A DNA stretch of 64,000 nt from Pseudomonadota bacterium (GTDB taxonomy: Bacteria; Pseudomonadota; Gammaproteobacteria; Pseudomonadales; Azotimanducaceae). The notes under the pieces are model-generated. The model was not told where the DNA came from and did no database searches. It was given only the letters and a program-made list of their open reading frames with translations. Made by a program: the position numbers and the translations under genes. The DNA is taken from assembly GCA_027624035.1 (NCBI GenBank), contig JAQBUI010000004.1, positions 1-64,000 of the forward strand, in the 5' to 3' direction. Below, in pieces: positions 1 through 64,000 of this stretch; the first letter of the stretch is position 1; each line of letters begins with the position of its first letter.

Positions 1-25
1 CACTGGTACAAGGTGCCAGCGTGAA

Positions 26-74
26 CACTTCCCTGCACGACAACGGCGTGGCCGACCCGGGCACGCTGAAGGCT
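26..74 (+). repeat. Dispersed structured intergenic repeat, copy A (partial)
   Basis: The segment ACTTCCCTGCACGACAACGG followed by CGTGGCCGACCCGGGCACGCTGAAGGCT matches the right half of the roughly 90-bp element seen complete at 32177-32266, 33191-33280 and 62010-62101. The left half is degenerate or absent here. The CACG...CGTG core of the second hairpin is retained. The rest of 1-248 shows no convincing gene. Confidence 0.6.
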
Positions 75-248
75 CCTAACTGACTGAATCACGCCACGAC
101 TATGTCGCGGTGGTGTCGGATCAGGGACTGTGGCACGGTGCCGACACCTCCCGCAGCGCAGCCAGTCGATCTGTCCCTTGCCCTGATCGAGTGGGTTTCC
201 GGGCTACTGACAGTGACCGCCATAGTGCCCGCCATGAGACCCATCGTT

Positions 249-1856
249 TCATGGCATGGTCGGCTGACCAATGGTGATCCGTTGATCGGCTTGCAGCGTC
301 TGAATCGTCACCTCGCCATCGGGCCAGGTCACGGTGATTTCCGCTTCCGTTGCCGGGCCCAGGCCAAAGTGCACCTCATAGGGGTTGTGAGAAACGTAGT
401 TGTTGCTGCCACCCATCTCACGGGTCTGCCGCTGCCCGGTGGGAACCACGAGGGCGATGTGCGCGCCAATGCCGAATGTATTCATACCCGCACCCCTTAG
501 ACGAAGGGTCAGGAAGTGGTTGTCATTGTCCGAATCATTTCGATAGAGCACCAGGTGATCGGGGGAGTTATTGGTAATCAGTATGTCTATATCGCCGTCT
601 CGCTCCACATCGAAACAGGCGACACCCCTGCCCTGGCCGACGTCTGCAAGGCCAACCTCCACTGCCCGCTCCATGAATTCGCCGCCTCCCAGGCCATGGT
701 AGAACCGTACCCGGTCTGCGGTGAAATCGCCGATCGGCCCGTCGATCCAGCCGTTCACGTGAAAGATGTCCAGACGGCCATCGTTGTCGAAGTCGGCAGC
801 ACAGGCACCCCATCCCCAGCCGCCATTGGCCACGCCACCGGCCTCGGTCACGTCTGCGAATACCCCGTTGCCATCATTACGATACAGGCGATTGCCAAAC
901 CGCACGCCCCCGATGACATCCAGGTTGTAAATCGACGTCACAAACCAGTCCATGTCTCCGTCGTTGTCATAGTCGCCTACGGCCGCGCCCATCCCGGACT
1001 GATCCTTGATCACCTGCCGATCGGTGATCCTCGTAAACGTGCCGTCATCGTTGTTGCGGTACACCTGGCTCTCCTCGAAATCCGATACCATCAACAGATC
1101 ACCATCACCATCGTTGTCGATGTCGCTGAAGTTGGGCGTAAAGCTCCAGTCTGTGTCCAGCTCAACGAGGGTATCGGCTATTCCTGACTCGATGCTGGTA
1201 CTCGTAAATGTCAGGTCGCCGTTGTTGCGCCACACGGTCTCTGTATCTTCCCGGGGCTGGCGCTGCGTGCCCCAGTGGGCCAGAAACAGGTCAAGGTAGC
1301 CATCCTTGTCATAGTCGTAGCAGGTGGCCGAAATGGTCGTCTCCGCCGTCATCGAGATTCCCGAGGCCGTGGTGATATCAACGAACCGACCGTCACGATT
1401 CTCAAACAGGGCTGCGGCACCACCCTTGACGCTGCCAATAAAAAGATCAAGATCACCATCCCCATCGATGTCCCCGAAGGCGGGGCCACTGGCCCAGTTC
1501 ACAAGATCCAGCCCCAGATCAGCGCTGGTTTCTTCCAGGACGCCGCCTTCGTTGGCGTAAAAGTGATTCGGGTCCCGGTTGCCACCCACCACAAGCAAGT
1601 CCACAAAGCCGTTACCATCGACATCTGCCGCGGCCACACCACCACCCATGAAGCGTACCCTCTCGGCCTCCAGTTCTTCCGTATAGGGCCGGTTCAGCCT
1701 GCTTTCGCTGGTTCTAGTGAAGACGATGGCGTCATTGGTGGCAGGTGGGTCGTTGTTGACCGGGGGCGTGGGCGCCGGCGCCCGTGCTGAGCCACCACTA
1801 CCACCACCACAACCATAGACACTCAGGCAAACAATCAAGACAATGCATTGGTACAT
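249..1856 (-). CDS. CRTAC1-type FG-GAP/ASPIC lipoprotein
   Basis: Predicted outer-surface lipoprotein of about 535 aa. I chose the ATG at 1856 because it begins a compact lipoprotein signal (MYQCIVLIVCLSVYGC) followed by Gly/Ser linker; the track start at 2012 is a TTG that would put a long tail before the signal. The body is a run of FG-GAP/VCBS repeats with calcium-loop motifs such as DGDGDLDLFIG and DNDGDGDLL, which normally build a beta-propeller. The C-terminus has the UnbV/ASPIC module (GIGAHIALVVPTG, HFGLGPATEAEITVTWPDG). The family is common in marine and soil bacteria; its exact role is unknown, with adhesion or binding usually proposed. A clear paralogue lies at 11002-12693. No enzymatic residues are evident. 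Confidence 0.85.
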   Translation of the reverse strand: MYQCIVLIVCLSVYGCGGGSGGSARAPAPTPPVNNDPPATNDAIVFTRTSESRLNRPYTEELEAERVRFMGGGVAAADVDGNGFVDLLVVGGNRDPNHFYANEGGVLEETSADLGLDLVNWASGPAFGDIDGDGDLDLFIGSVKGGAAALFENRDGRFVDITTASGISMTAETTISATCYDYDKDGYLDLFLAHWGTQRQPREDTETVWRNNGDLTFTSTSIESGIADTLVELDTDWSFTPNFSDIDNDGDGDLLMVSDFEESQVYRNNDDGTFTRITDRQVIKDQSGMGAAVGDYDNDGDMDWFVTSIYNLDVIGGVRFGNRLYRNDGNGVFADVTEAGGVANGGWGWGACAADFDNDGRLDIFHVNGWIDGPIGDFTADRVRFYHGLGGGEFMERAVEVGLADVGQGRGVACFDVERDGDIDILITNNSPDHLVLYRNDSDNDNHFLTLRLRGAGMNTFGIGAHIALVVPTGQRQTREMGGSNNYVSHNPYEVHFGLGPATEAEITVTWPDGEVTIQTLQADQRITIGQPTMP

Positions 1857-2121
1857 CGGATCACCGGACGCAGCAGGTAGTCTGCTCTGGTCGCCAGTAT
1901 GACCAGCACGCGATGCAGGTGGATTCGGAAATCCGTAGCCGGTATTTCTAGAGAGCGTACGCAAGATTTGCAGATGCGCTTTAACCGCCCGGAGGATCGA
2001 ATATGAGTTCAAGGTAGTTATCGCGGAAGAGGCTTTAATCAGATATTCCCCAGTCTACAAAAAGAGTGATCGGGTTGACATTCAATCCCACGGAAGGCCA
2101 CTCATTGATCGAACCCTGGCT

Positions 2122-4404
2122 GTGCCTTTGGTCATCATTGAACGGAGCGTATACTGGCGGTGGGTGGTCCCTGGAGGTGAAATTCTGAGCAGATACATAC
2201 TGAGTCGCGTCATTATCCTCCTGGTAGTGACCCTTGTGACAAGCTGCGGAGGTGGGGGCGGTGGGCCCTCGTCACAGCCGGCAACATCAACGGACTCACA
2301 CCTCGAAGTATCGGGCGGGTCGGGCACTGGGGTGTTCAAGGCTGGCGAGGTCGTTTCCGTCAGCGCGCAAGACGCCCAGCAAGGCTACTACTTCTCTCAC
2401 TGGTCCAGCAACGACGGCGGCGTGTTTGACGATCCCCGCGCGCGGAGCACGAGGTTCGCCATCCCGGACGCCGGCATCATCAGAATCAGGGCGAACTTTG
2501 TTCCAGGGGTCGCCCCCGACCGCGACGTATCCGTTGCCCGGCGCTGGAGCGAGGTTCTGTTGCAGGCGATCCGCAATGATTTTGCACGCCCCACCGTCCA
2601 TGCACGCAATCTGTTCCATATCTCATCTGCCATGTACGATGCCTGGGCGACTTACGCCGAGGCAGAACGTCCATGGCTGCTGGGCGGCTCAAGGGCCGGG
2701 GTGGAGTGCCCGCTTCCCTCACTGGCCCTGCCGGACGATACCGAAACAGCAAGAACCCGGGCAATCAGCTATGCCGCCTATCGAATCATTCGCCACCGGT
2801 TTGTTGACTCCCCGGGGGCCAGTCGTATTACCAGTGACGCGAATGCATTGATGGGTCTGCTCGGGTTTGATGTCAATGACATGTCAACAGACCTCGGCTC
2901 CGGTTCTGCCGCTGCGCTGGGCAATCATATTGCACAGTGCTATATCGAATTCGGACTGGCAGATGGAGCAAACGAAGAGAACTACTATATCAACCGACAC
3001 TACGTTCCCGTGAACCGGGAATTGCGGCCTGAATTGCCGGGCAATCCACTCATCAGCGATCTGAACCGCTGGCAACCCCTGCTGCTGATTGAGTTTGTTG
3101 ATCAGGCAGGCAATCCCACGGTCCAGCGGGAGGGCACGATTGCATTCGGTGGTCCGAATCAGCCGGAATTCCTCAGCCCCGAGTGGGGTGCCGTGGTGCC
3201 GTTTGCGCTGTCCGATGATGACCTGACGGTTTATCAACGGGACGGCTTTGACTACTGGGTCTATCACGACCCTGGCATGCCACCCACCATCGAAGGAGAT
3301 CTGGCGGATAACCACAAGTGGGCCTTTTCCCTGGTCTCCATCTGGTCGTCCCATCTTGACCCGGAAGACGGCGTGATGATTGATATTTCACCCGCCAGCC
3401 TAGGCAATATCCAGACCTACCCCACAGCTTTCGAGGACTATCCGTCGTTCTACAACACCCTGGACGGCGGCGATGCCAGTATTGGCTATGATGTCAATCC
3501 GGCTACGGGCGCGCCCTATGAGCCGCAGATGGTTCCAAGAGGTGACTACACGCGGGTCCTGGCAGAGTTCTGGGCCGACGGTCCGGAGTCGGAAACGCCT
3601 CCCGGGCACTGGTTTGTCATCCTCAACGAGGTGAACGATCACCCGCTGCTGGTGCGGCGCTTTGCCGGTTCAGGCCCGGTACTCGATCTGCTGGAGTGGG
3701 ATATCAAAGCGTATTTCGTTCTCGGGGGGGCCATGCATGACGCGGCGGTGACCGCCTGGGGCATCAAGGGCTGGTATGACTATATTCGTCCCATTTCCTC
3801 TTTGCGGGCCATGGCAGACCTGGGGCAGAGTTCTGATGAGAACGCGCCGTCCTATCATGAGAACGGCATTCCCCTGCAGGACGGTCTTATTGAACTGGTG
3901 CAAGCCGGTGACCCGCTGGCAGGTGACGGCAACGAGCATGTTGGCAAGATCAAGCTCAATGCCTGGCGCGGCCCTGACTTTGTTGAGGACGCTGCCAGCG
4001 ATCATGCGGGAGCAGGCTGGATTCTGGCAGAAAACTGGTGGCCCTATCAGCGCCCGACGTTTGTTACGCCACCGTTCGCGGGGTACATATCAGGCCATTC
4101 CACCTACTCCAGGGCAGCCGCGGAAGTGATGACGGCGATCACCGGAGATGCCTATTTCCCCGGAGGCATGAGCGGCTTTGACATTGCCCGGGACGAATTT
4201 CTGGTATTTGAAAATGGCCCGAGTGTGGACATGACGCTGCAGTGGGCAACCTATCGCGATGCCTCGGACCAATGCAGCCTGTCCAGAATCTGGGGCGGTA
4301 TCCATCCGCCTGTCGATGACATCCCCGGGAGACTGATCGGCATCAGGATTGGTACCGATGCATTCAGCCACGCACTCACCTTCTTTGAGGGGGCCAGCCC
4401 CTAG
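2122..4404 (+). CDS. Vanadium-dependent haloperoxidase/PAP2-like lipoprotein
   Basis: About 740-760 aa. The N-terminus is a lipoprotein signal (VIILLVVTLVTSC then GGGGGG). Next comes a short InlB-like bacterial repeat domain (about residues 50-125: FKAGEVVSVSAQDAQQGYYF), then a haloperoxidase-type helical fold. All three vanadate/phosphate-binding signatures are visible: K-x6-RP (KGWYDYIRP, about residue 548), SGHSTYSRA (about 657) and SR-x5-H (SRIWGGIHP, about 720). This supports a vanadium haloperoxidase or acid-phosphatase-like enzyme exported to the envelope; halogenating activity cannot be inferred. The track start is GTG 2122. A better-placed Shine-Dalgarno (GGAGGT, 2173-2178) sits 6 nt before an in-frame CTG at 2185, which would give a tidy signal peptide, so the start is uncertain. 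Confidence 0.82.
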   Translation: MPLVIIERSVYWRWVVPGGEILSRYILSRVIILLVVTLVTSCGGGGGGPSSQPATSTDSHLEVSGGSGTGVFKAGEVVSVSAQDAQQGYYFSHWSSNDGGVFDDPRARSTRFAIPDAGIIRIRANFVPGVAPDRDVSVARRWSEVLLQAIRNDFARPTVHARNLFHISSAMYDAWATYAEAERPWLLGGSRAGVECPLPSLALPDDTETARTRAISYAAYRIIRHRFVDSPGASRITSDANALMGLLGFDVNDMSTDLGSGSAAALGNHIAQCYIEFGLADGANEENYYINRHYVPVNRELRPELPGNPLISDLNRWQPLLLIEFVDQAGNPTVQREGTIAFGGPNQPEFLSPEWGAVVPFALSDDDLTVYQRDGFDYWVYHDPGMPPTIEGDLADNHKWAFSLVSIWSSHLDPEDGVMIDISPASLGNIQTYPTAFEDYPSFYNTLDGGDASIGYDVNPATGAPYEPQMVPRGDYTRVLAEFWADGPESETPPGHWFVILNEVNDHPLLVRRFAGSGPVLDLLEWDIKAYFVLGGAMHDAAVTAWGIKGWYDYIRPISSLRAMADLGQSSDENAPSYHENGIPLQDGLIELVQAGDPLAGDGNEHVGKIKLNAWRGPDFVEDAASDHAGAGWILAENWWPYQRPTFVTPPFAGYISGHSTYSRAAAEVMTAITGDAYFPGGMSGFDIARDEFLVFENGPSVDMTLQWATYRDASDQCSLSRIWGGIHPPVDDIPGRLIGIRIGTDAFSHALTFFEGASP

Positions 4405-4414
4405 CAGCGATTCA

Positions 4415-4437
4415 CGGCATGTCTCAGGCATGCCGCT
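4415..4437 (+). terminator. Possible weak hairpin after haloperoxidase gene
   Basis: CGGCATG and CATGCCG form a 7-bp stem with a short loop just after the stop codon, followed by CTTT. The T-tract is poor, so this is at best a weak terminator. Confidence 0.3.
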
Positions 4438-4665
4438 TTGTGCAAGAAAGTTGCTCACCTGGCGCCTCGTATCAGTGATCTTCCATCAAGGTCTCGATCG
4501 GACCCGCCAGATCGTCTGCCATCCGATTGACCTGTCCGACACCTGTCGAGGGGCAAGCCACGGGTAAGTTAGCTTTCAGTGATATCCCGGATTGCCGTGT
4601 TGATTACCAAGGGAGACATGGGCAGGACAGTGTAGAATCGCCGATTCCCGGACAGGCCTTATACC

Positions 4666-5934
4666 TTGACAGACCATCATGACCCATACGGTGCGTTGCG
4701 CATCCCCCTGTTCCGCAACTTCCTGGTGACCACCTGCCTCGTTGGCATGGGAACTGCGGCCCAGGGCCTCGCCATCGGCTGGGAGGTCTATGACCGCACA
4801 GAGAAGGCACTGTCTCTGGGTCTGGTTGGGCTGGTGCAGGCCATTCCCATGTTGCTCTTCACGTTGCCTGCCGGATACCTGGCGGATGTCTTCGACCGGC
4901 GCAAACTGATGATGTGGAGCCTTCTGGGCGCCACCGTTTCCTCACTGGCCCTGGGCATCGCAAGCTACCACAACGCACCCATCGAGTGGCTCTATGTCTT
5001 GCTGTTCATTGATGCAACGTTTCTCCGTATCGGCTGGCCAGCGCGCTCCGCCATTATGCCGCTGCTGGTCCCACATGAGTTGTTCGAGAATGCGGTCAAG
5101 TGGCGAACCAGCCTGATGCAGGTCACAGGGATTGCGGGCCCGGCGATTGGAGGCATCGTGATCGCCATCAATATTCAGGCCGCGTATTTCCTGAGCGCAC
5201 TGTCTTCTGCGGCGTTTATCCTTTTTCTTTCGGGCATGCGCCTACCCGAGGCACCGCGGAGCCATCGCGGAAACATGATCGGTCAGGTGGCTGAAGGGTT
5301 GAGGTTTGTGTGGCGGCGTCAAGTGCTGCTTGGCGCAATTTCTCTTGATCTCTTTGCCGTGTTGCTGGGTGGCGCGGTCTATCTGCTGCCCATCTTCGCC
5401 CGCGATATTATTGATGCCAGCGCCCTTGGACTTGAACCTGAAGAAGTCCTTGGATGGCTGCGTGCCGGTCCTGCCGCCGGTGCCGTGGTCATGGCGCTGC
5501 TGCTGGCATACCTGCCACCGATCAGGCGGTCCGGGCACATTCTTTACTGGTCGGTTGCCGGATTTGGCGTCGCCACGATTGCGTTCGGATTCTCTACTCA
5601 CTTCTGGCTGTCAATGGCGGCACTGGCACTGACCGGCGCATTCGATAACATCAGCATGGTCATTCGGCAGGTCATTACCCAGATGAGTACGCCAAACGAA
5701 ATGCGAGGTCGGGTTTCAGCCGTGAGTTCCATCTTCGTTGGCTCTTCCAATGAACTGGGTGGCTTCGAATCAGGGCTGGTAGCAGAACTGACCACACCGG
5801 TCATCTCGGTGGTCGCAGGGGGAGTTGGCACCCTGCTCGTGGTCGGCAGCTGGTGTGGGCTGTTTCCCCGGCTGCTGTCGCTGGGCCCGCTTTCGTCCTT
5901 GACGCCGGAGCGACTCGCTGCGGAGACGAAGTAG
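4666..5934 (+). CDS. MFS transporter (EntS-like, MFS_3 type)
   Basis: 422-aa polytopic inner-membrane protein with about 12 hydrophobic segments, most like the enterobactin-exporter/MFS_3 group. It starts RIPLFRNFLVTTCLVGMG and has the inter-helix motif GYLADVFDRRKLM between TM2 and TM3, the family's G-x-x-x-D-R motif. The second half has a matching loop (NEMRGRVSAVSSIFVG). The start used is TTG 4666; the next in-frame Met is about 27 residues in and would cut TM1, so TTG is preferred although the SD is weak. It lies alone between the haloperoxidase gene and a convergent ABC operon. The exported substrate is unknown. Confidence 0.82.
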   Translation: MTDHHDPYGALRIPLFRNFLVTTCLVGMGTAAQGLAIGWEVYDRTEKALSLGLVGLVQAIPMLLFTLPAGYLADVFDRRKLMMWSLLGATVSSLALGIASYHNAPIEWLYVLLFIDATFLRIGWPARSAIMPLLVPHELFENAVKWRTSLMQVTGIAGPAIGGIVIAINIQAAYFLSALSSAAFILFLSGMRLPEAPRSHRGNMIGQVAEGLRFVWRRQVLLGAISLDLFAVLLGGAVYLLPIFARDIIDASALGLEPEEVLGWLRAGPAAGAVVMALLLAYLPPIRRSGHILYWSVAGFGVATIAFGFSTHFWLSMAALALTGAFDNISMVIRQVITQMSTPNEMRGRVSAVSSIFVGSSNELGGFESGLVAELTTPVISVVAGGVGTLLVVGSWCGLFPRLLSLGPLSSLTPERLAAETK

Positions 5935-5970
5935 ACCAGCCTGACGTCATTAGACTGGGAAATCCCTGCT

Positions 5971-6004
5971 CACGGTCCTTTTCCGCGACCGCTGCGTTGG
6001 CGTG
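5971..6004. repeat. Short dispersed repeat (CTTTTCCGCGA..GCTGCGTTGG)
   Basis: The sequence CCTTTTCCGCGACCGCTGCG TTGG here closely matches CCTTTTTCCGCGATAGCTGC GTTGG near 13620-13646. Both lie in intergenic DNA next to gene ends. It is probably a small dispersed repeat; nothing suggests a gene. Confidence 0.4.
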
Positions 6005-6045
6005 ATGCCATCGATGCCGATAGGCACTCGAGGTTTCCGACACCA

Positions 6046-8076
6046 CTAATCCGACCCGACTATTCCAACATAGCGTCTATAAAAGCCACCCGGCGAGGTC
6101 ATCAGTTCACGGTGTGAGCCCTGTTCCCTGATGATGCCGTCCTCCAGGAAAACGATCGAGTCTGCGCGGCGTACCGTGGACAGTCTATGTGCAATGATAA
6201 TGAGCAGGCGGTCCTTTGCCAGCGAGTCCAGGGATTCGAACAACCTGTTCTCCGTTTCCGGGTCGAGGGCCGCGGTGGGTTCGTCGAGAATCAGAACCCG
6301 GGCGTTTCTGACCAGACCGCGTGCAATACAGAGCCGCTGTTGCTGCCCCACGGAAAGCGTATTACCAGACCGGCCGAGAACGGTGTCGATGCCCTGGGGC
6401 ATCTCGTCAACAAAGTCGCTGCACCCGGCCATGGTCAGTGCGGCAATGATCTCGGCGTCGCTCGCGTCAGGGTTTGCGAGCAGCAGGTTATCCCGGATGC
6501 TCTCAGCCAGCAGCAGGTGCTCCTGAAAGACGTAGGCGATGTGGCTGCGGATGCTGTCAATGTCCAGTTCATTCATGTCACGCCCGTCAAACAACACGCG
6601 GCCTCGCGTGGGTTTCAAAAAACCGGGTAGCAGATAGGCGAGGCTGGTTTTTCCAGCACCGGACGGTCCGACGAAAGCGACGACCTTACCTAGTGGCAGG
6701 TCCAATGAGATGTCCTTGAGTGCCTGCCTTCCATCCGGGTAGGCATAGTCAACGTGTTCGATAGTGATCCCCTGGCTGATTGCAGGCAGCAACTCGGGAC
6801 CAGAGAGATCGTCGTCCGACGGATAATCGATGAAGTAGAAAATCCGCCGGGCGGGGGCCAGCTTGATCTGCGCGTTGAGCCAGAATCCGCCCAAGCCTGC
6901 CGCGCTCACCACAATCCCGTAAAATATCCCGAACAGGACACCAAAGTCACCAGGAGACATCGCTCCCTCGATGACGCTGTCGGTGATGAGTATCGTGACG
7001 TATGTACCAAGACCGAGTACCACCACCCCGGCACTGACAAACAGCAACGTACCTACGACGATCGCGGCGCGTTCACGAAAATAGGATTCCTCACTGCGTT
7101 TCGCAAACCGCTCCGTCTCCTGCTGCATGCCACCCAGGCTTTGCACGGCGTCGATGCTAGAGACGGTCTCTTCCAGTGCATTGGTGGTAGCAGAACCCGC
7201 CGAGCGTTTGGTCTGGTGGATGCGCCGCATGATACCGGCCACTGGAAACGTGATGACAAAGACGATCGGTAGCGCCAACCAGGCGATCCAGACAAGCTCC
7301 GGCGCGGTGGTACCGTACGAATACTCGATCAGGTACATGTTGATGACAACACCCAGGATTGAAAAGAACATCTCCACGGTCATGCCAACGCAGGCGAGCG
7401 GAATGCTGGCACTGTCGTAAAGTACGCGATAGATCGAGTCACCCGTGCGCTTTTCAGTCAGCAATGACATTGGCAGGCGTGTCAGCCGTTGAAACAGTCG
7501 GGTACGAATACTGTCAGCGATGCCCTGGGTCAGCCGGACGGACACCCAGTAGTCCACGAGCCCGATCAGACCGCCCGAGGCTGAAAGCCCGTCACTCACC
7601 TTGTTTTCGGATGCGGAGGTCTCGTCCAGGCCGGCATATTGGCTCCCGTACGTACCCACATGGTTGATGCCAGCCCGGGTGCCGATCAACAGCAGCGCGA
7701 TGCAGTAGCCGATTGACAAGGTGAACATGATCTCGGTGGGTGACATCCCGGTCAGGTAGTCAACGATGGGATGCATAAATGGCGGGTAGGGCGCCTCGTT
7801 GTCGGTGAAGGGCTTCTGCAGCAGGACGTTATCGATCACGATTTTTGAGAGCCACGGCAGCATCAACGTGGGTAACACCATGCCCAGCTGGAACAGAAAT
7901 TTGGCGGCAAACAGACCCTTTACATGCCTCAGTATGGCGATACATCGGCCGAGCAATAAAAGGGCTTCACCCGAGGTGATTTCAGTGTCGGTATCAATAC
8001 GGTCGTCATAGTGCGCCTCGCCGATAAATCTGTTGACCACGCCGTCCTGGTCTTGGTCCACCTGGGCTTCACTCAT
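6046..8076 (-). CDS. ABC exporter, TMD-NBD half-transporter (second gene of pair)
   Basis: About 676 aa. The ATG at 8076 is preferred over the track start at 8124 because it overlaps the TGA of the upstream subunit (ATGAGTGA, 8 nt), a typical translationally coupled pair. An N-terminal six-helix type I exporter domain (about residues 30-350) is followed by a nucleotide-binding domain with Walker A (GPSGAGKTS), signature LSVGQQQR, Walker B ending LILDEPTAALD with catalytic Glu, and the H-loop IIAHRLSTVRR. It should form a heterodimer with the 8069-10024 product in the inner membrane. The TMD has an unusually long soluble stretch between early helices (GTYGSQYAGLDETSASENK). Substrate unknown. 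Confidence 0.85.
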   Translation of the reverse strand: MSEAQVDQDQDGVVNRFIGEAHYDDRIDTDTEITSGEALLLLGRCIAILRHVKGLFAAKFLFQLGMVLPTLMLPWLSKIVIDNVLLQKPFTDNEAPYPPFMHPIVDYLTGMSPTEIMFTLSIGYCIALLLIGTRAGINHVGTYGSQYAGLDETSASENKVSDGLSASGGLIGLVDYWVSVRLTQGIADSIRTRLFQRLTRLPMSLLTEKRTGDSIYRVLYDSASIPLACVGMTVEMFFSILGVVINMYLIEYSYGTTAPELVWIAWLALPIVFVITFPVAGIMRRIHQTKRSAGSATTNALEETVSSIDAVQSLGGMQQETERFAKRSEESYFRERAAIVVGTLLFVSAGVVVLGLGTYVTILITDSVIEGAMSPGDFGVLFGIFYGIVVSAAGLGGFWLNAQIKLAPARRIFYFIDYPSDDDLSGPELLPAISQGITIEHVDYAYPDGRQALKDISLDLPLGKVVAFVGPSGAGKTSLAYLLPGFLKPTRGRVLFDGRDMNELDIDSIRSHIAYVFQEHLLLAESIRDNLLLANPDASDAEIIAALTMAGCSDFVDEMPQGIDTVLGRSGNTLSVGQQQRLCIARGLVRNARVLILDEPTAALDPETENRLFESLDSLAKDRLLIIIAHRLSTVRRADSIVFLEDGIIREQGSHRELMTSPGGFYRRYVGIVGSD

Positions 8077-10024
8077 CGTGGCTGACCTCGCCAGACTGCA
8101 GGCTGGCATCGAAAAATGCCGCATAACGGCCCGGTCGAGCCAGCAGTTCCTCGTGGGTGCCGACCTCTTTCAGGTGGCCATCTTCAAGAAAGGCAATCTG
8201 GTCAGCGTTGCGGATCGTCGACAGTCGGTGGGTGATCAGAAAGACGATCCTGTCTTTGCCCCAGACCGCCAGGTTGTTCATCACCGCCAACTCGGTTTCT
8301 GCATCCAGCGATGCGGTCGGTTCATCCAGCACCAGTACTGGCGTGTTGCGCACAATCGCTCGTGCAAGCGAGAGCCGCTGCCGCTGACCGGTGGAGAGTT
8401 TTCCGCCCCGTTCACCGAGTTCCGTGTCATAGCCCTGCTCCATCGCGTCGATGAAATCATCGGCGCAGGCAACCCGGGCCGCGGCGACGACGTCACTGCG
8501 GCTCACGTTCTTCACGGCATAGCTGATGTTGTCTGCAACGGTGGCGGCAAACAGAACATTGCGTTGCAGTGCGATGGCGGTGTTGTCGCGGACATCCTGA
8601 ACACGCATTTCACGCAGATCGGTGCCGTTAATCAGTACGGCTCCCTGGTCCGGATCATACAGACGCAGCAACAGTGACATCAGCGTTGACTTGCCCGCGC
8701 CGCTGCTGCCGACAATCGCGGTAATGGTCCCGACCCGCGCGGTCAGATCAACGCCCTTGAGGATTTGCAGTGAGCCCTCATAGGAGAAGTGCACGTCCCG
8801 CCATTGAATCTCGGTGATTGGATCAGGAAAGGGTACGGGTGAAGCCGGGTCAACCACCTCCGGTTCGAGGTCAAGCAGATAGAACGCCCGTTCAAGACCA
8901 ATAAACAGGTCCTGCAGGAGGGCCCAGCGCCTTACCAGACCTGATGATTCAAACATCGTGCCGGTCAGACGACCACGGGCGTCCTGGAAGGCGCCGAGGT
9001 TCCATACGGCGTAACCGATCAGCGTTGCGACAGCTGCGCCAAGAAATGTCTCTCGTTCATCAAGTACCCAGACGACGATGATGTATTCGGTGGCAATAAT
9101 CAGCAGGAGGCTGAGCGATCGTGTCACCAGGTCCAGCACGACGACAGTCATCCGCATATACAGCGCGGCATCCAGGGCGTTTCTGGAATCGGTATGGAAA
9201 CGGTCGAGGATGCGCTTCTCGCCCTGGTTTGCCTTGACGACCTTGAGCGCGGTCATGCTTTCCTGTAGCCGCGACAGCAGGTCACTGTTGGTGACCCGGT
9301 TGGCCAGCGCCCGGAACCGCAGTTGTGGCGTCATCACCGCGGTCACGATGACCATGGGGATGATCACCACGACGCAGGCAACGGCAATTCTTGGATCGAA
9401 GAAAGCGATGAATACGAGCCCTGTCAGGATGCCATAGATCTGCATCACGGGTCCCACGACGGCAGACTGTATCAGACTCGTGATTGTCGATGAGTCCTTG
9501 TAGATACGAAAAATCGCATCACCCACCCTGGACTGGGCGTGAAACCGCAGCGAGAGGTGTTCCGCCTTGGTCATCATGGCGACCCGCAGGTTCTGGTTGA
9601 TCATCTGCCAGATCCAGATGTTGTAGTAGAACAGCAGTGTACCGATGGGTATTAATACGACGCCGAGGACCAGCGCCCAGATGATGGTGTGGTTGCGTAC
9701 CACCTTCCGCTGTTCGGCGGTGAGAGAATCCGCTTCATTGACGTTGTCTTCGATGTCGTGGGTCACATAGGACGAATCGACAAACAGGATCGCTGCCTGC
9801 AGGGGTTGCAGTTTGTCTCCCACCAGTATCTTGTTGTTGAAGATATCAGTCGCGACCAGGGCAGCGCCGGCAACCAGCAGGGCGGCGAGCCCCCCTGTTC
9901 CCATCAGGAACAGGACGTGCCTGACGAGCGGTTTCATGTACGGCCATGCGCGGAGGATCAGCTGCCCGATGCGTCGCAGGCTGATGGGCGGAAACTCGTC
10001 GAAGTAATGGCTGATGTCAGTCAT
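8069..10024 (-). CDS. ABC exporter, TMD-NBD half-transporter (first gene of pair)
   Basis: 651 aa, ATG start at 10024. Type I exporter membrane domain with about six helices (first about residues 38-60), then an NBD with Walker A (GSSGAGKST), signature LSTGQRQR, Walker B LVLDEPTASLDAETE and H-loop LITHRLSTIRN. Both ATPase sites appear canonical in this pair, unlike the pair at 40318-43871. A stretch between TM1 and TM2 (VDSSYVTHDIEDNVNEADSL) is longer than usual and probably periplasmic. The two genes form a two-gene operon with an 8-nt overlap. Lipid, drug or peptide export are all possible. Confidence 0.85.
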   Translation of the reverse strand: MTDISHYFDEFPPISLRRIGQLILRAWPYMKPLVRHVLFLMGTGGLAALLVAGAALVATDIFNNKILVGDKLQPLQAAILFVDSSYVTHDIEDNVNEADSLTAEQRKVVRNHTIIWALVLGVVLIPIGTLLFYYNIWIWQMINQNLRVAMMTKAEHLSLRFHAQSRVGDAIFRIYKDSSTITSLIQSAVVGPVMQIYGILTGLVFIAFFDPRIAVACVVVIIPMVIVTAVMTPQLRFRALANRVTNSDLLSRLQESMTALKVVKANQGEKRILDRFHTDSRNALDAALYMRMTVVVLDLVTRSLSLLLIIATEYIIVVWVLDERETFLGAAVATLIGYAVWNLGAFQDARGRLTGTMFESSGLVRRWALLQDLFIGLERAFYLLDLEPEVVDPASPVPFPDPITEIQWRDVHFSYEGSLQILKGVDLTARVGTITAIVGSSGAGKSTLMSLLLRLYDPDQGAVLINGTDLREMRVQDVRDNTAIALQRNVLFAATVADNISYAVKNVSRSDVVAAARVACADDFIDAMEQGYDTELGERGGKLSTGQRQRLSLARAIVRNTPVLVLDEPTASLDAETELAVMNNLAVWGKDRIVFLITHRLSTIRNADQIAFLEDGHLKEVGTHEELLARPGRYAAFFDASLQSGEVSHDE

Positions 10025-10204
10025 AGGTGCTCTCTGGTGAGGTCCTCAGCATCTCGCAGGAGGCGGCGACACAGTTGTGGCCCCTTCAGTAATGATTGCC
10101 TGATGCTCAGTGATTCCAGCGAGAGAGTAGAGGATACAGAGGTCTCGATGAAGACAAAAGATCGGGCACCCGGATAGTTCACCCGATACGGGGATACAAT
10201 TACA

Positions 10205-10282
10205 GTGATGGGATCTTGACCCCTCAATTTGACCCCGAGACCTTCCATTGGATGAATCGAATCATAGAAGAGATCTGACCCA
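10205..10282 (-). repeat. GGGTCA-type short repeats before HD gene
   Basis: On the minus strand this stretch reads GGGGTCAAATTGAGGGGTCA AGATCCC and, further on, GGGTCAGATCTCTTC. The GGGTCA(GA) words match the longer repeats at 19341-19370 and 45630-45647. No gene is visible in 10025-10282. Confidence 0.45.
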
Positions 10283-10747
10283 GTGACCGTACGGACCCTT
10301 AAACGATACATCCGCGAGCACTACGACATCTGGTCCAGCCCGTTACATGGCATTGAGCACTGGCAACGGGTCTGGGAGTTCGGTCGATCCATCGCGCGGA
10401 CGACTGATGCTGATATCGAGATCGTCGAGTACTTCGCGTTTCTCCATGATTGTCAGCGATGGGACGAGGGCACCGATCTGGCCCACGGTCCTCGCGCCGG
10501 GATGTTTGCGATACAACACAGAGAATTGTTCGATCTGACACAATCACAGTTCCGGGTGTTGCTCCGGGCTGTTTCGGGACACACCGCGGCGATGCCAGGG
10601 TGTGCAGCCGCTCAGAACCCTACTCTCGCGACCTGCTGGGACGCGGACAGACTGGACATCGGCCGGGTGGGGCTCACGCCGGACCCTCGTTTCATGTTCA
10701 CAGACATGGCGAAAGCGCTGACGACCGTTGGTGAGCGAGGACCGTAA
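10283..10747 (+). CDS. HD-domain-like metal-dependent hydrolase
   Basis: 154 aa from a GTG start at 10283. The spacing of H (HGIEHWQRV, about residue 22), the HD pair (FAFLHDCQR, about residue 53), a further His (HGPRAG, about 67) and a C-terminal Asp (WDADRLDIGRVG, about 122) fits a small HD-superfamily phosphohydrolase. The second half (SGHTAAMPG, TPDPRFMFT) is conserved in uncharacterised gammaproteobacterial proteins I recognise only as HD-like. Metal-dependent phosphomonoesterase or nucleotidase activity is a family expectation, not shown here. It stands alone, convergent with the downstream CRTAC1 paralogue. Confidence 0.7.
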   Translation: MTVRTLKRYIREHYDIWSSPLHGIEHWQRVWEFGRSIARTTDADIEIVEYFAFLHDCQRWDEGTDLAHGPRAGMFAIQHRELFDLTQSQFRVLLRAVSGHTAAMPGCAAAQNPTLATCWDADRLDIGRVGLTPDPRFMFTDMAKALTTVGERGP

Positions 10748-11001
10748 AGACACCCTCTTTCTTTCTTCAGCAAATATCCTGATGGCAGCGGTTACCTGCG
10801 GTCAGTGCACCATATCTGACTCGCCAGCGTCACGTTCAGGTCGCCGATCAGATACGGAAAAACCGGATGCGCCGCTCTGATGACTCTTACGCGGCCTGAA
10901 CCGTAGTGCCGCAAGCCACAAATCTGACGCACCAGCCGGCCTGACCGTTTCCTTGAGACGCCATAGTCGAGTCGCCTCCACCGATACGCTTGCGTATTCC
11001 C

Positions 11002-12693
11002 TCAGGGGTGTACCAGCGTGAAGCGCCGATCAACGTCCAGCATCTCGACCCGGCTGGTGGGCTGGCCCGGCCCGGGCCAGACGACATCAATTGCGAGGAT
11101 CAGGTCATCCTCACCCAGGCCGAAGTGCAGAGTCGCAGGGCCGTGGGAGAGATAGGCGGTTCCGAAGCGCACCTCATCGACCTGGCTGCCGGAGGCCGTG
11201 GTCACCGTGACCCTCGCTCCGATCCCCTCGCGGTTGCCGCCGATACCAAGCAGGTCGATCACGACGTAGTGATGGCCATTGTCATGATCATTCCTGAACA
11301 CCGTCGGGGAGTTGCCGCTGTTGGCGATGAAGATGTCAACCCGGCCGTCAGCGTTATAGTCGGTACAAATCAGCCCCCGGCCCTGCCCTGTATGGTTAAT
11401 ACCCAGTTCCATGGCGCGCTCCGTGAACGTGCCATCACCATTGGACATGAACAGCCGCGAAGGATCATCATGGAACTGGGGCCTCGGTTCCTGGTAGCCA
11501 TTGGTATGGAAGAGGTCCACGTGCCCATCGTTATCGAAATCCGCAAAGCAGCTACCCCAGCCCCAGTCCCCGTCGCGTACTCCGGCCTCATCCGTCACGT
11601 CCTCAAACGTGCCCTGGCCGTCCATGTTTCTGTACAGTCGATTGCCTGAATCGTTTGACGGTGCCCCGGGTGCCCAGATGCTGGATACAAACCAGTCCAG
11701 GTCGCCGTCACGGTCATAGTCGGCAACGGCAGAGCCCATGCCATTCTCGTCAGAGATCACGCTGGTGGTAAGGTCCAGGAACGCCCCGCCCGCGTTCTGC
11801 AATACCTGGCTCGCCCCCCAGTCGGACGCAATCAGCAGATCCGGCAGACCATCTGAATTGACATCGGTAAATGTCGGGGTAAAGGAATATTCGGATTCAA
11901 GACCCCGGCCCTCGGTCACCTTGATGGGGACCATGTCGCTGACATCGGAATACGTGGCTTCGCCATTGTTGCGCCATAGGTACTGGGTGTCTGCACTCGT
12001 GATCCCGGTTCCCCAGTGCGTGAAAAACAGATCCAGGTCCCCATCAAGGTCGTAGTCTGCAGCCGCCATGGACCAGGTCGCTCTGGTGATGTTGATTCCC
12101 GTATCACCGGTCCAGTTCAGGAAATTTCCAGTCCGGTCGTTCACGAATGTCTCCACGCCCCCGTACTGGGCGGAGATGAAGTCCTTGAAGCCGTCAGCGT
12201 CCATATCGATGAAATACCCGGCAAGGTCCATACTCGCTAACTCGATGCCACTATCGTCCACTTCGACAAAGCGGTCGCCATCGTAGCTGAACAGCTTGCC
12301 GGGTGTCGTGTGTCCGTGTGCCACATAAAGCTCAGGCCAGCCATCGTTGTCAACGTCAGCCATTGCGAGGCCACCGCCGGTCTTCTCAGCCTCGGTCAGT
12401 TCGCTGCCGGACACACTGGCGTCATAGCAAAGTCCGAGCTCTGTCGTGACGTTCGTGAACGCCAGGCCACCGGTTGCCTCGTCTCTGACACGACAGTGTG
12501 CCAGGGGTTCTGCAGCAGGTTCGTCCGCTGTGGTGTCAGAATCGATGTCAGCGGCGGTGCCCCTTGTGGGAATCTCGAGTGCAGAACCGCTACCACCCCC
12601 ACACGCTGCCATACTGGCCAGGACAGCCAGAAGTATGATCGCCCTGCCACTGGCGTCCAGCATGCCCGTTCGGATGTTCTGTACCCTGTTCAT
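11002..12693 (-). CDS. CRTAC1-type FG-GAP/ASPIC lipoprotein, paralogue
   Basis: About 563 aa from the ATG chosen at 12693. Other in-frame starts are TTG 12753, ATG 12720, ATG 12702 and ATG 12663, and none has a clear SD. All precede the lipoprotein signal ILLAVLASMAAC-GGGSGS. Repeated FG-GAP/VCBS motifs (DYDLDGDLDLFFTHWG, DNDGHVDLFHTNG, NADGRVDIFIANSG) suggest a calcium-bound beta-propeller. The C-terminus has the ASPIC/UnbV domain (GNREGIGARVTV, HFGLGEDDLILAIDVVWPG). It shares order and wording of motifs with the product at 249-1856, so the two are paralogues separated by about 9 kb. The TTG at 12753 overlaps the stop of the small ORF upstream (TTGA), so coupling to that operon cannot be excluded. 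Confidence 0.83.
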   Translation of the reverse strand: MNRVQNIRTGMLDASGRAIILLAVLASMAACGGGSGSALEIPTRGTAADIDSDTTADEPAAEPLAHCRVRDEATGGLAFTNVTTELGLCYDASVSGSELTEAEKTGGGLAMADVDNDGWPELYVAHGHTTPGKLFSYDGDRFVEVDDSGIELASMDLAGYFIDMDADGFKDFISAQYGGVETFVNDRTGNFLNWTGDTGINITRATWSMAAADYDLDGDLDLFFTHWGTGITSADTQYLWRNNGEATYSDVSDMVPIKVTEGRGLESEYSFTPTFTDVNSDGLPDLLIASDWGASQVLQNAGGAFLDLTTSVISDENGMGSAVADYDRDGDLDWFVSSIWAPGAPSNDSGNRLYRNMDGQGTFEDVTDEAGVRDGDWGWGSCFADFDNDGHVDLFHTNGYQEPRPQFHDDPSRLFMSNGDGTFTERAMELGINHTGQGRGLICTDYNADGRVDIFIANSGNSPTVFRNDHDNGHHYVVIDLLGIGGNREGIGARVTVTTASGSQVDEVRFGTAYLSHGPATLHFGLGEDDLILAIDVVWPGPGQPTSRVEMLDVDRRFTLVHP

Positions 12694-12749
12694 CAGATGC
12701 ATGCAGCCGACACGACTCATAGCCGAACCAACGGTTTTCCCCAGTGCAT

Positions 12750-12911
12750 TCAATCAGATAGTTCGCGGTTTCTTGAAGTCCTTCTCCCGCTACCAAAAAA
12801 TCCGGCTTCGACGTCTTTCACACCCCGGTCGATGGGTCTGCGAAGTTCAGCCCGATAGCGATCCATTTCCTCGAAGCCGGCCAACAAGGCTTCAAAACCT
12901 TTGTCGTTCAT
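12750..12911 (-). CDS. Small hypothetical protein, third ORF of toxin-antitoxin operon
   Basis: A 53-aa ORF too short for the ORF track: MNDKGFEALLAGFEEMDRYR, then AELRRPIDRGVKDVEAGFFG and a basic tail ending RELSD. Its ATG overlaps the antitoxin stop as ATGA, the classical coupling arrangement. The composition is charged and helical, with no membrane segment. I do not recognise a family. It could be a genuine accessory protein or a decaying ORF; the exact overlap argues for translation. Confidence 0.45.
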   Translation of the reverse strand: MNDKGFEALLAGFEEMDRYRAELRRPIDRGVKDVEAGFFGSGRRTSRNRELSD

Positions 12912-13222
12912 CCCGCGTCACTCATCACACGATCCGGATCTCGTTCGACCTTGAGTTTGAGTCCGAGACCATGGACTACTTTGGTAAAACTTGAGAGCTT
13001 CGGATTCCCGCTCGCAGACAGCATCTTGTACATGCTCTCCCGACCGAGCTCTGATCGCTGTGCAAGTCCACTAATGCCATCTTCCTGCGCCTCGGCAATG
13101 TTACGCAGCGCCATCAAGATCACCGCTGCATCGCCATCCACCAGCGCTTCGCTTAAGTATTCCGCCGCGACTTCAGGATCGCGCAGCACCTCGTTGTGGG
13201 TCGCTCTGACGTTACGTGCCAT
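12908..13222 (-). CDS. HigA-like addiction-module antidote protein
   Basis: About 104 aa from the ATG at 13222. The track start at 13381 would run deep into the toxin gene in another frame. The protein opens RATHNEVLRDPEVAAEYL and carries an Xre-type helix-turn-helix (about residues 55-95: GISGLAQRSELGRESMYKML, SFTKVVHGLGLKLKV), as in the putative addiction-module antidote family. A purine-rich SD (GGAGA) lies 8-9 nt upstream inside the toxin gene, and the two genes overlap by 11 nt. It should neutralise the toxin encoded just upstream and autoregulate the operon, probably at the palindrome at 13565-13582. Confidence 0.85.
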   Translation of the reverse strand: MARNVRATHNEVLRDPEVAAEYLSEALVDGDAAVILMALRNIAEAQEDGISGLAQRSELGRESMYKMLSASGNPKLSSFTKVVHGLGLKLKVERDPDRVMSDAG

Positions 13223-13547
13223 CTTGCTGTCTCCGTTTGTGTTTCTGCCAGTAGGCCCTTGCTTTCTTGATGTCCTTTGACTGCGTGGACTTATCACCCC
13301 CGCAGAGCAACAGGTACACCTGATTCGCCTCTTTGCCGTAGTACACCCGGTAACCGGGTCCATAGTGGATGCGCAGTTCACTCAAGCCATCACCAATCGG
13401 CTCACTGTCACCAAAGAGACCGAGTTCCATTCGGTCTACCTGCAGGATGATCCTTGCTTTCGCTCGCGCGTCCCGAAGCCCATTCAACCAGGTCGCATAG
13501 GGACTCTTGCCCTTTGCGTCTGTGTACTCGTTGATGGTGTGCTTCAT
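13212..13547 (-). CDS. HigB/RelE-type toxin (addiction-module killer protein)
   Basis: About 111 aa. I prefer ATG 13547 (MKHTINEYTD) to the track start 13583, because the latter would place the operator palindrome inside the coding region. Motifs typical of the RelE/Gp49-like killer family are present: YATWLNGLRDARAKARI near the N-terminus, ELRIHYGPGYRVYYGKEANQ in the middle and LLCGGDKSTQSKDIKKAR near the end. The family generally acts as ribosome-dependent mRNA interferases. The toxin-first order and 11-nt overlap with the antidote gene match HigBA modules. The module is chromosomal, with no flanking mobile element visible. Confidence 0.85.
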   Translation of the reverse strand: MKHTINEYTDAKGKSPYATWLNGLRDARAKARIILQVDRMELGLFGDSEPIGDGLSELRIHYGPGYRVYYGKEANQVYLLLCGGDKSTQSKDIKKARAYWQKHKRRQQDGT

Positions 13548-13564
13548 CTCAGTCAAGTCGACAT

Positions 13565-13582
13565 TGTATCCCATAGGATACA
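13565..13582. promoter_or_regulatory. Palindromic operator candidate of the toxin-antitoxin operon
   Basis: TGTATCC-CATA-GGATACA is a perfect 7-bp inverted repeat with a 4-nt centre, immediately upstream of the preferred toxin start. Autoregulation through such palindromes is usual for HigBA-type modules; binding here is inferred. Confidence 0.5.
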
Positions 13583-13705
13583 TACCGTATAGACATTGAT
13601 CGCCATCAGGATTCTGCGGCCTTTTTCCGCGATAGCTGCGTTGGAGTCAGCTTCCCTGGCTGATAGAAGGGTTCCGTCTCACCCTGTTCATCACGGATGT
13701 ACCGA

Positions 13706-13743
13706 TAAAAAAAGGCCCTCCGGCAATAACACCGGGAGGGCCT
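13706..13743 (-). terminator. Rho-independent terminator of the TonB receptor gene
   Basis: On the minus strand AGGCCCTCCCGG, a short loop, then CCGGAGGGCC is followed by TTTTTTT. The GC-rich stem and T-run make a textbook intrinsic terminator about 60 nt after the receptor stop codon. Confidence 0.9.
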
Positions 13744-13801
13744 GTTCTACTTCAGGAACCGGCAGTCGCCTGCCAGCTTTTGCGACTATGTGCGAATCGC
13801 G

Positions 13802-16465
13802 TTACATCCGCCAATCAAACACCACACCAATTCGACGCGGATCGCTCAGCGTTCCCATGGGCGGGTACAGCGGGTTGGAACCGGCGTCCTGTGGCAGGTA
13901 CGCGACCAGACCAATCTCATCCATCACGTTCTGGACAAACGCAGTCACCGTCAACTTCTCACTGGGTGAGGTCCAGGTGGCGCGCAGGTCCAGTCGATTG
14001 TAGGCGCGCAACTTCTGGGACTCGATATTCCGCACCAGGGGGTACCGCTCACCAGTGTAGTTGAACCAGCCTGACCACACGAATGAACCCGGAATCGACT
14101 CGAAGGAGTTCGCATATTCGAGTGTGATCGCGTATTTGTGCTCCGGCTGCTGAGGCAACCTGCTGCCGGTCCAGTCTCTGGGCCTGTTATACGGCGAGAC
14201 CACCGTTTGCCCGGTTTCCTGGTCCAGATGCTGCCAGGAGCCAACCTGTGGATTGGGGTCGCCCTGCGTGGTCGCCGAGAACGTTCCAAGATCAGAGCCA
14301 AGGAAAGCGTAGAACCCACCGACCTTCAGTTGCTGGGTGATGTAGTAGTTACCCTCGATCTCAAAGCCCCAGACTTCCGAGTCCGGAATGTTGGTGGTGA
14401 ACTCAACCAGGGGCGAGTCCGCAAAGGGCTCAAGGCACCCGAAGTCGTCTATCGGCGCACCCGAGCAGACCGGGAGACCGGCGTCCTGGGTGGCGACCTG
14501 CTGGCGATCATCATAGTCCTGGAAAAATGCTGCAGCGCGCATGTTCAATCGCTGATCCAGGAACAACCCTTTAACGCCGGTCTCGTAGTTGATCAGCGTC
14601 TCTTCCTTGATCGGTGGATTGTAGATACTGGAATCGTTGAAACCACCGGCACGATAGCCCGTGGAAACACGACCATAGATCATGGCGTCATCGGTCGGCT
14701 TGTATTCCACACCGACATTCCAGATGACCTTGCTCCAACTCGGTTTGGGGTCGACGCCCAGTACCGTGCCCGGCTTCTCCGACGTTGCGTAGGTGTAGAT
14801 CACCGGCGTGTCAAATGCATCACCAATATAGGCGATGTCCTTCTGCCAGTAGATGAACTGAACTTCCCGGTACTTTGTGTCCTTGGTATGGCGCAAACCA
14901 CCCGAGATGGACCACCTGTCATCATGCTCGTAGGTACCGTGGACGAAATACGCCTCGGCCTCCATCCGAGCATCCGTACCAAAATAGTTCACGTTGACGT
15001 GGTCGTTGCCTTCCGTGCAGAACGTCTCGTCTCCACCCCAGTTTGCCCAGGAGTCATCGAAGATCGGCCCGCAGGTGGCAAAGGTGTCCAGATGCGCGCC
15101 ATCCCAGGCAAAGTCGTCTCTGGATACAGCCCACAGGTTGTAACCCTCATGCTGGTAGTAACCGGCGATGAAATTGAACTTGCCCTCGTAGTTCGAGATG
15201 AGCTGAATCTCGTGGGATTGATCGTCCATCAGAAACGGCGAGCGGTTACGACGATCGAACCAGGCCCCATTGGGTGTGCCGGGACCAACCTGGTTGGTCA
15301 GGTCCAGGTCGCGAATCGTCAGCTGGTCCAGTTCGTTTTCACCATAGACATACTGCAGTGTCAGACCCTCGGCAATCTCGATATCAACGTTCACGCCCCA
15401 TGATGTTCTCTTGACATCCGAAACGCCCGGCCGATTCACGTTGATCTTGTTTTGCAGGTCATCGCAATTGTTTGCCAGCACGTTGCCACAACGTGAAACT
15501 GCAGGAGACTCTTCTGTATACCCATACCAGAAGTTCTCTGGCTCATCATAGGTTCCCTCACAGTTGTAGGGTACGCCATTGATGGTGCCCGTCAGGTTGT
15601 CCTCCGTAATGCTGTTGAACACGTCCGGAGAAAACGGCCCGGTGCACAACCATGGTATGTCCCTCGGTGGGTCGAACAGACTCAAACTCGTTCTCGGTAC
15701 CCCTGTATCGTGGGAATAGGCATAACGGACATTGATGTCTACCCGATCCGTTTGGAAGCGCAACTGGGGTGCATAGCTGATTTCATCAGGCTCGTCGTAG
15801 TCGCCACCGAAGCCGATGTTCTCCTGAGCCCCGTCACCAGTATACGAACCTGCAGTGAGCCGGAAACTGAGCGGTCCGAACAACGGACCACCGACTGCAA
15901 CGTTGATCCGTTGCGTCGTCTGATCGGTAAATTCACCCAGTAACCGGGCATCCCATTCAGGCGTCGGTTTTCGGGTGACGTAGCTGATGGAGCCCGCAAT
16001 GGAATTCTTGCCATTGAGCGTCCCCTGGGGACCCCGTGCCACTTCCACCCGTTCAACGTCAAACAGGTTCGGTGCAACACCGGTTGCCGTTCGCGAATAC
16101 GCACCATTCACGTAGGTCGCAACGGCCATGTCCATATGGTTCGCGCCCGCCACGAAGGTGCCGATACCGCGAATGACGGTGCCCTGGCCGGTCTGTTCCT
16201 CGTGCTGCCCAAACTGCAGCCCCGGCGTGAGCGCTTCAAGGTCACCCTCGTCGATGATACCGAGTTGCTCAATTGCGTTCGCATCAAAGGCTGTGATCGT
16301 CAACGGAACATCGTTGATGTTCTCTTCGCGCTTTTCTGCGGTGACGACGATTTCTTCAATGTAGAATCCCTCCCCTTTCTTCCCGCGCTCTGCTCCATTT
16401 GCTGTCGACAGCCCGCCAGCCAGCGCCCCTGCAACAAACAGGGCCAGTATTTTTCGCTGTTTCAC
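13802..16465 (-). CDS. TonB-dependent outer-membrane receptor
   Basis: 887 aa from a GTG start at 16465, supported by a strong SD (AGGAGG, 8 nt upstream). A Sec signal peptide (ILALFVAGALAGGLSTANGA) precedes a TonB-box-like segment (IEEIVVTAEKR), the plug domain (about residues 45-160, including RGPQGTLNGKNSIAGSISY) and a 22-strand-type barrel to the end. The sequence style is that of the large gammaproteobacterial receptors linked to uptake of aromatic, terpenoid or steroid-like compounds, but the ligand cannot be read from sequence. The final residues are VVFDWRM rather than the usual terminal Phe. It is divergent from the VOC gene pair, and a strong terminator follows it. Confidence 0.92.
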   Translation of the reverse strand: MKQRKILALFVAGALAGGLSTANGAERGKKGEGFYIEEIVVTAEKREENINDVPLTITAFDANAIEQLGIIDEGDLEALTPGLQFGQHEEQTGQGTVIRGIGTFVAGANHMDMAVATYVNGAYSRTATGVAPNLFDVERVEVARGPQGTLNGKNSIAGSISYVTRKPTPEWDARLLGEFTDQTTQRINVAVGGPLFGPLSFRLTAGSYTGDGAQENIGFGGDYDEPDEISYAPQLRFQTDRVDINVRYAYSHDTGVPRTSLSLFDPPRDIPWLCTGPFSPDVFNSITEDNLTGTINGVPYNCEGTYDEPENFWYGYTEESPAVSRCGNVLANNCDDLQNKINVNRPGVSDVKRTSWGVNVDIEIAEGLTLQYVYGENELDQLTIRDLDLTNQVGPGTPNGAWFDRRNRSPFLMDDQSHEIQLISNYEGKFNFIAGYYQHEGYNLWAVSRDDFAWDGAHLDTFATCGPIFDDSWANWGGDETFCTEGNDHVNVNYFGTDARMEAEAYFVHGTYEHDDRWSISGGLRHTKDTKYREVQFIYWQKDIAYIGDAFDTPVIYTYATSEKPGTVLGVDPKPSWSKVIWNVGVEYKPTDDAMIYGRVSTGYRAGGFNDSSIYNPPIKEETLINYETGVKGLFLDQRLNMRAAAFFQDYDDRQQVATQDAGLPVCSGAPIDDFGCLEPFADSPLVEFTTNIPDSEVWGFEIEGNYYITQQLKVGGFYAFLGSDLGTFSATTQGDPNPQVGSWQHLDQETGQTVVSPYNRPRDWTGSRLPQQPEHKYAITLEYANSFESIPGSFVWSGWFNYTGERYPLVRNIESQKLRAYNRLDLRATWTSPSEKLTVTAFVQNVMDEIGLVAYLPQDAGSNPLYPPMGTLSDPRRIGVVFDWRM

Positions 16466-16499
16466 GCTTCCCCCCTCCTACCAGTACATAAGGTGGTCA

Positions 16500-16528
16500 A
16501 GATTAATCCTCCATTTTGTTTCCATCAA
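16500..16528 (-). promoter_or_regulatory. Candidate sigma-70 promoter for the TonB receptor
   Basis: On the minus strand TTGATG, 17 nt, TAATCT lies about 35 bp before the GTG start. It is in the AT-rich divergent spacer shared with the VOC genes. The match to consensus is moderate. Confidence 0.35.
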
Positions 16529-16661
16529 GAAACCGTCATCCAGTTTTCACCCATTATTATTGCGCTGAGCTGGAATCATGGTGCATGTCCGGTTCGGCCG
16601 CGTCCGGGTCGGGCCCATGATCGTGCTACAGTCCGCATCAGGCACTGAAGGAGGCGACCCC

Positions 16662-17138
16662 ATGACGATCGGAGTGAACGGCATTGCTCATATTCAACTG
16701 ACTGTAAACAACCCCGACGCATGCATACCGTTCTGGGAGCGCCTCTGTCATTTCCTTGAGATGCAGACACTCATCAGGGACAAGGACATTGTGTACTGTA
16801 TTGGCAGCCGTACCGGAATCCTGGTCCGTGGCGCACCACTGGAGAACCGCGACAGGCCCTTCGACCAGAATACTGCCGGTCTTCATCACTTCTGCTTTCG
16901 TGCACGCTCTCGAGAGGATGTCGACGCGATCTTCGGGTTCGTGAGCGGGGAATTGAAGGCCAAGGTGATTCACGGCCCGCAAGAGGGTTCCTTTGCGCCA
17001 GGCTACTACTCGATCCTGTTTGAAGACCCTGACGGAATCAGGGTTGAGTTCAACCATGTGCCCGGCAAGGGGCACTTCGGAGATGAGGGGCGGCTCGGCA
17101 GCGGACAGGGGCCGGCGACGCGCCTGGGAGATGACTGA
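16662..17138 (+). CDS. VOC-family (glyoxalase/dioxygenase-fold) protein
   Basis: 158 aa. ATG 16662 has a strong SD (AAGGAGG, 7 nt upstream); the track start at 16578 does not. It is a single vicinal-oxygen-chelate module pair: the first beta-alpha-beta half begins GIAHIQLTVNNPDACIPFWE with a candidate metal-ligand His, the second half has GLHHFCFRARSREDVDAI (His), and the last strand FEDPDGIRVEFNHVPG holds the family's terminal Glu. That H/H/E pattern suggests a metal-binding lyase, epimerase or dioxygenase, with unknown substrate. Its stop codon overlaps the start of the next VOC gene (ATGACTGA), so the pair is probably co-translated. Confidence 0.83.
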   Translation: MTIGVNGIAHIQLTVNNPDACIPFWERLCHFLEMQTLIRDKDIVYCIGSRTGILVRGAPLENRDRPFDQNTAGLHHFCFRARSREDVDAIFGFVSGELKAKVIHGPQEGSFAPGYYSILFEDPDGIRVEFNHVPGKGHFGDEGRLGSGQGPATRLGDD

Positions 17139-18042
17139 GCCAGGCCCAATGACCCCATCACCCCCCCTCAGGGTTGAACACATCACGCAGCCCGCGCTAT
17201 TGGTCCGGAGCCTGGACACCACGATGGATTGGCTGCACGCGGCCTTTGGTGTGTTTCCCTCCGAACGCGTCAACATCCGGCGCGCAGGGGTGCACAATGC
17301 GGTGTATGCGTTTGCCAACCGGACCTACCTGGAACTGATCGAACCTTACGAGCCGACGAGTTCGGCCTATCGCCTGCTGCAGCGGTCCGGCCCCGGCTGG
17401 CATATGCTGAACGTAGACCTCGCCCATGCCGACTTGAAAGACAACGATGCCGCCATTCGGGCAACCGGCGTACGCATCGTCCAGACCAACCGTACCGAAC
17501 ACATCACCGGGGCCTGGCACCTGCACCCGGCGGACACAGGCGGCGTGCTGCTCAATCTGGCCGACCCGGTGGATCACAACGAACACGGCATGTGGGCCGG
17601 TTGGGCCTGGCGAGAGTATGTCGGTACCAATACCCGGGTCGTTGATCAAATTCTGGGGGTTTCGGTGGCCACGAGGGACCTCGCCGCCGCGTGCACTACA
17701 TGGTCCGGACTCGGTTTCACGTTTGGGGACCCCACAACAGACGGCGAAGACCATGTGGCTGAGGCCCGTTGCAGTGGTGGTACATTTCTTCAGATCCGCC
17801 AGCCTCGCTCGGCGGCATCAACGGCAGGGAAAGTGCTTGAAAACCGAGGACCGGGGCTTGGTCATCTGTGCTGGGGAGTCAGGCAACTGGAAACGGTTCA
17901 GAGTCATCTGCAGACACTGGGCGTCGAGATCGAACGAACCGGGCAGGGGGTTTTCTGGACAACCGCGGACAGCACGCCCCTTGCGGTGCCAATGGAGTTC
18001 AGGCAACTGGACTCGGGTCTGGCGGCTGCGCCGCGCAGATAA
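17131..18042 (+). CDS. VOC-family protein, two-module
   Basis: 303 aa from ATG 17131, which overlaps the preceding VOC gene by 8 nt. Two VOC modules are visible. The first (about residues 10-145) begins VEHITQPALLVRSLDTTMDW and contains the tract THRTEHITGAWHLHP-like region (read as RTEHITGAWHLHPADTGG) and GGVLLNLADPVDHNEHG. The second (about 160-295) begins NTRVVDQILGVSVATRDLAA and ends with TPLAVPMEFRQL. The arrangement resembles extradiol-type or lactoylglutathione-lyase-like proteins of about 300 aa. Metal ligands in the second module are less obvious. It probably works on the same pathway as its coupled neighbour. Confidence 0.8.
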   Translation: MTEPGPMTPSPPLRVEHITQPALLVRSLDTTMDWLHAAFGVFPSERVNIRRAGVHNAVYAFANRTYLELIEPYEPTSSAYRLLQRSGPGWHMLNVDLAHADLKDNDAAIRATGVRIVQTNRTEHITGAWHLHPADTGGVLLNLADPVDHNEHGMWAGWAWREYVGTNTRVVDQILGVSVATRDLAAACTTWSGLGFTFGDPTTDGEDHVAEARCSGGTFLQIRQPRSAASTAGKVLENRGPGLGHLCWGVRQLETVQSHLQTLGVEIERTGQGVFWTTADSTPLAVPMEFRQLDSGLAAAPRR

Positions 18043-18286
18043 CCTGTGAACAGATGCCCGTTGGCGTACAGGCCTTCTGCGGTGCTTGCTGCACTTCGGC
18101 ATCTGCCAGTTGGCCTCCATTTCTTCAGCCAACATCATCCCCACACCGGTAATGACGCCCTGCCCGACTTATGACAAACCGCCACCGGCATGGCTGTCCG
18201 TCGCAATGAGCGCGCGTCGTGTTCACTTGCATGCTGCTTTCTGAATCAGAGACGCCAGTGCAGGCGCCTGAACCCCGCGGACCGCA

Positions 18287-19405
18287 TCAGCCCAGCAATT
18301 CCTCGGCATCCCAGTCTTCAATGGCAAGATAGGACCTCTCCAGATGGTTCCACCAGATGTCCGCCGGAATTCCCCAGGCATACCCCAGGATGGGCACACA
18401 GAGGCTGCGGAGAACCATCAACCGATAGTCCTCCATCAGACGCTGCCTGGAAAAATCAATACCCGCACTCTGCAGCCCATGCAGATACCGATCCAGCAGG
18501 GGCCGCTCGTACCTTGCCCTGCGCTCGGGGAACCAGTGCAGGGCGACCATATAAACCAGGTCCCACACTGGCAGATCCACGTCCCACATCTGCCAGTCCA
18601 CAATGTGGACCTGTGCATTCGGATCATCTGGAATCAGGAAGTTCCATAGATGGGCATCTTCATGAACGAGGGTCAGCCCGCCGTCCCCGAACCTGGGCCC
18701 AAGAATCGATGCGAAACGATCGGCATATCGCGACAGTAGCGCCCTGCGCCGGGCAGATAGTCGATCACTGATCTGTACGAGAAAATCCTCAGCGGCCGGA
18801 CGAAAAACCTGCTCATTGATGGAACGCGCCCTTTCTTCGGACCACGGATCGAACCGGCTATCAGCGAACAGCGGATTTTCCCACCAGGCAGCATGAAAAC
18901 TGGCCAACGTATCGACCGCACGTTCGCAGGCGGACCGGGCGGGAGGGACCGGGTATTGCGTCATGTGTCGGCTGCCACCATGGTCTTCCAGAAGCAGAAA
19001 CGTGCGCCGTGACGACGCATCGTGATGAGCACCATAGCAGTCGACTACGGAGGGATGATGGGGGCCGTCGCCGACCACGTCATAGAAGGCGAGTTCTCTC
19101 AGGTTCCAGCTCTCTCGCTCTGGCCTGCCAACCTTCATCAGACATTGTCGGGGGCCATCGGCGCCGCCACCTGTATAGCCGATGTCCAGACAACAGAACT
19201 GCGCCGACCCGGAATTGAGAGGGAGCGGTCGCTCCTCGACGGTGGCCACCTCACCAACGGTCAGCATCCCTCTTTTGCCCATCTGTTCCGTCAGCCATGC
19301 GGGCGTCAACCACGGCGCGTCACCGATCACCGACAAATTAGGGTCAGAGTCTGGGTCAGAGTCGAATTTCTTGAATGGTCCAGACCGGTCGTCTTCGACA
19401 CTCAT
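18287..19405 (-). CDS. APH/ecdysteroid-kinase-like phosphotransferase
   Basis: 372 aa from ATG 19405. It is a kinase-fold protein of the aminoglycoside-phosphotransferase/EcKinase type. The Brenner catalytic loop is HEDAHLWNFL (about residue 235) and the metal-binding segment is VHIVDWQMWDVDLPVWDL (about 258). An N-lobe Lys is likely in QCLMKVGRPERESWNLRELAFY. Family members phosphorylate small molecules such as sterols, choline or aminoglycosides; the substrate here is unknown. The first 25 codons (SGPFKKFDSDPDSDPNLSV) are encoded by a copy of the GGGTCAGAGTC repeat, so the true start may lie downstream or the repeat has been domesticated as coding sequence. Confidence 0.8.
   Translation of the reverse strand: MSVEDDRSGPFKKFDSDPDSDPNLSVIGDAPWLTPAWLTEQMGKRGMLTVGEVATVEERPLPLNSGSAQFCCLDIGYTGGGADGPRQCLMKVGRPERESWNLRELAFYDVVGDGPHHPSVVDCYGAHHDASSRRTFLLLEDHGGSRHMTQYPVPPARSACERAVDTLASFHAAWWENPLFADSRFDPWSEERARSINEQVFRPAAEDFLVQISDRLSARRRALLSRYADRFASILGPRFGDGGLTLVHEDAHLWNFLIPDDPNAQVHIVDWQMWDVDLPVWDLVYMVALHWFPERRARYERPLLDRYLHGLQSAGIDFSRQRLMEDYRLMVLRSLCVPILGYAWGIPADIWWNHLERSYLAIEDWDAEELLG
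19341..19370 (+). repeat. GGGTCAGAGTCGAATTT repeat, double copy
   Basis: GGGTCAGAGT is followed 2 nt later by GGGTCAGAGTCGAATTTC. The second unit is identical to 45630-45647. Such words often accompany REP/RAYT-type dispersed elements in gammaproteobacteria; no transposase is nearby. Confidence 0.6.
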
Positions 19406-19583
19406 ATGTATCTCAGCGAATGGCTGATCCTGATTCTCTCACAGTGAAAGCAGTTTGACTGAGCGCTCATGGCGGGAAATCATGACCTCCCAGCCGACGT
19501 TTGAATAGCCCTGGCCCCATAACCTGGTTGATCGAAACCCAAGCACTGACTACAGTCAGGTTTTGTCAGACAGTGACATCTCT

Positions 19584-20681
19584 ATGCAAGAGCTCTGGAG
19601 CCCCATCTGTGACCAGTTGGGTATTCAATACCCGATTTTCGGATTTGCTCATGATGTGTCGACCGTTGCTGCCATTACCAACGCCGGTGGCTATGGCGTG
19701 TACGGCGCGACCCGACGGTTTCCTCAAGAGATCAAAGAGGAACTGGCAACCATCAGAAAACTGGTCGGTGACAAACCCTTCGGCGTAGATCTGGTGCTGC
19801 CCCCTGGGATGCCGGAACACAATTCCAGAGCGGCGATCGAAGCCGAAATCCCGCAGGGACACAAGGATTTCGTGAATCACCTGATCGAGAAATATCGCGT
19901 CCCCGAGGCGACAGTTCCCGGGATGCGCACGCGCTTCATTCGCTCCGCCGAGATCGAACGGGAGCAGATTCAGGCCGTCCTGGAGTCGTCGGTTGATATG
20001 TTTGCCTGTGGCATCGGCGCTCCTGCTGATGTGATGCGACAGGCCAAAGAACAGGGCAAGACCACACTGGCTCTGATCGGCAGCCCACACCACGTACCGC
20101 GCGCCGTCGCGGCCGGTGTCGAGATGCTGGTCGCACAGGGCTACGACGCCGGCGCCCATACCGGACCGATCGGCACCTATTCACTGGTACCGCAGATCGT
20201 TGATGCGGCAGGCGACATCCCGGTGCTGGTCGCCGGGGGCGTTGCAACGGGCAGGCATATTGCCGCAGCGCTGGCCATGGGCGCCGTGGGTGTATGGATG
20301 GGCACTGCGTGGCTGTTGTCAGAAGAACACCAGGGCCATATGCACCCCGTCAATACTGCAAAACTCAAGGCAGCAGGCAGTGCAGATACTGTGATCACAA
20401 GGTCGGAATCAGGTAAGACATTTCGGCAAATCAGGTCTGGCTGGAGCCAGGAGTGGGAAGCCGACGGTGCGCCATCACCGCTTAAAATGCCCTATCAGGA
20501 TGTACTGGTCGGCGACCTTCTCGGTGCCATCGAAGAACATGACATCGAGCCGTTGATCCATTCTGGTGCGGGGCAAAGCATTGGATACTTCAACGAAGTA
20601 AAGCCCGTCCATGAGATTATGGAGCGGCTGGTTGCCGAAGCAACCGACGTCCTTCGGCGCCAGCCTTCATACCTTCGTTAG
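19584..20681 (+). CDS. Nitronate monooxygenase (2-nitropropane dioxygenase-like)
   Basis: About 365 aa. ATG 19584 (MQELWSPICDQLGIQYPIFG) is preferred to the TTG at 19563 in the track; neither has a strong SD. It is a FMN-binding TIM barrel of the nitronate monooxygenase family: early strand PIFGFAHDVSTVAAITNAGGYG, FMN-site loop QGYDAGAHTGPIGT (about residue 187) and the C-terminal phosphate-binding signature PVLVAGGVATGRHIAAALAMGA (about 215). The family oxidises alkyl nitronates or acts as NAD(P)H:quinone-type flavoenzymes. The middle part is longer than in classical members, with RFIRSAEIEREQI in the insert. It is followed by a BVMO and a quinone reductase in the same direction. Confidence 0.82.
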   Translation: MQELWSPICDQLGIQYPIFGFAHDVSTVAAITNAGGYGVYGATRRFPQEIKEELATIRKLVGDKPFGVDLVLPPGMPEHNSRAAIEAEIPQGHKDFVNHLIEKYRVPEATVPGMRTRFIRSAEIEREQIQAVLESSVDMFACGIGAPADVMRQAKEQGKTTLALIGSPHHVPRAVAAGVEMLVAQGYDAGAHTGPIGTYSLVPQIVDAAGDIPVLVAGGVATGRHIAAALAMGAVGVWMGTAWLLSEEHQGHMHPVNTAKLKAAGSADTVITRSESGKTFRQIRSGWSQEWEADGAPSPLKMPYQDVLVGDLLGAIEEHDIEPLIHSGAGQSIGYFNEVKPVHEIMERLVAEATDVLRRQPSYLR

Positions 20682-21069
20682 CGGTGGCCAGAATCACGGT
20701 GTCAATCCATACGGTACAGCGCTTTCCGGCGCAGCGACCGCACCACAGCACCCCAGACACCGACTGGGCTCCCTGATGTCTTCCGCGATGGCGATGTCAC
20801 ATTGAGCAAGTCGGTGGGACCCGTACCGCAGGACCCGGGCCCGGTTCACGTCTTCGTACCCTGTGCAGTTCTGTGACCATTCAGGAGGCGATTGAGACGC
20901 CATAAACGGTTATCACAAAGCCCCTGACAACCCAACATCGCATTGACTCCCACGACAGCATGGGTTTTATTCTTTCTCACCTCGCGTCCTGGTGGCAAGC
21001 GGCGCAAGGGCCAGGCGTTGCAGCGGCATCGCCGGGGGTTTCCAGCAGCAATTGACAATCGAGGTTTTA
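20682..21069. other. Gene-free spacer upstream of the first BVMO gene
   Basis: 388 bp without a convincing ORF. A short segment (TTGAGACGCCATA, near 20893) also occurs near 10950. The only other signal I see is the promoter candidate at 20943-20971. Confidence 0.5.
20943..20971 (+). promoter_or_regulatory. Candidate sigma-70 promoter for BVMO gene
   Basis: TTGACT, 17 nt, TTTATT lies about 100 bp before the ATG at 21070, in otherwise gene-free DNA. The spacing is ideal and the -10 is imperfect. Confidence 0.35.
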
Positions 21070-22866
21070 ATGAGCGAAAGCAGCCAACAAGCGTTTGATC
21101 CGGATGCCCTTCGAGAGCGCTATCGAATAGAGCGCGAGAAACGGTTACGGGCGGACGGTAACCAGCAATACATCGAGATGAAGGACGAATTCGGCCATTA
21201 CCTGGACGACCCCTACATCACAGACAGGATTGACCGTGAACCCGTGACTGACGAGGTTGATGTGGTGCTGATCGGAGGTGGCTTTGGCGGCCTCCAGGCC
21301 GGTGCCAGATTACGCGAGGCTGGCGTCAAGGACATCTGTATTATCGAGAAAGGCGGCAACTTCGGAGGCACCTGGTACTGGAACCGTTACCCGGGGGCGC
21401 AGTGTGACATTGAATCCTATTGTTATCTGCCCCTGCTCGAAGAGCTCAAATATGTTCCACAGGAAAAGTACTCCTATGCCCGAGAGATCCTCGCTCACAG
21501 CGAGGCCATCGGCAAACATTACAACCTGTATGACAAGGCGCTGTTTCAGACTGAAGTCAAGGAATTGCGCTGGGATGAGGATCTCAAACGCTGGATCGTA
21601 AAGACCAGCCAGGGTGATGCCATCAAGGCACGGTTCGTCTCCATGGCCAACGGACCGCTACACCGGCCGAAACTGCCTGGCGTGCCAGGCATCAAGGAGT
21701 ACAAGGGCCACACCTTTCACACCAGCAGATGGGACTACGACTACACTGGCGGCGGGCCAGACGGCGGTTTGACCAAACTCGCCGACAAACGGGTTGCGAT
21801 CATTGGCACCGGCGCGACCGCCATCCAGTGTGTGCCGTTTCTGGGTGAAACCGCCAAACAACTGTACGTCATCCAGCGAACCCCTTCGACCGTTGACGTG
21901 CGCGGCAACTCGCCCACAGATCCGGAGTGGGCCGAGACGCTGGAACCCGGTTGGCAGAAGCAGCGCATGGAGAACTTCAACGCGCTGATTTCAGGGATTC
22001 CGCAGGAGCAAGACCTGGTAGACGACGGCTGGACCGATCTGATCGGCAAGATGATTCATCAGTTTCGCAAGGCAAAGGAAGGCGAGAATCTGTCTGTGGC
22101 GGACATGATGGAGCTGGCCAATTTCGAGAAAATGGAAGAGATCCGGGCGCGGGTCGATGAACTGGTCGAAGACCCTGAAGTCGCCGAGAAGCTCAAGCCT
22201 TATTACCAGATGTTCTGCAAGCGCCCGACCTTCAATGATGGCTACCTGCCGACGTTCAACCGCCCCAATGTCGAACTCGTGGATACGAACGGCCAAGGGG
22301 TCGAGCGGATTACCGAGAAGGGGGTGGTGGTGGCTGGTGTCGAGTACGAGGTGGACTGCATCATCTTCAGCACCGGATTCGAGGTGGGCACCAGCTATTC
22401 CCGCCGGGCCGGCTATGACGTGTATGGACGGGATCGTACCGCCTTGAGTGATCACTGGCGTGACGGGACCCGAACACTGCATGGCATGGGGAGTCATGGG
22501 TTTCCCAATCTGTTCATCATGAACACTTCCCAGGGTGGCTTTACCGCGAACTTCCCGCACCTGCTGGATGAGTCTGCCATACACCAGGCCCACATCATCA
22601 GCCACGCCCTGGCGGACCATCACACTACCGTCGAAGTGACCAAAGAGGCTGAAGATGCCTGGGTGGAGACCATTCTGGGTTTCAGCGGCGGCCCAATGGG
22701 AGGCCTCGGCGGGCCGTCCTGCACACCAGGCTATTACAACAACGAGGGCCAGCCCAACCCCAACGCAACCCAGTCAGCGCCCTACGGTGGTGGTTCCATC
22801 CGGTTTTTCAAGCTGCTCAAGGAGTGGCGCGATGCGGGGGAATTCGATGGCCTGACCTTCAACTGA
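21070..22866 (+). CDS. FAD-dependent Baeyer-Villiger-type monooxygenase
   Basis: 598 aa. ATG 21070 has a GAGG SD 5-6 nt upstream; the track start at 20992 is unsupported. Two Rossmann motifs are present: GGGFGGLQAG (FAD, about residue 67) and GTGATAIQCVPFL (NADPH, about 243). The BVMO-type fingerprint falls between them as [39 protein letters not shown] segment follows the first Rossmann strand, as in class B flavin monooxygenases. An N-terminal arm of about 55 residues and the C-terminal [14 protein letters not shown] are characteristic of the long cyclic-ketone/steroid monooxygenase branch. Ester formation from a ketone is the expected reaction. A close paralogue lies at 57392-59200. Confidence 0.88.
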   Translation: MSESSQQAFDPDALRERYRIEREKRLRADGNQQYIEMKDEFGHYLDDPYITDRIDREPVTDEVDVVLIGGGFGGLQAGARLREAGVKDICIIEKGGNFGGTWYWNRYPGAQCDIESYCYLPLLEELKYVPQEKYSYAREILAHSEAIGKHYNLYDKALFQTEVKELRWDEDLKRWIVKTSQGDAIKARFVSMANGPLHRPKLPGVPGIKEYKGHTFHTSRWDYDYTGGGPDGGLTKLADKRVAIIGTGATAIQCVPFLGETAKQLYVIQRTPSTVDVRGNSPTDPEWAETLEPGWQKQRMENFNALISGIPQEQDLVDDGWTDLIGKMIHQFRKAKEGENLSVADMMELANFEKMEEIRARVDELVEDPEVAEKLKPYYQMFCKRPTFNDGYLPTFNRPNVELVDTNGQGVERITEKGVVVAGVEYEVDCIIFSTGFEVGTSYSRRAGYDVYGRDRTALSDHWRDGTRTLHGMGSHGFPNLFIMNTSQGGFTANFPHLLDESAIHQAHIISHALADHHTTVEVTKEAEDAWVETILGFSGGPMGGLGGPSCTPGYYNNEGQPNPNATQSAPYGGGSIRFFKLLKEWRDAGEFDGLTFN

Positions 22867-23026
22867 CAGGTGGTCACCAGAGCGGTACATGGATGTATCG
22901 GTCCTGTAGGACTCTACGTTGAAGCAGACCAGGCAATCGGACACTCCGCTCGCATACGCAAGCCCCGCGCGAGAGCGTCCTGGATGGTCAACTTGATGTG
23001 TTTTTGAAAATAACCGGAGTAGCACC

Positions 23027-24013
23027 ATGAAAGCCTGGCAAATGCAGCAATCCGGTGACCCCTGGGAGCAACTACAGATCGCAGAGGTCACACTGCCATC
23101 GCCCGAACGCGGCAGCGTTCGTATCCGCGTCGAAGCGACCGATCTGAACTTCGCGGACATTCTTCAATGTCAGGGTTCCTATCAGGTGAAACTGGAGCCG
23201 CCCTTTACGCCCGGGATGAATGCCGCCGGGACCGTCATCGACGCCGGTCCGGACAGCCCGTTCTCCCCGGGAGATCGCATTATTGGCCCCAGCCTCATTG
23301 GCTATGGCGGCTACGCCCAGGAAGCGATGATCGTCGATGAGCAGGCCTATCTCCTGCCGGAAGGAGTAGACGCCACAAGCGTGGCCGGCATGTATGTGAC
23401 CTACGGGACCGCCTGGTTCGCGCTGCATCATCGAGGGCATCTGGAACCCGGAGAAACCATCCTCGTCCTGGCAGGCGCCGGAGGGGTTGGCTCCGCGGCG
23501 ATACAGATGGCCAGAGCCCATGGCGCCATGGTGATCGCGGCGGCCGGCGGACCGGACAAGCTGCAACTGTGTCGCGATCTGGGCGCCGACCATGTCATTG
23601 ATTACAAAACGGAAAATCTGTACGAGGCGGTGAAATCGATCACCGATGGCAGAGGCGTTGACGTGGTCTATGACCCGGTTGGTGGCGAGTATTTTGACAC
23701 CGCCCGCCGACTACTGGCCTGGGAAGGCCGGTTGCTGGTGGTCGGGTTCGCGAGCGGCGCGATACCACAGGCTCCCGCCAACCATGTGCTGGTGAAAAAT
23801 TACTCGGTCGTGGGCGTTCATATGGGCGGCTACCGGGAGCGGGACCCGGCAGTGCTACGGCGCTGCTACGCCGAACTGTTCGACCAACTGGCCGAGGGTG
23901 CCATTAAACCATTCATCAGCGAAGTCATCGGATTTGACGATCTGCCTGCAGCGATGCAGCGCCTTGCGACCCGCCAGACCACCGGCCGCATCGTCTGGGA
24001 CCCGGCCCGGTAA
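23027..24013 (+). CDS. NADPH:quinone oxidoreductase-family protein (MDR, zinc-free)
   Basis: 328 aa from ATG 23027 with a GGAG SD 8-10 nt upstream. It is a medium-chain dehydrogenase/reductase of the quinone oxidoreductase type: GroES-like domain (about 1-120, with GMNAAGTVIDAGPDSPFSPGDRI), the Rossmann motif VLAGAGGVGSAAIQMARAHGA (about 148-168) and GADHVIDYKTENLYEAVKSITDGRGVDVVYDPVGG, typical of QOR proteins. No structural zinc Cys cluster is visible. The end (ARQTTGRIVWDPAR-like, LATRQTTGRIVWDP) is also typical. NADPH-dependent reduction of a quinone or enone is likely. It follows the BVMO by 160 bp and may be co-expressed. Confidence 0.87.
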   Translation: MKAWQMQQSGDPWEQLQIAEVTLPSPERGSVRIRVEATDLNFADILQCQGSYQVKLEPPFTPGMNAAGTVIDAGPDSPFSPGDRIIGPSLIGYGGYAQEAMIVDEQAYLLPEGVDATSVAGMYVTYGTAWFALHHRGHLEPGETILVLAGAGGVGSAAIQMARAHGAMVIAAAGGPDKLQLCRDLGADHVIDYKTENLYEAVKSITDGRGVDVVYDPVGGEYFDTARRLLAWEGRLLVVGFASGAIPQAPANHVLVKNYSVVGVHMGGYRERDPAVLRRCYAELFDQLAEGAIKPFISEVIGFDDLPAAMQRLATRQTTGRIVWDPAR

Positions 24014-24154
24014 CGCCCGATCGGAGAGTCCTGGCAGCGATTCACACGGTACCGGTCGTGCGCGGTCGCCCAGGCAACTTTTTTGGTGTCTAGGGCATCG
24101 TGGGGCGATCCCGGTGACTCAGGCTCAAAGCCCCGTGAATAGTCATGTTCCATG

Positions 24155-24320
24155 AAAACCCTGAGCGTGTCCGTGTCAGGACGCCGTAGTCGACTGGGAA
24201 CTTTCCCGACGGCACAGCGTAAGACCGGAACGTCCATGAACGGCATGAGCGTGCCCGCATCAGGGCACACCGTAGTCGTGCGGAGAAGTATCCTGTAGGA
24301 CTGACCTTCCATCAAAGGTC
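24155..24320 (-). repeat. Dispersed structured intergenic repeat, copy B (tandem, degenerate)
   Basis: Two adjacent copies on the minus strand, about 24155-24240 and 24241-24320, recognisable by CGACTACGGCGTCCTGACAC and GCACGACTACGGTGTGCCCT. The second copy keeps a GCACG/TGTGC hairpin around the ACTACGG loop. The block fills the spacer between the convergent quinone reductase and FkbM genes and abuts the FkbM stop codon. Confidence 0.6.
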
Positions 24321-25098
24321 AGGATGAACCGCCCTCTTCTCGCTGGAAGATCGCATCGATCTGCAGAGGTCTGCCATTGTCCCGCGAAACAAGCCGATCG
24401 AAATCCCCCCGAAAGGTAAATCCCCTGGCCTTCAGCCAGGTATAAAGCTGGTCGAAAGACGTTTGCTGCTCATACAGTTCGTCAACCGAGACTTCGGTGA
24501 TAATCAGATCGATGCGCTTCAGCAGCGCTTCTGCCCCCTTCAACACCTCGAATTCGTACCCCTGAACGTCCAGCACCAGCAGCACCCGGCCAGTCAGATC
24601 AAACACTTCCTGATGGTCGTCCAGGCGCCAGAAGGGCACCGTCACCTCCTCCACTTCTGCGGTTTCAGGGAATTCGCGCACATGACGGTCAGCCATCGGG
24701 AGCGCGGAGGACGACGCGGTGAACCGGTTGCGATAGAACGTTCGCGTCCCCTCTTCATTGCCGACCGCCACATTGAATGGCGTCAAATGTGTCGTCAGGG
24801 CCAGTTCTTCGAGCTTTTGGAAGTTCTCGGGAAGCGGCTCGAAGGCAAACATGCGGACCCCGGGTATGAGCCGGGAGATCCCAAAACAGAGCGAACCGGT
24901 AAAGGCGCCAACATCGATGACGGTTTCGATCTGCTCGTCCCGAAGCCAGGCGGCGTCGGCAAACCGTACCCACTCTCCCAGATAGGGACGATTGGTGAAC
25001 AGCAGCTTGATGATGTGCAGCCCATCGGCCGGAAACCGCAACAGCAGGCCGACATATTCAAGGAGCCGCGACAGTTTGAAGACCGCGCGCCTGATCAA
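24319..25098 (-). CDS. FkbM-family SAM-dependent methyltransferase
   Basis: 259 aa from a TTG start at 25098 with a GGAAG SD about 8-9 nt upstream; no other start is available before the conserved core. The SAM-binding Rossmann motif is TVIDVGAFTGSLCFG (about residues 59-73), followed by FAFEPLPENFQKLEE (acidic ribose-binding residue at the end of strand 2). The FkbM-type motif VLLVLDVQGYEFEVLKGAEALL (about 170-191) and LIITEVSVDELYE follow. FkbM proteins O-methylate sugars or polyketides. Divergent from the cupin-methyltransferase-aminotransferase-glycosyltransferase operon, it fits modification of a surface glycan. Confidence 0.85.
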   Translation of the reverse strand: MIRRAVFKLSRLLEYVGLLLRFPADGLHIIKLLFTNRPYLGEWVRFADAAWLRDEQIETVIDVGAFTGSLCFGISRLIPGVRMFAFEPLPENFQKLEELALTTHLTPFNVAVGNEEGTRTFYRNRFTASSSALPMADRHVREFPETAEVEEVTVPFWRLDDHQEVFDLTGRVLLVLDVQGYEFEVLKGAEALLKRIDLIITEVSVDELYEQQTSFDQLYTWLKARGFTFRGDFDRLVSRDNGRPLQIDAIFQREEGGSS

Positions 25099-25192
25099 AA
25101 CTGCCGCTTCCGTGTGGGACCGTCCATGAATTTACCCGTGTGCGTGGTCATGGTCTTAAGCTATCATCTTTGTGAATCGAAGCGGTGCCAAC

Positions 25193-25621
25193 ATGATCGA
25201 GGAAATCCGGGACAACGACAAGCTGCTGGCGCTGATCATCCGTCACGACTTCCACGCCGACGGTATTCGGTTTTTTACCCCCAGTGACTTCTCGCAGCAG
25301 CTTGGCTACATGAACCGCCCCCGGGGCCATGTGATTGAACCCCATGTGCATAACCCCGTATCCCGAGAGGTGCAGTACACCAAGGAAGTGTTGCTGGTTA
25401 AATCCGGTAGGGTCCGGGTGGACTTCTATGATGAGGACAAAAACTACCTCAAAAGCAGAATCATCCAGACTGGCGACGTGCTGCTGCTGGCCTACGGTGG
25501 CCATGGGTTCGAGATGCTGGAGGCCAGTGAGATGATAGAGGTCAAACAGGGCCCTTATGCAGGCGACCAGGACAAAACCCGATTCGATCCGGTGGCCGCC
25601 GGGCAGATCAACCTGACCTGA
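25193..25621 (+). CDS. Cupin-fold protein of glycan cassette
   Basis: 142 aa. ATG 25193 is preferred to the GTG 25172 in the track. The fold is a single cupin barrel: VIEPHVHNPVSREVQYTKEVLLVKSGRVRVDFYDED carries the H-x-H pair and following Glu of motif 1, and GDVLLLAYGGHGFEMLE gives motif 2 with His. It resembles the small cupins found beside DegT aminotransferases in polysaccharide clusters, some of which are sugar isomerases or epimerases. The N-terminal 30 residues (LLALIIRHDFHADGIRFFTP) are also typical of that group. The stop is 3 nt before the next gene, so it heads a four-gene operon. Confidence 0.75.
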   Translation: MIEEIRDNDKLLALIIRHDFHADGIRFFTPSDFSQQLGYMNRPRGHVIEPHVHNPVSREVQYTKEVLLVKSGRVRVDFYDEDKNYLKSRIIQTGDVLLLAYGGHGFEMLEASEMIEVKQGPYAGDQDKTRFDPVAAGQINLT

Positions 25622-25624
25622 GCG

Positions 25625-26374
25625 ATGTCTTCCCTGCCGTTCGACACCTACAGCACCTATTACGACCTGCTCTATGCAGACAAGGACTATGACGCCGAGG
25701 CCCGGTACGTGGCCGGGCTGCTGAAGCGCCACGGCATTGCCGGGGGCCGGTTGCTCGAACTGGGCTCCGGGACCGGTCGCCATGGCAGGCTGCTGGGGCA
25801 GGCTGGCTATTCGGTAAAAGGGATTGAACGCAGCCCGGAGATGGTGGCGCGGGCGGCGCAGACGGACACCTTCCAGTGTATCGGGGGCGATATCTGCGCA
25901 ACCAGTCTCAATGAAACCTTTGATGCCGTCATTGCTCTGTTTCATGTCGTCTCGTACGTGGTGACCAACGAAGACCTGGCGGACCTGTTCACCCGAACCA
26001 GCCAGCATCTTGGTGCTGGCGGCCTGTTTGTATTCGATTTCTGGTACACCCCCGCCGTACTCGGGCAGCGTCCGAGCGTCAGGGTCAAACGGGTCAGCAA
26101 CGATCAGATTGCCATCACCCGGATTGCTGAACCGGTGAGTGAGCCCAATCTCAACCGGGTCGACGTTCACTACACGCTGTTCATCGAAGACCTCGAATCC
26201 CGTCAAATCACCTCGTTTGAGGAAGCCCACCGGATGCGCCATTTCTCACTGCCGGAACTCGACATACTGGCTTCCCGGCACGGATTCACACGAATCAATG
26301 CCGAGGAATTTGGCTCCGGAACAGCGCCCGGCGAAGACACTTGGGGCGTCTGCGTCGTGCTGCAGAAATCGTGA
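25625..26374 (+). CDS. Class I SAM-dependent methyltransferase
   Basis: 249 aa, ATG 25625. The SAM-binding motif I is GGRLLELGSGTGRHGRLLGQAG (about residues 39-60), the acidic motif II KGIERSPEMV, and post-motif DAVIALFHVVSYVVTNEDL. The start FDTYSTYYDLLYADKDYDAEARYVAGLL is typical of sugar or small-molecule methyltransferases. The C-terminal half is beta-rich (NRVDVHYTLFIEDLESRQITSFEEAHRMRHF). It probably methylates a nucleotide sugar handled by the adjacent aminotransferase; N- or C-methylation cannot be told apart. It is 3 nt after the cupin stop and 10 nt before the DegT gene. Confidence 0.85.
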   Translation: MSSLPFDTYSTYYDLLYADKDYDAEARYVAGLLKRHGIAGGRLLELGSGTGRHGRLLGQAGYSVKGIERSPEMVARAAQTDTFQCIGGDICATSLNETFDAVIALFHVVSYVVTNEDLADLFTRTSQHLGAGGLFVFDFWYTPAVLGQRPSVRVKRVSNDQIAITRIAEPVSEPNLNRVDVHYTLFIEDLESRQITSFEEAHRMRHFSLPELDILASRHGFTRINAEEFGSGTAPGEDTWGVCVVLQKS

Positions 26375-26384
26375 GGACGTGGCC

Positions 26385-27500
26385 ATGAGCGACTTTATTC
26401 CCGTCAACGAGCCGCTGCTCTCCGGCAACGAGCGGAAATATCTCATGGAGTGCCTGGATACCGGCTGGATTTCTTCTGAAGGCCCGTTTGTGGAGCGCTT
26501 TGAGGCGGCCTTCGCCGAAACCGTCGGACGACGTCATGCCATCGCCACCAGCAGCGGCACCGCCTCACTGGACGCCGTCATCTCGGCCCTTGCCCTTGGC
26601 CCGGGTGACGAGGTCATCGTGCCTACCTTCACCATCATCTCCTGCCTGCATCAGATTGTTCGCAGTGGCGCGACCCCGGTCCTGATCGACTGCGACCCGG
26701 ATACCTGGAACATGGACACCTCGCTGATCGAGGCCCGCATCACACCACAAACCAGAGCCATCATGGCGGTCCACATCTACGGCCTGCCGGTCGACATGGC
26801 GCCCATTGAGGCGCTGGCGAGAGAGCACAACCTCACCATCATCGAGGACGCAGCAGAAATGCTGGGCCAGACCTATCGTGGCCGGCACTGTGGCAGCCTG
26901 GGTGACGTGAGCATCTTCAGTTTCTATCCAAACAAGCTGGTGACCACGGGCGAAGGGGGCATGATCGTGACTGACGATGATGATCTGGCGCAGCGATGCC
27001 GCTCACTGCGCAATCTCTGCTTTCAGCCCACGCGGCGTTTTGTCCACGAGGAACTCGGCTACAACTTCAGAATGACCAATCTCCAGGCCGCCCTGGGGCT
27101 GGCCCAACTGGAGAAGCTCGATGACCACATACGGATCAAACGTCACATCGGACATCGCTACCATGAGTTGCTGAGTCCACTGTCGGGCATTCAGTCGCCG
27201 CTGCCGCGAACAGAATTTGCCGACAACCTGTACTGGGTCTATGGCATTGTCCTTAAGGGCGATCAGCAGACCGCAGCAGACCTCATGGCAGCACTTGGAA
27301 GACGTGGCATTGGCACAAGACCGTTCTTTTATCCCATGCATCTGCAACCGGTCTTTATGAACATGGGGCTGTTTGCCGATGAGCATCATCCCGTGGCCGA
27401 GCGCATCGCCGACTACGGTTTGTATATCCCGAGCGGGCTGGCCCTGACAGACGAGCAACTCGAACGAACGGCCACCGTGCTGACGGAATTACTGGGTTGA
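26385..27500 (+). CDS. DegT/DnrJ/EryC1/StrS sugar aminotransferase
   Basis: 371 aa from ATG 26385 (GAGG SD about 8 nt upstream); the track start at 26139 lies inside the methyltransferase gene. It is a PLP-dependent aminotransferase of the sugar aminotransferase family: N-terminal FIPVNEPLLSGNERKYLMEC, cofactor-phosphate loop TSSGTASLDAVISAL (about residue 55), aspartate of the PLP pyridine site in IIEDAAEMLG (about 158) and the Schiff-base lysine in FSFYPNKLVTTGEGG (about 183). GYNFRMTNLQAALGLAQL is conserved in GDP-perosamine-type enzymes. Expected reaction: amination of a 4-keto (or 3-keto) nucleotide sugar using glutamate. Confidence 0.9.
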   Translation: MSDFIPVNEPLLSGNERKYLMECLDTGWISSEGPFVERFEAAFAETVGRRHAIATSSGTASLDAVISALALGPGDEVIVPTFTIISCLHQIVRSGATPVLIDCDPDTWNMDTSLIEARITPQTRAIMAVHIYGLPVDMAPIEALAREHNLTIIEDAAEMLGQTYRGRHCGSLGDVSIFSFYPNKLVTTGEGGMIVTDDDDLAQRCRSLRNLCFQPTRRFVHEELGYNFRMTNLQAALGLAQLEKLDDHIRIKRHIGHRYHELLSPLSGIQSPLPRTEFADNLYWVYGIVLKGDQQTAADLMAALGRRGIGTRPFFYPMHLQPVFMNMGLFADEHHPVAERIADYGLYIPSGLALTDEQLERTATVLTELLG

Positions 27501-27507
27501 AGCGACC

Positions 27508-28704
27508 ATGAAAATCGCGGCGATGCTGCACAAATCAATCGACTCCGGTGGCGGATTCAACCAGGCTTTGAATGCCATCCGTCAGATGCAGCGGCTCGCC
27601 GCAGATCGATTTGAATTCTGTGTATTCACTACCGATCGCGGCAATATGGACTACCTGCGGTCGCTTGGGATCGAGAGCCGTTTGATCCGCGCCACCTGGC
27701 GTGACGCGTTTCTCTCGTTCTTTGCGACCAGCCGGCTGTGGGGTCTGATACAGCAGAGGCTTAGACTCATTGGGCCGGTTGAGAAGGCACTGCTGGCCGA
27801 GGGGGTGGACCTCGTGTATTACGTGACACCCTCGATGCGCTGCCTTGCACTGCAGAAACTGAACTATATTTTTACGGCGCTCGACACCTGTCATCGGGAT
27901 ACACCGGAGTTCCCCGAAGTCCGGGAATTCGGCGAGTTTCAACAGCGCGAGCACGTTTATGGCCGGTGCATGCCGCCCGCCATCCTGACTCTCACGGATT
28001 CAGAGGCGTTGTCCGAGCGGATCGCCCGCCGCTTTGCCATCGATCCGGAGCGACTTCTGGCCATGCCATTTGAACCAATGCCCTTCATTGAATCCGGCCG
28101 CAATGCCACTGATGACAAGGCGAGTGTCCTGGCCAGGTACCACCTGGAGGAAGGCTATTTCTATTACCCGGCACAGATCTGGCCACACAAGAATCACGTT
28201 CGCATCGTTCAGGCACTGGCTGAACTCGGCAAACGTGACATCCGGCGGGATCTCGTGTTGTCCGGTGGAGACAAGGGTTACCTCGCCACCATCCTCAGGC
28301 TGGCAGAACGACTCGGCGTCGCCCACCAGATCCATCACCTGGGATTCGTGCCGGTGCAGGACATCGCCGGGTTGTATCATGGCTGCGCGGCAGTCGTGAT
28401 GCCGACCTATTTCGGGCCCACCAACCTGCCGCCACTTGAGGCCTGGCAAACCGGCCGACCGCTGGTGTATTCAAACCATCTGGTACTGCCTCACCCGGAC
28501 GCGGCCCTGACTGCTGATCCCGATGATCCTATGTCCCTGGCCGAGGCCATGGCCTGCGTGCTCGACCCTCACACCGCCGAACGCCTGATCAAAGGGGGCC
28601 AACTCGCCCTGCAGCAGGTCAGCGAGCAACGAGCCAGCGCCGAGGCCGCGCTGGTGGCAAAGCTGCAAGCCTTTTCCCATCGGGCTGAGACATGGCGCGG
28701 CTAG
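27508..28704 (+). CDS. Family 1-type glycosyltransferase (GT4-like)
   Basis: 398 aa, ATG 27508, 7 nt after the aminotransferase stop. It is a GT-B fold glycosyltransferase. The N-terminal domain starts KIAAMLHKSIDSGGGFNQALNAIRQM, and the C-terminal nucleotide-binding domain includes YFYYPAQIWPHKNHVRIVQALAEL (about residues 213-236) and the donor-binding GCAAVVMPTYFGPTNLPPLEAWQTGRPLVYSN (about 290-320), where the usual E-x7-E is reduced to a single clear Glu. Such proteins transfer a sugar onto a lipid-linked or surface glycan. It closes the operon with cupin, methyltransferase and aminotransferase. Confidence 0.85.
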   Translation: MKIAAMLHKSIDSGGGFNQALNAIRQMQRLAADRFEFCVFTTDRGNMDYLRSLGIESRLIRATWRDAFLSFFATSRLWGLIQQRLRLIGPVEKALLAEGVDLVYYVTPSMRCLALQKLNYIFTALDTCHRDTPEFPEVREFGEFQQREHVYGRCMPPAILTLTDSEALSERIARRFAIDPERLLAMPFEPMPFIESGRNATDDKASVLARYHLEEGYFYYPAQIWPHKNHVRIVQALAELGKRDIRRDLVLSGGDKGYLATILRLAERLGVAHQIHHLGFVPVQDIAGLYHGCAAVVMPTYFGPTNLPPLEAWQTGRPLVYSNHLVLPHPDAALTADPDDPMSLAEAMACVLDPHTAERLIKGGQLALQQVSEQRASAEAALVAKLQAFSHRAETWRG

Positions 28705-29116
28705 CGCTTGAGTGTCGGGTTTGATGTCGTTGCTGTCGGTGGTCAACAGAAGCATCAATTTGGGTTGCATCGATACATAACGCCGATATGTCGATGCCGT
28801 CGACATCTCCCAGGTATATATCGATGAAATATAACTATGTAGATATATTGGTCAGGTCAGCGTCCATCGCAGGCTGAATAGCGCATGCGTGGTGCTGTGT
28901 TAGTTCATCCGGCACTCCAGCGGCCCTATCAGGACACCCGCCGGGACTCAATCTCGTCCTTCATGTCAAAGATAGCCTGGCTCTGGCAACGTTGCTGTTT
29001 TACCGGCTCCAGTATCGATCGGGGGTGTCTCGTATGTCACGCTCCGGCACACGGGCTGGATTTTTGGTGGCACTCGCCGCATTCTAGGCAGGCGCGCATT
29101 GCCAGAGACAATCATC
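28705..29116. other. Gene-free, locally AT-rich spacer before thioredoxin-fusion gene
   Basis: 412 bp with no convincing ORF. The segment 28770-28855 is strikingly AT-rich for this genome (GGTATATATCGATGAAATAT region) and contains a 7-bp inverted repeat at 28788-28806. It probably holds the promoter of the selenoprotein operon, but no clean -35/-10 pair stands out. Confidence 0.5.
28788..28806. promoter_or_regulatory. Inverted repeat in spacer, operator candidate
   Basis: ATGTCGA-TGCCG-TCGACAT is a perfect 7-bp inverted repeat with a 5-nt centre, in the AT-rich spacer upstream of the thioredoxin-fusion/selenoprotein genes. A regulator site is possible; no regulator gene is adjacent. Confidence 0.3.
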
Positions 29117-30694
29117 ATGACCCAGGCCCAGGCTTTTTCCCTGCAGGACTCCAATGATCAGGACGTTGCCTTCCCCTCCGGGAATCCGTCCGTGCTCTGT
29201 TTCGTCAAGGAGGACTGCCCCACCTGCAATGAGATCATGCCGGTATTATCGGCCTTCTACGCCGCATACGCTGACAAACTGGATTTTCTGCTGATCGGCC
29301 AGACCAGGGACGGGAACGACACGCTGATCCAGCGACACGGCCTGACCATGCCGATTCTCGACGATTCGGCGCTGAAGGTGTCGTTTGCCTATGATCTGGA
29401 TATTGTGCCGACCATCCTGCTGGTGGACCCTGACGGCGAGATCATCAGCGAACAGATCGGTTTCGTCAAAGCGGACTGGCAGACGTTCAACGACGCGGTG
29501 TCGAAACTGCTGGGGGTGGCAGCCGTCGACCTGGACTGGAATGCACTGCCAGACTGGCGCCCCGGGTGTGGTTCCCTGTCGGCGGACCCGGTCATCCACG
29601 ACAGGCTCCGGGCCGAGGCAGAGAACAGCCCCCTGCGGGCGCGGCGAATCGAAATCGCGCCTCAGGATGATGAATTCGAGTTCATGTATGACCAGGGTTT
29701 CTCCGACGGGTTGCCCACCGTACCCCCGACACCGGAACGGGTCATGCGTATGCTGTCCGGCACCCGCCGGGACCCTCAGGAAGTGATCGCCACGGTCCCG
29801 CCCAACATGGGCGATGCCACCGTCGAAAAGATCGCCATCAATGCCGTGATGGCGGGCTGTAAACCGGAGTATCTGCCCGTGGTGATCGCCGCGCTGCAGG
29901 CAGCCTGCACGGATGAATTCAATATTCACGGAGTGATGGCCACCACCATGGGCGCTTCACCGGTCATGGTGGTCAACGGACCGATCCGGGAACAACTCGG
30001 CATGAACATGAAACTGGGCGCCCTCGGGCAGGGGAACCGGGCCAGTAACACCATCGGGCGTGCCCTGCGCCTGACCGTTCGCAATGTTGGCGGCGCCCGA
30101 CCCGGGGGGACAGAACGGTCTACCCTTGGCAGCCCACTGAAATTCACCATGTGCTTTCCGGAATGGGAAGAGCGCCACCCCTGGGACCCGATGCATGTGG
30201 AGCGCGGTTTCGACCGCAATGATTCCGTGGTGACGCTGTTTGCCATGACCAGCGGCCCGGCCCTGATCGTCGATCAGACCTCAAGAACCGCATCGCAACT
30301 CGCGGGCAGCTTCGGGCTCTGCCTTGAAGCGATGCATCATCCGCGCTCCCATCGTGCCGCAGATGCGATTCTGGTCATCTGCCCGGAACACGTGGACACC
30401 CTGGTTCGGGGCGGCTACAGCAAGGCGGATATCCGGGCCCGCATACAGGAAGTCACCAGCCGCCGGGCACTGGAACTCGCCGAGGATGACATCACCAGCG
30501 TTGGCATCCCGAGAGACCGACTGGACCAGATGGATGAAGAAGCGCAAAATCGGCGTTTACCGAAGTTCGCATCTGAAGACAACATCCACATCGTGATAGC
30601 GGGTGCAGATGCGGGCAAGTTCTCCGGCGCCTTCCACGGCTGGGCAGGGGGCAAGATTGGCTCCGTGCCCGTGTCGCGCAAGATTGGCGACTAA
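29117..30694 (+). CDS. Thioredoxin-fused UGSC-partner protein
   Basis: 525 aa from ATG 29117 (track TTG at 29099 rejected). Residues about 1-140 form a thioredoxin/peroxiredoxin-like domain with the redox motif CPTC (VLCFVKEDCPTCNEIMPVLS) and cis-Pro region VPTILLVDPDGEI. A linker with a CG pair (DWRPGCGSLSADP) leads to a second domain of about 340 residues beginning DQGFSDGLPTVPPTPERVMRM, with DATVEKIAINAVMAGCKPEYLPVV, LGALGQGNRASNTIGRALRL and NVGGARPGGTERSTLGSPLKF. I know this second domain only as an uncharacterised family often encoded next to UGSC selenoproteins. The fusion suggests the thioredoxin part passes electrons to, or is recycled by, the selenoprotein encoded 158 bp downstream. 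Confidence 0.78.
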   Translation: MTQAQAFSLQDSNDQDVAFPSGNPSVLCFVKEDCPTCNEIMPVLSAFYAAYADKLDFLLIGQTRDGNDTLIQRHGLTMPILDDSALKVSFAYDLDIVPTILLVDPDGEIISEQIGFVKADWQTFNDAVSKLLGVAAVDLDWNALPDWRPGCGSLSADPVIHDRLRAEAENSPLRARRIEIAPQDDEFEFMYDQGFSDGLPTVPPTPERVMRMLSGTRRDPQEVIATVPPNMGDATVEKIAINAVMAGCKPEYLPVVIAALQAACTDEFNIHGVMATTMGASPVMVVNGPIREQLGMNMKLGALGQGNRASNTIGRALRLTVRNVGGARPGGTERSTLGSPLKFTMCFPEWEERHPWDPMHVERGFDRNDSVVTLFAMTSGPALIVDQTSRTASQLAGSFGLCLEAMHHPRSHRAADAILVICPEHVDTLVRGGYSKADIRARIQEVTSRRALELAEDDITSVGIPRDRLDQMDEEAQNRRLPKFASEDNIHIVIAGADAGKFSGAFHGWAGGKIGSVPVSRKIGD

Positions 30695-30718
30695 AGGGCG
30701 ACTAAAGGGCGACTAAAG
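30686..30718 (+). repeat. Three tandem 11-bp units with repeated stop codons
   Basis: GGCGACTAAAG is repeated three times without interruption, starting on the last codons of the thioredoxin-fusion gene. Each unit carries a TAA. It looks like a recent slippage expansion of the gene end. Confidence 0.8.
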
Positions 30719-30852
30719 ATAGACGCCGGGGAAAACGCCAAGCACTGAACGAACAGAAGCAGAATACCGGAACGGGCACCGGGACATAGCAATACGAGAG
30801 GGCCGCCAACGACGCCCGCCAGCGTTGGCACAAGCAACCAGGGAGAAGGGCC

Positions 30853-31371
30853 ATGACCACCATTCTGGACCCATCAAATGAGCGCCAGCCAGTCGAACGA
30901 CAACTCACACCTCGAACGGGTTTGATTTCGGGAAACGTGGCGCTGCTGGACATCTCCAAACCACGGGGAAATGTGCTGCTGGACCGGCTGGAAGCCAGAC
31001 TGCGGGAGATGCTGCCCGATATCAACATCAACCGCTACGCAAAACCCACGTTTACCAAGCCAGCGCCAGAAGATCTCCGACGTGAGATTCGCCAGAATAA
31101 CGGCTTTGTTATCGAGGCCCTTGCGGACTGAGGATCGTGCACAACGTGCAGTTTGCATGACACAGTATGGTTTGAGATTCAGGGCGTTCCCTCGGTATCC
31201 CTTGCATCAACGGAATTCCGTGATGCGGCAGATACCCAGGCGAGGGCGCTGGGTTTGAAGGACGCCCGTTGCGTATTCGTTGCCCATCCCATCCAGGATG
31301 CCACCGATGGCGAAATGCGGGACAAGGCCGATGATGTTGTTCAACAGGTGATAGAGGCATTGACGCGATAG
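30853..31371 (+). CDS. UGSC-family selenoprotein, UGA (Sec) at codon 93
   Basis: The track shows two ORFs (30853-31131 and 31153-31371), but they share one frame and are joined by a single TGA at 31129. Reading TGA as selenocysteine gives a 172-aa protein with ...VIEALAD-U-G-S-C-T-T-C-S-L-H-D-T-V-W..., the diagnostic U-G-S-C motif of the UGSC selenoprotein family reported from marine metagenomes. Downstream similarity continues in frame (FEIQGVPSVSLASTEF). A stem-loop with G at the first loop position lies 19 nt after the UGA, as required of bacterial SECIS elements. SD-like GGGAGAAGGG precedes ATG 30853. UxxC plus another Cys suggests thiol/selenol redox catalysis; the C-terminal part recalls selenoprotein reductase subunits such as GrdB, which is only my inference. 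selA, selB and selC must be elsewhere in the genome. Confidence 0.88.
31129..31159 (+). promoter_or_regulatory. UGA codon with bacterial SECIS element
   Basis: UGA at 31129-31131. A 6-bp stem CGTGCA (31145-31150) pairs with TGCATG (31154-31159), including one G-U, and closes a GTT loop whose first base is G. The gap from UGA to the loop is 19 nt. These fit the published bacterial SECIS model (16-37 nt, G in the first two loop positions). A competing TGCAC/GTGCA hairpin at 31138-31150 also exists. Confidence 0.75.
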
Positions 31372-31420
31372 ACGGGGGCATATCCAGTCAACTCCCGGGC
31401 GGAATATCTTGAAGGGAGAA

Positions 31421-31447
31421 CCACCCGGGCTCTGTTCAACCGGGTGG
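31421..31447. other. Strong hairpin after selenoprotein gene
   Basis: CCACCCGG, an 11-nt loop, CCGGGTGG: a perfect 8-bp GC-rich stem about 50 nt past the selenoprotein stop. No T-tract follows, so it is either an mRNA-stabilising or factor-dependent termination structure. Confidence 0.45.
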
Positions 31448-31530
31448 AATAACCGACTGTCCGGTGTCAAGTCCGGGACCACAGCCAGTCATGGGCAGCG
31501 TTACAGAGCCGACAAAGTTGAGGATTGGAT

Positions 31531-32163
31531 ATGAGCGGATGTTGTGACGACGGGTGCGCCACCGAGGCCCTGCGGGAAAAACAGCGGGGCACGTTGCAGG
31601 CGGTACTGGCAATCAATGCGGTGATGTTCGTGGTGATTGTTATCGCCGCGCAATTCGCCGGGTCAACGGCCCTGTTTGCCGACAGTCTGGACAACCTCGG
31701 TGATGCCCTGACCTATGGGCTCAGTCTGATGGTGGTGGCGAGTACCACTTCCGCCAAGGCGAAGGTCGCCCTTTTTAAGGGCGTACTGATCCTGCTGGCG
31801 GCAATTCTGGTAGCCGGACAGATCGCGTACAAGCTTGTGAATCCCGACACGCCCATTTTTGAGCTGATGGGCGTGTTCAGCCTGGCAGCCCTGGCCGCCA
31901 ATTCACTGTGCCTTGGTTTGCTGTGGCGTCACCGTCATGAAGACATCAACATGAACTCCGTATGGGAATGTTCGCGCAACGACATCGCCACCAATCTGTC
32001 CGTATTCATTGCGGCAGGTGCCGTTTGGGCCACCCATTCAGGCTGGCCCGATGTACTGGTGGCGACTGCCCTGGTCATCCTGCTGGTCAGGTCATCCGCC
32101 CGGGTCATTTCAGCGGCGCTACGTGAATTGCCCCCTCAGCAGAGCATGAGACCTGACCCCTGA
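31531..32163 (+). CDS. Cation diffusion facilitator (CDF)-like metal transporter
   Basis: About 210 aa; ATG 31531 has a GAGG SD 7 nt upstream (TTG 31525 in the track is weaker). Six hydrophobic segments are visible from about residue 22. The protein carries the CDF-type TM2 motif FADSLDNLGDALTYG (metal-site Asp pair, about residue 51) and a TM5-like ECSRNDIATNLSV (about 148) where the usual first ligand His is Cys. The very short N-terminus has clustered cysteines (SGCCDDGC), a likely metal-binding site. The C-terminal cytoplasmic domain is nearly absent, as in short CDF relatives. Export of zinc or another soft metal is likely. It follows the selenoprotein gene by about 160 bp on the same strand. 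Confidence 0.78.
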   Translation: MSGCCDDGCATEALREKQRGTLQAVLAINAVMFVVIVIAAQFAGSTALFADSLDNLGDALTYGLSLMVVASTTSAKAKVALFKGVLILLAAILVAGQIAYKLVNPDTPIFELMGVFSLAALAANSLCLGLLWRHRHEDINMNSVWECSRNDIATNLSVFIAAGAVWATHSGWPDVLVATALVILLVRSSARVISAALRELPPQQSMRPDP

Positions 32164-32176
32164 CGGGCACACTCTG

Positions 32177-32266
32177 GGCTGTCATGGAAGTTCCGGTCCT
32201 ACACTGTGCGAGCCTGGGACTTCCCGGTACGACTACGGCGTACCTGACACGGGCACGCTAAGGGCT
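32177..32266 (+). repeat. Dispersed structured intergenic repeat, copy C (complete)
   Basis: 90 bp. Hairpin 1 pairs GGAAGTTCC (32186-32194) with GGGACTTCC (32216-32224). Hairpin 2 pairs GGTACG (32226-32231) with CGTACC (32239-32244) around an ACTACGG loop. It lies between the convergent CDF and protease genes. Copy D is the same length and lies inverted on the other side of the protease. Confidence 0.75.
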
Positions 32267-32267
32267 G

Positions 32268-33116
32268 CTAAGCGGCCTCACAGCCGTTGCCGGCATAGTT
32301 GACCAGATGCAGCGCATCCAGGCTCAACCGGGGGCCCATCACGTTCTGCCTGAAATAGGGGCTGACGTATGACGTGACGGTGAACACCGTGGAGAGCCCA
32401 AGCCAGGGTGACCCGCTACTACCCTTACCGAGGGGATTGTTTTCAGAACCGATGAGGCCATCTTCGGCAATGAACGTCGGCACATCCAGTTCCAGCATGC
32501 GCCGACCCTCAAAGTAGTTGTTAGCGTAGCCAACCAGCTTGACCTCGTCAGGTGGCTGACCGTTGGTAATGCCAAGGCTGCCCGCCTGGCTGTTGCGCGT
32601 GGCGCGCAGAAACGCGTAATCGTACCGATAAAGACTCTGGTCCGAGAGGGCGCCCCAGTTCGCGGGTGCGGCAACACACTCGATGGCGAACACGTCCTGT
32701 CTGTCGGTACCGTACGCCCGAATGAACAGAAAATCCCTGTTCCAGTCCCCTTCGAGACTCATCACACAGTGGGCGGCCGTAAGAATCAGGTCCGCTCGGC
32801 CCGCGAATGCGCCCGAGCAGGTGGCCACCTTGCCATCGGGCCGGGTAAAGAACAGCCGTCCGGCAGCGGAATAGGGCAGCTGACCAAAATCGGTGACTTC
32901 ACTGATGCCACTGTTGAGGTCAAGAAAGCTCTCGTCGCTGACGCCAACCCCCATGGGCAACAGGGTCTGGGCGAGAATCAGATTCGGTTTGAGCCGGATC
33001 CACAGCATGCCGGTTCGAAGCTGGTTCTTTTTTGAGAACTTGATGCTGAGGTAATCGTCGCCCTCGGCAGAATTCGGCATGAACGATATTGCCAGGCACA
33101 ATGCCAATCGAGTCAT
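32268..33116 (-). CDS. Secreted trypsin-like serine protease
   Basis: About 282 aa. ATG 33116 (MTRLALCLAISFMPNSAEG) gives a clean Sec signal peptide; the track TTG at 33167 does not. The S1 catalytic triad is visible: His in DLILTAAHCVMS (about residue 118), Asp in YRYDYAFLRA (about 166) and Ser in GKGSSGSPWLG (about 233). Extra cysteines flank the His loop (ATCSGAFAG, AAHC), consistent with a disulfide. The gene is bracketed by two inverted copies of the dispersed structured repeat. It is presumably periplasmic or secreted, and its target is unknown. The DNA shows no obvious compositional oddity. Confidence 0.82.
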   Translation of the reverse strand: MTRLALCLAISFMPNSAEGDDYLSIKFSKKNQLRTGMLWIRLKPNLILAQTLLPMGVGVSDESFLDLNSGISEVTDFGQLPYSAAGRLFFTRPDGKVATCSGAFAGRADLILTAAHCVMSLEGDWNRDFLFIRAYGTDRQDVFAIECVAAPANWGALSDQSLYRYDYAFLRATRNSQAGSLGITNGQPPDEVKLVGYANNYFEGRRMLELDVPTFIAEDGLIGSENNPLGKGSSGSPWLGLSTVFTVTSYVSPYFRQNVMGPRLSLDALHLVNYAGNGCEAA

Positions 33117-33190
33117 CAGATTCAGTATCGACGAATACGATCCCCTACCTTTCCCTGGCTGCGACAATTCCAGACAGCATACTCCAAGGA

Positions 33191-33280
33191 GCCCTCAGCG
33201 TCCCCGGGTCGGGCACGCCGTTGTCGTGCCGGGAAGTTTTCCGGACGGCACCGTGTGCGGCCAGAACTTCCATGAAAGCC
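33191..33280 (-). repeat. Dispersed structured intergenic repeat, copy D (complete)
   Basis: 90 bp on the minus strand. Relative to copy C, hairpin 2 reads GGCACG/CGTGCC around ACAACGG, a compensatory double change that keeps pairing. Hairpin 1 is GGAAGTT/AACTTCC. It is an intergenic copy upstream of the protease gene. Confidence 0.75.
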
Positions 33281-33384
33281 TGATTGGTTACCCACTTGAG
33301 AACCCGGACCGGCTACCAACGGTAGAGGCACCCATCATTTGCGCCTAAGATAGACGAATTCAACCCGGAACGCGGAACGATCAG

Positions 33385-34887
33385 ATGGCCGAGCGAAGGC
33401 CCTACAAGCGCCGTAACTACATGATCAACCCCAGGTTCCAGCTGCGCTTCATGGCATATGTGGTCCTGGCCGTGTTACTCAGCCTGACCGCGCTGTATCT
33501 GAGCAATGCCTATTACTTCGATGGTCTAGTGGCCCAGGGCGAAGACATCGGCCTTGACCCTTCACACCCCTACTACGAGTTGATTCAGCAGCAGCGCAAG
33601 AGGCTGATGCAAACGTATCTGGTTGTCTCGCTGGTGGTATTCATCCTGCTCATCTCATCGGCGCTGCTGCTGTCGCACCGGATTGCGGGCCCCCTGTATC
33701 ACATTGCTCGTGTCATGAAACTCATCATTGCCCAGGGTTCCGGCAACGCCCGGGTTCATCTGAGAAAAGGGGACTTCTTCATCGAACTGGAAGACGTCGT
33801 GAATGAGTTGATTTCGTACTTTGAGGGCGAGGCTGATCTCAATACCCGGCTTGCCCTCGAACACCTGCGCGATGCGACCGCTGTGCGCTCACTGCGCGGA
33901 GCACGCATCCTGCTGGTTGAGGACAGTGGAATCAACCAACAGCTCACCACAGAGTTGCTGCACAGCAATGGCGTCGCCGTGGTCACCGTGGATAGCGGGC
34001 TTCGTGCCCTGGACCTGCTGGCAGTCGACCCGGACTTTGACGGAATCCTGATGGATGACCAGATGCCGGAGATGGATGGCGATGAGGCTACCGCCAGAAT
34101 CAGAGCCCTGCCCGGTTTCGAGAAGCTACCCATCATCTCGATCTCTGCGCACATCAAGGCGACCGGTCTGGCACGGGCCCAGGATGCCGGAATGAATGAC
34201 CACGTCGGCAAGCCCATTGCGGCCCGGGAACTGTTCTCCGTGCTGGCAAAGTGGATTACGCCGGCCCATCCGATTGATGAGTCAGACGACGATTCTGACG
34301 CAGGCAGCCTGGCCACCATCGAAGGCATCGACACGGGACATGGCTTGCTGCAGGCCCATCACAATCAGACTCTGTATTTCCGGTTGCTGCGTCGATTCCT
34401 GGAGACGCAGAGTCACTTTAGTGATGCGTTTTTGACGGCCATGCGAAATGCCGGACCTGACGACGCCGCCCGTGAAGCACACACTCTGGCAAGGGTAGCC
34501 GGAAACATCGGCGCTTCCGGCATTGCGGACCGGGCTCGCGCCCTGGAGCGGGCCTGTCAGCAGGGCGCCACCCTGGATGACCTGACCGATGAGCTGGCAG
34601 AGCTGGCCGGGACCCTCGATTCCGTCCTCAAAGGCATCGAGACCGCCACAGCCGGGTGGGATACGGATCACCGTTCGCTGTCACCGGCGGAGTACACGAG
34701 GATGCTCTCAGAACTGCTGGCGCTGGTCCGGGCAAGGGACAAAGGCGCACAAGGCATGCTCCAGATACTGATCGACCGATCCCCTGAAGGTGTCGCGAGT
34801 CAACTTGCCAGGCTGATGACAGCGCTCGAAGCCAACGACTTCGAGCAGGCGGAGTCACTCATTGGGATGCTGGTTGAATCGCCCTGA
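33385..34887 (+). CDS. Membrane protein with HAMP-like, receiver and Hpt domains, no kinase
   Basis: 500 aa, ATG 33385. Two membrane helices (about 22-40 and 77-98) enclose a short periplasmic loop. A HAMP-like linker (HRIAGPLYHIARVMKLIIAQGSG) follows, then a receiver domain (about 172-292: ARILLVEDSGINQQ, phospho-Asp in LMDDQMPEMDG, Lys in NDHVGKPI) and an Hpt domain (about 318-410) with phospho-His in EAHTLARVAGNIGA. No HisKA/HATPase domain lies between HAMP and receiver, so the protein looks like a hybrid kinase from which the catalytic core is missing. It may act as a membrane-bound phosphorelay hub fed by a separate kinase. A C-terminal helical region of about 80 residues is unassigned. 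Confidence 0.82.
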   Translation: MAERRPYKRRNYMINPRFQLRFMAYVVLAVLLSLTALYLSNAYYFDGLVAQGEDIGLDPSHPYYELIQQQRKRLMQTYLVVSLVVFILLISSALLLSHRIAGPLYHIARVMKLIIAQGSGNARVHLRKGDFFIELEDVVNELISYFEGEADLNTRLALEHLRDATAVRSLRGARILLVEDSGINQQLTTELLHSNGVAVVTVDSGLRALDLLAVDPDFDGILMDDQMPEMDGDEATARIRALPGFEKLPIISISAHIKATGLARAQDAGMNDHVGKPIAARELFSVLAKWITPAHPIDESDDDSDAGSLATIEGIDTGHGLLQAHHNQTLYFRLLRRFLETQSHFSDAFLTAMRNAGPDDAAREAHTLARVAGNIGASGIADRARALERACQQGATLDDLTDELAELAGTLDSVLKGIETATAGWDTDHRSLSPAEYTRMLSELLALVRARDKGAQGMLQILIDRSPEGVASQLARLMTALEANDFEQAESLIGMLVESP

Positions 34888-34901
34888 TCAGCCACAGACA
34901 C

Positions 34902-35489
34902 CTATTCGGATTTCAGTGTCTGCAGGCGCGCCGCCAGCCAGCCCGGGAAACGGCTGGTCTCTGACTCGTCCAGCCCAATCAGGGCAGCGAGTGGGTCGCC
35001 ACAGATGCTGAGCCCCATGGCGGCAGTGGCCACCAGCAGGACCTGCAGTTTTGCATCCGTCCGGTCTACCCCATCGACGGCAATGGTATCAATGATGTTC
35101 CTGAATAATGCCGCGGTCTGATTTTCGCCGGGTTCCAGCTGCTGTCTGTCCAGCGCGAGCCACGCCAGCAGCCTGCCGTGCCCGTCCCTGGACAACGTGG
35201 TGAACAGCCTGCCCAGAATCTCATCCGGCAATTGATCCTCGTGCAGGGCTTCCACCACGTCAGACAACAACTGGCCTGTCATCTGCTGCAGCAGGGCAGC
35301 TCGCATCGCTTCCGTGCTGCCGAAGTGATGGATGATCGTGGCATGGGAGATGCCAGCCTCTTTTGCGACACCACTGATGCTGAGCCCATCAAGGCCGTGC
35401 TCGGCCAGCCGCCGGGCCGCGGTTGACAAGATGAGGCTACGAGCCTCCTCAGGGGTCCGGCGAATCCGCTTGCCTCTATTGACATTCAT
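34902..35489 (-). CDS. TetR/AcrR-family transcriptional regulator
   Basis: About 195 aa from ATG 35489; the track GTG 35522 would add 11 residues. The N-terminal helix-turn-helix domain is typical: TPEEARSLILSTAARRLAEHGLDGLSISGVAKEAGISHATIIHHFGSTEAMRAALLQ, with recognition helix ISHATIIHHFGS. The C-terminal helical ligand domain (about 75-190) resembles members controlling neighbouring enzymes. It is divergent from the Coq4-like gene with only about 50 bp between starts, and a palindrome (ATGTTAATAACAT) at its own start could be its operator. The ligand is unknown. Confidence 0.85.
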   Translation of the reverse strand: MNVNRGKRIRRTPEEARSLILSTAARRLAEHGLDGLSISGVAKEAGISHATIIHHFGSTEAMRAALLQQMTGQLLSDVVEALHEDQLPDEILGRLFTTLSRDGHGRLLAWLALDRQQLEPGENQTAALFRNIIDTIAVDGVDRTDAKLQVLLVATAAMGLSICGDPLAALIGLDESETSRFPGWLAARLQTLKSE

Positions 35490-35500
35490 GTTAATAACAT
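35488..35500. promoter_or_regulatory. Palindromic operator candidate between TetR and Coq4-like genes
   Basis: ATGTT-AAT-AACAT is a perfect 5-bp inverted repeat overlapping the preferred TetR start in an AT-rich divergent spacer. Control of both genes from here is inferred. Confidence 0.4.
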
Positions 35501-35538
35501 TATTCTTGACAACATCTTTCACTCAAACCCGTCAAAAC

Positions 35539-36243
35539 ATGGCCGATGATAACAGACAGCGCATGCAGCCCCTGGTCGCCGCACGCGCACTTAAAACCCT
35601 CATCAATGACCCCGAGCGCACCGAACAGGTCTTCGTGATCATACGTGCCATGTCCGGCAATTCACTGCAGAAGGCGTATGCCAGATTCAGAACCACCGAA
35701 ACCGGTCAATCGATCCTCGCCGAAAACCGCCAGTTGCTGGAGACGCTCCAGAACCGGGAGGCCCTGAGGGCACTGCCGGCCGGTAGCCTTGGCCGGGCCT
35801 ACCTGCAGTTCGTGGAATCAGAGAATATATCCGCCGATGGGCTGGTCGCCGCCAGCAACTATGAAAGCGAGATGACAGATCCCGGATTTCACCTCTACGC
35901 CAACCGCATGCGGGATATGCACGACCTGTGGCACGTCGTCACCGGCTATGGCCGGGATACTTTTGGCGAGGCTTGTCTGCTGGCGTTTACGTATGCCCAG
36001 ACCAGGAACCGGGGCGTAGGAATTATTGCCCTGGTCGCCATGATCAAGCTCAGCCGGGAGATCGGTGCCGGCGTCCGGGGTGCCGTGTGGCAGGCCTATC
36101 GTGCGGGCAGGAACGCCGCCTGGATGCCGGCGCAGGACTGGGAGGCGCTTCTGGCAGAGCCGCTTGAATCCGTTCGCCAACATCTGAATATTCAGCCGCC
36201 CGGAAGATATCAGATCATCTCAACACAGATGGTTACCGCCTGA
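35539..36243 (+). CDS. Coq4-family protein (ubiquinone biosynthesis-like)
   Basis: 234 aa from ATG 35539; the track start at 35332 runs antisense through the TetR gene. The Coq4 metal-site motif H-D-x-x-H is present as MRDMHDLWHVVTGYGRDTFGEA (about residue 133), with the following acidic ligand in FGEACLLAF. The region LPAGSLGRAYLQFVESENIS is also conserved in the family (G-S-x-G-x-x-Y). Eukaryotic Coq4 is tied to the C1 decarboxylation/hydroxylation step of coenzyme Q. Bacterial relatives exist but are poorly characterised and here may act on another hydrophobic substrate. Divergent from and probably controlled by the TetR gene. Confidence 0.8.
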   Translation: MADDNRQRMQPLVAARALKTLINDPERTEQVFVIIRAMSGNSLQKAYARFRTTETGQSILAENRQLLETLQNREALRALPAGSLGRAYLQFVESENISADGLVAASNYESEMTDPGFHLYANRMRDMHDLWHVVTGYGRDTFGEACLLAFTYAQTRNRGVGIIALVAMIKLSREIGAGVRGAVWQAYRAGRNAAWMPAQDWEALLAEPLESVRQHLNIQPPGRYQIISTQMVTA

Positions 36244-36339
36244 CCCAATCGACAGGCACGGCCGTCTGCCATTCGCTTGCCAACGGCAGCCGACAGGCCC
36301 ATCATGGGCGCAGCTACTCAACAAAAATGAACAACACGC

Positions 36340-37251
36340 GTGGTCACCCCGAGCGAAACGAGGGCGCGTTTCGAGACCGCCCTTGAGGCACTCTGCCTCG
36401 ACATCCGGCAGGACAGCAACATCCTGGCCGCAATTCTGTGCGGTAGCCTGGCCCACGATGAAGTCTGGGAAAAGTCGGACATTGACCTCTTCCTGATCAG
36501 CATTGACGGCGTCAAATCGAGCCACCTGGCGCTGGTATCGGACGACATCAATGTGCACACCAACATCATGACCCGGTCAGAGTTCAAGCAGCACCTGGAT
36601 TCCTCCCTGCGCAACACCTTCGGCCATTCCCTGTTTGCCAAAGGCAGGCTCATCTTTACACAGGACCCTACCATCGCAGCGATGTTTGATGGTTTGCAGA
36701 CCATCGGCGCAAGAGACACCGAGATCCAGCAACTTCAGGCCCTTTCCGGGGTACTGGCCACGCTCTACAAGGCCAAAAAGTGGTTCACCATCAAGGACGA
36801 CCTGAACTACACGGCCATGTTCATCCTGTACAGCGCCACCAACCTCGCCCAGCTTGAGGTTGGCGCGAGGGGGGAGTTGATCGCGCGGGAAGTGATTGAT
36901 GATGCGCTCCGCCTGAACCCGGATTTCTTCGACCAGGTGTACACCAATCTGCTCGGCCGAAAAGTCACCCGCAAGGCGGTGGCGACTGCTATTGACGCGA
37001 TTGACGATTACATCGAAGCGCGACAGGAGAGGATCTGCCGACCCGTAATGGATTATCTGCGCGGCTCCGGCGAGCCGCGTTCAATGACTGAAATCGACCA
37101 CTACTTCCGACGAAACTACAATGTCGAGAGCGTCATTCTGATCTGTGAATGGTTGTCCGACTGCGGCGTGATCGACAAGATGTCCACCCCGGTCAAGCTC
37201 ACCCACAAGAGCCGTCATGACGTAGAGGAACTTGCGTTTATCTGTCCCTAA
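36340..37251 (+). CDS. Nucleotidyltransferase-fold protein with C-terminal domain
   Basis: 303 aa from GTG 36340; no better start is in frame. The MNT/Pol-beta-type active site is clear: AAILCGSLAHDEVWEKSDIDLFLI (about residues 30-53), that is G-S, then D-x-D, with a third acidic residue possible in the following strand. The C-terminal part (about 250-300: MTEIDHYFRRNYNVESVILICEWLSDCGVIDK) resembles a winged-helix segment. The family covers nucleotidyltransferase toxins, antibiotic adenylyltransferases and uncharacterised AMP-transferases. It lies 21 bp upstream of the UvrA-like gene on the same strand and is probably co-transcribed. Confidence 0.75.
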   Translation: MVTPSETRARFETALEALCLDIRQDSNILAAILCGSLAHDEVWEKSDIDLFLISIDGVKSSHLALVSDDINVHTNIMTRSEFKQHLDSSLRNTFGHSLFAKGRLIFTQDPTIAAMFDGLQTIGARDTEIQQLQALSGVLATLYKAKKWFTIKDDLNYTAMFILYSATNLAQLEVGARGELIAREVIDDALRLNPDFFDQVYTNLLGRKVTRKAVATAIDAIDDYIEARQERICRPVMDYLRGSGEPRSMTEIDHYFRRNYNVESVILICEWLSDCGVIDKMSTPVKLTHKSRHDVEELAFICP

Positions 37252-37272
37252 CTCCAGCACCCAGGAACATTC

Positions 37273-40161
37273 ATGGCCAACAAGAAAAAGCCCGGCACGA
37301 TCCGCAGCACCATCGCTGTCCAGGGCGCCCGGGTTCACAATCTGAAGAATATCTCTGTGGAAATCCCGCGCGACAAGCTGATCGTGGTGACAGGCCTGTC
37401 CGGGTCCGGCAAATCGTCCCTCGCCTTCGACACGATCTATGCTGAGGGCCAGCGACGCTATATGGAGTCGCTGTCCAGTTTCGCAAAACGCTTTATCGCC
37501 CAGGTCGAAAAACCGGATGTGGATTTCATGTATGGGCTCTCGCCCGTCATCTCCATCGAACAGAAGACCATTGGGCGCAATCCCAGGTCCACGGTGGGAA
37601 CCCTGACAGACATTTCGAGCTACCTGAATCTCTTGTTCGCGACCATCGCCACCGCCACCTGCCCCAGAACCGGCGAACCGGTGCCGATCGCCTCTGCCAG
37701 CCAGATCGTCGAGGAGATCATGACACTACCCGAAGGCGCGATCATCGAACTGCGCGCGCCGGTGTTTCCGGTTTATGACGAGGAACTGGAGTTCGTACTG
37801 ACCGAAGTGCGCAAGCAGGGCTGCCGCCACATGTATATCGACGGCAAACTGTATGACCTTTCCGACAAGGTGGAACTGGACCCGGAGGCGAGGCCGGCAA
37901 TGGTGGCGGTGGTGGACCGTTTCACCATCGGCCCCGGTGTGGAAAAGCAGCTCAAGGTAGCCGTTGGGCATGCCCTTCTGGTGGGTGACTGCCTGATGAC
38001 CGCGGTCGTCGTTGATGGAACCACGAAAAAGACCGCCGCAGCGTTCAGCAGACAATTCGGCAGCAAGAGCCACGGCCTGGTCTATGGGGACATCGTGCCG
38101 GACTTCTTCATGTTCAATAATCCGGAGAGCGCGTGCCGAACCTGTGGGGGCGTCGGCACCTATAAACAGACCCACCCGGACCTGCTGGTATCTGCGCCCC
38201 ACCTGTCCATCAGGGAAGGCTGCTTTTTGAAAGAAGCGTTCAACTACAACCCCAGCAACCATGGCGGCTATACCCTGTATACCCTGTCGAAACTCCATGG
38301 TTTCGACCTGGACGCACCATGGACCGAGTTGTCGGATCAACACAAGGAGGTCATTCTGTATGGCACCAGGGGCAAACCCCTGCAACTGCAGGTACCACCC
38401 GATGCCAAGCAGAAGAAGGAGAACTGGCTGAAACATCAGTGGGCCTTTCCCGGAGTCGCCGCGGGTATCGAGCGGCGTTATCGCTGGTATCGGCAGCGCG
38501 ACGTCGCCAATTCCGGAATGGAGGCCTGGCTGGACAGGGTCATGGTGGACCACACCTGCCCGGACTGTAAGGGCGCGCGGCTCCGGGCCACCCGGCAGTT
38601 GTTTACCATTGACGGCAAGACCATCCACGACTTCGGGCAACTGAATTTTGACGAATTGCATCCCTTCATCAAGTCGATCAAGCCGGCTGGCAAGCACGCC
38701 ACTGCCGGTGCCCAGGTGCTGAACGAGATCGAGAAGAGGCTGGAACTGCTGCTTGGCATCGGGCTCGACTATCTGAACTTCAACCGCACCTCTGCCTCGC
38801 TGTCCGGTGGTGAGGCCCAGCGTATCAGGCTGTCCACCCAGATCGGCTCCGGCCTGATGGGTATGTTATATGTGCTGGACGAACCCTCCATTGGCCTGCA
38901 CCCCAAGGACAACGAGAAGATGATCGCCACCCTGCGCTCGTTGCGGGATGTGGGCAACACGGTCATCGTGGTCGAGCATGATGAAGATACCATTCGTGCT
39001 GCGGACCACGTGATCGAAATGGGGCCGGGGCCCGGGATTCACGGCGGCGAGGTGGTGGAAACCGGTACACTCGCCAGGATTCTGAAGAACAAAAAGTCGC
39101 CCACCGGGCAGTACCTTTCCGGTGCCAGACGCATTGAGGTGCCGCAGGCCCGACGTGACTCGAACGGCAAGTCGCTTGTCGTGCGAGGCGCGCGCCACAA
39201 CAATCTCAAGGACATCGATGTCGAGGTGCCACTGGGCCAGTTCATCTGCGTGACCGGGGCATCGGGTTCCGGCAAGTCCACCTTGATCAACGAAATCCTC
39301 TACAAGCGCCTGTGGAAAGAACTCGTGGACACCCGTACCATCGCGGGCGACCACGAGGATGTGGAAGGCTGGGAAGAAGTCACCCGGGTGATCAACATCG
39401 ATCAGACTCCAATCGGGCGCAACTCACGGTCCAACCCCTCTACCTACATCGGCTTTTACGACAACATCCACACACTCTTCTCTAAAACCAGCGATGCCAG
39501 GGCGCGAGGCTACAAGCCCGGCAGATTCTCGTTCAACGTCAAAGGCGGCCGCTGTGAGGAGTGCCAGGGCGAGGGCAACATAAGAACCCGGCTCTACTTC
39601 ATGCCTGATGTTGAGGTCCTCTGCACCAGTTGCAAGGGTATGCGTTTTAACCCCAGAACGCTGGAGGTCACCCACAAGGACAAGAACATCGCGGACGTTC
39701 TTGAGATGCCCATCGAAGAAGCCGTGGAATTCTTCGCGGACGAACCGGCGATCGGCGACAAGATCCGGGTATTGAACGACCTTGGCCTTGGTTACCTGAC
39801 CCTCGGGCAGTCGGCCACCACGCTGTCCGGTGGTGAAGCCCAACGGGTCAAGCTGGCCGCGGAACTTTCGAAGCTGCAGCGCAAGGGCCACGTACTGTAC
39901 ATCCTGGACGAACCCACCACCGGCCTGCACCTTGCGGACATTTCCCGCCTGCTGGACTGCCTGCATCAGCTTGTGGATGCCGGCCATACCGTCCTCGTCA
40001 TCGAACACCAGCTCGATGTGATCAAAACGGCTGATCACATTATCGACCTTGGCCCCGAAGGCGGGCGTGGCGGTGGCGAGATTGTGGTGACCGGGACACC
40101 AGACCAGGTGGCAGCCTGCAAGGCTTCCCATACCGGGCGCTTTCTCAAGGCATACATGTGA
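37273..40161 (+). CDS. uvrA: UvrA-like excinuclease ATPase, divergent
   Basis: 962 aa, ATG 37273. Two ABC ATPase modules: Walker [31 protein letters not shown] (about residue 39) and [17 protein letters not shown] (about 660); signatures [18 protein letters not shown] and [17 protein letters not shown]; Walker [16 protein letters not shown] and [15 protein letters not shown]. The C-terminal zinc finger is intact (CEEC and CTSC, about 20 residues apart). The first zinc module looks degenerate: canonical CPxC is replaced by RQFGSKSHG before the CRTCGGVG half. [32 protein letters not shown] also differs from housekeeping UvrA. It may be a second UvrA paralogue; no uvrB is nearby. The role is probably DNA-damage recognition or related DNA export/repair. 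Confidence 0.85.
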
Positions 40162-40317
40162 GGCTGCACGGATCAACGCTCATTCCCCCTCCTGTACAGC
40201 TGGACCATCGCTTTACCGCCAGCCCCTCAGACTGACCGTCTCTGGGATCAAGGCATTGGACAATCCGGCCGGGCTGACAGACCATGGTCGGTCCTGGCGT
40301 TTCGGAGGTCCCTTTCG

Positions 40318-42075
40318 ATGAAGGTTCCATTCAGCAGATATCTGGAACTGATGCGCAGCTATATGTATCCACAGCGCTGGCTGCTGCTGGTGCTGACGAC
40401 AGGGCTTACCTGCGGAATTGGTATGCAGCTCGTGAATCCGCAGATCCTGCGTTATTTCATCGATTCCGCGATCGACACGTCTGCGACCGCACCCCCCATG
40501 TCATCGGTGACGCTGGCTGCGCTCGCCTATCTGGCCCTTGCGATCTTTGGGCAGGTCATCGGCATTGGCAACAGCTACCTGTCGAGCCTCATCGGATGGA
40601 ACTCCACCAACGCGCTGCGCGAAGACCTCGCGTCCCACTGTCTTCGACTCGATATGTCGTTTCACAAGTCAAAGACGCCCGGCGAACTGATCCAGCGGAT
40701 CGATGGCGATGTTGGTGTTCTCGGCAACTTCTTCTCCACGTTTCTCATCAACATTCTCACCAATGTCGCCATGCTCATCGGGACGCTGTTCATTCTCTTT
40801 TCTGAAAATCTGACCATTGGCGCGGTACTGACTGGCAGCAGCGTGATCCTGTTCGGCGTCATCTATGCCATGCGGTCACTCGCAGTCGAACACAACAAGG
40901 CGATGTTTGAAGCCATGAGCAGCTTTTACGGATTCATCGAGGAACGTCTGGCTGGAAAGGAAGACATCAGGGCACTCGATGGCATTCCCTATGTGCTGAG
41001 AAGACTTTACGAAAAGGTGCGCCATGTCTATCGCAAGAGCCTCTCAAGTGGCTATATCAACAATGTGATTTCATGGACCATGATGTTCTGCATGGCGCTC
41101 AATCAGGCCATCGCACTGGGGATTGGCGCATACCTCTACCTTCAGGGTGACATCACCCTGGGCACGGTGTTCATGATCATCCAGTATCTGAACATGCTGA
41201 TGGGGCCCCTGTTGTCGATCTCAAATCAGGTCCAGGCGCTGCAACAATTCAGAGCGAGCGTAGAGAGAGTCGAGGAGTTGTTCTCAACCGAGCGGAAGAT
41301 TGTAGATGGCAACGGGCCGGACCTGCCGCAAGGGCCGCTCCGGGTCGAGTTTGACCATGTCAGCTTCAGCTATGAACCCGACAACCCAACGCTCACGGAC
41401 ATCACCTTCAGCCTCGAGCAGGGCGAGGTTCTGGGACTGCTCGGCAAGACCGGCAGTGGCAAGAGCACCATTGCCCGAATGCTGTTCCGCTTTTATGACC
41501 CCGACCAGGGCGTCATTCGATTGCAGGGCCGGCCATTGCGTGAATGCGGTGTGCACCATCTGCGCAGCCATGTTGGCATGGTGACCCAGGACGTTCAGCT
41601 GTTCCGGGCGACGATGCGCGACAACCTGACTTTCTTTGATCCCGACGTTGACGATGCAGTCATTGTCGATGCCATTGACAGACTGGGCCTGACGAGCTGG
41701 CTGAATCGCCTCTCTGATGGTCTGGACACGAAGATCGGCACCAGTGATATTGGTCTGTCGGCTGGCGAGGCGCAGCTCTTGGCCTTCACCAGAGCATTTC
41801 TGAATCGACCCGGGCTGCTGATTCTCGATGAAGCATCTTCCAGGCTGGACCCGGCCACGGAACAACTCATGGAGTCCGCGATGGATGAACTGCTCGACCA
41901 GCAAACCGCCATCATCATCGCTCACCGGCTGGATACCGTGCGTCGAGCCGACCGGATTGTGATATTGGACGAAGGACGGATCGTGGAGTCCGGTGCCCGG
42001 CTGGACCTGGAGAACGACCCGGACTCGAAGTACAGCGAACTGCTGCGGGTGGGAATGCAGGAGGTATTGTCATGA
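40318..42075 (+). CDS. ABC exporter half-transporter, canonical subunit
   Basis: 585 aa, ATG 40318 with GGAGGT SD 8 nt upstream. Six-helix type I exporter domain (about 1-315) and an NBD with Walker A LGLLGKTGSGKSTIARML (about 372), a variant signature GLSAGEAQLLAF instead of LSGGQ, Walker B LLILDEASSRLDPATEQ with catalytic Glu and H-loop IIIAHRLDTVRR. Its stop overlaps the ATG of the next subunit (ATGA). A heterodimer is therefore likely, with two non-equivalent ATP sites. Substrate unknown. Confidence 0.88.
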   Translation: MKVPFSRYLELMRSYMYPQRWLLLVLTTGLTCGIGMQLVNPQILRYFIDSAIDTSATAPPMSSVTLAALAYLALAIFGQVIGIGNSYLSSLIGWNSTNALREDLASHCLRLDMSFHKSKTPGELIQRIDGDVGVLGNFFSTFLINILTNVAMLIGTLFILFSENLTIGAVLTGSSVILFGVIYAMRSLAVEHNKAMFEAMSSFYGFIEERLAGKEDIRALDGIPYVLRRLYEKVRHVYRKSLSSGYINNVISWTMMFCMALNQAIALGIGAYLYLQGDITLGTVFMIIQYLNMLMGPLLSISNQVQALQQFRASVERVEELFSTERKIVDGNGPDLPQGPLRVEFDHVSFSYEPDNPTLTDITFSLEQGEVLGLLGKTGSGKSTIARMLFRFYDPDQGVIRLQGRPLRECGVHHLRSHVGMVTQDVQLFRATMRDNLTFFDPDVDDAVIVDAIDRLGLTSWLNRLSDGLDTKIGTSDIGLSAGEAQLLAFTRAFLNRPGLLILDEASSRLDPATEQLMESAMDELLDQQTAIIIAHRLDTVRRADRIVILDEGRIVESGARLDLENDPDSKYSELLRVGMQEVLS

Positions 42076-43871
42076 GTTGGTACCGGCAGCTCTGAGAGCT
42101 GACCAAACATGTCAAGGGCAGCTACCTCGTGCTGCTGCTGGTCTATCCGCTGCTGGCGCTGCCGGAAGCAGCGACAGGTCTAGCGGCCAAGGGGGTGTTC
42201 GACATTCTGCAGGGCCTTGAAACGGTCAGCATCTTGTCTGGCTGGCTGACCCTGGAAGTCGGCAGTGCAATGGAAGATCGCATCGACTGGGTCTTTTACC
42301 TGGTGGGCGGCCTGATGCTGCTTCACGTCGTCCATGTCATTCCCTATTTTGCAGGCTTTTACTGGTTTGTCAGGATGCAGCATCTGCTGACCTCGCTATT
42401 GCAGAAAAACATGCTCACCAGCGTTTACAGGCGCCCGGGCGCCGAAGGTCTGCCGGATTCAGCCGGCGAGGCCATCAGCCGATTTCGTGGCGATGCCGCC
42501 GAGGCAGCGGGTTTCATATTCGGTAGCCAGAATATGGTGTCAAACCTGATTGTGGGTGGCGCGGCACTCACCTTGCTGATGCACGTTGACCCGTGGATTA
42601 CTTCGGTCGTGTTCTTTCCACTGCTGATCGTGGTCATCACGGCGCGGGTAGCATCGGCCAGGGTCGAACGATACCGCCGGGCCAGCCGGGAGACCACCGG
42701 CGATGTGACGGGGGCAATCGGCGAACTGTTCGGTGCCGTCCAGGCTGTCCAGGTGGCCTGCGCCGAGAACCGGATCATCGAGCACTTTCGCCAGTTCAAT
42801 GAGCGGCGACGGGTGGCCGGGCTCAAGGATGTCCTGTTCAACAACCTCCTGGGGGTCATCTTTGGTGGTGTCGCCACCATAGGCCTGGGTGTGGTCCTGC
42901 TGCTGGCGGGCTCAAAGCTGCGCAGCGGCGAGCTGACGGCGGGTGACTTTGCGCTGTACCAGTATTATTTGTTCTGGATTCTTGGCATACCGGTCACGAT
43001 TGGCTCGATGCTGGTTCGGGTGCAGCAGCTCAAGGTATCCCTGGGCAGAATGCAGCAGCTCACTGGTGAGGACCCCGAACAACTGGTTGCACGAAGCAAC
43101 ACCTACCTCTGGGGTGAGTATCCGTCACTCAGCCATCCGGCCAAGGAACCTGGGGATCAGTTGCAGCAACTGGAGGTCAAGGGACTCACGTCAATATTCC
43201 CGGGCACCGACAAGGGGATTGACGATGTCAGCTTCCGTCTCGGGCGGGGCTCACTGACCGTGATCACCGGCAGAGTCGGTGCCGGCAAGTCGACACTGCT
43301 ACGTGCGGTATTGGGCCTTTTGCCGGTCGACCGCGGTGAGGTGTACTGGAACCATGAACGGGTCGTCTCGCCGGACAGCTTTTTTGTGCCGCCGCGGTCG
43401 GCCTACGTTCCCCAGGTGCCCCAGCTCTATAGCGACTCGCTTCGAGACAATATACTGATGGGAATGCCGGAGGACAGGGTCAATCTGCCGGAAGCGCTGC
43501 GACGGTCCGCTCTTGACGAGATCGAAGAACTGCTGGATGAGGGCCTCGATACCCTGGTGGGCCCACGAGGCGTGCGCCTGTCCGGCGGGCAAATCCAGCG
43601 GGCAGCTGCGGCCAGAATGTTCGTGAGAGACGCTGAACTGCTGGTGTTTGACGATCTTTCCAGCGCGCTGGATGTCAAAACCGAACAGAAATTGTGGCAG
43701 CGTATTGCGGAAGTTGGTTCGACCTGCCTGGTGGTCTCCCATCGCAGAGCGGTATTGCGCGCTGCCGATCAGATCATCGTACTCAAAGATGGGCACGTCG
43801 AAGGGATCGGCACCCTGCCGGAACTGCTTGAGGGTTGTGAGGAGATGCAACGCATCTGGGCCGAGGCATGA
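42072..43871 (+). CDS. ABC exporter half-transporter, degenerate-site subunit, in-frame TGA at codon 8
   Basis: The natural start is ATG 42072, which overlaps the previous stop (ATGA) and gives MSWYRQL-stop-ELTKHVKGSYLVLLLVYPLL. The TGA at 42093 very likely replaces a Trp codon (TGG), so the coupled start is broken, or this is a sequencing error. The track model begins at GTG 42129, preceded by AAGGG, and leaves 580 aa, still including the first helix. The NBD has Walker A GRVGAGKSTLLRAVLG, signature LSGGQIQRAAAARM, but Walker B ends LLVFDDLSSALD, so the catalytic Glu is Asp, as in the degenerate site of heterodimeric exporters. H-loop: LVVSHRRAVLRA. Confidence 0.82.
42093..42095 (+). other. 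In-frame TGA interrupting codon 8 of coupled ABC gene
   Basis: Frame from ATG 42072 reads ATG AGT TGG TAC CGG CAG CTC TGA GAG CTG ACC AAA. The frame continues open to 43871. The position is in the cytoplasmic N-terminal arm, where Trp is usual. Confidence 0.8.
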
Positions 43872-43873
43872 GG

Positions 43874-43887
43874 CAGGCGAGCCTGCA
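43874..43887. other. Small hairpin between convergent genes
   Basis: GCAGGC-GA-GCCTGC is a 6-bp inverted repeat right after the ABC gene stop. It has no T-tract on either side and is at most a weak transcription-end structure. Confidence 0.25.
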
Positions 43888-43954
43888 GGCAGAGAACAGT
43901 GAACGGTTATAATTCGTGATGTTTCGAGTGCTTCCCGAACGGGATGGATAGACG

Positions 43955-44512
43955 TCAGGGAGACGGGTCACCTGTGAACGCGTCGTCAGGAAACTTCTCG
44001 GTAATGAGCATGATCGGCTGCCTCGATGCAAACACTCGATAGGTCCGGGATATCAGAGCCTGTGTGGGGTCACACTTGAAATGTGTCGCCAGGTCACCGG
44101 CTGGAGTCACCTCACGGGCCGTGATTTCGCGAAAGGTTTCGAGGCGCGTCTGTTGCAACAGTTCACCGATCGGCTTGCGCCGCTGCAGCAGACCGGCACG
44201 AATCGCTTCCGGCAGCCGTTGCGGCACGATCAGGGACTCCGCATAGAGGCAGGCCTTGTGGGAGCGCTCGCCTTTCAGCAGGATCTGGCGCCGCAGCAGA
44301 CGCGTGGAGTGTTGCAGGTCGAGCGGTGAGGAGACGTCAGATGAGTTCACATAATCCTGGGCGATGACGTTCACCACCATTTTCTCACCCAGAAACGCCT
44401 CGATGGTCGCGGTTACCGTACCATCGGTGATGAGCAGGACCCTCTGAAACGGACTCAGTTGTCGAAGGTCCAGATCGCCGGACTTTGTCTCCCCATTCAG
44501 GTCAAAACCCAT
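43955..44512 (-). CDS. Chorismate pyruvate-lyase-like protein (DUF98)
   Basis: 185 aa, ATG 44512, starting 4 nt after the upstream enolase-superfamily stop. The fold signatures of the UbiC/DUF98 family are visible: QLSPFQRVLLITDGTVTATIEAFLGEKMVVNVI near the N-terminus, LLRRQILLKG (Arg of the product pocket, about residue 77) and the acidic-tail segment MLITEKFPDDAF near the end. Family members cleave chorismate to 4-hydroxybenzoate or to other products. Bacterial DUF98 paralogues are often secondary-metabolism enzymes, so a ubiquinone role is not secured. Pairing with a mandelate-racemase-type enzyme is unusual. Confidence 0.75.
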   Translation of the reverse strand: MGFDLNGETKSGDLDLRQLSPFQRVLLITDGTVTATIEAFLGEKMVVNVIAQDYVNSSDVSSPLDLQHSTRLLRRQILLKGERSHKACLYAESLIVPQRLPEAIRAGLLQRRKPIGELLQQTRLETFREITAREVTPAGDLATHFKCDPTQALISRTYRVFASRQPIMLITEKFPDDAFTGDPSP

Positions 44513-44516
44513 CAGG

Positions 44517-45608
44517 TCATTGCTCTTGCTTCATGCGTTGTACGGCCGCTTCATTGAGCTCTATCCCCAGGCCGGGCTTATCCGTCAGTTCCATGACGCC
44601 ATCGGTGGGCAGCACCCCTTCGCCAAAGAGCTCCGCCACCTCATCCAGCGGGCCAGAAAACTCAGTCGAGAACTCATGGGGCCGGGTTGCATTCTGCACC
44701 GTTGAGTAAACATGCAGCGAAGCCATCGAGTTGATGCCAGCCTGAGGGCTGTGGGGCATCACGGGCTTGTCCAGGGTTTCGGCCATCTGAAAGATCCGTT
44801 TGACCTCGGAGGGCCCACCGGCATGGACGATATCCGGCTGCAGAATGTCGGGGTTGCCCAGCAGCACGAGATTCTGAAAATGCCAGCGAAAGGCATCCTG
44901 CTCACCAGCCGAGACTGCCACATCCAGGGCATCGGCAATCTGCCGCAGCCCGGGTAAATCATAGTGGGGAATCGGTTCTTCAAAGTGATCAATGCCCAGT
45001 GCTTCGAAGCGGCGACCCTGCGCAATGGCCGTCGAGACAGAGTAGCCGTTGTTTGCATCAAAGCCGAGATAGATATTGCCACCCAGAAACTCACGCACCA
45101 GCTTGAACATCTGGTAGTCCTTTTCAGGGTCGATGTCCTGCCGCCAGCCGCGCCAGTCCATACGGATCTTGAAAGCGCGGAACCCCTGGGCCCATCCGTC
45201 CTTTACCAGCGTGAGCATCTCCTCCGGCTGCATCCGCCAGCCCGACCCCGTGCTCCAGTACAGCGGGACCGTCTTGCGTGCAGCACCACCCATCAGCATG
45301 TGCACCGGCAGGCCGGTTTCCTTGCCGAGCAGGTCCCACAGGGCGACGTCGATGATCCCAACCACCCAGCCGGGCAGTTTGAAAAGCTGTTCACCCTTAC
45401 CAAGGGCCAGCGTGGTCCAGTGGCGATCGATGGTGCGTGGATCTTCCCCCACCAGCGCGGGCTTGATCCGGCTGTCCAGATAGGCCTGGAAGACGGCATT
45501 GTTCCGGCCGGGGATTTCCGCCCAGCCCTCGACCCCGGCATCGGTCTGGATGCGAAGCAGACCCTTGCCGATGGCGAGCGGCGTTCGTGTGATGTCAGTG
45601 ATCTTCAT
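44517..45608 (-). CDS. Enolase-superfamily (mandelate racemase/muconate cycloisomerase) enzyme
   Basis: 363 aa, ATG 45608 with AGGAG SD 6 nt upstream. The N-terminal capping domain (about 1-110) and barrel domain follow superfamily rules. The catalytic base region is GFRAFKIRMDWRGW (about residue 147). Mg ligands are Asp in YLGFDANNGYS (about 188), Glu in HFEEPIPHYD (about 214) and Glu in VSAGEQDAF (about 236). QPDIVHAGG and MPHSPQAGINSMA (about 283) complete the C-terminal site, the His resembling the MR-subgroup base. Substrate is likely a carboxylate sugar acid or hydroxyacid. The gene pair with DUF98 is co-transcribed on the minus strand. Confidence 0.82.
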   Translation of the reverse strand: MKITDITRTPLAIGKGLLRIQTDAGVEGWAEIPGRNNAVFQAYLDSRIKPALVGEDPRTIDRHWTTLALGKGEQLFKLPGWVVGIIDVALWDLLGKETGLPVHMLMGGAARKTVPLYWSTGSGWRMQPEEMLTLVKDGWAQGFRAFKIRMDWRGWRQDIDPEKDYQMFKLVREFLGGNIYLGFDANNGYSVSTAIAQGRRFEALGIDHFEEPIPHYDLPGLRQIADALDVAVSAGEQDAFRWHFQNLVLLGNPDILQPDIVHAGGPSEVKRIFQMAETLDKPVMPHSPQAGINSMASLHVYSTVQNATRPHEFSTEFSGPLDEVAELFGEGVLPTDGVMELTDKPGLGIELNEAAVQRMKQEQ

Positions 45609-45629
45609 CGGCTTCTCCTGAAAGAAATA

Positions 45630-45647
45630 GGGTCAGAGTCGAATTTC
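45630..45647 (+). repeat. GGGTCAGAGTCGAATTT repeat, single copy
   Basis: GGGTCAGAGTCGAATTTC is identical to the unit at 19353-19370. It is located just upstream of the enolase-superfamily gene, in a 93-bp spacer. Confidence 0.6.
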
Positions 45648-45701
45648 CCGCCACCCAGGAAGGACGACTCCCAACCCGGAAAGGACCTTATTCAAGGTCC
45701 C

Positions 45702-46469
45702 CTAGCCACGCCCGATATAGGGCATGCTGGATGCCAGTATGGTCATGAACTGAATGTTGGATTCCAGTGGCAGGCTCGCCATCTGCAGCACGGCCTGGGC
45801 AACGTGTTCTACGTCCATGGTCGGTTCCGGCTTGAGCGAACCGTCCGCCTGGGGAACACCGCCGCCCATGCGTGCGGTCATGTCGGTCAGCGCGTTACCT
45901 ATATCAATCTGACCACAGACGATGTTGTACTTGCGCCCGTCAAGGGAGGTGGATTTGGTCAGGCCGGTCATTGCATGCTTGGTGGCCGTATACGGCGCCG
46001 AGTTGGGTCGTGGCACGTGAGCAGAGATGGACCCATTGTTGATGATGCGCCCGCCTTTGTCCTTCATGGCTTTGAACGCCTGCTGGGTACACAGAAAGGC
46101 ACCGGTAAGATTGACGTCTACCACCCGCTGCCACTGCTCGAAGGTCAGATCCTCTAACGGTACCGGTGGGGCGCCACTGCCCGCGTTGTTAAAGAGCACA
46201 TCGACCTGGCCGAACGTGGCAAGCGTCGTCTCGAAGAGATTGGCAACGGAGTCCGGCTTGCCCACATCGGTCTGCACAGCCAGGATTCGACCGCCCGCAT
46301 TTGCCTCGGCCACCGCAGCGTCCAGCACGTCCTGCCGTCGACCCGCAATGGTCACTCTGAACCCTGCCTTGAGCAATGCCAACGCGCTGTGTTTTCCAAC
46401 GCCTGTTCCACCGCCCGTGATGATGGCAACCTTGCCTGTCTCTGCGCCCGCCACATGTGCATCAGCCAT
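45702..46469 (-). CDS. Short-chain dehydrogenase/reductase
   Basis: 255 aa, ATG 46469 with GAGG SD about 6 nt upstream. Classical SDR: cofactor loop [19 protein letters not shown] (about residues 15-33), [15 protein letters not shown] (about 91) and active-site S-Y-K pattern in [27 protein letters not shown] (Ser about 143, Tyr 158, Lys 162). The R-R-Q at the end of strand 2 ([11 protein letters not shown]) suggests NADP(H). It ends with a membrane-like SSMPYIGRG rather than a strong substrate cue. Substrate unknown. Confidence 0.85.
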
Positions 46470-46638
46470 GGGAATCCTCTATCTTCATGGAAAGCGGATA
46501 TGATAGCGGCTGGCAGGTCCGGGCGCGACCGGAGCATGAGTCCCGGTCTCCCGTGACAGCACCTCGGAGCAGATCCGGGGTGAGGGTGATGCACTGGCGA
46601 CGGCAAACCTATACTGCCGCATTCACCAAAGATCCGTT

Positions 46639-47553
46639 CTATTGTTGTATCAGCAGGGCGATCGCCGGCTTTTTCTTCAAGCGGATGGCAAGCTGCAGGG
46701 CAGCCTCTCCCTGCCGGGTTGTAAGCCCAAGGACCGGCCCGGACTTCAGCACCAGCGCCGTGAGAGTACCGTTCTTCGTTACCGCGTGGTGCAGTGCCGT
46801 CTTGCCAGAGGCATCCTGCCAGTCCACTTCGGCGCCAGCGGCCAGAAGCGCTTGTGTCGTTTCCCCATCGCCCCTGATGATCGCACGATGCAGTACGCTA
46901 CCCTGGTGGTGTCCGCCAGCGGCATTGGCGTCCGCGCCCCGGGATAGCAGCAACTTTATCATTACTCCACGCTGGCCCGTGCCACGCTCGATCGCCATGG
47001 CGAGCGGTGTATGACCATGGTGATTCACAGCATTCACGTCCGCGCCCGCATCGAGCAGAAAGTCGGCACTGTTGATGGCTCCACTCATCGCCGCGGCGTG
47101 TAACGGCGACAGCCACCAGCGCCCGCCCGCCGGGGCTACGCTGACACAATCAGCCAGTGGAAGCTCCCGTAACGCAGCCACATCGTCCAGTGCCGCCAGA
47201 TGAAGCACCGAGGGTTCGACGCCCTGACTGATCAGGAACCTGGCGATGCCGTCATGACCACCGAACGTGGCGACATCCAGCAGTGACCTGCCACCATGAT
47301 TGCGATGGGAAATGTCCGCTCCGGCAGCCACCAGCGCTTGCACAAGTTCCAGGCTGCCGGACTCAATGGCCTCATCCAACGGGACATTATGGTGAGCATT
47401 TTTGGCATTCGCCAAAGATGGATCATCGGCCAGCAAACCGGCCACGGCCGCAAGATCATGATCATTGATCGCCTGCAGCAGCAGGACTCGCCTGTCACGG
47501 CGGCCCCGCCCGCCCGCACCGGCCTGTCTAGCCACCTGCCTGGAGTTCCCCAT
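46639..47553 (-). CDS. Ankyrin-repeat protein
   Basis: About 304 aa. ATG 47553 is preferred to the track start 47607; it overlaps the end of recQ by 26 nt. At least six ankyrin repeats cover most of the protein: [122 protein letters not shown] and [17 protein letters not shown]. The N-terminus is basic with no signal peptide, so it is cytoplasmic. Ankyrin arrays bind other proteins. Co-transcription with recQ suggests regulation or assembly of a partner, not shown. Confidence 0.75.
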
Positions 47554-49357
47554 TTGGATGAAGCACTTCCAGAAACCGTGAACCGAACCGATCCGCCTTC
47601 GCCTCACCGATACCGTTGATGGTCAGCAGCTCACCCCGATCCTTCGGCATATAGGTCGCCAGTTCCTTCAACGTTCGATCGTGGAACACCATGAAGGGTG
47701 CGAGATTGTTCTCACTGGCGATCATGCCGCGAAGCGCGCGCAGTGATTCATACAGAGATTCATCGTAGTCGAGGTCCTGAAGTGGTGCGGCACGTTTTAC
47801 CGGTGTGCTGGCCGCACCCTGGGTCATATCCTTGTGCAGCAAGATGGTCTCATCCCCCCGCAGTACCCCACGGCAGGCCGGCAGCAGGCGCAGACCACCA
47901 TAGCCACCCACATCCACTTCAACAAAGCCCTTCACCACCAATTGGCGAATCACGCTGCGCCATTCATTGGCCGATAGCTCCCTGCCGAGGCCATACACCC
48001 CAAGACGGTCATGACCAAAGCGGCTGATGCGTTCATCTTCGTTACCCAGCAATACATCAATCACGTAGTTCGCACCGAACCGCTGGTCCGTGCGATAGAT
48101 GGCGGACAGAACCTTTTGAACCACGAGTGTCGCATCGAAGGTCGGGCGCGGCGTGACACAGTTGTCGCAGTGGCGGCAGCCCTTGTCATGGCCCTTGTCA
48201 TAGTCTTCGCCGAAATACTTCAGCAGAACCCGTCTACGGCAGTCGGTGACCTCACAGAACGCCAGCATGGAATTCAGCTTCTGCTGTTCTATTCGGTTCT
48301 GCTGTTCGCTGGCGTTGCCCCCGACCATCTGTTGCAGCTTGGTGACGTCAGCAAGGCCATAGATCATCCAGGCATCCGCTGGCTCACCATCGCGACCGGC
48401 CCTGCCCGTTTCCTGATAGTAGCCTTCAATGCTCTTCGGCAGGTCGAGATGCGCCACAAAGCGAACGTCGGGCTTGTCGATGCCCATACCAAAGGCGATG
48501 GTGGCCACCATCACCACACCGTCTTGTTCCAGAAACCGCTGTTGATTGGCCTGACGGTCACCGGCGTCCATCCCCGCATGGTAGGGTAAGGCATCGTACC
48601 CCTGACCCTGCAGCCAGGTAGCGGTCTGCTCGGTACTCTTCCTGGAAAGGCAGTAGACAATACCGGACTGGCCGGTCCTGCCTTTCAGGAACCCGGCAAG
48701 CTGGCGCCTGGGGTCTTTCTTCTGCTGGATCTGATAGTAAATGTTGGGTCGATCAAAGCCCTGGATGAACACCCGCGCCCCATCGATTTTCAGACGCTCG
48801 ATGATCTCAGTCCGGGTCATGTCATTTGCCGTGGCCGTCAGCGCCAGCAGCGGCGTATTGGGGTATCGCTCCTTGAAAAAGCTGAGTTGCAGATAGTCCG
48901 GCCGGAAGTTGTGACCCCACTGTGAAACGCAGTGGGCTTCGTCAACCGCGACCAGGGAGATCTCTACAGAATCAAACAACGCCACGATTTCGGGTGTCTG
49001 CAGCCGCTCGGGCGCCAGATAGAGGAGCTTCAACTCACCGCTTCGGCAGGCACCCATGACCTGCTCCCGCTCGTCGCGGGACTGTGTGGAATTCAGGAAA
49101 TCCGCCTTGATGCCCAGTTGGTCGGCGGCTCGAACCTGATCCTGCATCAGGGCAATGAGCGGCGACATCACCACGGTCAGGCCGGGCAACAGCAGCGATG
49201 GGAGCTGGTAACACAACGACTTGCCGCCACCGGTGGGCATCAGCACCAGCGCGTCGCCACCGGCCAGGACCTGACCGATCACCTCATCCTGGGGCGAGCG
49301 AAAGGTATCGTAGCCAAAGGTCGTTTGTAGTATCTGAAGGGGCGATTGCTGAGTGAT
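47528..49357 (-). CDS. recQ: ATP-dependent DNA helicase RecQ
   Basis: The frame extends upstream of the track GTG (49282) to give [33 protein letters not shown], containing the aromatic/Gln Q-motif (FRSPQ) that RecQ needs. No ATG, GTG or TTG exists in that extension; the best candidate is ATC at 49357, 7 nt after AGGGA, giving 609 aa, the length of E. coli RecQ. Helicase motifs: [13 protein letters not shown] (I), [19 protein letters not shown] (II/DEAH), GRAGRDG (VI). A Zn-binding region has C-x16-C-x2-C-x2-C (CRHCDNC), a winged helix follows, then an HRDC domain ([23 protein letters not shown]). Confidence 0.9.
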
Positions 49358-49701
49358 GACGGTTTCCCTGCTTGACGTAGATACAGTTTAGCAATCAGCA
49401 GGGGCTTTGTGGTGTATGCGATGTCTGCGTGGGTCCAGCCAGCTGCGGAAATTGTGATAAGCCTTTGACCCTGTTGCCTGAGGCGATTACCCCTTGATGT
49501 GGCTACAGGTGTGAAAGGGCAGACAGGCCGAGAACAAGGCCCGACTTGCCCGCTTCGAGGAAATGAACCCCGAGGCGTGGGCCGGGTTGGCCGGGAGGTC
49601 ACTGGCCTCTGCCGACGGAACGCTTGAACTCGTGATCACCGACCTGACGGCATTTCCCGACCGGCGTATGATGGTTTGATACTTCTTACAGGGGCACGCT
49701 C
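49358..49701. other. Spacer between recQ and LLM gene
   Basis: 344 bp. Apart from the small ORF at 49563-49679 (MNPEAWAGLAGRSLASADGT...RRMMV, 38 aa), nothing gene-like is visible. That ORF follows an in-frame open stretch and may be a remnant of a larger gene. Confidence 0.4.
49563..49679 (+). pseudogene. Possible 38-aa gene remnant
   Basis: Frame ATG AAC CCC GAG GCG TGG... ends at TGA 49677. Upstream the same frame reads AENKARLARFEEMNPEAWAG before a stop, giving an amphipathic, coding-like sequence without a recognisable family. It could be a C-terminal fragment of a lost gene. Confidence 0.3.
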
Positions 49702-50697
49702 ATGGCATCACCGAGAATTGACCTGGCCTGCGTCGGCCGCACCGTACCGGAGAGTATCGAGATCATTCGGGCAAGCGAGGCTGCCGGTTGGCAGGGCGCG
49801 TGGATTACCGAAATCAATGGCATGGACGGCGTGACGCACGCCACTGCCGCAGCGTGCAACCTCAAGGCAGGCCGAACAGGTTCAGCCATCCTGCCCATGC
49901 AGACACGGGACCCGCTACTGATGGCCATGACGGCGACGTCCATCAGCCAGGTGGCACAGGGCGGCTTTGTACTGGGCCTCGGCACCAGCACGAAGATCAT
50001 TATCGAGGACTGGCATGCAACAGATTGGGGCAAGCCACTGGCGCTGACCCGGGACTATGTCTCCCTGGTAAGACGGTTTCTTGCCGGTGAACGTGTCACC
50101 ACAGAGCAGGGCCGCTGGCGGTACCGTCGCGCTCAACTGGGGGCCCGGCCAAAGGGAGACATTCCGATTTACCTCGCAGCCCTGAATGATGGGATGCTGC
50201 GGCTTGCCGGCGAAATCGCCGACGGCGTCATTCTGAATTTCGTCACACCCCGGGACCTGGAACACGCCCGCAAACTGATCGCCGAGGGTGCCGCCATCAG
50301 CGGTCGCAGCCTCGATCAGTTTGAGCTTATGGTGTTTTTCCGGGCGAGTGTGACGGACGACTACGAGCGGGTGCGGGAGCGCTACCAGCGCGAACTCTTT
50401 ACCTACATCATGTCACCTGTCTATCAATCCATGTTTGATCGCGAGGGCTACGGGGAAGACTGCAAGAAGATAGAGTCCATGTGGCGTGCGGGTCAGCGTG
50501 AGGAAGCGCTGGCGGCCATTCCACCAGCCCTGATTCAGCAGAGGGCCCTGATTGGCAGTGCCGCCGATATCAGGGCCCGACTGGACGACTACATGGCAGT
50601 CGGGTTGCAAACCGCACTCACATTGCCAGTCGCCATACCGGACCAGGACTACAAAGAGGACACGCTGCGGACAATCTCAGAGTTGTCTGTGAAATAG
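49702..50697 (+). CDS. LLM-class flavin/F420-dependent oxidoreductase
   Basis: 331 aa, ATG 49702 with AGGGG SD about 8 nt upstream. Luciferase-like TIM barrel: N-terminal RIDLACVGRTVPESIEIIRASEAAGWQGAWITE, central SISQVAQGGFVLGLGTST (about residues 80-97, typical of LLM proteins), DIPIYLAALNDGMLRLAGEIADGVIL (about 152-177) and a C-terminal GSAADIRARLDDYMAVGLQTALTLP. Such proteins use FMN or F420 with a second reductant. The substrate is unknown. It is isolated between recQ (divergent) and the ThDP gene. Confidence 0.83.
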   Translation: MASPRIDLACVGRTVPESIEIIRASEAAGWQGAWITEINGMDGVTHATAAACNLKAGRTGSAILPMQTRDPLLMAMTATSISQVAQGGFVLGLGTSTKIIIEDWHATDWGKPLALTRDYVSLVRRFLAGERVTTEQGRWRYRRAQLGARPKGDIPIYLAALNDGMLRLAGEIADGVILNFVTPRDLEHARKLIAEGAAISGRSLDQFELMVFFRASVTDDYERVRERYQRELFTYIMSPVYQSMFDREGYGEDCKKIESMWRAGQREEALAAIPPALIQQRALIGSAADIRARLDDYMAVGLQTALTLPVAIPDQDYKEDTLRTISELSVK

Positions 50698-50947
50698 AAG
50701 ACGCCACCATGGCTGATTGACTGGATGAGCTGGCAGTGGTCGTACCTGCGACGTTTGCCCGCAAGCGTACCCGGACGCAATAGAAACAGCACTTACATGA
50801 AAGCGCCGGTGACCACGTATCGACTGGACAAAAAGAACGGCCCAAATGCCAGAATCCCGAGCGGCCGGAAGCGATATTGCCGATCCGGCCCGAAACAGCG
50901 TCGAGTTGGACCCGATGGGACTGGCAACGACGATTTTCGGCCAGCCG
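50698..50947. other. Gene-free spacer
   Basis: 250 bp between the convergent LLM and ThDP genes. Short ORFs here (for example 50725-51033) overlap real genes and have no coding features. Nothing else is visible. Confidence 0.4.
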
Positions 50948-52510
50948 CTACGGCATCATCGCTTCGATCAGTGCCGGGCCGGGAGTCGCGAGGGACTTCT
51001 GCAGGGCTACAACGAATTCCTCCACCGTGGTGACTCGCCACGCGGGTACGCCCATCCCCCTGGCAATATCTGTCCACCTGAGTTCCGGGTTCCGAAGGTC
51101 CAGCATGCTCATTGCCTTCGGACCGGGATTGTGGGCACCGACCCGTCCGAACTCGATCTGCAGGATGGAATACTTCTGGTTTGCAAAGATGATGGTGGTG
51201 ACATCAAGCCCTTCGCGGGCCTGGGTCCACAGCGCCTGGTTGGTGTACATCCCACTGCCATCGGCCTGCAGGCTGATGACCCGTCGGTCCGGGCAGGCGA
51301 CCGCAGCGCCGGTTGCACAGGGAAGGCCAAAACCAATGGCGCCGCCAGTGAGCATCAGCCAGTCGTGGGGTGCGGCCGTGCGGGTCGCCGCAGTACAGCC
51401 ACCGCCACAGGTGCCACCTTCATCTACCACAATGGCATTCTCCGGAAAATAATGCGCCAGCGCTGACCCCAGGGAACGTGGATCAAGATTGCCGCTCGGC
51501 AGGCCAGGCTGTGACAGGGGATTGACTCGCGCTTCAACCGCTTTGGCGCCGATTGCCTCAATGAGCGCCTCCAGAGCACCGTCGATGTCCTCGTCTCGCT
51601 CTACCAGAGTATGCAGTTCGCAGCCTTCAGGCGTCAGATAATTCGGCTTGTCCGGATAGGCAAAGAACGTCACCGGAGGCTGCGAACTGAGCAGAATCAA
51701 ATGACGGGTCCCTTCAAGAACCTCCGCCGCCTGTTCACCGAAGTACGGCAGGCGAGGGATCTCCGCCCGGCCAGCACCGCGCTGCACCCGGCCCACAAAG
51801 GTATCCATGATCACCCGCGCTCCCGTAGCCTGGGCCACCCGGTCTGCCATAGCGGCGCGAGCTTCTGTCAGGACTCCGTTCATCAGAATGACGCTCGGTT
51901 CGCCGGTTCGAAGCGCCTTTGCAACCTCGTCTACATTGTCTTTACTGTAGGGCTTTGGCGCGATGGGCGTTCTGGGGGTAGCCACGGCGGTGGTTCTGTT
52001 CCACGCCGTGTCCGCCGGCAGGATCAGGGTCGCGACCTGGCCCGGAGGCGCCATGGCAGCCTGCACCGCTTCGGCCCCGTCGGCGGCCACCGTATCGGCA
52101 GATTCCGACACCTTGACCCACCCCGATACGGGCCGCGCAATACCTTCCACATCAGAAGTCAGGGGCGCATCGTATTTGCGATGATAGGTGGCGTGATCCC
52201 CCACCACGTTCACGATCGGAGTGCGCGCCTTCTTGGCATTGTGCAGGTTGGCAATGCCGTTCCCCAGACCCGGCCCCAGATGAGTCAGTGTGACCGCCGG
52301 ACGGCGAGTCATACGGCCGTAGCCGTCAGCCGCTCCCGTCACGATGCCTTCAAACAGTCCCAGGACACAGCGCATGTCGGGGTTGTTGTCCAGTGCCGCC
52401 ACGAAATGCATCTCTGACGTACCAGGATTGGCAAAGCAGACATTGGCCTCTGCGTCCACCAGGGATTTGACGAGGCTCTCCGCACCGCTGCGGTCCTTTT
52501 GATCTGACAT
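50948..52510 (-). CDS. Thiamine-diphosphate enzyme (acetolactate synthase-like)
   Basis: About 520 aa; the second of two adjacent ATGs (52510) has a better-spaced GGAG. ThDP-dependent fold with N-terminal PP/PYR-type region (FANPGTSEMHFVAAL, catalytic-Glu region LFEGIVTGAADGYGRM), a central Rossmann-type domain and C-terminal PP domain with the GDG-like motif LQADGSGMYTNQALWTQAREGLDVTTIIFAN (about residue 400). The GDG start is ADG. Members include acetolactate synthase, benzoylformate decarboxylase and oxalyl-CoA decarboxylase. It lies downstream of an acetoin-dehydrogenase-like operon on the same strand, with 70 bp spacing, and may supply or remove a 2-oxoacid. Confidence 0.82.
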   Translation of the reverse strand: MSDQKDRSGAESLVKSLVDAEANVCFANPGTSEMHFVAALDNNPDMRCVLGLFEGIVTGAADGYGRMTRRPAVTLTHLGPGLGNGIANLHNAKKARTPIVNVVGDHATYHRKYDAPLTSDVEGIARPVSGWVKVSESADTVAADGAEAVQAAMAPPGQVATLILPADTAWNRTTAVATPRTPIAPKPYSKDNVDEVAKALRTGEPSVILMNGVLTEARAAMADRVAQATGARVIMDTFVGRVQRGAGRAEIPRLPYFGEQAAEVLEGTRHLILLSSQPPVTFFAYPDKPNYLTPEGCELHTLVERDEDIDGALEALIEAIGAKAVEARVNPLSQPGLPSGNLDPRSLGSALAHYFPENAIVVDEGGTCGGGCTAATRTAAPHDWLMLTGGAIGFGLPCATGAAVACPDRRVISLQADGSGMYTNQALWTQAREGLDVTTIIFANQKYSILQIEFGRVGAHNPGPKAMSMLDLRNPELRWTDIARGMGVPAWRVTTVEEFVVALQKSLATPGPALIEAMMP

Positions 52511-52583
52511 CATTCTCTCCGATTTTGAATCGCGCCATCATACCCTGTGAGCGGGAATAGTCACCTCTGACGGCAACCGGGAT

Positions 52584-53948
52584 TCAGACCAGCAGGCGGT
52601 ATGGCGCGGCGAGGAGATCCCTGACTTCACCCAGAAACTGTGCCGCAGGTGCACCGTCCAGCACCCGGTGGTCCCAGGTCAATGACAGGTTCATCTTCAT
52701 GGCTTTGACAGGACGGTCATCATCCCAGGCAAGGCCCTCTACGATTCGGTTGACACCCAGAATGCCTGCCTGGGGTGAATTGAGGATCGGGGTAAAAGCA
52801 TCAACCCCGAACATCCCCAGGCTCGAAATCGTGAACGTACCATTGGCATAGTCATCCATGGACAGCCTGCCTGCCCTGGCGGCGGCGGCCAGCCGCGCAC
52901 TCTGCACGGCAATCTCCTTGATGCTCAGCTGATCTGCGTCGCGGATCACCGGAACCACCAGGCCCTCGTCCAGCGACACCGCAACCCCGATGTGGATGCC
53001 GAAGGCCGTTTCAATGGCATCTTCACCCAGGATACTGTTCATCAAGGGGTGCTTCCCCAGCGCCCTCGCCACGGCCCTGATCACGAGATCGGTGTAGGTG
53101 GGCCGGATACCTTCGTGCTGCCATTCTTCAATCAGCTGGCTCCGAAGCTTGACTGCATCATCCATCGGGACTTCCATGTCCATGGTGAGCTGAGCGCTCT
53201 CCTGCAGGCTGGCATGCATGCGCCGGCCAATGGTTCGACGCATGGTGCTCAGCGGGATGGAAGTTCCTGGTCTGCCTGGCAGCCCGGGAGACAGAGGCCC
53301 GGCCATCGGCAGGTCGGCCTCGACAATCCGCCCGCCGGGGCCGCTGCCCTGGAGCAGTTGCAAATCAATGCCACGTTCAGCCGCAAGGCGACGTGCTATT
53401 GGAGAAGCCGTTACCCGCTGGGCTACCGGCGCGGGCGGCTCTACGGTCGATGATGGTGCCGCCAGGATGTCTTCCTTGACAATTCTGCCGCCCGGGCCTG
53501 TTCCCTTCACCCCGGTCAGGTCGACGCCCATTTCCTGGGCGAGCTTACGGGCCGCTGGCGATGATCTGACCCGGCGCCCCGCATCCGCGCGCGGTGCTGG
53601 GCTGGACTCCGGTTCACGGGCGGCTGTTGACGGCCCGGCGGCATCGATTTCGATCGGGTCCAGTTCCCGTTTCTGAACGGGGATAGAGCCGATGTCTTCC
53701 GGCATGGGTTCATCTGCTTCGAAGATAAAGCCCACCACCTCCCCCGGCGCCAGCGTCGACCCGGCTGGTACCCGATGCCTTACGATGCCATCGGCCCCGG
53801 CATCCACATCCATGTTCACCTTCTCGGTCTCAAGGGCATACAACATCTCGCCCCTGGTCACCGGGTCGCCATCCTCAACATACCATTGCGACACCATGCC
53901 CTCGGTCATGGTCATGCCGACCTTGAGCAGATAGATTTCTTTCGGCAT
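52584..53948 (-). CDS. Dihydrolipoamide acyltransferase, E2 of 2-oxoacid/acetoin dehydrogenase
   Basis: 454 aa, ATG 53948 with purine-rich SD. Domains in order: lipoyl domain with the lipoylation lysine in ALETEKVNMDVDA (about residue 44), then two peripheral subunit-binding domains: SSPAARKLAQEMGVDLTGVKGTG (about 130) and ASPIARRLAAERGIDLQLLQGSG (about 180). The C-terminal catalytic acetyltransferase domain follows, with DHRVLDGAPAAQFL (active-site H-x-x-x-D-G, about residue 427). Two PSBDs in one E2 are unusual. Between the domains lie Ala/Pro-rich linkers. Its neighbours E1 alpha, E1 beta and AcoX mark it as the acyltransferase of an acetoin-dehydrogenase-like complex. Confidence 0.88.
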   Translation of the reverse strand: MPKEIYLLKVGMTMTEGMVSQWYVEDGDPVTRGEMLYALETEKVNMDVDAGADGIVRHRVPAGSTLAPGEVVGFIFEADEPMPEDIGSIPVQKRELDPIEIDAAGPSTAAREPESSPAPRADAGRRVRSSPAARKLAQEMGVDLTGVKGTGPGGRIVKEDILAAPSSTVEPPAPVAQRVTASPIARRLAAERGIDLQLLQGSGPGGRIVEADLPMAGPLSPGLPGRPGTSIPLSTMRRTIGRRMHASLQESAQLTMDMEVPMDDAVKLRSQLIEEWQHEGIRPTYTDLVIRAVARALGKHPLMNSILGEDAIETAFGIHIGVAVSLDEGLVVPVIRDADQLSIKEIAVQSARLAAAARAGRLSMDDYANGTFTISSLGMFGVDAFTPILNSPQAGILGVNRIVEGLAWDDDRPVKAMKMNLSLTWDHRVLDGAPAAQFLGEVRDLLAAPYRLLV

Positions 53949-53963
53949 TGAATGTCTCCCTTC

Positions 53964-54998
53964 TCAATCGGTGGTTCTTGATGGCTCCAGAAATGACCCC
54001 CGGCAGGCGGCCACCTGTAATGCCTTACCAGGGTCGATCACCAGCGGGCCGGTGCGGGAAAGACGAACGCTGAACGCCTGCCCCGGTTTCACCACCCGTT
54101 CACGTTCACCATCCAGTGCAATCACACAGGGGCCCTTCAGGGTCATCGGTGTGTCGAAGGCCAGCCGCCCGACCTCGGCCACTTCCACACGTTGATAGAG
54201 TCCAGGGGCGATCGGTGCGCGCACGGTTCGGCCTGGCCCGGTCCGGATCATCAGACCCTCGTCATCGGCCTCGGACACCGGATGAATCAGCCCACCCAGC
54301 GCCGACATTCCGACCACAGCGGGGTCGGCACGGGTCAGAAACACCTGGCGCAGGGCGCCGCTCTTGAGCAGTGCACGGGCGCCGATGAAACGTTCGTCCG
54401 TCACCACGGCATCAATCAGCGCAAGATCAGGCGCTTCGCCCTCAATATCGATATCAATGATCTTCGCGGTTCGGGCGACTTCACCGATGCTGACGTGGCC
54501 CGCTGCGATCAGGCCCAGCGCGGCGCCAGCCACAGTCGCCTCGATCATACGGGGAAAGACATTGTTGGTGCCCGTCGAAATGGCCAGCAGGGGCGCCGTT
54601 CGCCAGCCCCGGGTGAAGGCGCGGGCGGTCCCGTCACCGCCCAGCACCAGGCAGGCAGCACAGGCAAGGCCGCAGAGATCCTCGGCCGCTCGTTCAGTGT
54701 CTATGGCAGATGCCGTTTTGGGGCATTCGACGAGCGTGACCTGCGGTGTGATGTCAAGGTCAGCGGACAACTCCTCCATGACACTGGCAGCAATGCCGTG
54801 GGAGTCATCCATGAACGCAAAGTGACGCGCCCCGGCCGCCACGGCACCCGCCAGGGCCCGCCTGACAATGGTTGCTTTTTCCCGGTTATCGAATACCGAT
54901 GCCCTCGCCACCAGCCGCCGCACGTCCTTGCCGGATGACGGATTGACAACAATGCCGATGGGCGCAACGGCTTGCCGGTCCCGGGCTCTGGCGGCCAT
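53964..54998 (-). CDS. acoX: AcoX-like protein, NAD-kinase-fold
   Basis: 344 aa, ATG 54998, 9 nt after the E1 beta stop. The NAD-kinase-like nucleotide-binding motif is visible as GGDGTARAFTRGW (about residue 116), with the N-terminal strand IGIVVNPSSGKDVRRLVARASVF and a middle ISTGTNNVFP. This is the AcoX family, long known beside acetoin dehydrogenase genes but without an established reaction. ATP-NAD kinase relatives phosphorylate NAD or small diols. The gene is flanked by E1 beta and E2 genes on the same strand. Confidence 0.85.
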   Translation of the reverse strand: MAARARDRQAVAPIGIVVNPSSGKDVRRLVARASVFDNREKATIVRRALAGAVAAGARHFAFMDDSHGIAASVMEELSADLDITPQVTLVECPKTASAIDTERAAEDLCGLACAACLVLGGDGTARAFTRGWRTAPLLAISTGTNNVFPRMIEATVAGAALGLIAAGHVSIGEVARTAKIIDIDIEGEAPDLALIDAVVTDERFIGARALLKSGALRQVFLTRADPAVVGMSALGGLIHPVSEADDEGLMIRTGPGRTVRAPIAPGLYQRVEVAEVGRLAFDTPMTLKGPCVIALDGERERVVKPGQAFSVRLSRTGPLVIDPGKALQVAACRGSFLEPSRTTD

Positions 54999-55007
54999 GG
55001 TGGTGGG

Positions 55008-56006
55008 TCAGATCTCCAGCGTCTTTCTGACCTCAGCCACGATTTTGGCGGCATTCGGCATATAGGTCGCCTCCAGTACCGGGCTGAATGGCACCGGGGA
55101 AAAGGGCGCACCGACTCTCGCAACCGGTGCATCAAGATGGTCGAACGCCAGTTCCTGAATCTGCGCCGCGATCTCACCCCCAATGCCACCAAACCGGACG
55201 GCCTCGTGTACCACGAGTGCCCGGTGTGTCTTTTCAACCGATTTGATGATCAAAGCGGTATCCAGTGGCTGAATACTGCGCACATCGATCACCTCTGCAT
55301 CAAGCCCGAGCCCGGCCAGTTCGTCCGCCGCCTTGACGGCCTCATGCACCATTCGGCTGACCGCCACAATGGTGTAGTTGCTTCCCTCCCGGACAACATT
55401 TGCTTTGCCAATCGGGACCTCATACACCTCCTCTGGTACTTCCCCGCGAATCCCGAGGCTCAGTTTATTCAGCACCACAAACACCGGGTTGTTGTCCCGG
55501 GCAGCCGCAATCACCAGACCCTTGGCGTCATACGGGGTCGCCGGCATGACGACCTTTACACCCGGCAGGTGCGCGAGCCAGGCTTCCAGGCACTGGGAGT
55601 GCTGGGCCGCCATATTCATCCCGCCACCGGACATGGTCAGGACGGTCACCGGCAGCGTCGCAGCACCACCGAACATATAGCGCATCTTGGCAAGCTGATT
55701 GGTGACCTCATCCATGCACTCGGCAATGAAATCCATGAACATGATGTCGATGATCGGCCTGCAACCGGTGGCAGCCGCACCAACGCCCAGGCCCATGATG
55801 GCCTTTTCCGAAATCGGTGTATCAAACAGCCGGTTTTCACCGAACTCTGCCAGCAGGCCCCGATAGTAGCCAAACACGCTGCCGGCTCCGGCTACGTCTT
55901 CACCGGCCACGAACGCGTTGTCCTGTTCGTTCAGGATTGCCCGTACACCCTCCGTGATGGCCGCCACGTAGGTGATGCTCCGGGGCTGCTGCTTCGCTTT
56001 TTCCAT
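55008..56006 (-). CDS. acoB: Acetoin/2-oxoacid dehydrogenase E1 beta subunit
   Basis: 332 aa; ATG 56006 with SD (GAGGGGGAAGATC) and start MEKAKQQPRSITYVAAITEG. The track start at 56207 runs into the E1 alpha gene. Typical E1 beta motifs: GEDVAGAGSVFGYYRGLLAEFG (ThDP cofactor pocket, about residue 38), RLFDTPISEKAIMGLGVGAA, and MGAAATGCRPIIDIMFMDF. The C-terminal transketolase-like domain has VIDVRSIQPLDTALIIKSVEKT and HEAVRFGGIGGEIAAQI. It works with the E1 alpha product as an alpha2-beta2 decarboxylase/dehydrogenase component. Confidence 0.9.
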   Translation of the reverse strand: MEKAKQQPRSITYVAAITEGVRAILNEQDNAFVAGEDVAGAGSVFGYYRGLLAEFGENRLFDTPISEKAIMGLGVGAAATGCRPIIDIMFMDFIAECMDEVTNQLAKMRYMFGGAATLPVTVLTMSGGGMNMAAQHSQCLEAWLAHLPGVKVVMPATPYDAKGLVIAAARDNNPVFVVLNKLSLGIRGEVPEEVYEVPIGKANVVREGSNYTIVAVSRMVHEAVKAADELAGLGLDAEVIDVRSIQPLDTALIIKSVEKTHRALVVHEAVRFGGIGGEIAAQIQELAFDHLDAPVARVGAPFSPVPFSPVLEATYMPNAAKIVAEVRKTLEI

Positions 56007-56017
56007 GATCTTCCCCC

Positions 56018-57241
56018 TCAGGCTACGCTGTAGACATCTTCGAGCAATTCGGATGGGTCCGGGAACGGTGACGCTTCGGCGAATTGAATTGCTGCCGCGA
56101 GCTCCTCGTCCAGCTTCTTGTAGAAGCTGGTCAGCTTGCGCTTCGTCATCACCCCCATGTCTAACAGCATCGCCTCGAAGGAGAGCAGCGCATCTTTCCT
56201 GCGCCACGCCTCAAGCTCCTCGTCAGACCGATAGGTCAGACCCATGCCACGCATCCCCACATGATCGAAAAAGCGATAGGTTTTTGCTTCCAGCAGCGAT
56301 GGGCCATCACCCCTGCGAGCACGATCAATGGCCTCACCGGCGGCCTCATAGACGGCCATCACGTCCATGCCATCCACCACCACCCCCGGCATGCCATAGC
56401 CCGCTGCGCGGTCCGCCACATCGCGAATCGCCTGATGATTCTCCTGGGCCGTGTACTCGCCATAGCCATTGTTTTCACAGACGAAAATACACGGCAGTTT
56501 GTACAGGGATGCCATGTTGGCCGCTTCGTGGAAACTGCCCTCATTGGAGGCGCCATCGCCGAAGAAACAGACGGCGACCCGGTCGGTACCCCGAAACTTG
56601 TTGGAGAACGCCGCACCCATGGCGATGGGCGGGCCTCCGCCCACAATGCCATTGGCGCCCAGCATGCCGAGGCTCATGTTGGAGATGTGCATGCTGCCGC
56701 CCTTACCCTTGCAATAGCCACTCGCCTTGCCAAACAGCTCAGCAAACATTTCCGGGAAGGCGCCACCCTTGGCGATCAGGTGGCCATGGCCGCGGTGGGT
56801 ACTGGTGATCTGATCCTCGTCCGAGAGATGCTGCATGATGCCGGAGGCGACTGCTTCCTGACCGACGTACAGATGCAGTGCACCCGGAATCTTCCCGTCT
56901 TCCATCAGCCCGCCTGCTGCTTCCTCAAACTTTCTGATGCGGGCCATGCGCAGGTGAAGTTCCTGCAGCACCCGGTCGGATGGGCCGCTGGTGGCGCTTC
57001 TGGTGCCGGTTTCGGCTGCGCTCCTGCTCTTTGCTGTACGCCTGGCCGGACTCCTGGCTCTGCCCTTCTTGCTGCTCTTCGCGGGGCTCTTCGCAGCAGT
57101 GTTTGCAGGGCGCTTTGCTGTGCCCCTGGTTGTGCTCTCTGCAGTGCTTTTTGTTGCGCCCTTCGTTGCGCTCCTGGTGGCGCTCTTTGCTTCGCTCTTT
57201 GTTCCGTTAGTACGTGCTCGCCGCACCGGTTGCCTCGCCAT
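56018..57241 (-). CDS. acoA: E1 alpha subunit with histone-H1-like N-terminal extension
   Basis: 407 aa, ATG 57241 with strong SD (GGAGGGAG). Residues about 1-88 are an Ala/Lys/Ser/Thr/Arg-rich basic tail (SATRSATKGATKSTAESTTR, PAKSSKKGRARSPARRTAKS) like histone H1 or AlgP tails. The remaining ~320 residues are a complete E1 alpha: ALHLYVGQEAVASGIMQHL, STHRGHGHLIAKGGAF, ThDP motif FFGDGASNEGSFHEAANMASLYKLPCIFVCENNGYG (about residue 216). Acetoin dehydrogenase alpha subunits lack such a tail. The tail may be a DNA- or polyanion-binding appendage; the enzyme core looks active. It heads the E1 beta-AcoX-E2 operon. Confidence 0.88.
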   Translation of the reverse strand: MARQPVRRARTNGTKSEAKSATRSATKGATKSTAESTTRGTAKRPANTAAKSPAKSSKKGRARSPARRTAKSRSAAETGTRSATSGPSDRVLQELHLRMARIRKFEEAAGGLMEDGKIPGALHLYVGQEAVASGIMQHLSDEDQITSTHRGHGHLIAKGGAFPEMFAELFGKASGYCKGKGGSMHISNMSLGMLGANGIVGGGPPIAMGAAFSNKFRGTDRVAVCFFGDGASNEGSFHEAANMASLYKLPCIFVCENNGYGEYTAQENHQAIRDVADRAAGYGMPGVVVDGMDVMAVYEAAGEAIDRARRGDGPSLLEAKTYRFFDHVGMRGMGLTYRSDEELEAWRRKDALLSFEAMLLDMGVMTKRKLTSFYKKLDEELAAAIQFAEASPFPDPSELLEDVYSVA

Positions 57242-57391
57242 GGACTCCCTCCAGTCTAGGTTAGAACCCCTTCAGAGTAGGCCAGTCTTCAATGTGAATC
57301 CAGCCATGTTGTGATCCGCGACTTGCTGACGGTGACCGGCTGATCGAGCCACGCCGGGGCGGCCGGATCAACGCCGCCCGCCAGAGAGGGA

Positions 57392-59200
57392 TCAGCGAAA
57401 CTCGATGCCGTCAAAATCTCCCGATTCCCGCCATTGCTTCAGATACCGGAAGAACGCTACCGGACCCATTGGATAGCCGACCGCCTGTGCTGCCCCCGGC
57501 CCCGGGGGCTGACCCTCGTTGTTGTAGTAGCCAGGCGTACAGTCCGGAGAACCGAGAACGCCGCCGCCCCTGCCAGGGCCGGATAGCAGCAGTTCAATCC
57601 AGGCATCCTCACTCTCCTTTGACACCTCGATCTCCTTGAAATCATGATCCATGGCATGCCTGACCAGCATCGCGATGGTCATACCTGCTTCGGTCAGATT
57701 GTGCGGGACGTTGGAAATCAGCGCCGCCCCCTGGGTGGGCTGCAGAATGAACGCGTTCGGGAAACCGTGGACGTGGGTGCCGTGTTTGGTACGCATGCCC
57801 TTTGCCCAATACTCCGACAACTTCAGGCCGTCGCGACCGGTCATATCAAATCCGGCCCGCCTGGTATGAGCTGTGCCCACCTCAAAACCGGAGGCATAGA
57901 TGATGCAATCCACCTCATATTCCCTGCCGGCCACCACCACACCAGTCTCGGTAATTCGTTCAACACCCTTGCCATCTGTATCCACCAGTTCAGTGCTCGG
58001 ATGGTTGAACGCCTGCAGGTATTCGTCATGGAAGCAGGGCCGTTTACACAACTGCCGATACCATGCCTTGAGATGCTCGGCAGTGTCCGGGTCTTTGACA
58101 ATCCGCTCCGCCCGCTGACGGATCTGCTCCATCTTCTCGAAATCCGCGTCCTCCATGGCTTCCATCATCTTGCTTGGCGTCCGGTCAGCCGGCGCAAGAC
58201 TGATGACCTTCTCCCGATAGAGACGGGACAGATCCGTCCAGCCGTCCTGCACCAGGTCCACCTCGGCACCACCACCGGCCTGATTCTGGGTGAAGTTTTC
58301 AAGCCATCGCTGCTGCCAGCCCGGGGTAGCAATCTCCTTGAACCACTCCGGATCAATTGGCTCGTTGTTCCTCTCATCGATAGAGGAAGGCGTTCGCTGG
58401 CACACGTATAGCTTGCCGCAGGCCTTCGCAAGGTGCGGCACACACTGCACGGCCGTCGCACCCGTACCGATGATCGCCACCCGCTTGTCCGCAAGCTTTT
58501 CCATCAGGACGCCTTTCGGGTCTCCGCCGGTGTATTCATAGTCCCAGCGACTGGTATGAAACGAGTGCCCCTTGTACGACTCGATACCGGGAATGCCAGG
58601 CAACTTCGGTACGTGCAGCGGGCCGGTTCCCATACCCACATACTGCGCCGTAAATTCATCGCCACGGTTGGTGCGAATGATCCACCGTGACCGCGTTTGA
58701 TCCCACACCAGATCCTTCACTTCGGTATGAAACAGCGCGTTGTCATACAGGCCATACTGTTTGCCGATATTCTGGCAGTGCTCCAGGATTTCCGGTGCAT
58801 GGGCATACTTTTCAGTAGGCATATGCCCGGTCTCCTCCAGAAGCGGCATGTAGATCATCGACCCGGTATCGCACTGGGCACCCGGATAACGGTTCCAGTA
58901 CCAGGTGCCGCCAAAGTCACCCCCCTTCTCAATGATCCGCACATCCTTGATGCCGTGTTCAACCAGCCGGGCACCGGTAACAAGACCCGCGAAACCACCG
59001 CCGATGAAGGCAAACGTCACATGGTCCGTCAGAGGCTCACGTTCCTTAAAGGGGGTGTAAGGGTCCTCAAGGTAGTGGGCCAGTTGATCCTTTATTTCAA
59101 GATACTGTGCATTGCCATCCGGGCGAAGCCGCTTGTCCCGTTCCTGGGCATACTTGCGCTTGAGGGCTTCTTTATCAATTTTCAATGCGGTATCGGTCAC
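57392..59200 (-). CDS. FAD-dependent Baeyer-Villiger-type monooxygenase, paralogue
   Basis: 602 aa from GTG 59200, GGAG SD about 10 nt upstream. Close in order and motif wording to the 21070-22866 product: N-terminal [32 protein letters not shown] motif [38 protein letters not shown], the fingerprint [21 protein letters not shown] motif [16 protein letters not shown] and the end [16 protein letters not shown]. Both are class B flavin monooxygenases that should insert oxygen next to a ketone. The two copies differ in the C-terminal cap, suggesting different substrates. It ends about 150 bp upstream of the E1 alpha start. Confidence 0.88.
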
Positions 59201-59385
59201 GTCATGAATCTCCGTTGGCTACGAGTCAAGGGCGCCAGCCCAGCATTCCCGTTGCATTTTGCCCTGTCATACTACCTGCGCATTGTCCGAAATCAACGGC
59301 GGTGCAATCCCTTCATTCTGCCGGTAAAAAGCCCGCCTGAAACATGTGCTAGAGTGCGGAATCGCAACTACACCAGGAGGGACGT

Positions 59386-60111
59386 GTGGCCGGAGGAGTC
59401 ATGGAAACACTGGGCGTCAAGATCATCTATCTGATCCGCAGGCGGCCCAACGCAACACGGGAAGAGTTGATCGCCCATTGGTACGCAAACCACATGCCGG
59501 GAGTGATTGCCAACCAGCAGCGGGCCGCCGCCGGGGGTCGACGCCATGCCAAACGTTACGTGGTGACTCTGTTCGACGACGCCCCGTCACAGACCTGGGA
59601 CGGCATGGCGCAACTGTGGTGGGACGAGCCACTGCCGGTGCCGAAGGTGCCTCACGGGACCACGCCCACCGACTCTTTTCAGGAGAAGGCGGAGCCCTAT
59701 CTGCCGTGGATTACAGAGGAATATGTCATCGTGGATGGGGCGTTGCCCGTTGCGCCGCTGACGCTGAACGAACCTTTTCCCTGTACCCGAAGCGGATTCT
59801 ACAAGAAGAGCTTCCTGGTCAAGGCCAAACCGGACACTGACTATGGCGCCATGTTTGCCCACTGGATCGACGTCCACGTACCTAATGCCCGGGCCTGCAT
59901 GGAGCAGGCCGGTGGCTTCCGCTATTGCGTGAGCCACAGCGTCAACCCGGAGATCGAACCTTACGCGGGGCTGGCAGAGCTGTATTTCCCGGATCGCTCG
60001 GGCTGGGAGAAATACAAGCAGATCAACCGACCAGATGGAATGGAGAAGTTCCTGGACCTGGAGGGGATGTATACCCCCGGCTCAGGTACGGAAATGATCG
60101 GTATTCCCTGA
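59386..60111 (+). CDS. EthD-domain protein, tandem
   Basis: About 241 aa; GTG 59386 has AGGAGG 5 nt upstream, while ATG 59401 has GGAGG 4 nt upstream, so either start is possible. Two dimeric alpha-beta-barrel (EthD) modules are visible: KIIYLIRRRPNATREELIAHWYANHMPGVIANQQ (about 12-45) and FLVKAKPDTDYGAMFAHWIDVHVPNARACMEQAG (about 140-175), each with a helix holding His. EthD proteins act in degradation of ethers and other catabolic routes, with unclear chemistry. It precedes an SDR gene by 43 bp and is probably in the same operon. Confidence 0.72.
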   Translation: MAGGVMETLGVKIIYLIRRRPNATREELIAHWYANHMPGVIANQQRAAAGGRRHAKRYVVTLFDDAPSQTWDGMAQLWWDEPLPVPKVPHGTTPTDSFQEKAEPYLPWITEEYVIVDGALPVAPLTLNEPFPCTRSGFYKKSFLVKAKPDTDYGAMFAHWIDVHVPNARACMEQAGGFRYCVSHSVNPEIEPYAGLAELYFPDRSGWEKYKQINRPDGMEKFLDLEGMYTPGSGTEMIGIP

Positions 60112-60154
60112 TCGGCAGTCACATCACAACGAACACGTAAATGAGGACATTTGA

Positions 60155-60988
60155 ATGACTGAGAGCAAGAGACTGGATGGAAAGGTAGCCTGGGTGACGG
60201 GATCATCACGGGGTATCGGTCGGGTGGTCGCGAGCCATCTGGCCAGCCTCGGCGCCAGTGTGGCGATTCATGGCACCACGCCGACCTCCACCCGACAACT
60301 GGGTGAGGCCGACTCACTGGACGCCGTCGCAAAGGCCATTGCCGACGAGCATGGCACAGACGTGCTTGCTGTCCATGGCGATCTGACCGCTGAGGACGTC
60401 GTGGCTGGCAACGTGGCCGACATACGGGCCCGGTTTGGCAAGATCGACATTCTGATCAACAACGCCGGGGGCGATATCGGCTCAAAAGGCGTCACCGCCG
60501 AGCGGGCCGGCAAACCCATTGTCAATGATGCCATCGAGATTCCCATGCACGAGGTGCAAACCATCGTCGACCGTAATCTGCGCACCTGCATACTGGTCAC
60601 CCGGGCCGTCGTGCCGGAAATGATGGAGCGCAAGCAGGGATGGGTCGTGACCATTGGCAGCATTGCCGGATTGTCAGGCCACCCGTCAGAGGTGTCCTAC
60701 AGCGTCGCCAAGGCCGCCGTTCACGAGTACACCCGTTGCCTGGCCGCACAGATGCGTCCCTATGGCGTCTATGCCAATGTGATCGCACCCGGAGAAATCA
60801 TCGTGCCCAGGTTTGAAGCCAGCCGGCCCACCCGTGATGAACGAAAAGTACGGGACGGCGCCCTCACCCGTTACGGCTGGCCGGAGGAAATCGCCCGGGT
60901 GGTTGAGTTCTTCGTCACCAGCGATTCATCCTACATATCCGGGCAGGTGCTTCGGGTGGATGGCGGCGCACAGCTCTGGCCCGCGTGA
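60155..60988 (+). CDS. SDR-family oxidoreductase
   Basis: 277 aa, ATG 60155 (GAGG SD about 8-9 nt upstream). SDR motifs: AWVTGSSRGIGRVVASHLASLG (about residues 12-33), NNAGGDIGSKGVTAE (about 102), active-site Ser in TIGSIAGLSGHPSEVSYSVAKAAVHEY (Ser about 168, Tyr 181, Lys 185). The unusual cofactor-specificity loop is GTTPTSTRQLGEADSLDAVA. The end SSYISGQVLRVDGGAQLWPA is standard. It probably oxidises or reduces a hydroxy intermediate in the same pathway as the upstream EthD protein. Confidence 0.87.
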   Translation: MTESKRLDGKVAWVTGSSRGIGRVVASHLASLGASVAIHGTTPTSTRQLGEADSLDAVAKAIADEHGTDVLAVHGDLTAEDVVAGNVADIRARFGKIDILINNAGGDIGSKGVTAERAGKPIVNDAIEIPMHEVQTIVDRNLRTCILVTRAVVPEMMERKQGWVVTIGSIAGLSGHPSEVSYSVAKAAVHEYTRCLAAQMRPYGVYANVIAPGEIIVPRFEASRPTRDERKVRDGALTRYGWPEEIARVVEFFVTSDSSYISGQVLRVDGGAQLWPA

Positions 60989-60998
60989 CCGCCGTCAG

Positions 60999-61934
60999 TC
61001 AGTGGGCTGTGAGCCGCTCAAGCTGTTGGCGACCATACTCTGTCACGAGGGCATCGTCCCAGACGGGTGCCGGCACACGCCAGTCTGCGCCCTTTTTCGA
61101 TATATCGTTGGGTAAATCGTTTGGCACGTTGTGCATCGTGTCGAAACAGCAAATGAACGCCCAACGCGGATCCCGGGTCGGATTGGGAAAACTCTGATGA
61201 AGCGTCTCCGGGCTGAAGAACACCACTGAACCCGGTTCCATTTCACACCACACGCGTTCATGCCCTTGCGCCAGCAACCGGTCTACTTCTTCCGGTAGTG
61301 CATGCCGCTCGCCCCACTGCTCGGCCCTGAATTTGATCCGATGGTGATGGCTGCCACGGATGACCTGCAAACAGCCATTGTCCCGGTGGTGGCGATCAAT
61401 GGCGATCAGGGCAATGAGCAGATCCGGATAGGGTCGGCCGGGGCCGCCATAGGCGTCCAGACCCGTATTCGAATAGTCACCCCAGTACCAGTAGTCCTGG
61501 TGCCACTGAAAACCATTGCCACCATGCTGGCCAGCCTCATCCTTGTCGGGGGGCAGGTAACTTTCCTCGTCCTTCAGAATGAACTTGCGGTGATGTAACG
61601 TCAGTTCGTCGCCCGGCCACTGGTCACGGTCAAGCAGCAGACGCTGCTGGGCCGAGATCATGCGCTCGCAATAGCACAGCGCATCGTAAACCAGATTATC
61701 ATTGTCCAGATCTCCAGCGGCACGGGGCCGGCCATGCCCGCCAATGGTCCACAGTTCAGAGCGACGTCCTTCCTGCCTGGCGCCGCCCCTGCCGTGGCTC
61801 TCAAGCTTCCTGTCGTCAGCATCGACGACCCGGCGAACCAGCGACATCTCCTCCGGCGTGAAGAGCCCCTCCTTGATGAGGAACCCATCCTCCCGGAACC
61901 TTGCCACCTCTTCGTCAGTAATCCTGCTTCCCAT
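60999..61934 (-). CDS. Phytanoyl-CoA dioxygenase-family (Fe/2OG) protein
   Basis: 311 aa, ATG 61934 with AGGG SD 6 nt upstream, convergent with the SDR (10 bp between stops). The iron-binding facial triad is visible: H-x-D in NGFQWHQDYWYWGDY (about residue 140) and distal His in PETLHQSFPNPTRDPRWAFI (about 260), with the Arg of 2-oxoglutarate binding following. The N-terminal region EVARFREDGFLIKEGLFTPEEM is typical of PhyH-type proteins. Hydroxylation of an acyl chain or small molecule is the expected chemistry; the substrate is unknown. Confidence 0.85.
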   Translation of the reverse strand: MGSRITDEEVARFREDGFLIKEGLFTPEEMSLVRRVVDADDRKLESHGRGGARQEGRRSELWTIGGHGRPRAAGDLDNDNLVYDALCYCERMISAQQRLLLDRDQWPGDELTLHHRKFILKDEESYLPPDKDEAGQHGGNGFQWHQDYWYWGDYSNTGLDAYGGPGRPYPDLLIALIAIDRHHRDNGCLQVIRGSHHHRIKFRAEQWGERHALPEEVDRLLAQGHERVWCEMEPGSVVFFSPETLHQSFPNPTRDPRWAFICCFDTMHNVPNDLPNDISKKGADWRVPAPVWDDALVTEYGRQQLERLTAH

Positions 61935-62009
61935 GAACTGCCCTATATACTGTTACCAGCGCGCCACTATAGAGGTGACTCACCACTTCTGTCGAGGCAG
62001 GTAGGAGCA

Positions 62010-62160
62010 GGCTTTCATGGAAGTTCCGGTCCTGCACAGTGAGAGTCCTGGATACTTCCCGGTACGACTACGGCATCCCTGATACGGGCACGCGCAAGGC
62101 TGCTGGTGGACCACACGATACAGTGGCACGCCTGACACGGACACGCTGATGGCTTTCAGG
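62010..62160 (+). repeat. Dispersed structured intergenic repeat, copy E (one complete plus partial)
   Basis: 62010-62101 is a complete copy (GGAAGT...ACTTCC first hairpin; GGTACG second-hairpin arm with degenerate partner). 62112-62160 is a right-end partial copy (CCTGACACGGACACGCTGAT). The block fills most of the 354-bp spacer between the PhyH and crotonase starts. Confidence 0.7.
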
Positions 62161-62288
62161 ACCGTAACGATTTGAGTACTCTGTCCCCGGCGTGGTGGTT
62201 TATCGTGATTCGCCCGCCGTACATGCCCCGGTCCGTTGAACCGACCGGGGTAGCAGAGTTTGGAACGATGTCTGGCTGCGGAGATTAG

Positions 62289-63068
62289 ATGATGGCTGAA
62301 TCGGTATTGCTGGTAGAAGAGCACGACGGCGTTTGCGTACTGACGCTCAATCGACCGGAGAAATTGAACGCGTTGTCCCTGGCGTTGCGGCAACGCTTTC
62401 AGGAGGAGATCCTTCGGCTGCAACAGGACGACAGCATCAGTGTGGTCATACTCACCGGTGCCGGCCGGGCCTTCTGCGCCGGGCTGGACTTGAAGGAGAT
62501 GGGCGATGCCGAGTTCCGCAAGGGCGAAACGCCAGTGACTGACCCGGCCACGCTGCTGAGGACACTGAAACAACCGGTGATTGGTGCCATCAACGGGCTG
62601 GCCGTGACCGGCGGACTCGAGATCTCACTGTCCTGCGACATTCTGCTGGCCACGCCGGAAACGCGGTTCGCGGACACCCATGCCAGGGTCGGGCTGGTGG
62701 CCGGCTGGGGGCTCTCGCAAAGACTGCCCCGGGTCATAGGCCCTTTCAGAGCAAAAGAGATGTCGCTGACCGGCAATTTCCTGTCTGCAGAACGTGCCTA
62801 TGAATGGGGGCTGGTGAATCGAGTGGTGCCCAGGGATGAACTGATGCCGACCGCCCTCGGAATGGCACAGGACATGATTTCGTGCGTTCCGGAAGCCATG
62901 TTCACCTACAAGCGCATGATTGATCATGGCTATGACCTGCCGCTCGGCGAGGCGATGAACTACGAACTTGAGGCCAACCGGGCACACCGGGGGCCAACGC
63001 CAGAGACGGTAGCAGCAAGACTCAGCGGGGTGCAGTCCCGAGGCAGGGCGCAGGCCAGCAAGGACTGA
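62289..63068 (+). CDS. Enoyl-CoA hydratase/isomerase
   Basis: 259 aa; two adjacent ATGs (62289, 62292), GGAG upstream of both. Crotonase fold: VCVLTLNRPEKLNALSLALRQ, the oxyanion-hole segment GAGRAFCAGLDLKEM (about residues 58-72) and INGLAVTGGLEISLSCDIL (about 100-118). The first catalytic Glu may be in the LEISL region; the second is not obvious, so a hydratase cannot be told from an isomerase. C-terminal SVQSRGRAQASKD-like end (LSGVQSRGRAQASKD). It is divergent from PhyH and convergent with a second crotonase gene. Confidence 0.82.
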   Translation: MMAESVLLVEEHDGVCVLTLNRPEKLNALSLALRQRFQEEILRLQQDDSISVVILTGAGRAFCAGLDLKEMGDAEFRKGETPVTDPATLLRTLKQPVIGAINGLAVTGGLEISLSCDILLATPETRFADTHARVGLVAGWGLSQRLPRVIGPFRAKEMSLTGNFLSAERAYEWGLVNRVVPRDELMPTALGMAQDMISCVPEAMFTYKRMIDHGYDLPLGEAMNYELEANRAHRGPTPETVAARLSGVQSRGRAQASKD

Positions 63069-63121
63069 CAGGGACCTCGTTCAACAGAGCCAACCGGGCA
63101 GAGCTTACTGTCTTGAAGTAC

Positions 63122-63907
63122 TTAACGCCCCTTGAATTCCGGTTTTCGCTTGGCCAGAAATGCACTGATGCCTTCTTCCTTGTCCTGGGTCTGCAGCAGT
63201 GCGCCCTGGGCAAATTTCTCCATCGTGAGCGCCGCCGCGACTGAACCCTCCATCCCCTGATGGACCATGGTCTTCATGAAGTGGGGCACAAAAGGTGCGA
63301 AGGTCGCGAGGTGCTCTGCCATCCGACTGACCTCCGGGATCAGTTCAGGCGCCTCCACCATTCTGGTGACAAGGCCAATCTGCAGGGCGCGCTCGGCATT
63401 GATTGGCTCACCCATCAGCATCATCTCCAGCGCCCAGCCCTTTCCAACAATACGGGGAAGGCGCGCGGTGGCGCCGCCGCCCGGGATAATGCCGAGCTTG
63501 CCCTCGGGCGTTGCAAACCGGCTGGCGGGCGTGCAGACGCGCAGGTCACACCCGAGGGCGACCTCCAGCCCGCCGCCCATACAAATCCCGTCGATTGCCG
63601 CGATGGTTGGTTTCGGCAATTCTTCAAGTTGCCGGGCGAGGCCCTGGACAATCGGTTCCATGGCCTTTCGCAGGTCACGACTGGCGACCTCGGCAAGGTC
63701 TGACCCGGACGCAAAGGCGCGCCCACCAGCACCGGTGATGGCAATCACACGGACCTGCTCGTCCGCCGCCGCAAGCGAAACTGCCTGCTGCAGTTCAGCC
63801 AGGGTCTGCAGTGAGATCGCATTGTGCTTGTCCGGACGGTTCATGGTAATCAGCGCCAGCGGCGCCATCACCTCATACAGAATGCACGTGAAAGAATCCG
63901 AATTCAT
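63122..63907 (-). CDS. Enoyl-CoA hydratase/isomerase
   Basis: 261 aa, ATG 63907 (the TTG at 63910 in the track is one codon further). Crotonase signatures: ITMNRPDKHNAISLQTLAELQQ, GAGGRAFASGSDLAEVASRD (about residue 58) and DGICMGGGLEVALGCDLRV (about 103), then LGIIPGGGATARLPRIVGKG (about 140). C-terminal EEGISAFLAKRKPEFKGR is typical of enoyl-CoA hydratases. The start overlaps the stop of the upstream partial gene by one base (TGATG), indicating coupled translation. Confidence 0.83.
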   Translation of the reverse strand: MNSDSFTCILYEVMAPLALITMNRPDKHNAISLQTLAELQQAVSLAAADEQVRVIAITGAGGRAFASGSDLAEVASRDLRKAMEPIVQGLARQLEELPKPTIAAIDGICMGGGLEVALGCDLRVCTPASRFATPEGKLGIIPGGGATARLPRIVGKGWALEMMLMGEPINAERALQIGLVTRMVEAPELIPEVSRMAEHLATFAPFVPHFMKTMVHQGMEGSVAAALTMEKFAQGALLQTQDKEEGISAFLAKRKPEFKGR

Positions 63908-64000
63908 CAACTTGCCTCAGCGAGCGCCCACTCGTTGTCGCCATCACCAGCGACAGTAGTGCGTACCATTGATCGTTTCTGGTGCTGCGGCCAGAGATGG
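63907..64000 (-). CDS. C-terminal fragment of an unidentified protein (cut by window end)
   Basis: The minus-strand frame is open from the window edge to TGA at 63907-63909, encoding HLWPQHQKRSMVRTTVAGDG then DNEWALAEAS. Its stop overlaps the following crotonase start (TGATG). Only about 30 codons are visible, so no family can be assigned. Confidence 0.5.
   Translation of the reverse strand, partial: HLWPQHQKRSMVRTTVAGDGDNEWALAEAS

Follow-up and report, generated by a model that had tools for sequence, protein, structure and literature searches.

A dispersed two-hairpin repeat of about 87 nt in Azotimanducaceae, probably a REP/RPE-like mobile element, with in-frame copies inside genes of one genus

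What kind of sequence is the intergenic repeat at position 32,177, and which of its possible hairpins is conserved? The window, the whole 64,000-nt stretch analysed, is C78:1-64000 of a 4.81-Mb draft genome of 171 contigs. A first-pass annotation described a repeat family there, with a hairpin GGYACG/CGTRCC whose arms seemed to change in compensation between copies, and read it as a selected structure in a REP-like or small-RNA-like element. Copies were confirmed in sequence at the places it listed. The repeat unit is about 87 nt long, occurs singly or in tandem, and is dispersed through the source genome. The window contains the following features:

1..76, plus strand: copy truncated by the contig start (covariance model, 60.1 bits)
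4420..4493, minus strand: degenerate or weak copy, absent from the earlier list (nhmmer, 27.5 bits, E 3.7e-7)
24154..24242, minus strand: copy, member of a tandem pair (covariance model, 65.9 bits)
24244..24319, minus strand: partial second unit of the tandem pair (nhmmer, 40 bits)
32176..32269, plus strand: full copy containing the annotated hairpin (nhmmer and covariance model, 96.7 bits)
32186..32226, plus strand: hairpin 1 of that copy, outer stem GGAAGT/ACTTCC (sequence; cross-species covariation)
32226..32244, plus strand: the annotated hairpin, GGTACG/CGTACC (own family only, not conserved in related families)
32238..32258, plus strand: hairpin 2 of the same copy, GCGTACC/GGCACGC with one mismatch (sequence; cross-species compensation)
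33188..33281, minus strand: full copy of the dominant subtype (covariance model, 107.1 bits)
62010..62103, plus strand: full copy (covariance model, 84.5 bits)
62120..62157, plus strand: partial copy, 3' end only (nhmmer, 21.4 bits)

The 32176..32269 copy is flanked by a cation-efflux gene and a convergent gene (Pfam). No Rfam family matched in the window at its gathering score. The best weak match, AS1726 (32286-32338, plus strand, 26.8 bits against a cut-off of 50), lies outside the element in the 3' end of a trypsin-like gene and is probably a chance hit. None of the papers searched describes the repeat.

The proposed dispersed family was borne out genome-wide: blastn with the 32177 copy as query gave 69 matches, and a covariance-model search at least 150 copies. 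Within 803 kb of sampled contigs nhmmer detected 63-65 copies, which extrapolates to roughly 350 in the genome, some of these contigs being already known to hold copies. Several contigs start inside a copy (the window at 1-76, and C39, C83, C42, C125, C68 and C103 of the same genome). As draft contigs often start within copies, assembly probably fails at the repeat, and the actual number of copies is probably higher. The unit consists of a left end CTYY-CAT, hairpin 1, the linker CGNCNRCGG, hairpin 2, and a right end CTNARGG followed by CTYY (consensus approximately CTTTCAT-GGAAGT...ACTTCC-CGGCA-CGACWACGG-CGTGCCYGACMCGGGCACG-CTSARGG-CTYY). Tandem units mostly repeat every 86-87 nt, with both lengths mixed. 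Multiple subtypes exist, and the dominant one has identical 83-nt cores at loci with no common flanking 13-mers, which points to recent spread.

The window copies do contain, as sequence, the annotated pair GGTACG/CGTACC versus GGCACG/CGTGCC, but its covariation is not above chance. Across 82 distinct copies of the own family the arm combinations were T-A 2, T-G 7, C-A 8 and C-G 55 (Fisher p=0.36); the C/T and G/A states are thus unassociated, and the quoted compensation is at chance level. The hairpin is paired in 86% of its own family and in 50-52% of three related families, where it is lost, against a null of 57.5% with arms exchanged across families. On alignment A3 it is 68.9% paired versus 65.6% after shuffling (48 of 500 shuffles at least as high) and is not clearly separable from the shuffles. 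Its 3' arm doubles as the 5' arm of hairpin 2 (consensus GCGTGCC/GGCACGC), and the two hairpins compete.

Hairpin 1 is paired in 73-90% across four families, versus 59% with arms swapped between families; for hairpin 2 the values are 59-98% and 56%. Jointly on A3 they are 88.1% paired versus 72.9% shuffled (0/500 shuffles), with a covariation of 0.334 versus 0.124 (0/500; slid maximum 0.15). Because hairpins 1 and 2 beat the shuffles and the annotated hairpin does not clearly do so, they are the conserved structure. The earlier claim of a selected structure was therefore right in substance but cited the wrong hairpin as evidence; the stem GGAAGT/ACTTCC, which it also reported as kept, does covary across species. 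Arms in the cross-species test were set solely by distance from the common linkers, since RNAalifold gave no consensus structure for 64 own copies, probably owing to misaligned subfamilies. The folding of a single copy is not unusually good (z -0.34 and -0.03).

The two-hairpin model matches 20 of the 151 genomes of the family, patchily, in 8 of 37 genera. Behind weak full-length matches in the congener G002 and in G012 stand distinct high-copy families of identical layout, with at least 43 and at least 45 copies respectively. Own sequence versions are also found in G116, G120, G087, G153, G135 and others. Matched records include APA_bin_45 (G002), OX638346.1 (G087), RHO1_bin_43, COS4_bin_29 and Ca. 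Azophilus lithoversatilis, the last of which NCBI assigns to Ca. Azotimanducaceae, Pseudomonadales. The related families are homologous but diverged in sequence, with the architecture kept.

Some versions show local peculiarities. The single-contig chromosome matched to OX638346.1 has a tandem array of four units spaced at 90 nt (G087:C1:979235-979598), which lends itself to checking arrays independently of assembly. Ahead of several G002 copies (L145, L147, L169, L175) lies a common TAATGAAACAAG-like sequence, which may be a longer variant or what is left of an upstream unit. In the only strong copy of G022 (L094 ~1575-1640) the right end is repeated as 21-nt tandem units, ACGCTGATGGCTCCTTTACAG.

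Comparison of close species bears on how copies come and go. Just one empty site is clean, in G012 versus G120 (L231 vs L284), where AATGGG-[87 nt]-CTCCTCTCCC stands against AATGGGCTCCTCTCCC, a gain of exactly one unit, 87 nt, 5' of CTCC. L159 and L265 have a net difference of 87 nt and are consistent in length, while the L226, L233 and dnaE sites are consistent with insertion but have diverged too far to fix its exact ends. Between species, arrays vary by whole units (2 vs 1, 3 vs 1). Left ends start CTYY-CAT, right ends run into CTYY, and little is conserved beyond. The simplest reading is insertion directly 5' of CTYY, each unit bringing its own CTYY so that units can stack. A single site could just as well have lost a unit: precise recombination between GGCT direct repeats would produce a scar identical to that of the clean empty site. 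Presence or absence at orthologous sites, together with identical recent copies at unrelated sites, is the general mark of a mobile element, and both are seen here.

In genomes of genus g7 the element interrupts conserved genes in frame, among them essential ones such as dnaE and murD. The reading frame is always GSTPPATGGxPALPxASAVGEAPPAEGS, the sole domain-supported one, which gives a Pro/Ala/Ser-rich linker peptide. Copies lie in genes for DnaE, a CaiB/BaiF racemase, an amidohydrolase, a biotin carboxylase/carboxyltransferase and an FAD-binding protein; zipA carries two units. The murD copy is found in both G012 and G120, which are independent assemblies, and so is a sulfatase copy. Alignments to solved-structure sequences leave an unmatched stretch at the element, of 35 versus 5 residues in the racemase, 38 versus 14 in DnaE, 41 versus 7 in the amidohydrolase, and 91 versus 2 in MurD, where 15-residue sibling repeats add to the element. 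Surface loops apparently tolerate the linker peptide. Rickettsia palindromic elements have been described as behaving in this way. The sibling repeat in G012 is 45 nt long (CTCTTCTGCGAGGGGTATCCCCCTCGCGCTCCCCGGCTGAAGG; L237 ~1642-1780, minus strand; L230 ~1587-1865, plus strand). It shares the right end of the element, stands in tandem beside the 87-nt unit, and is in frame in MurD with 15 residues per unit.

We read the repeat, with a probability of roughly three in four, as a non-autonomous, REP/RPE-like mobile palindromic element of about 87 nt, in other words selfish DNA. A unit would insert singly, immediately 5' of a CTYY site, and as it begins with CTYY itself, further units could be gained or lost there, which would produce the 86-87-nt arrays. 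Each host lineage has amplified its own sequence version with both hairpins and the linkers retained, which argues that selection acts on nucleic-acid structure. The selected form would most simply be single-stranded DNA, recognised during spread by a trans-acting recombinase or transposase, although the searches for a mobilising enzyme found none. Copies persist between genes or, in g7, inside genes as a tolerated linker peptide. A host function is unnecessary to explain the element.

Could the enzyme be a RAYT, as in classical REP/BIME systems, where a genome-encoded Y1 HuH protein would cut single-stranded hairpins and paste units beside CTYY/RRAG? The own genome does have three different Y1_Tnp (RAYT-like) genes (L059, L060 and L061, on C54, C117 and C152), one RAYT gene has a partial copy ~330 nt away, and insertion beside a short motif with no obvious target duplication would suit such a mechanism. 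The element also resembles GTAG REPs and BIMEs as a high-copy, mainly intergenic hairpin repeat for which single-stranded mobile DNA has been proposed. However, Y1_Tnp was undetected in G012, a 100% complete genome with at least 45 copies, and in G116 (99% complete), and 16 Y1_Tnp/RAYT loci had no flanking elements save one partial and one marginal (L061); an obligate role as mobiliser was not supported. The conserved unpaired GTAG tag is likewise absent, the reverse strand having GTAG/GTTG in the own family and CCGCTGTCG or CCGCTGACG elsewhere. Finally, the tandem units are head-to-tail, whereas BIMEs are head-head or tail-tail dimers. Mobilisation by a RAYT is therefore unlikely, though it fares best among the alternatives.

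The placement of copies bears on another alternative, that the hairpins work at the transcript level, as structured RNAs or elements of mRNA processing; small RNAs and 3'-end stabilisers would be examples. All 59 sampled copies of the own genome are intergenic versus 11.7% expected (codon-usage gene call made here), confirming the suspected intergenic bias; in G120 39 of 51 are (13.8% expected), with four inside called genes. A coding role for own-genome copies was rejected: none lies in a called gene, and the mixed 86/87-nt periods argue against one frame. Intergenic location, cross-species covariation and one invariant-type G.T pair in hairpin 2 would fit an RNA. Yet copies show no orientation preference relative to flanking genes (own genome 9 same and 7 opposite; G120 5 and 11), and divergent intergenic regions are well populated. 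Counts of G.T against A.C, an indirect probe of whether selection acts on DNA or RNA, show no G.T excess in the outer stem of hairpin 1 (19 versus 22). With the in-frame genic copies and the lack of an Rfam match also against it, a role in transcripts is improbable. The REP-like part of the original proposal stands in substance; the small-RNA part finds no Rfam family, orientation bias or G.T excess behind it.

Origin as a MITE of a conventional DDE insertion sequence, sharing its terminal inverted repeats, is very improbable: the element is indeed short, non-autonomous and dispersed, but its ends are direct (CTYY...CTYY) rather than inverted, the empty site is a plain 87-nt gain lacking a clear target-site duplication, the sampled contigs yielded neither a parental insertion sequence nor an autonomous partner whose matching split ends lie 0.25-4 kb apart, and the element is absent from the phage and plasmid collections searched and, by pattern search, from viral contigs.

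The mobile palindromic element favoured here is close in several respects to the RPE/CGTC-REP superfamily (PMC3733652; PMC10969869), which also comprises short palindromic repeats in lineage-specific families of many copies, with in-frame gene insertions including dnaE and no dedicated transposase known. Di Nocera et al. likewise found none for CGTC REPs (PMC3733652). In-frame insertion of the RPE type was seen in G012 and G120, and in none of the 59 own-genome copies. CGTC REPs are defined by a CGTC (or TGTC/CCTC) tag, an 8-9 bp stem starting with A-T pairs, a 4-5 nt loop and a CCA tail (PMC3733652). By contrast, the element here repeats head-to-tail as a fixed 87-nt unit with two hairpins in a row, carries a CGNC tag (CGTC in g7 and G116; CGAC in G002 and the own family), and has a gammaproteobacterial host. 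In g7 and G116 the CGTC tag precedes hairpin 2, but stem and tail misfit, as the CGTC-AT stem and CCA tail are lacking. The element thus does not fully fit the GTAG-REP, CGTC-REP or MITE definitions.

A more specific reading, towards which the balance tips only slightly, is that these are family-wide protein-coding palindromes in a group other than Rickettsia: a two-hairpin unit able to form tandems, spread 5' of CTYY by some enzyme, diversifying by compensatory change in each lineage, and supplying the same 29-residue linker (plus the 15-residue sibling) repeatedly to essential proteins of g7 such as DnaE, MurD and ZipA.

One lesson is that, where conservation lies with an alternative hairpin, compensatory change in two or three copies can be due to chance. 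Rickettsia is the best-known source of in-frame 'protein-coding palindromes'; here homologous, diverged versions occur in several related genomes of one gammaproteobacterial family. Because close species differ in presence or absence and in unit number, the insertion target, the enzyme and the tolerance of the proteins are directly testable.
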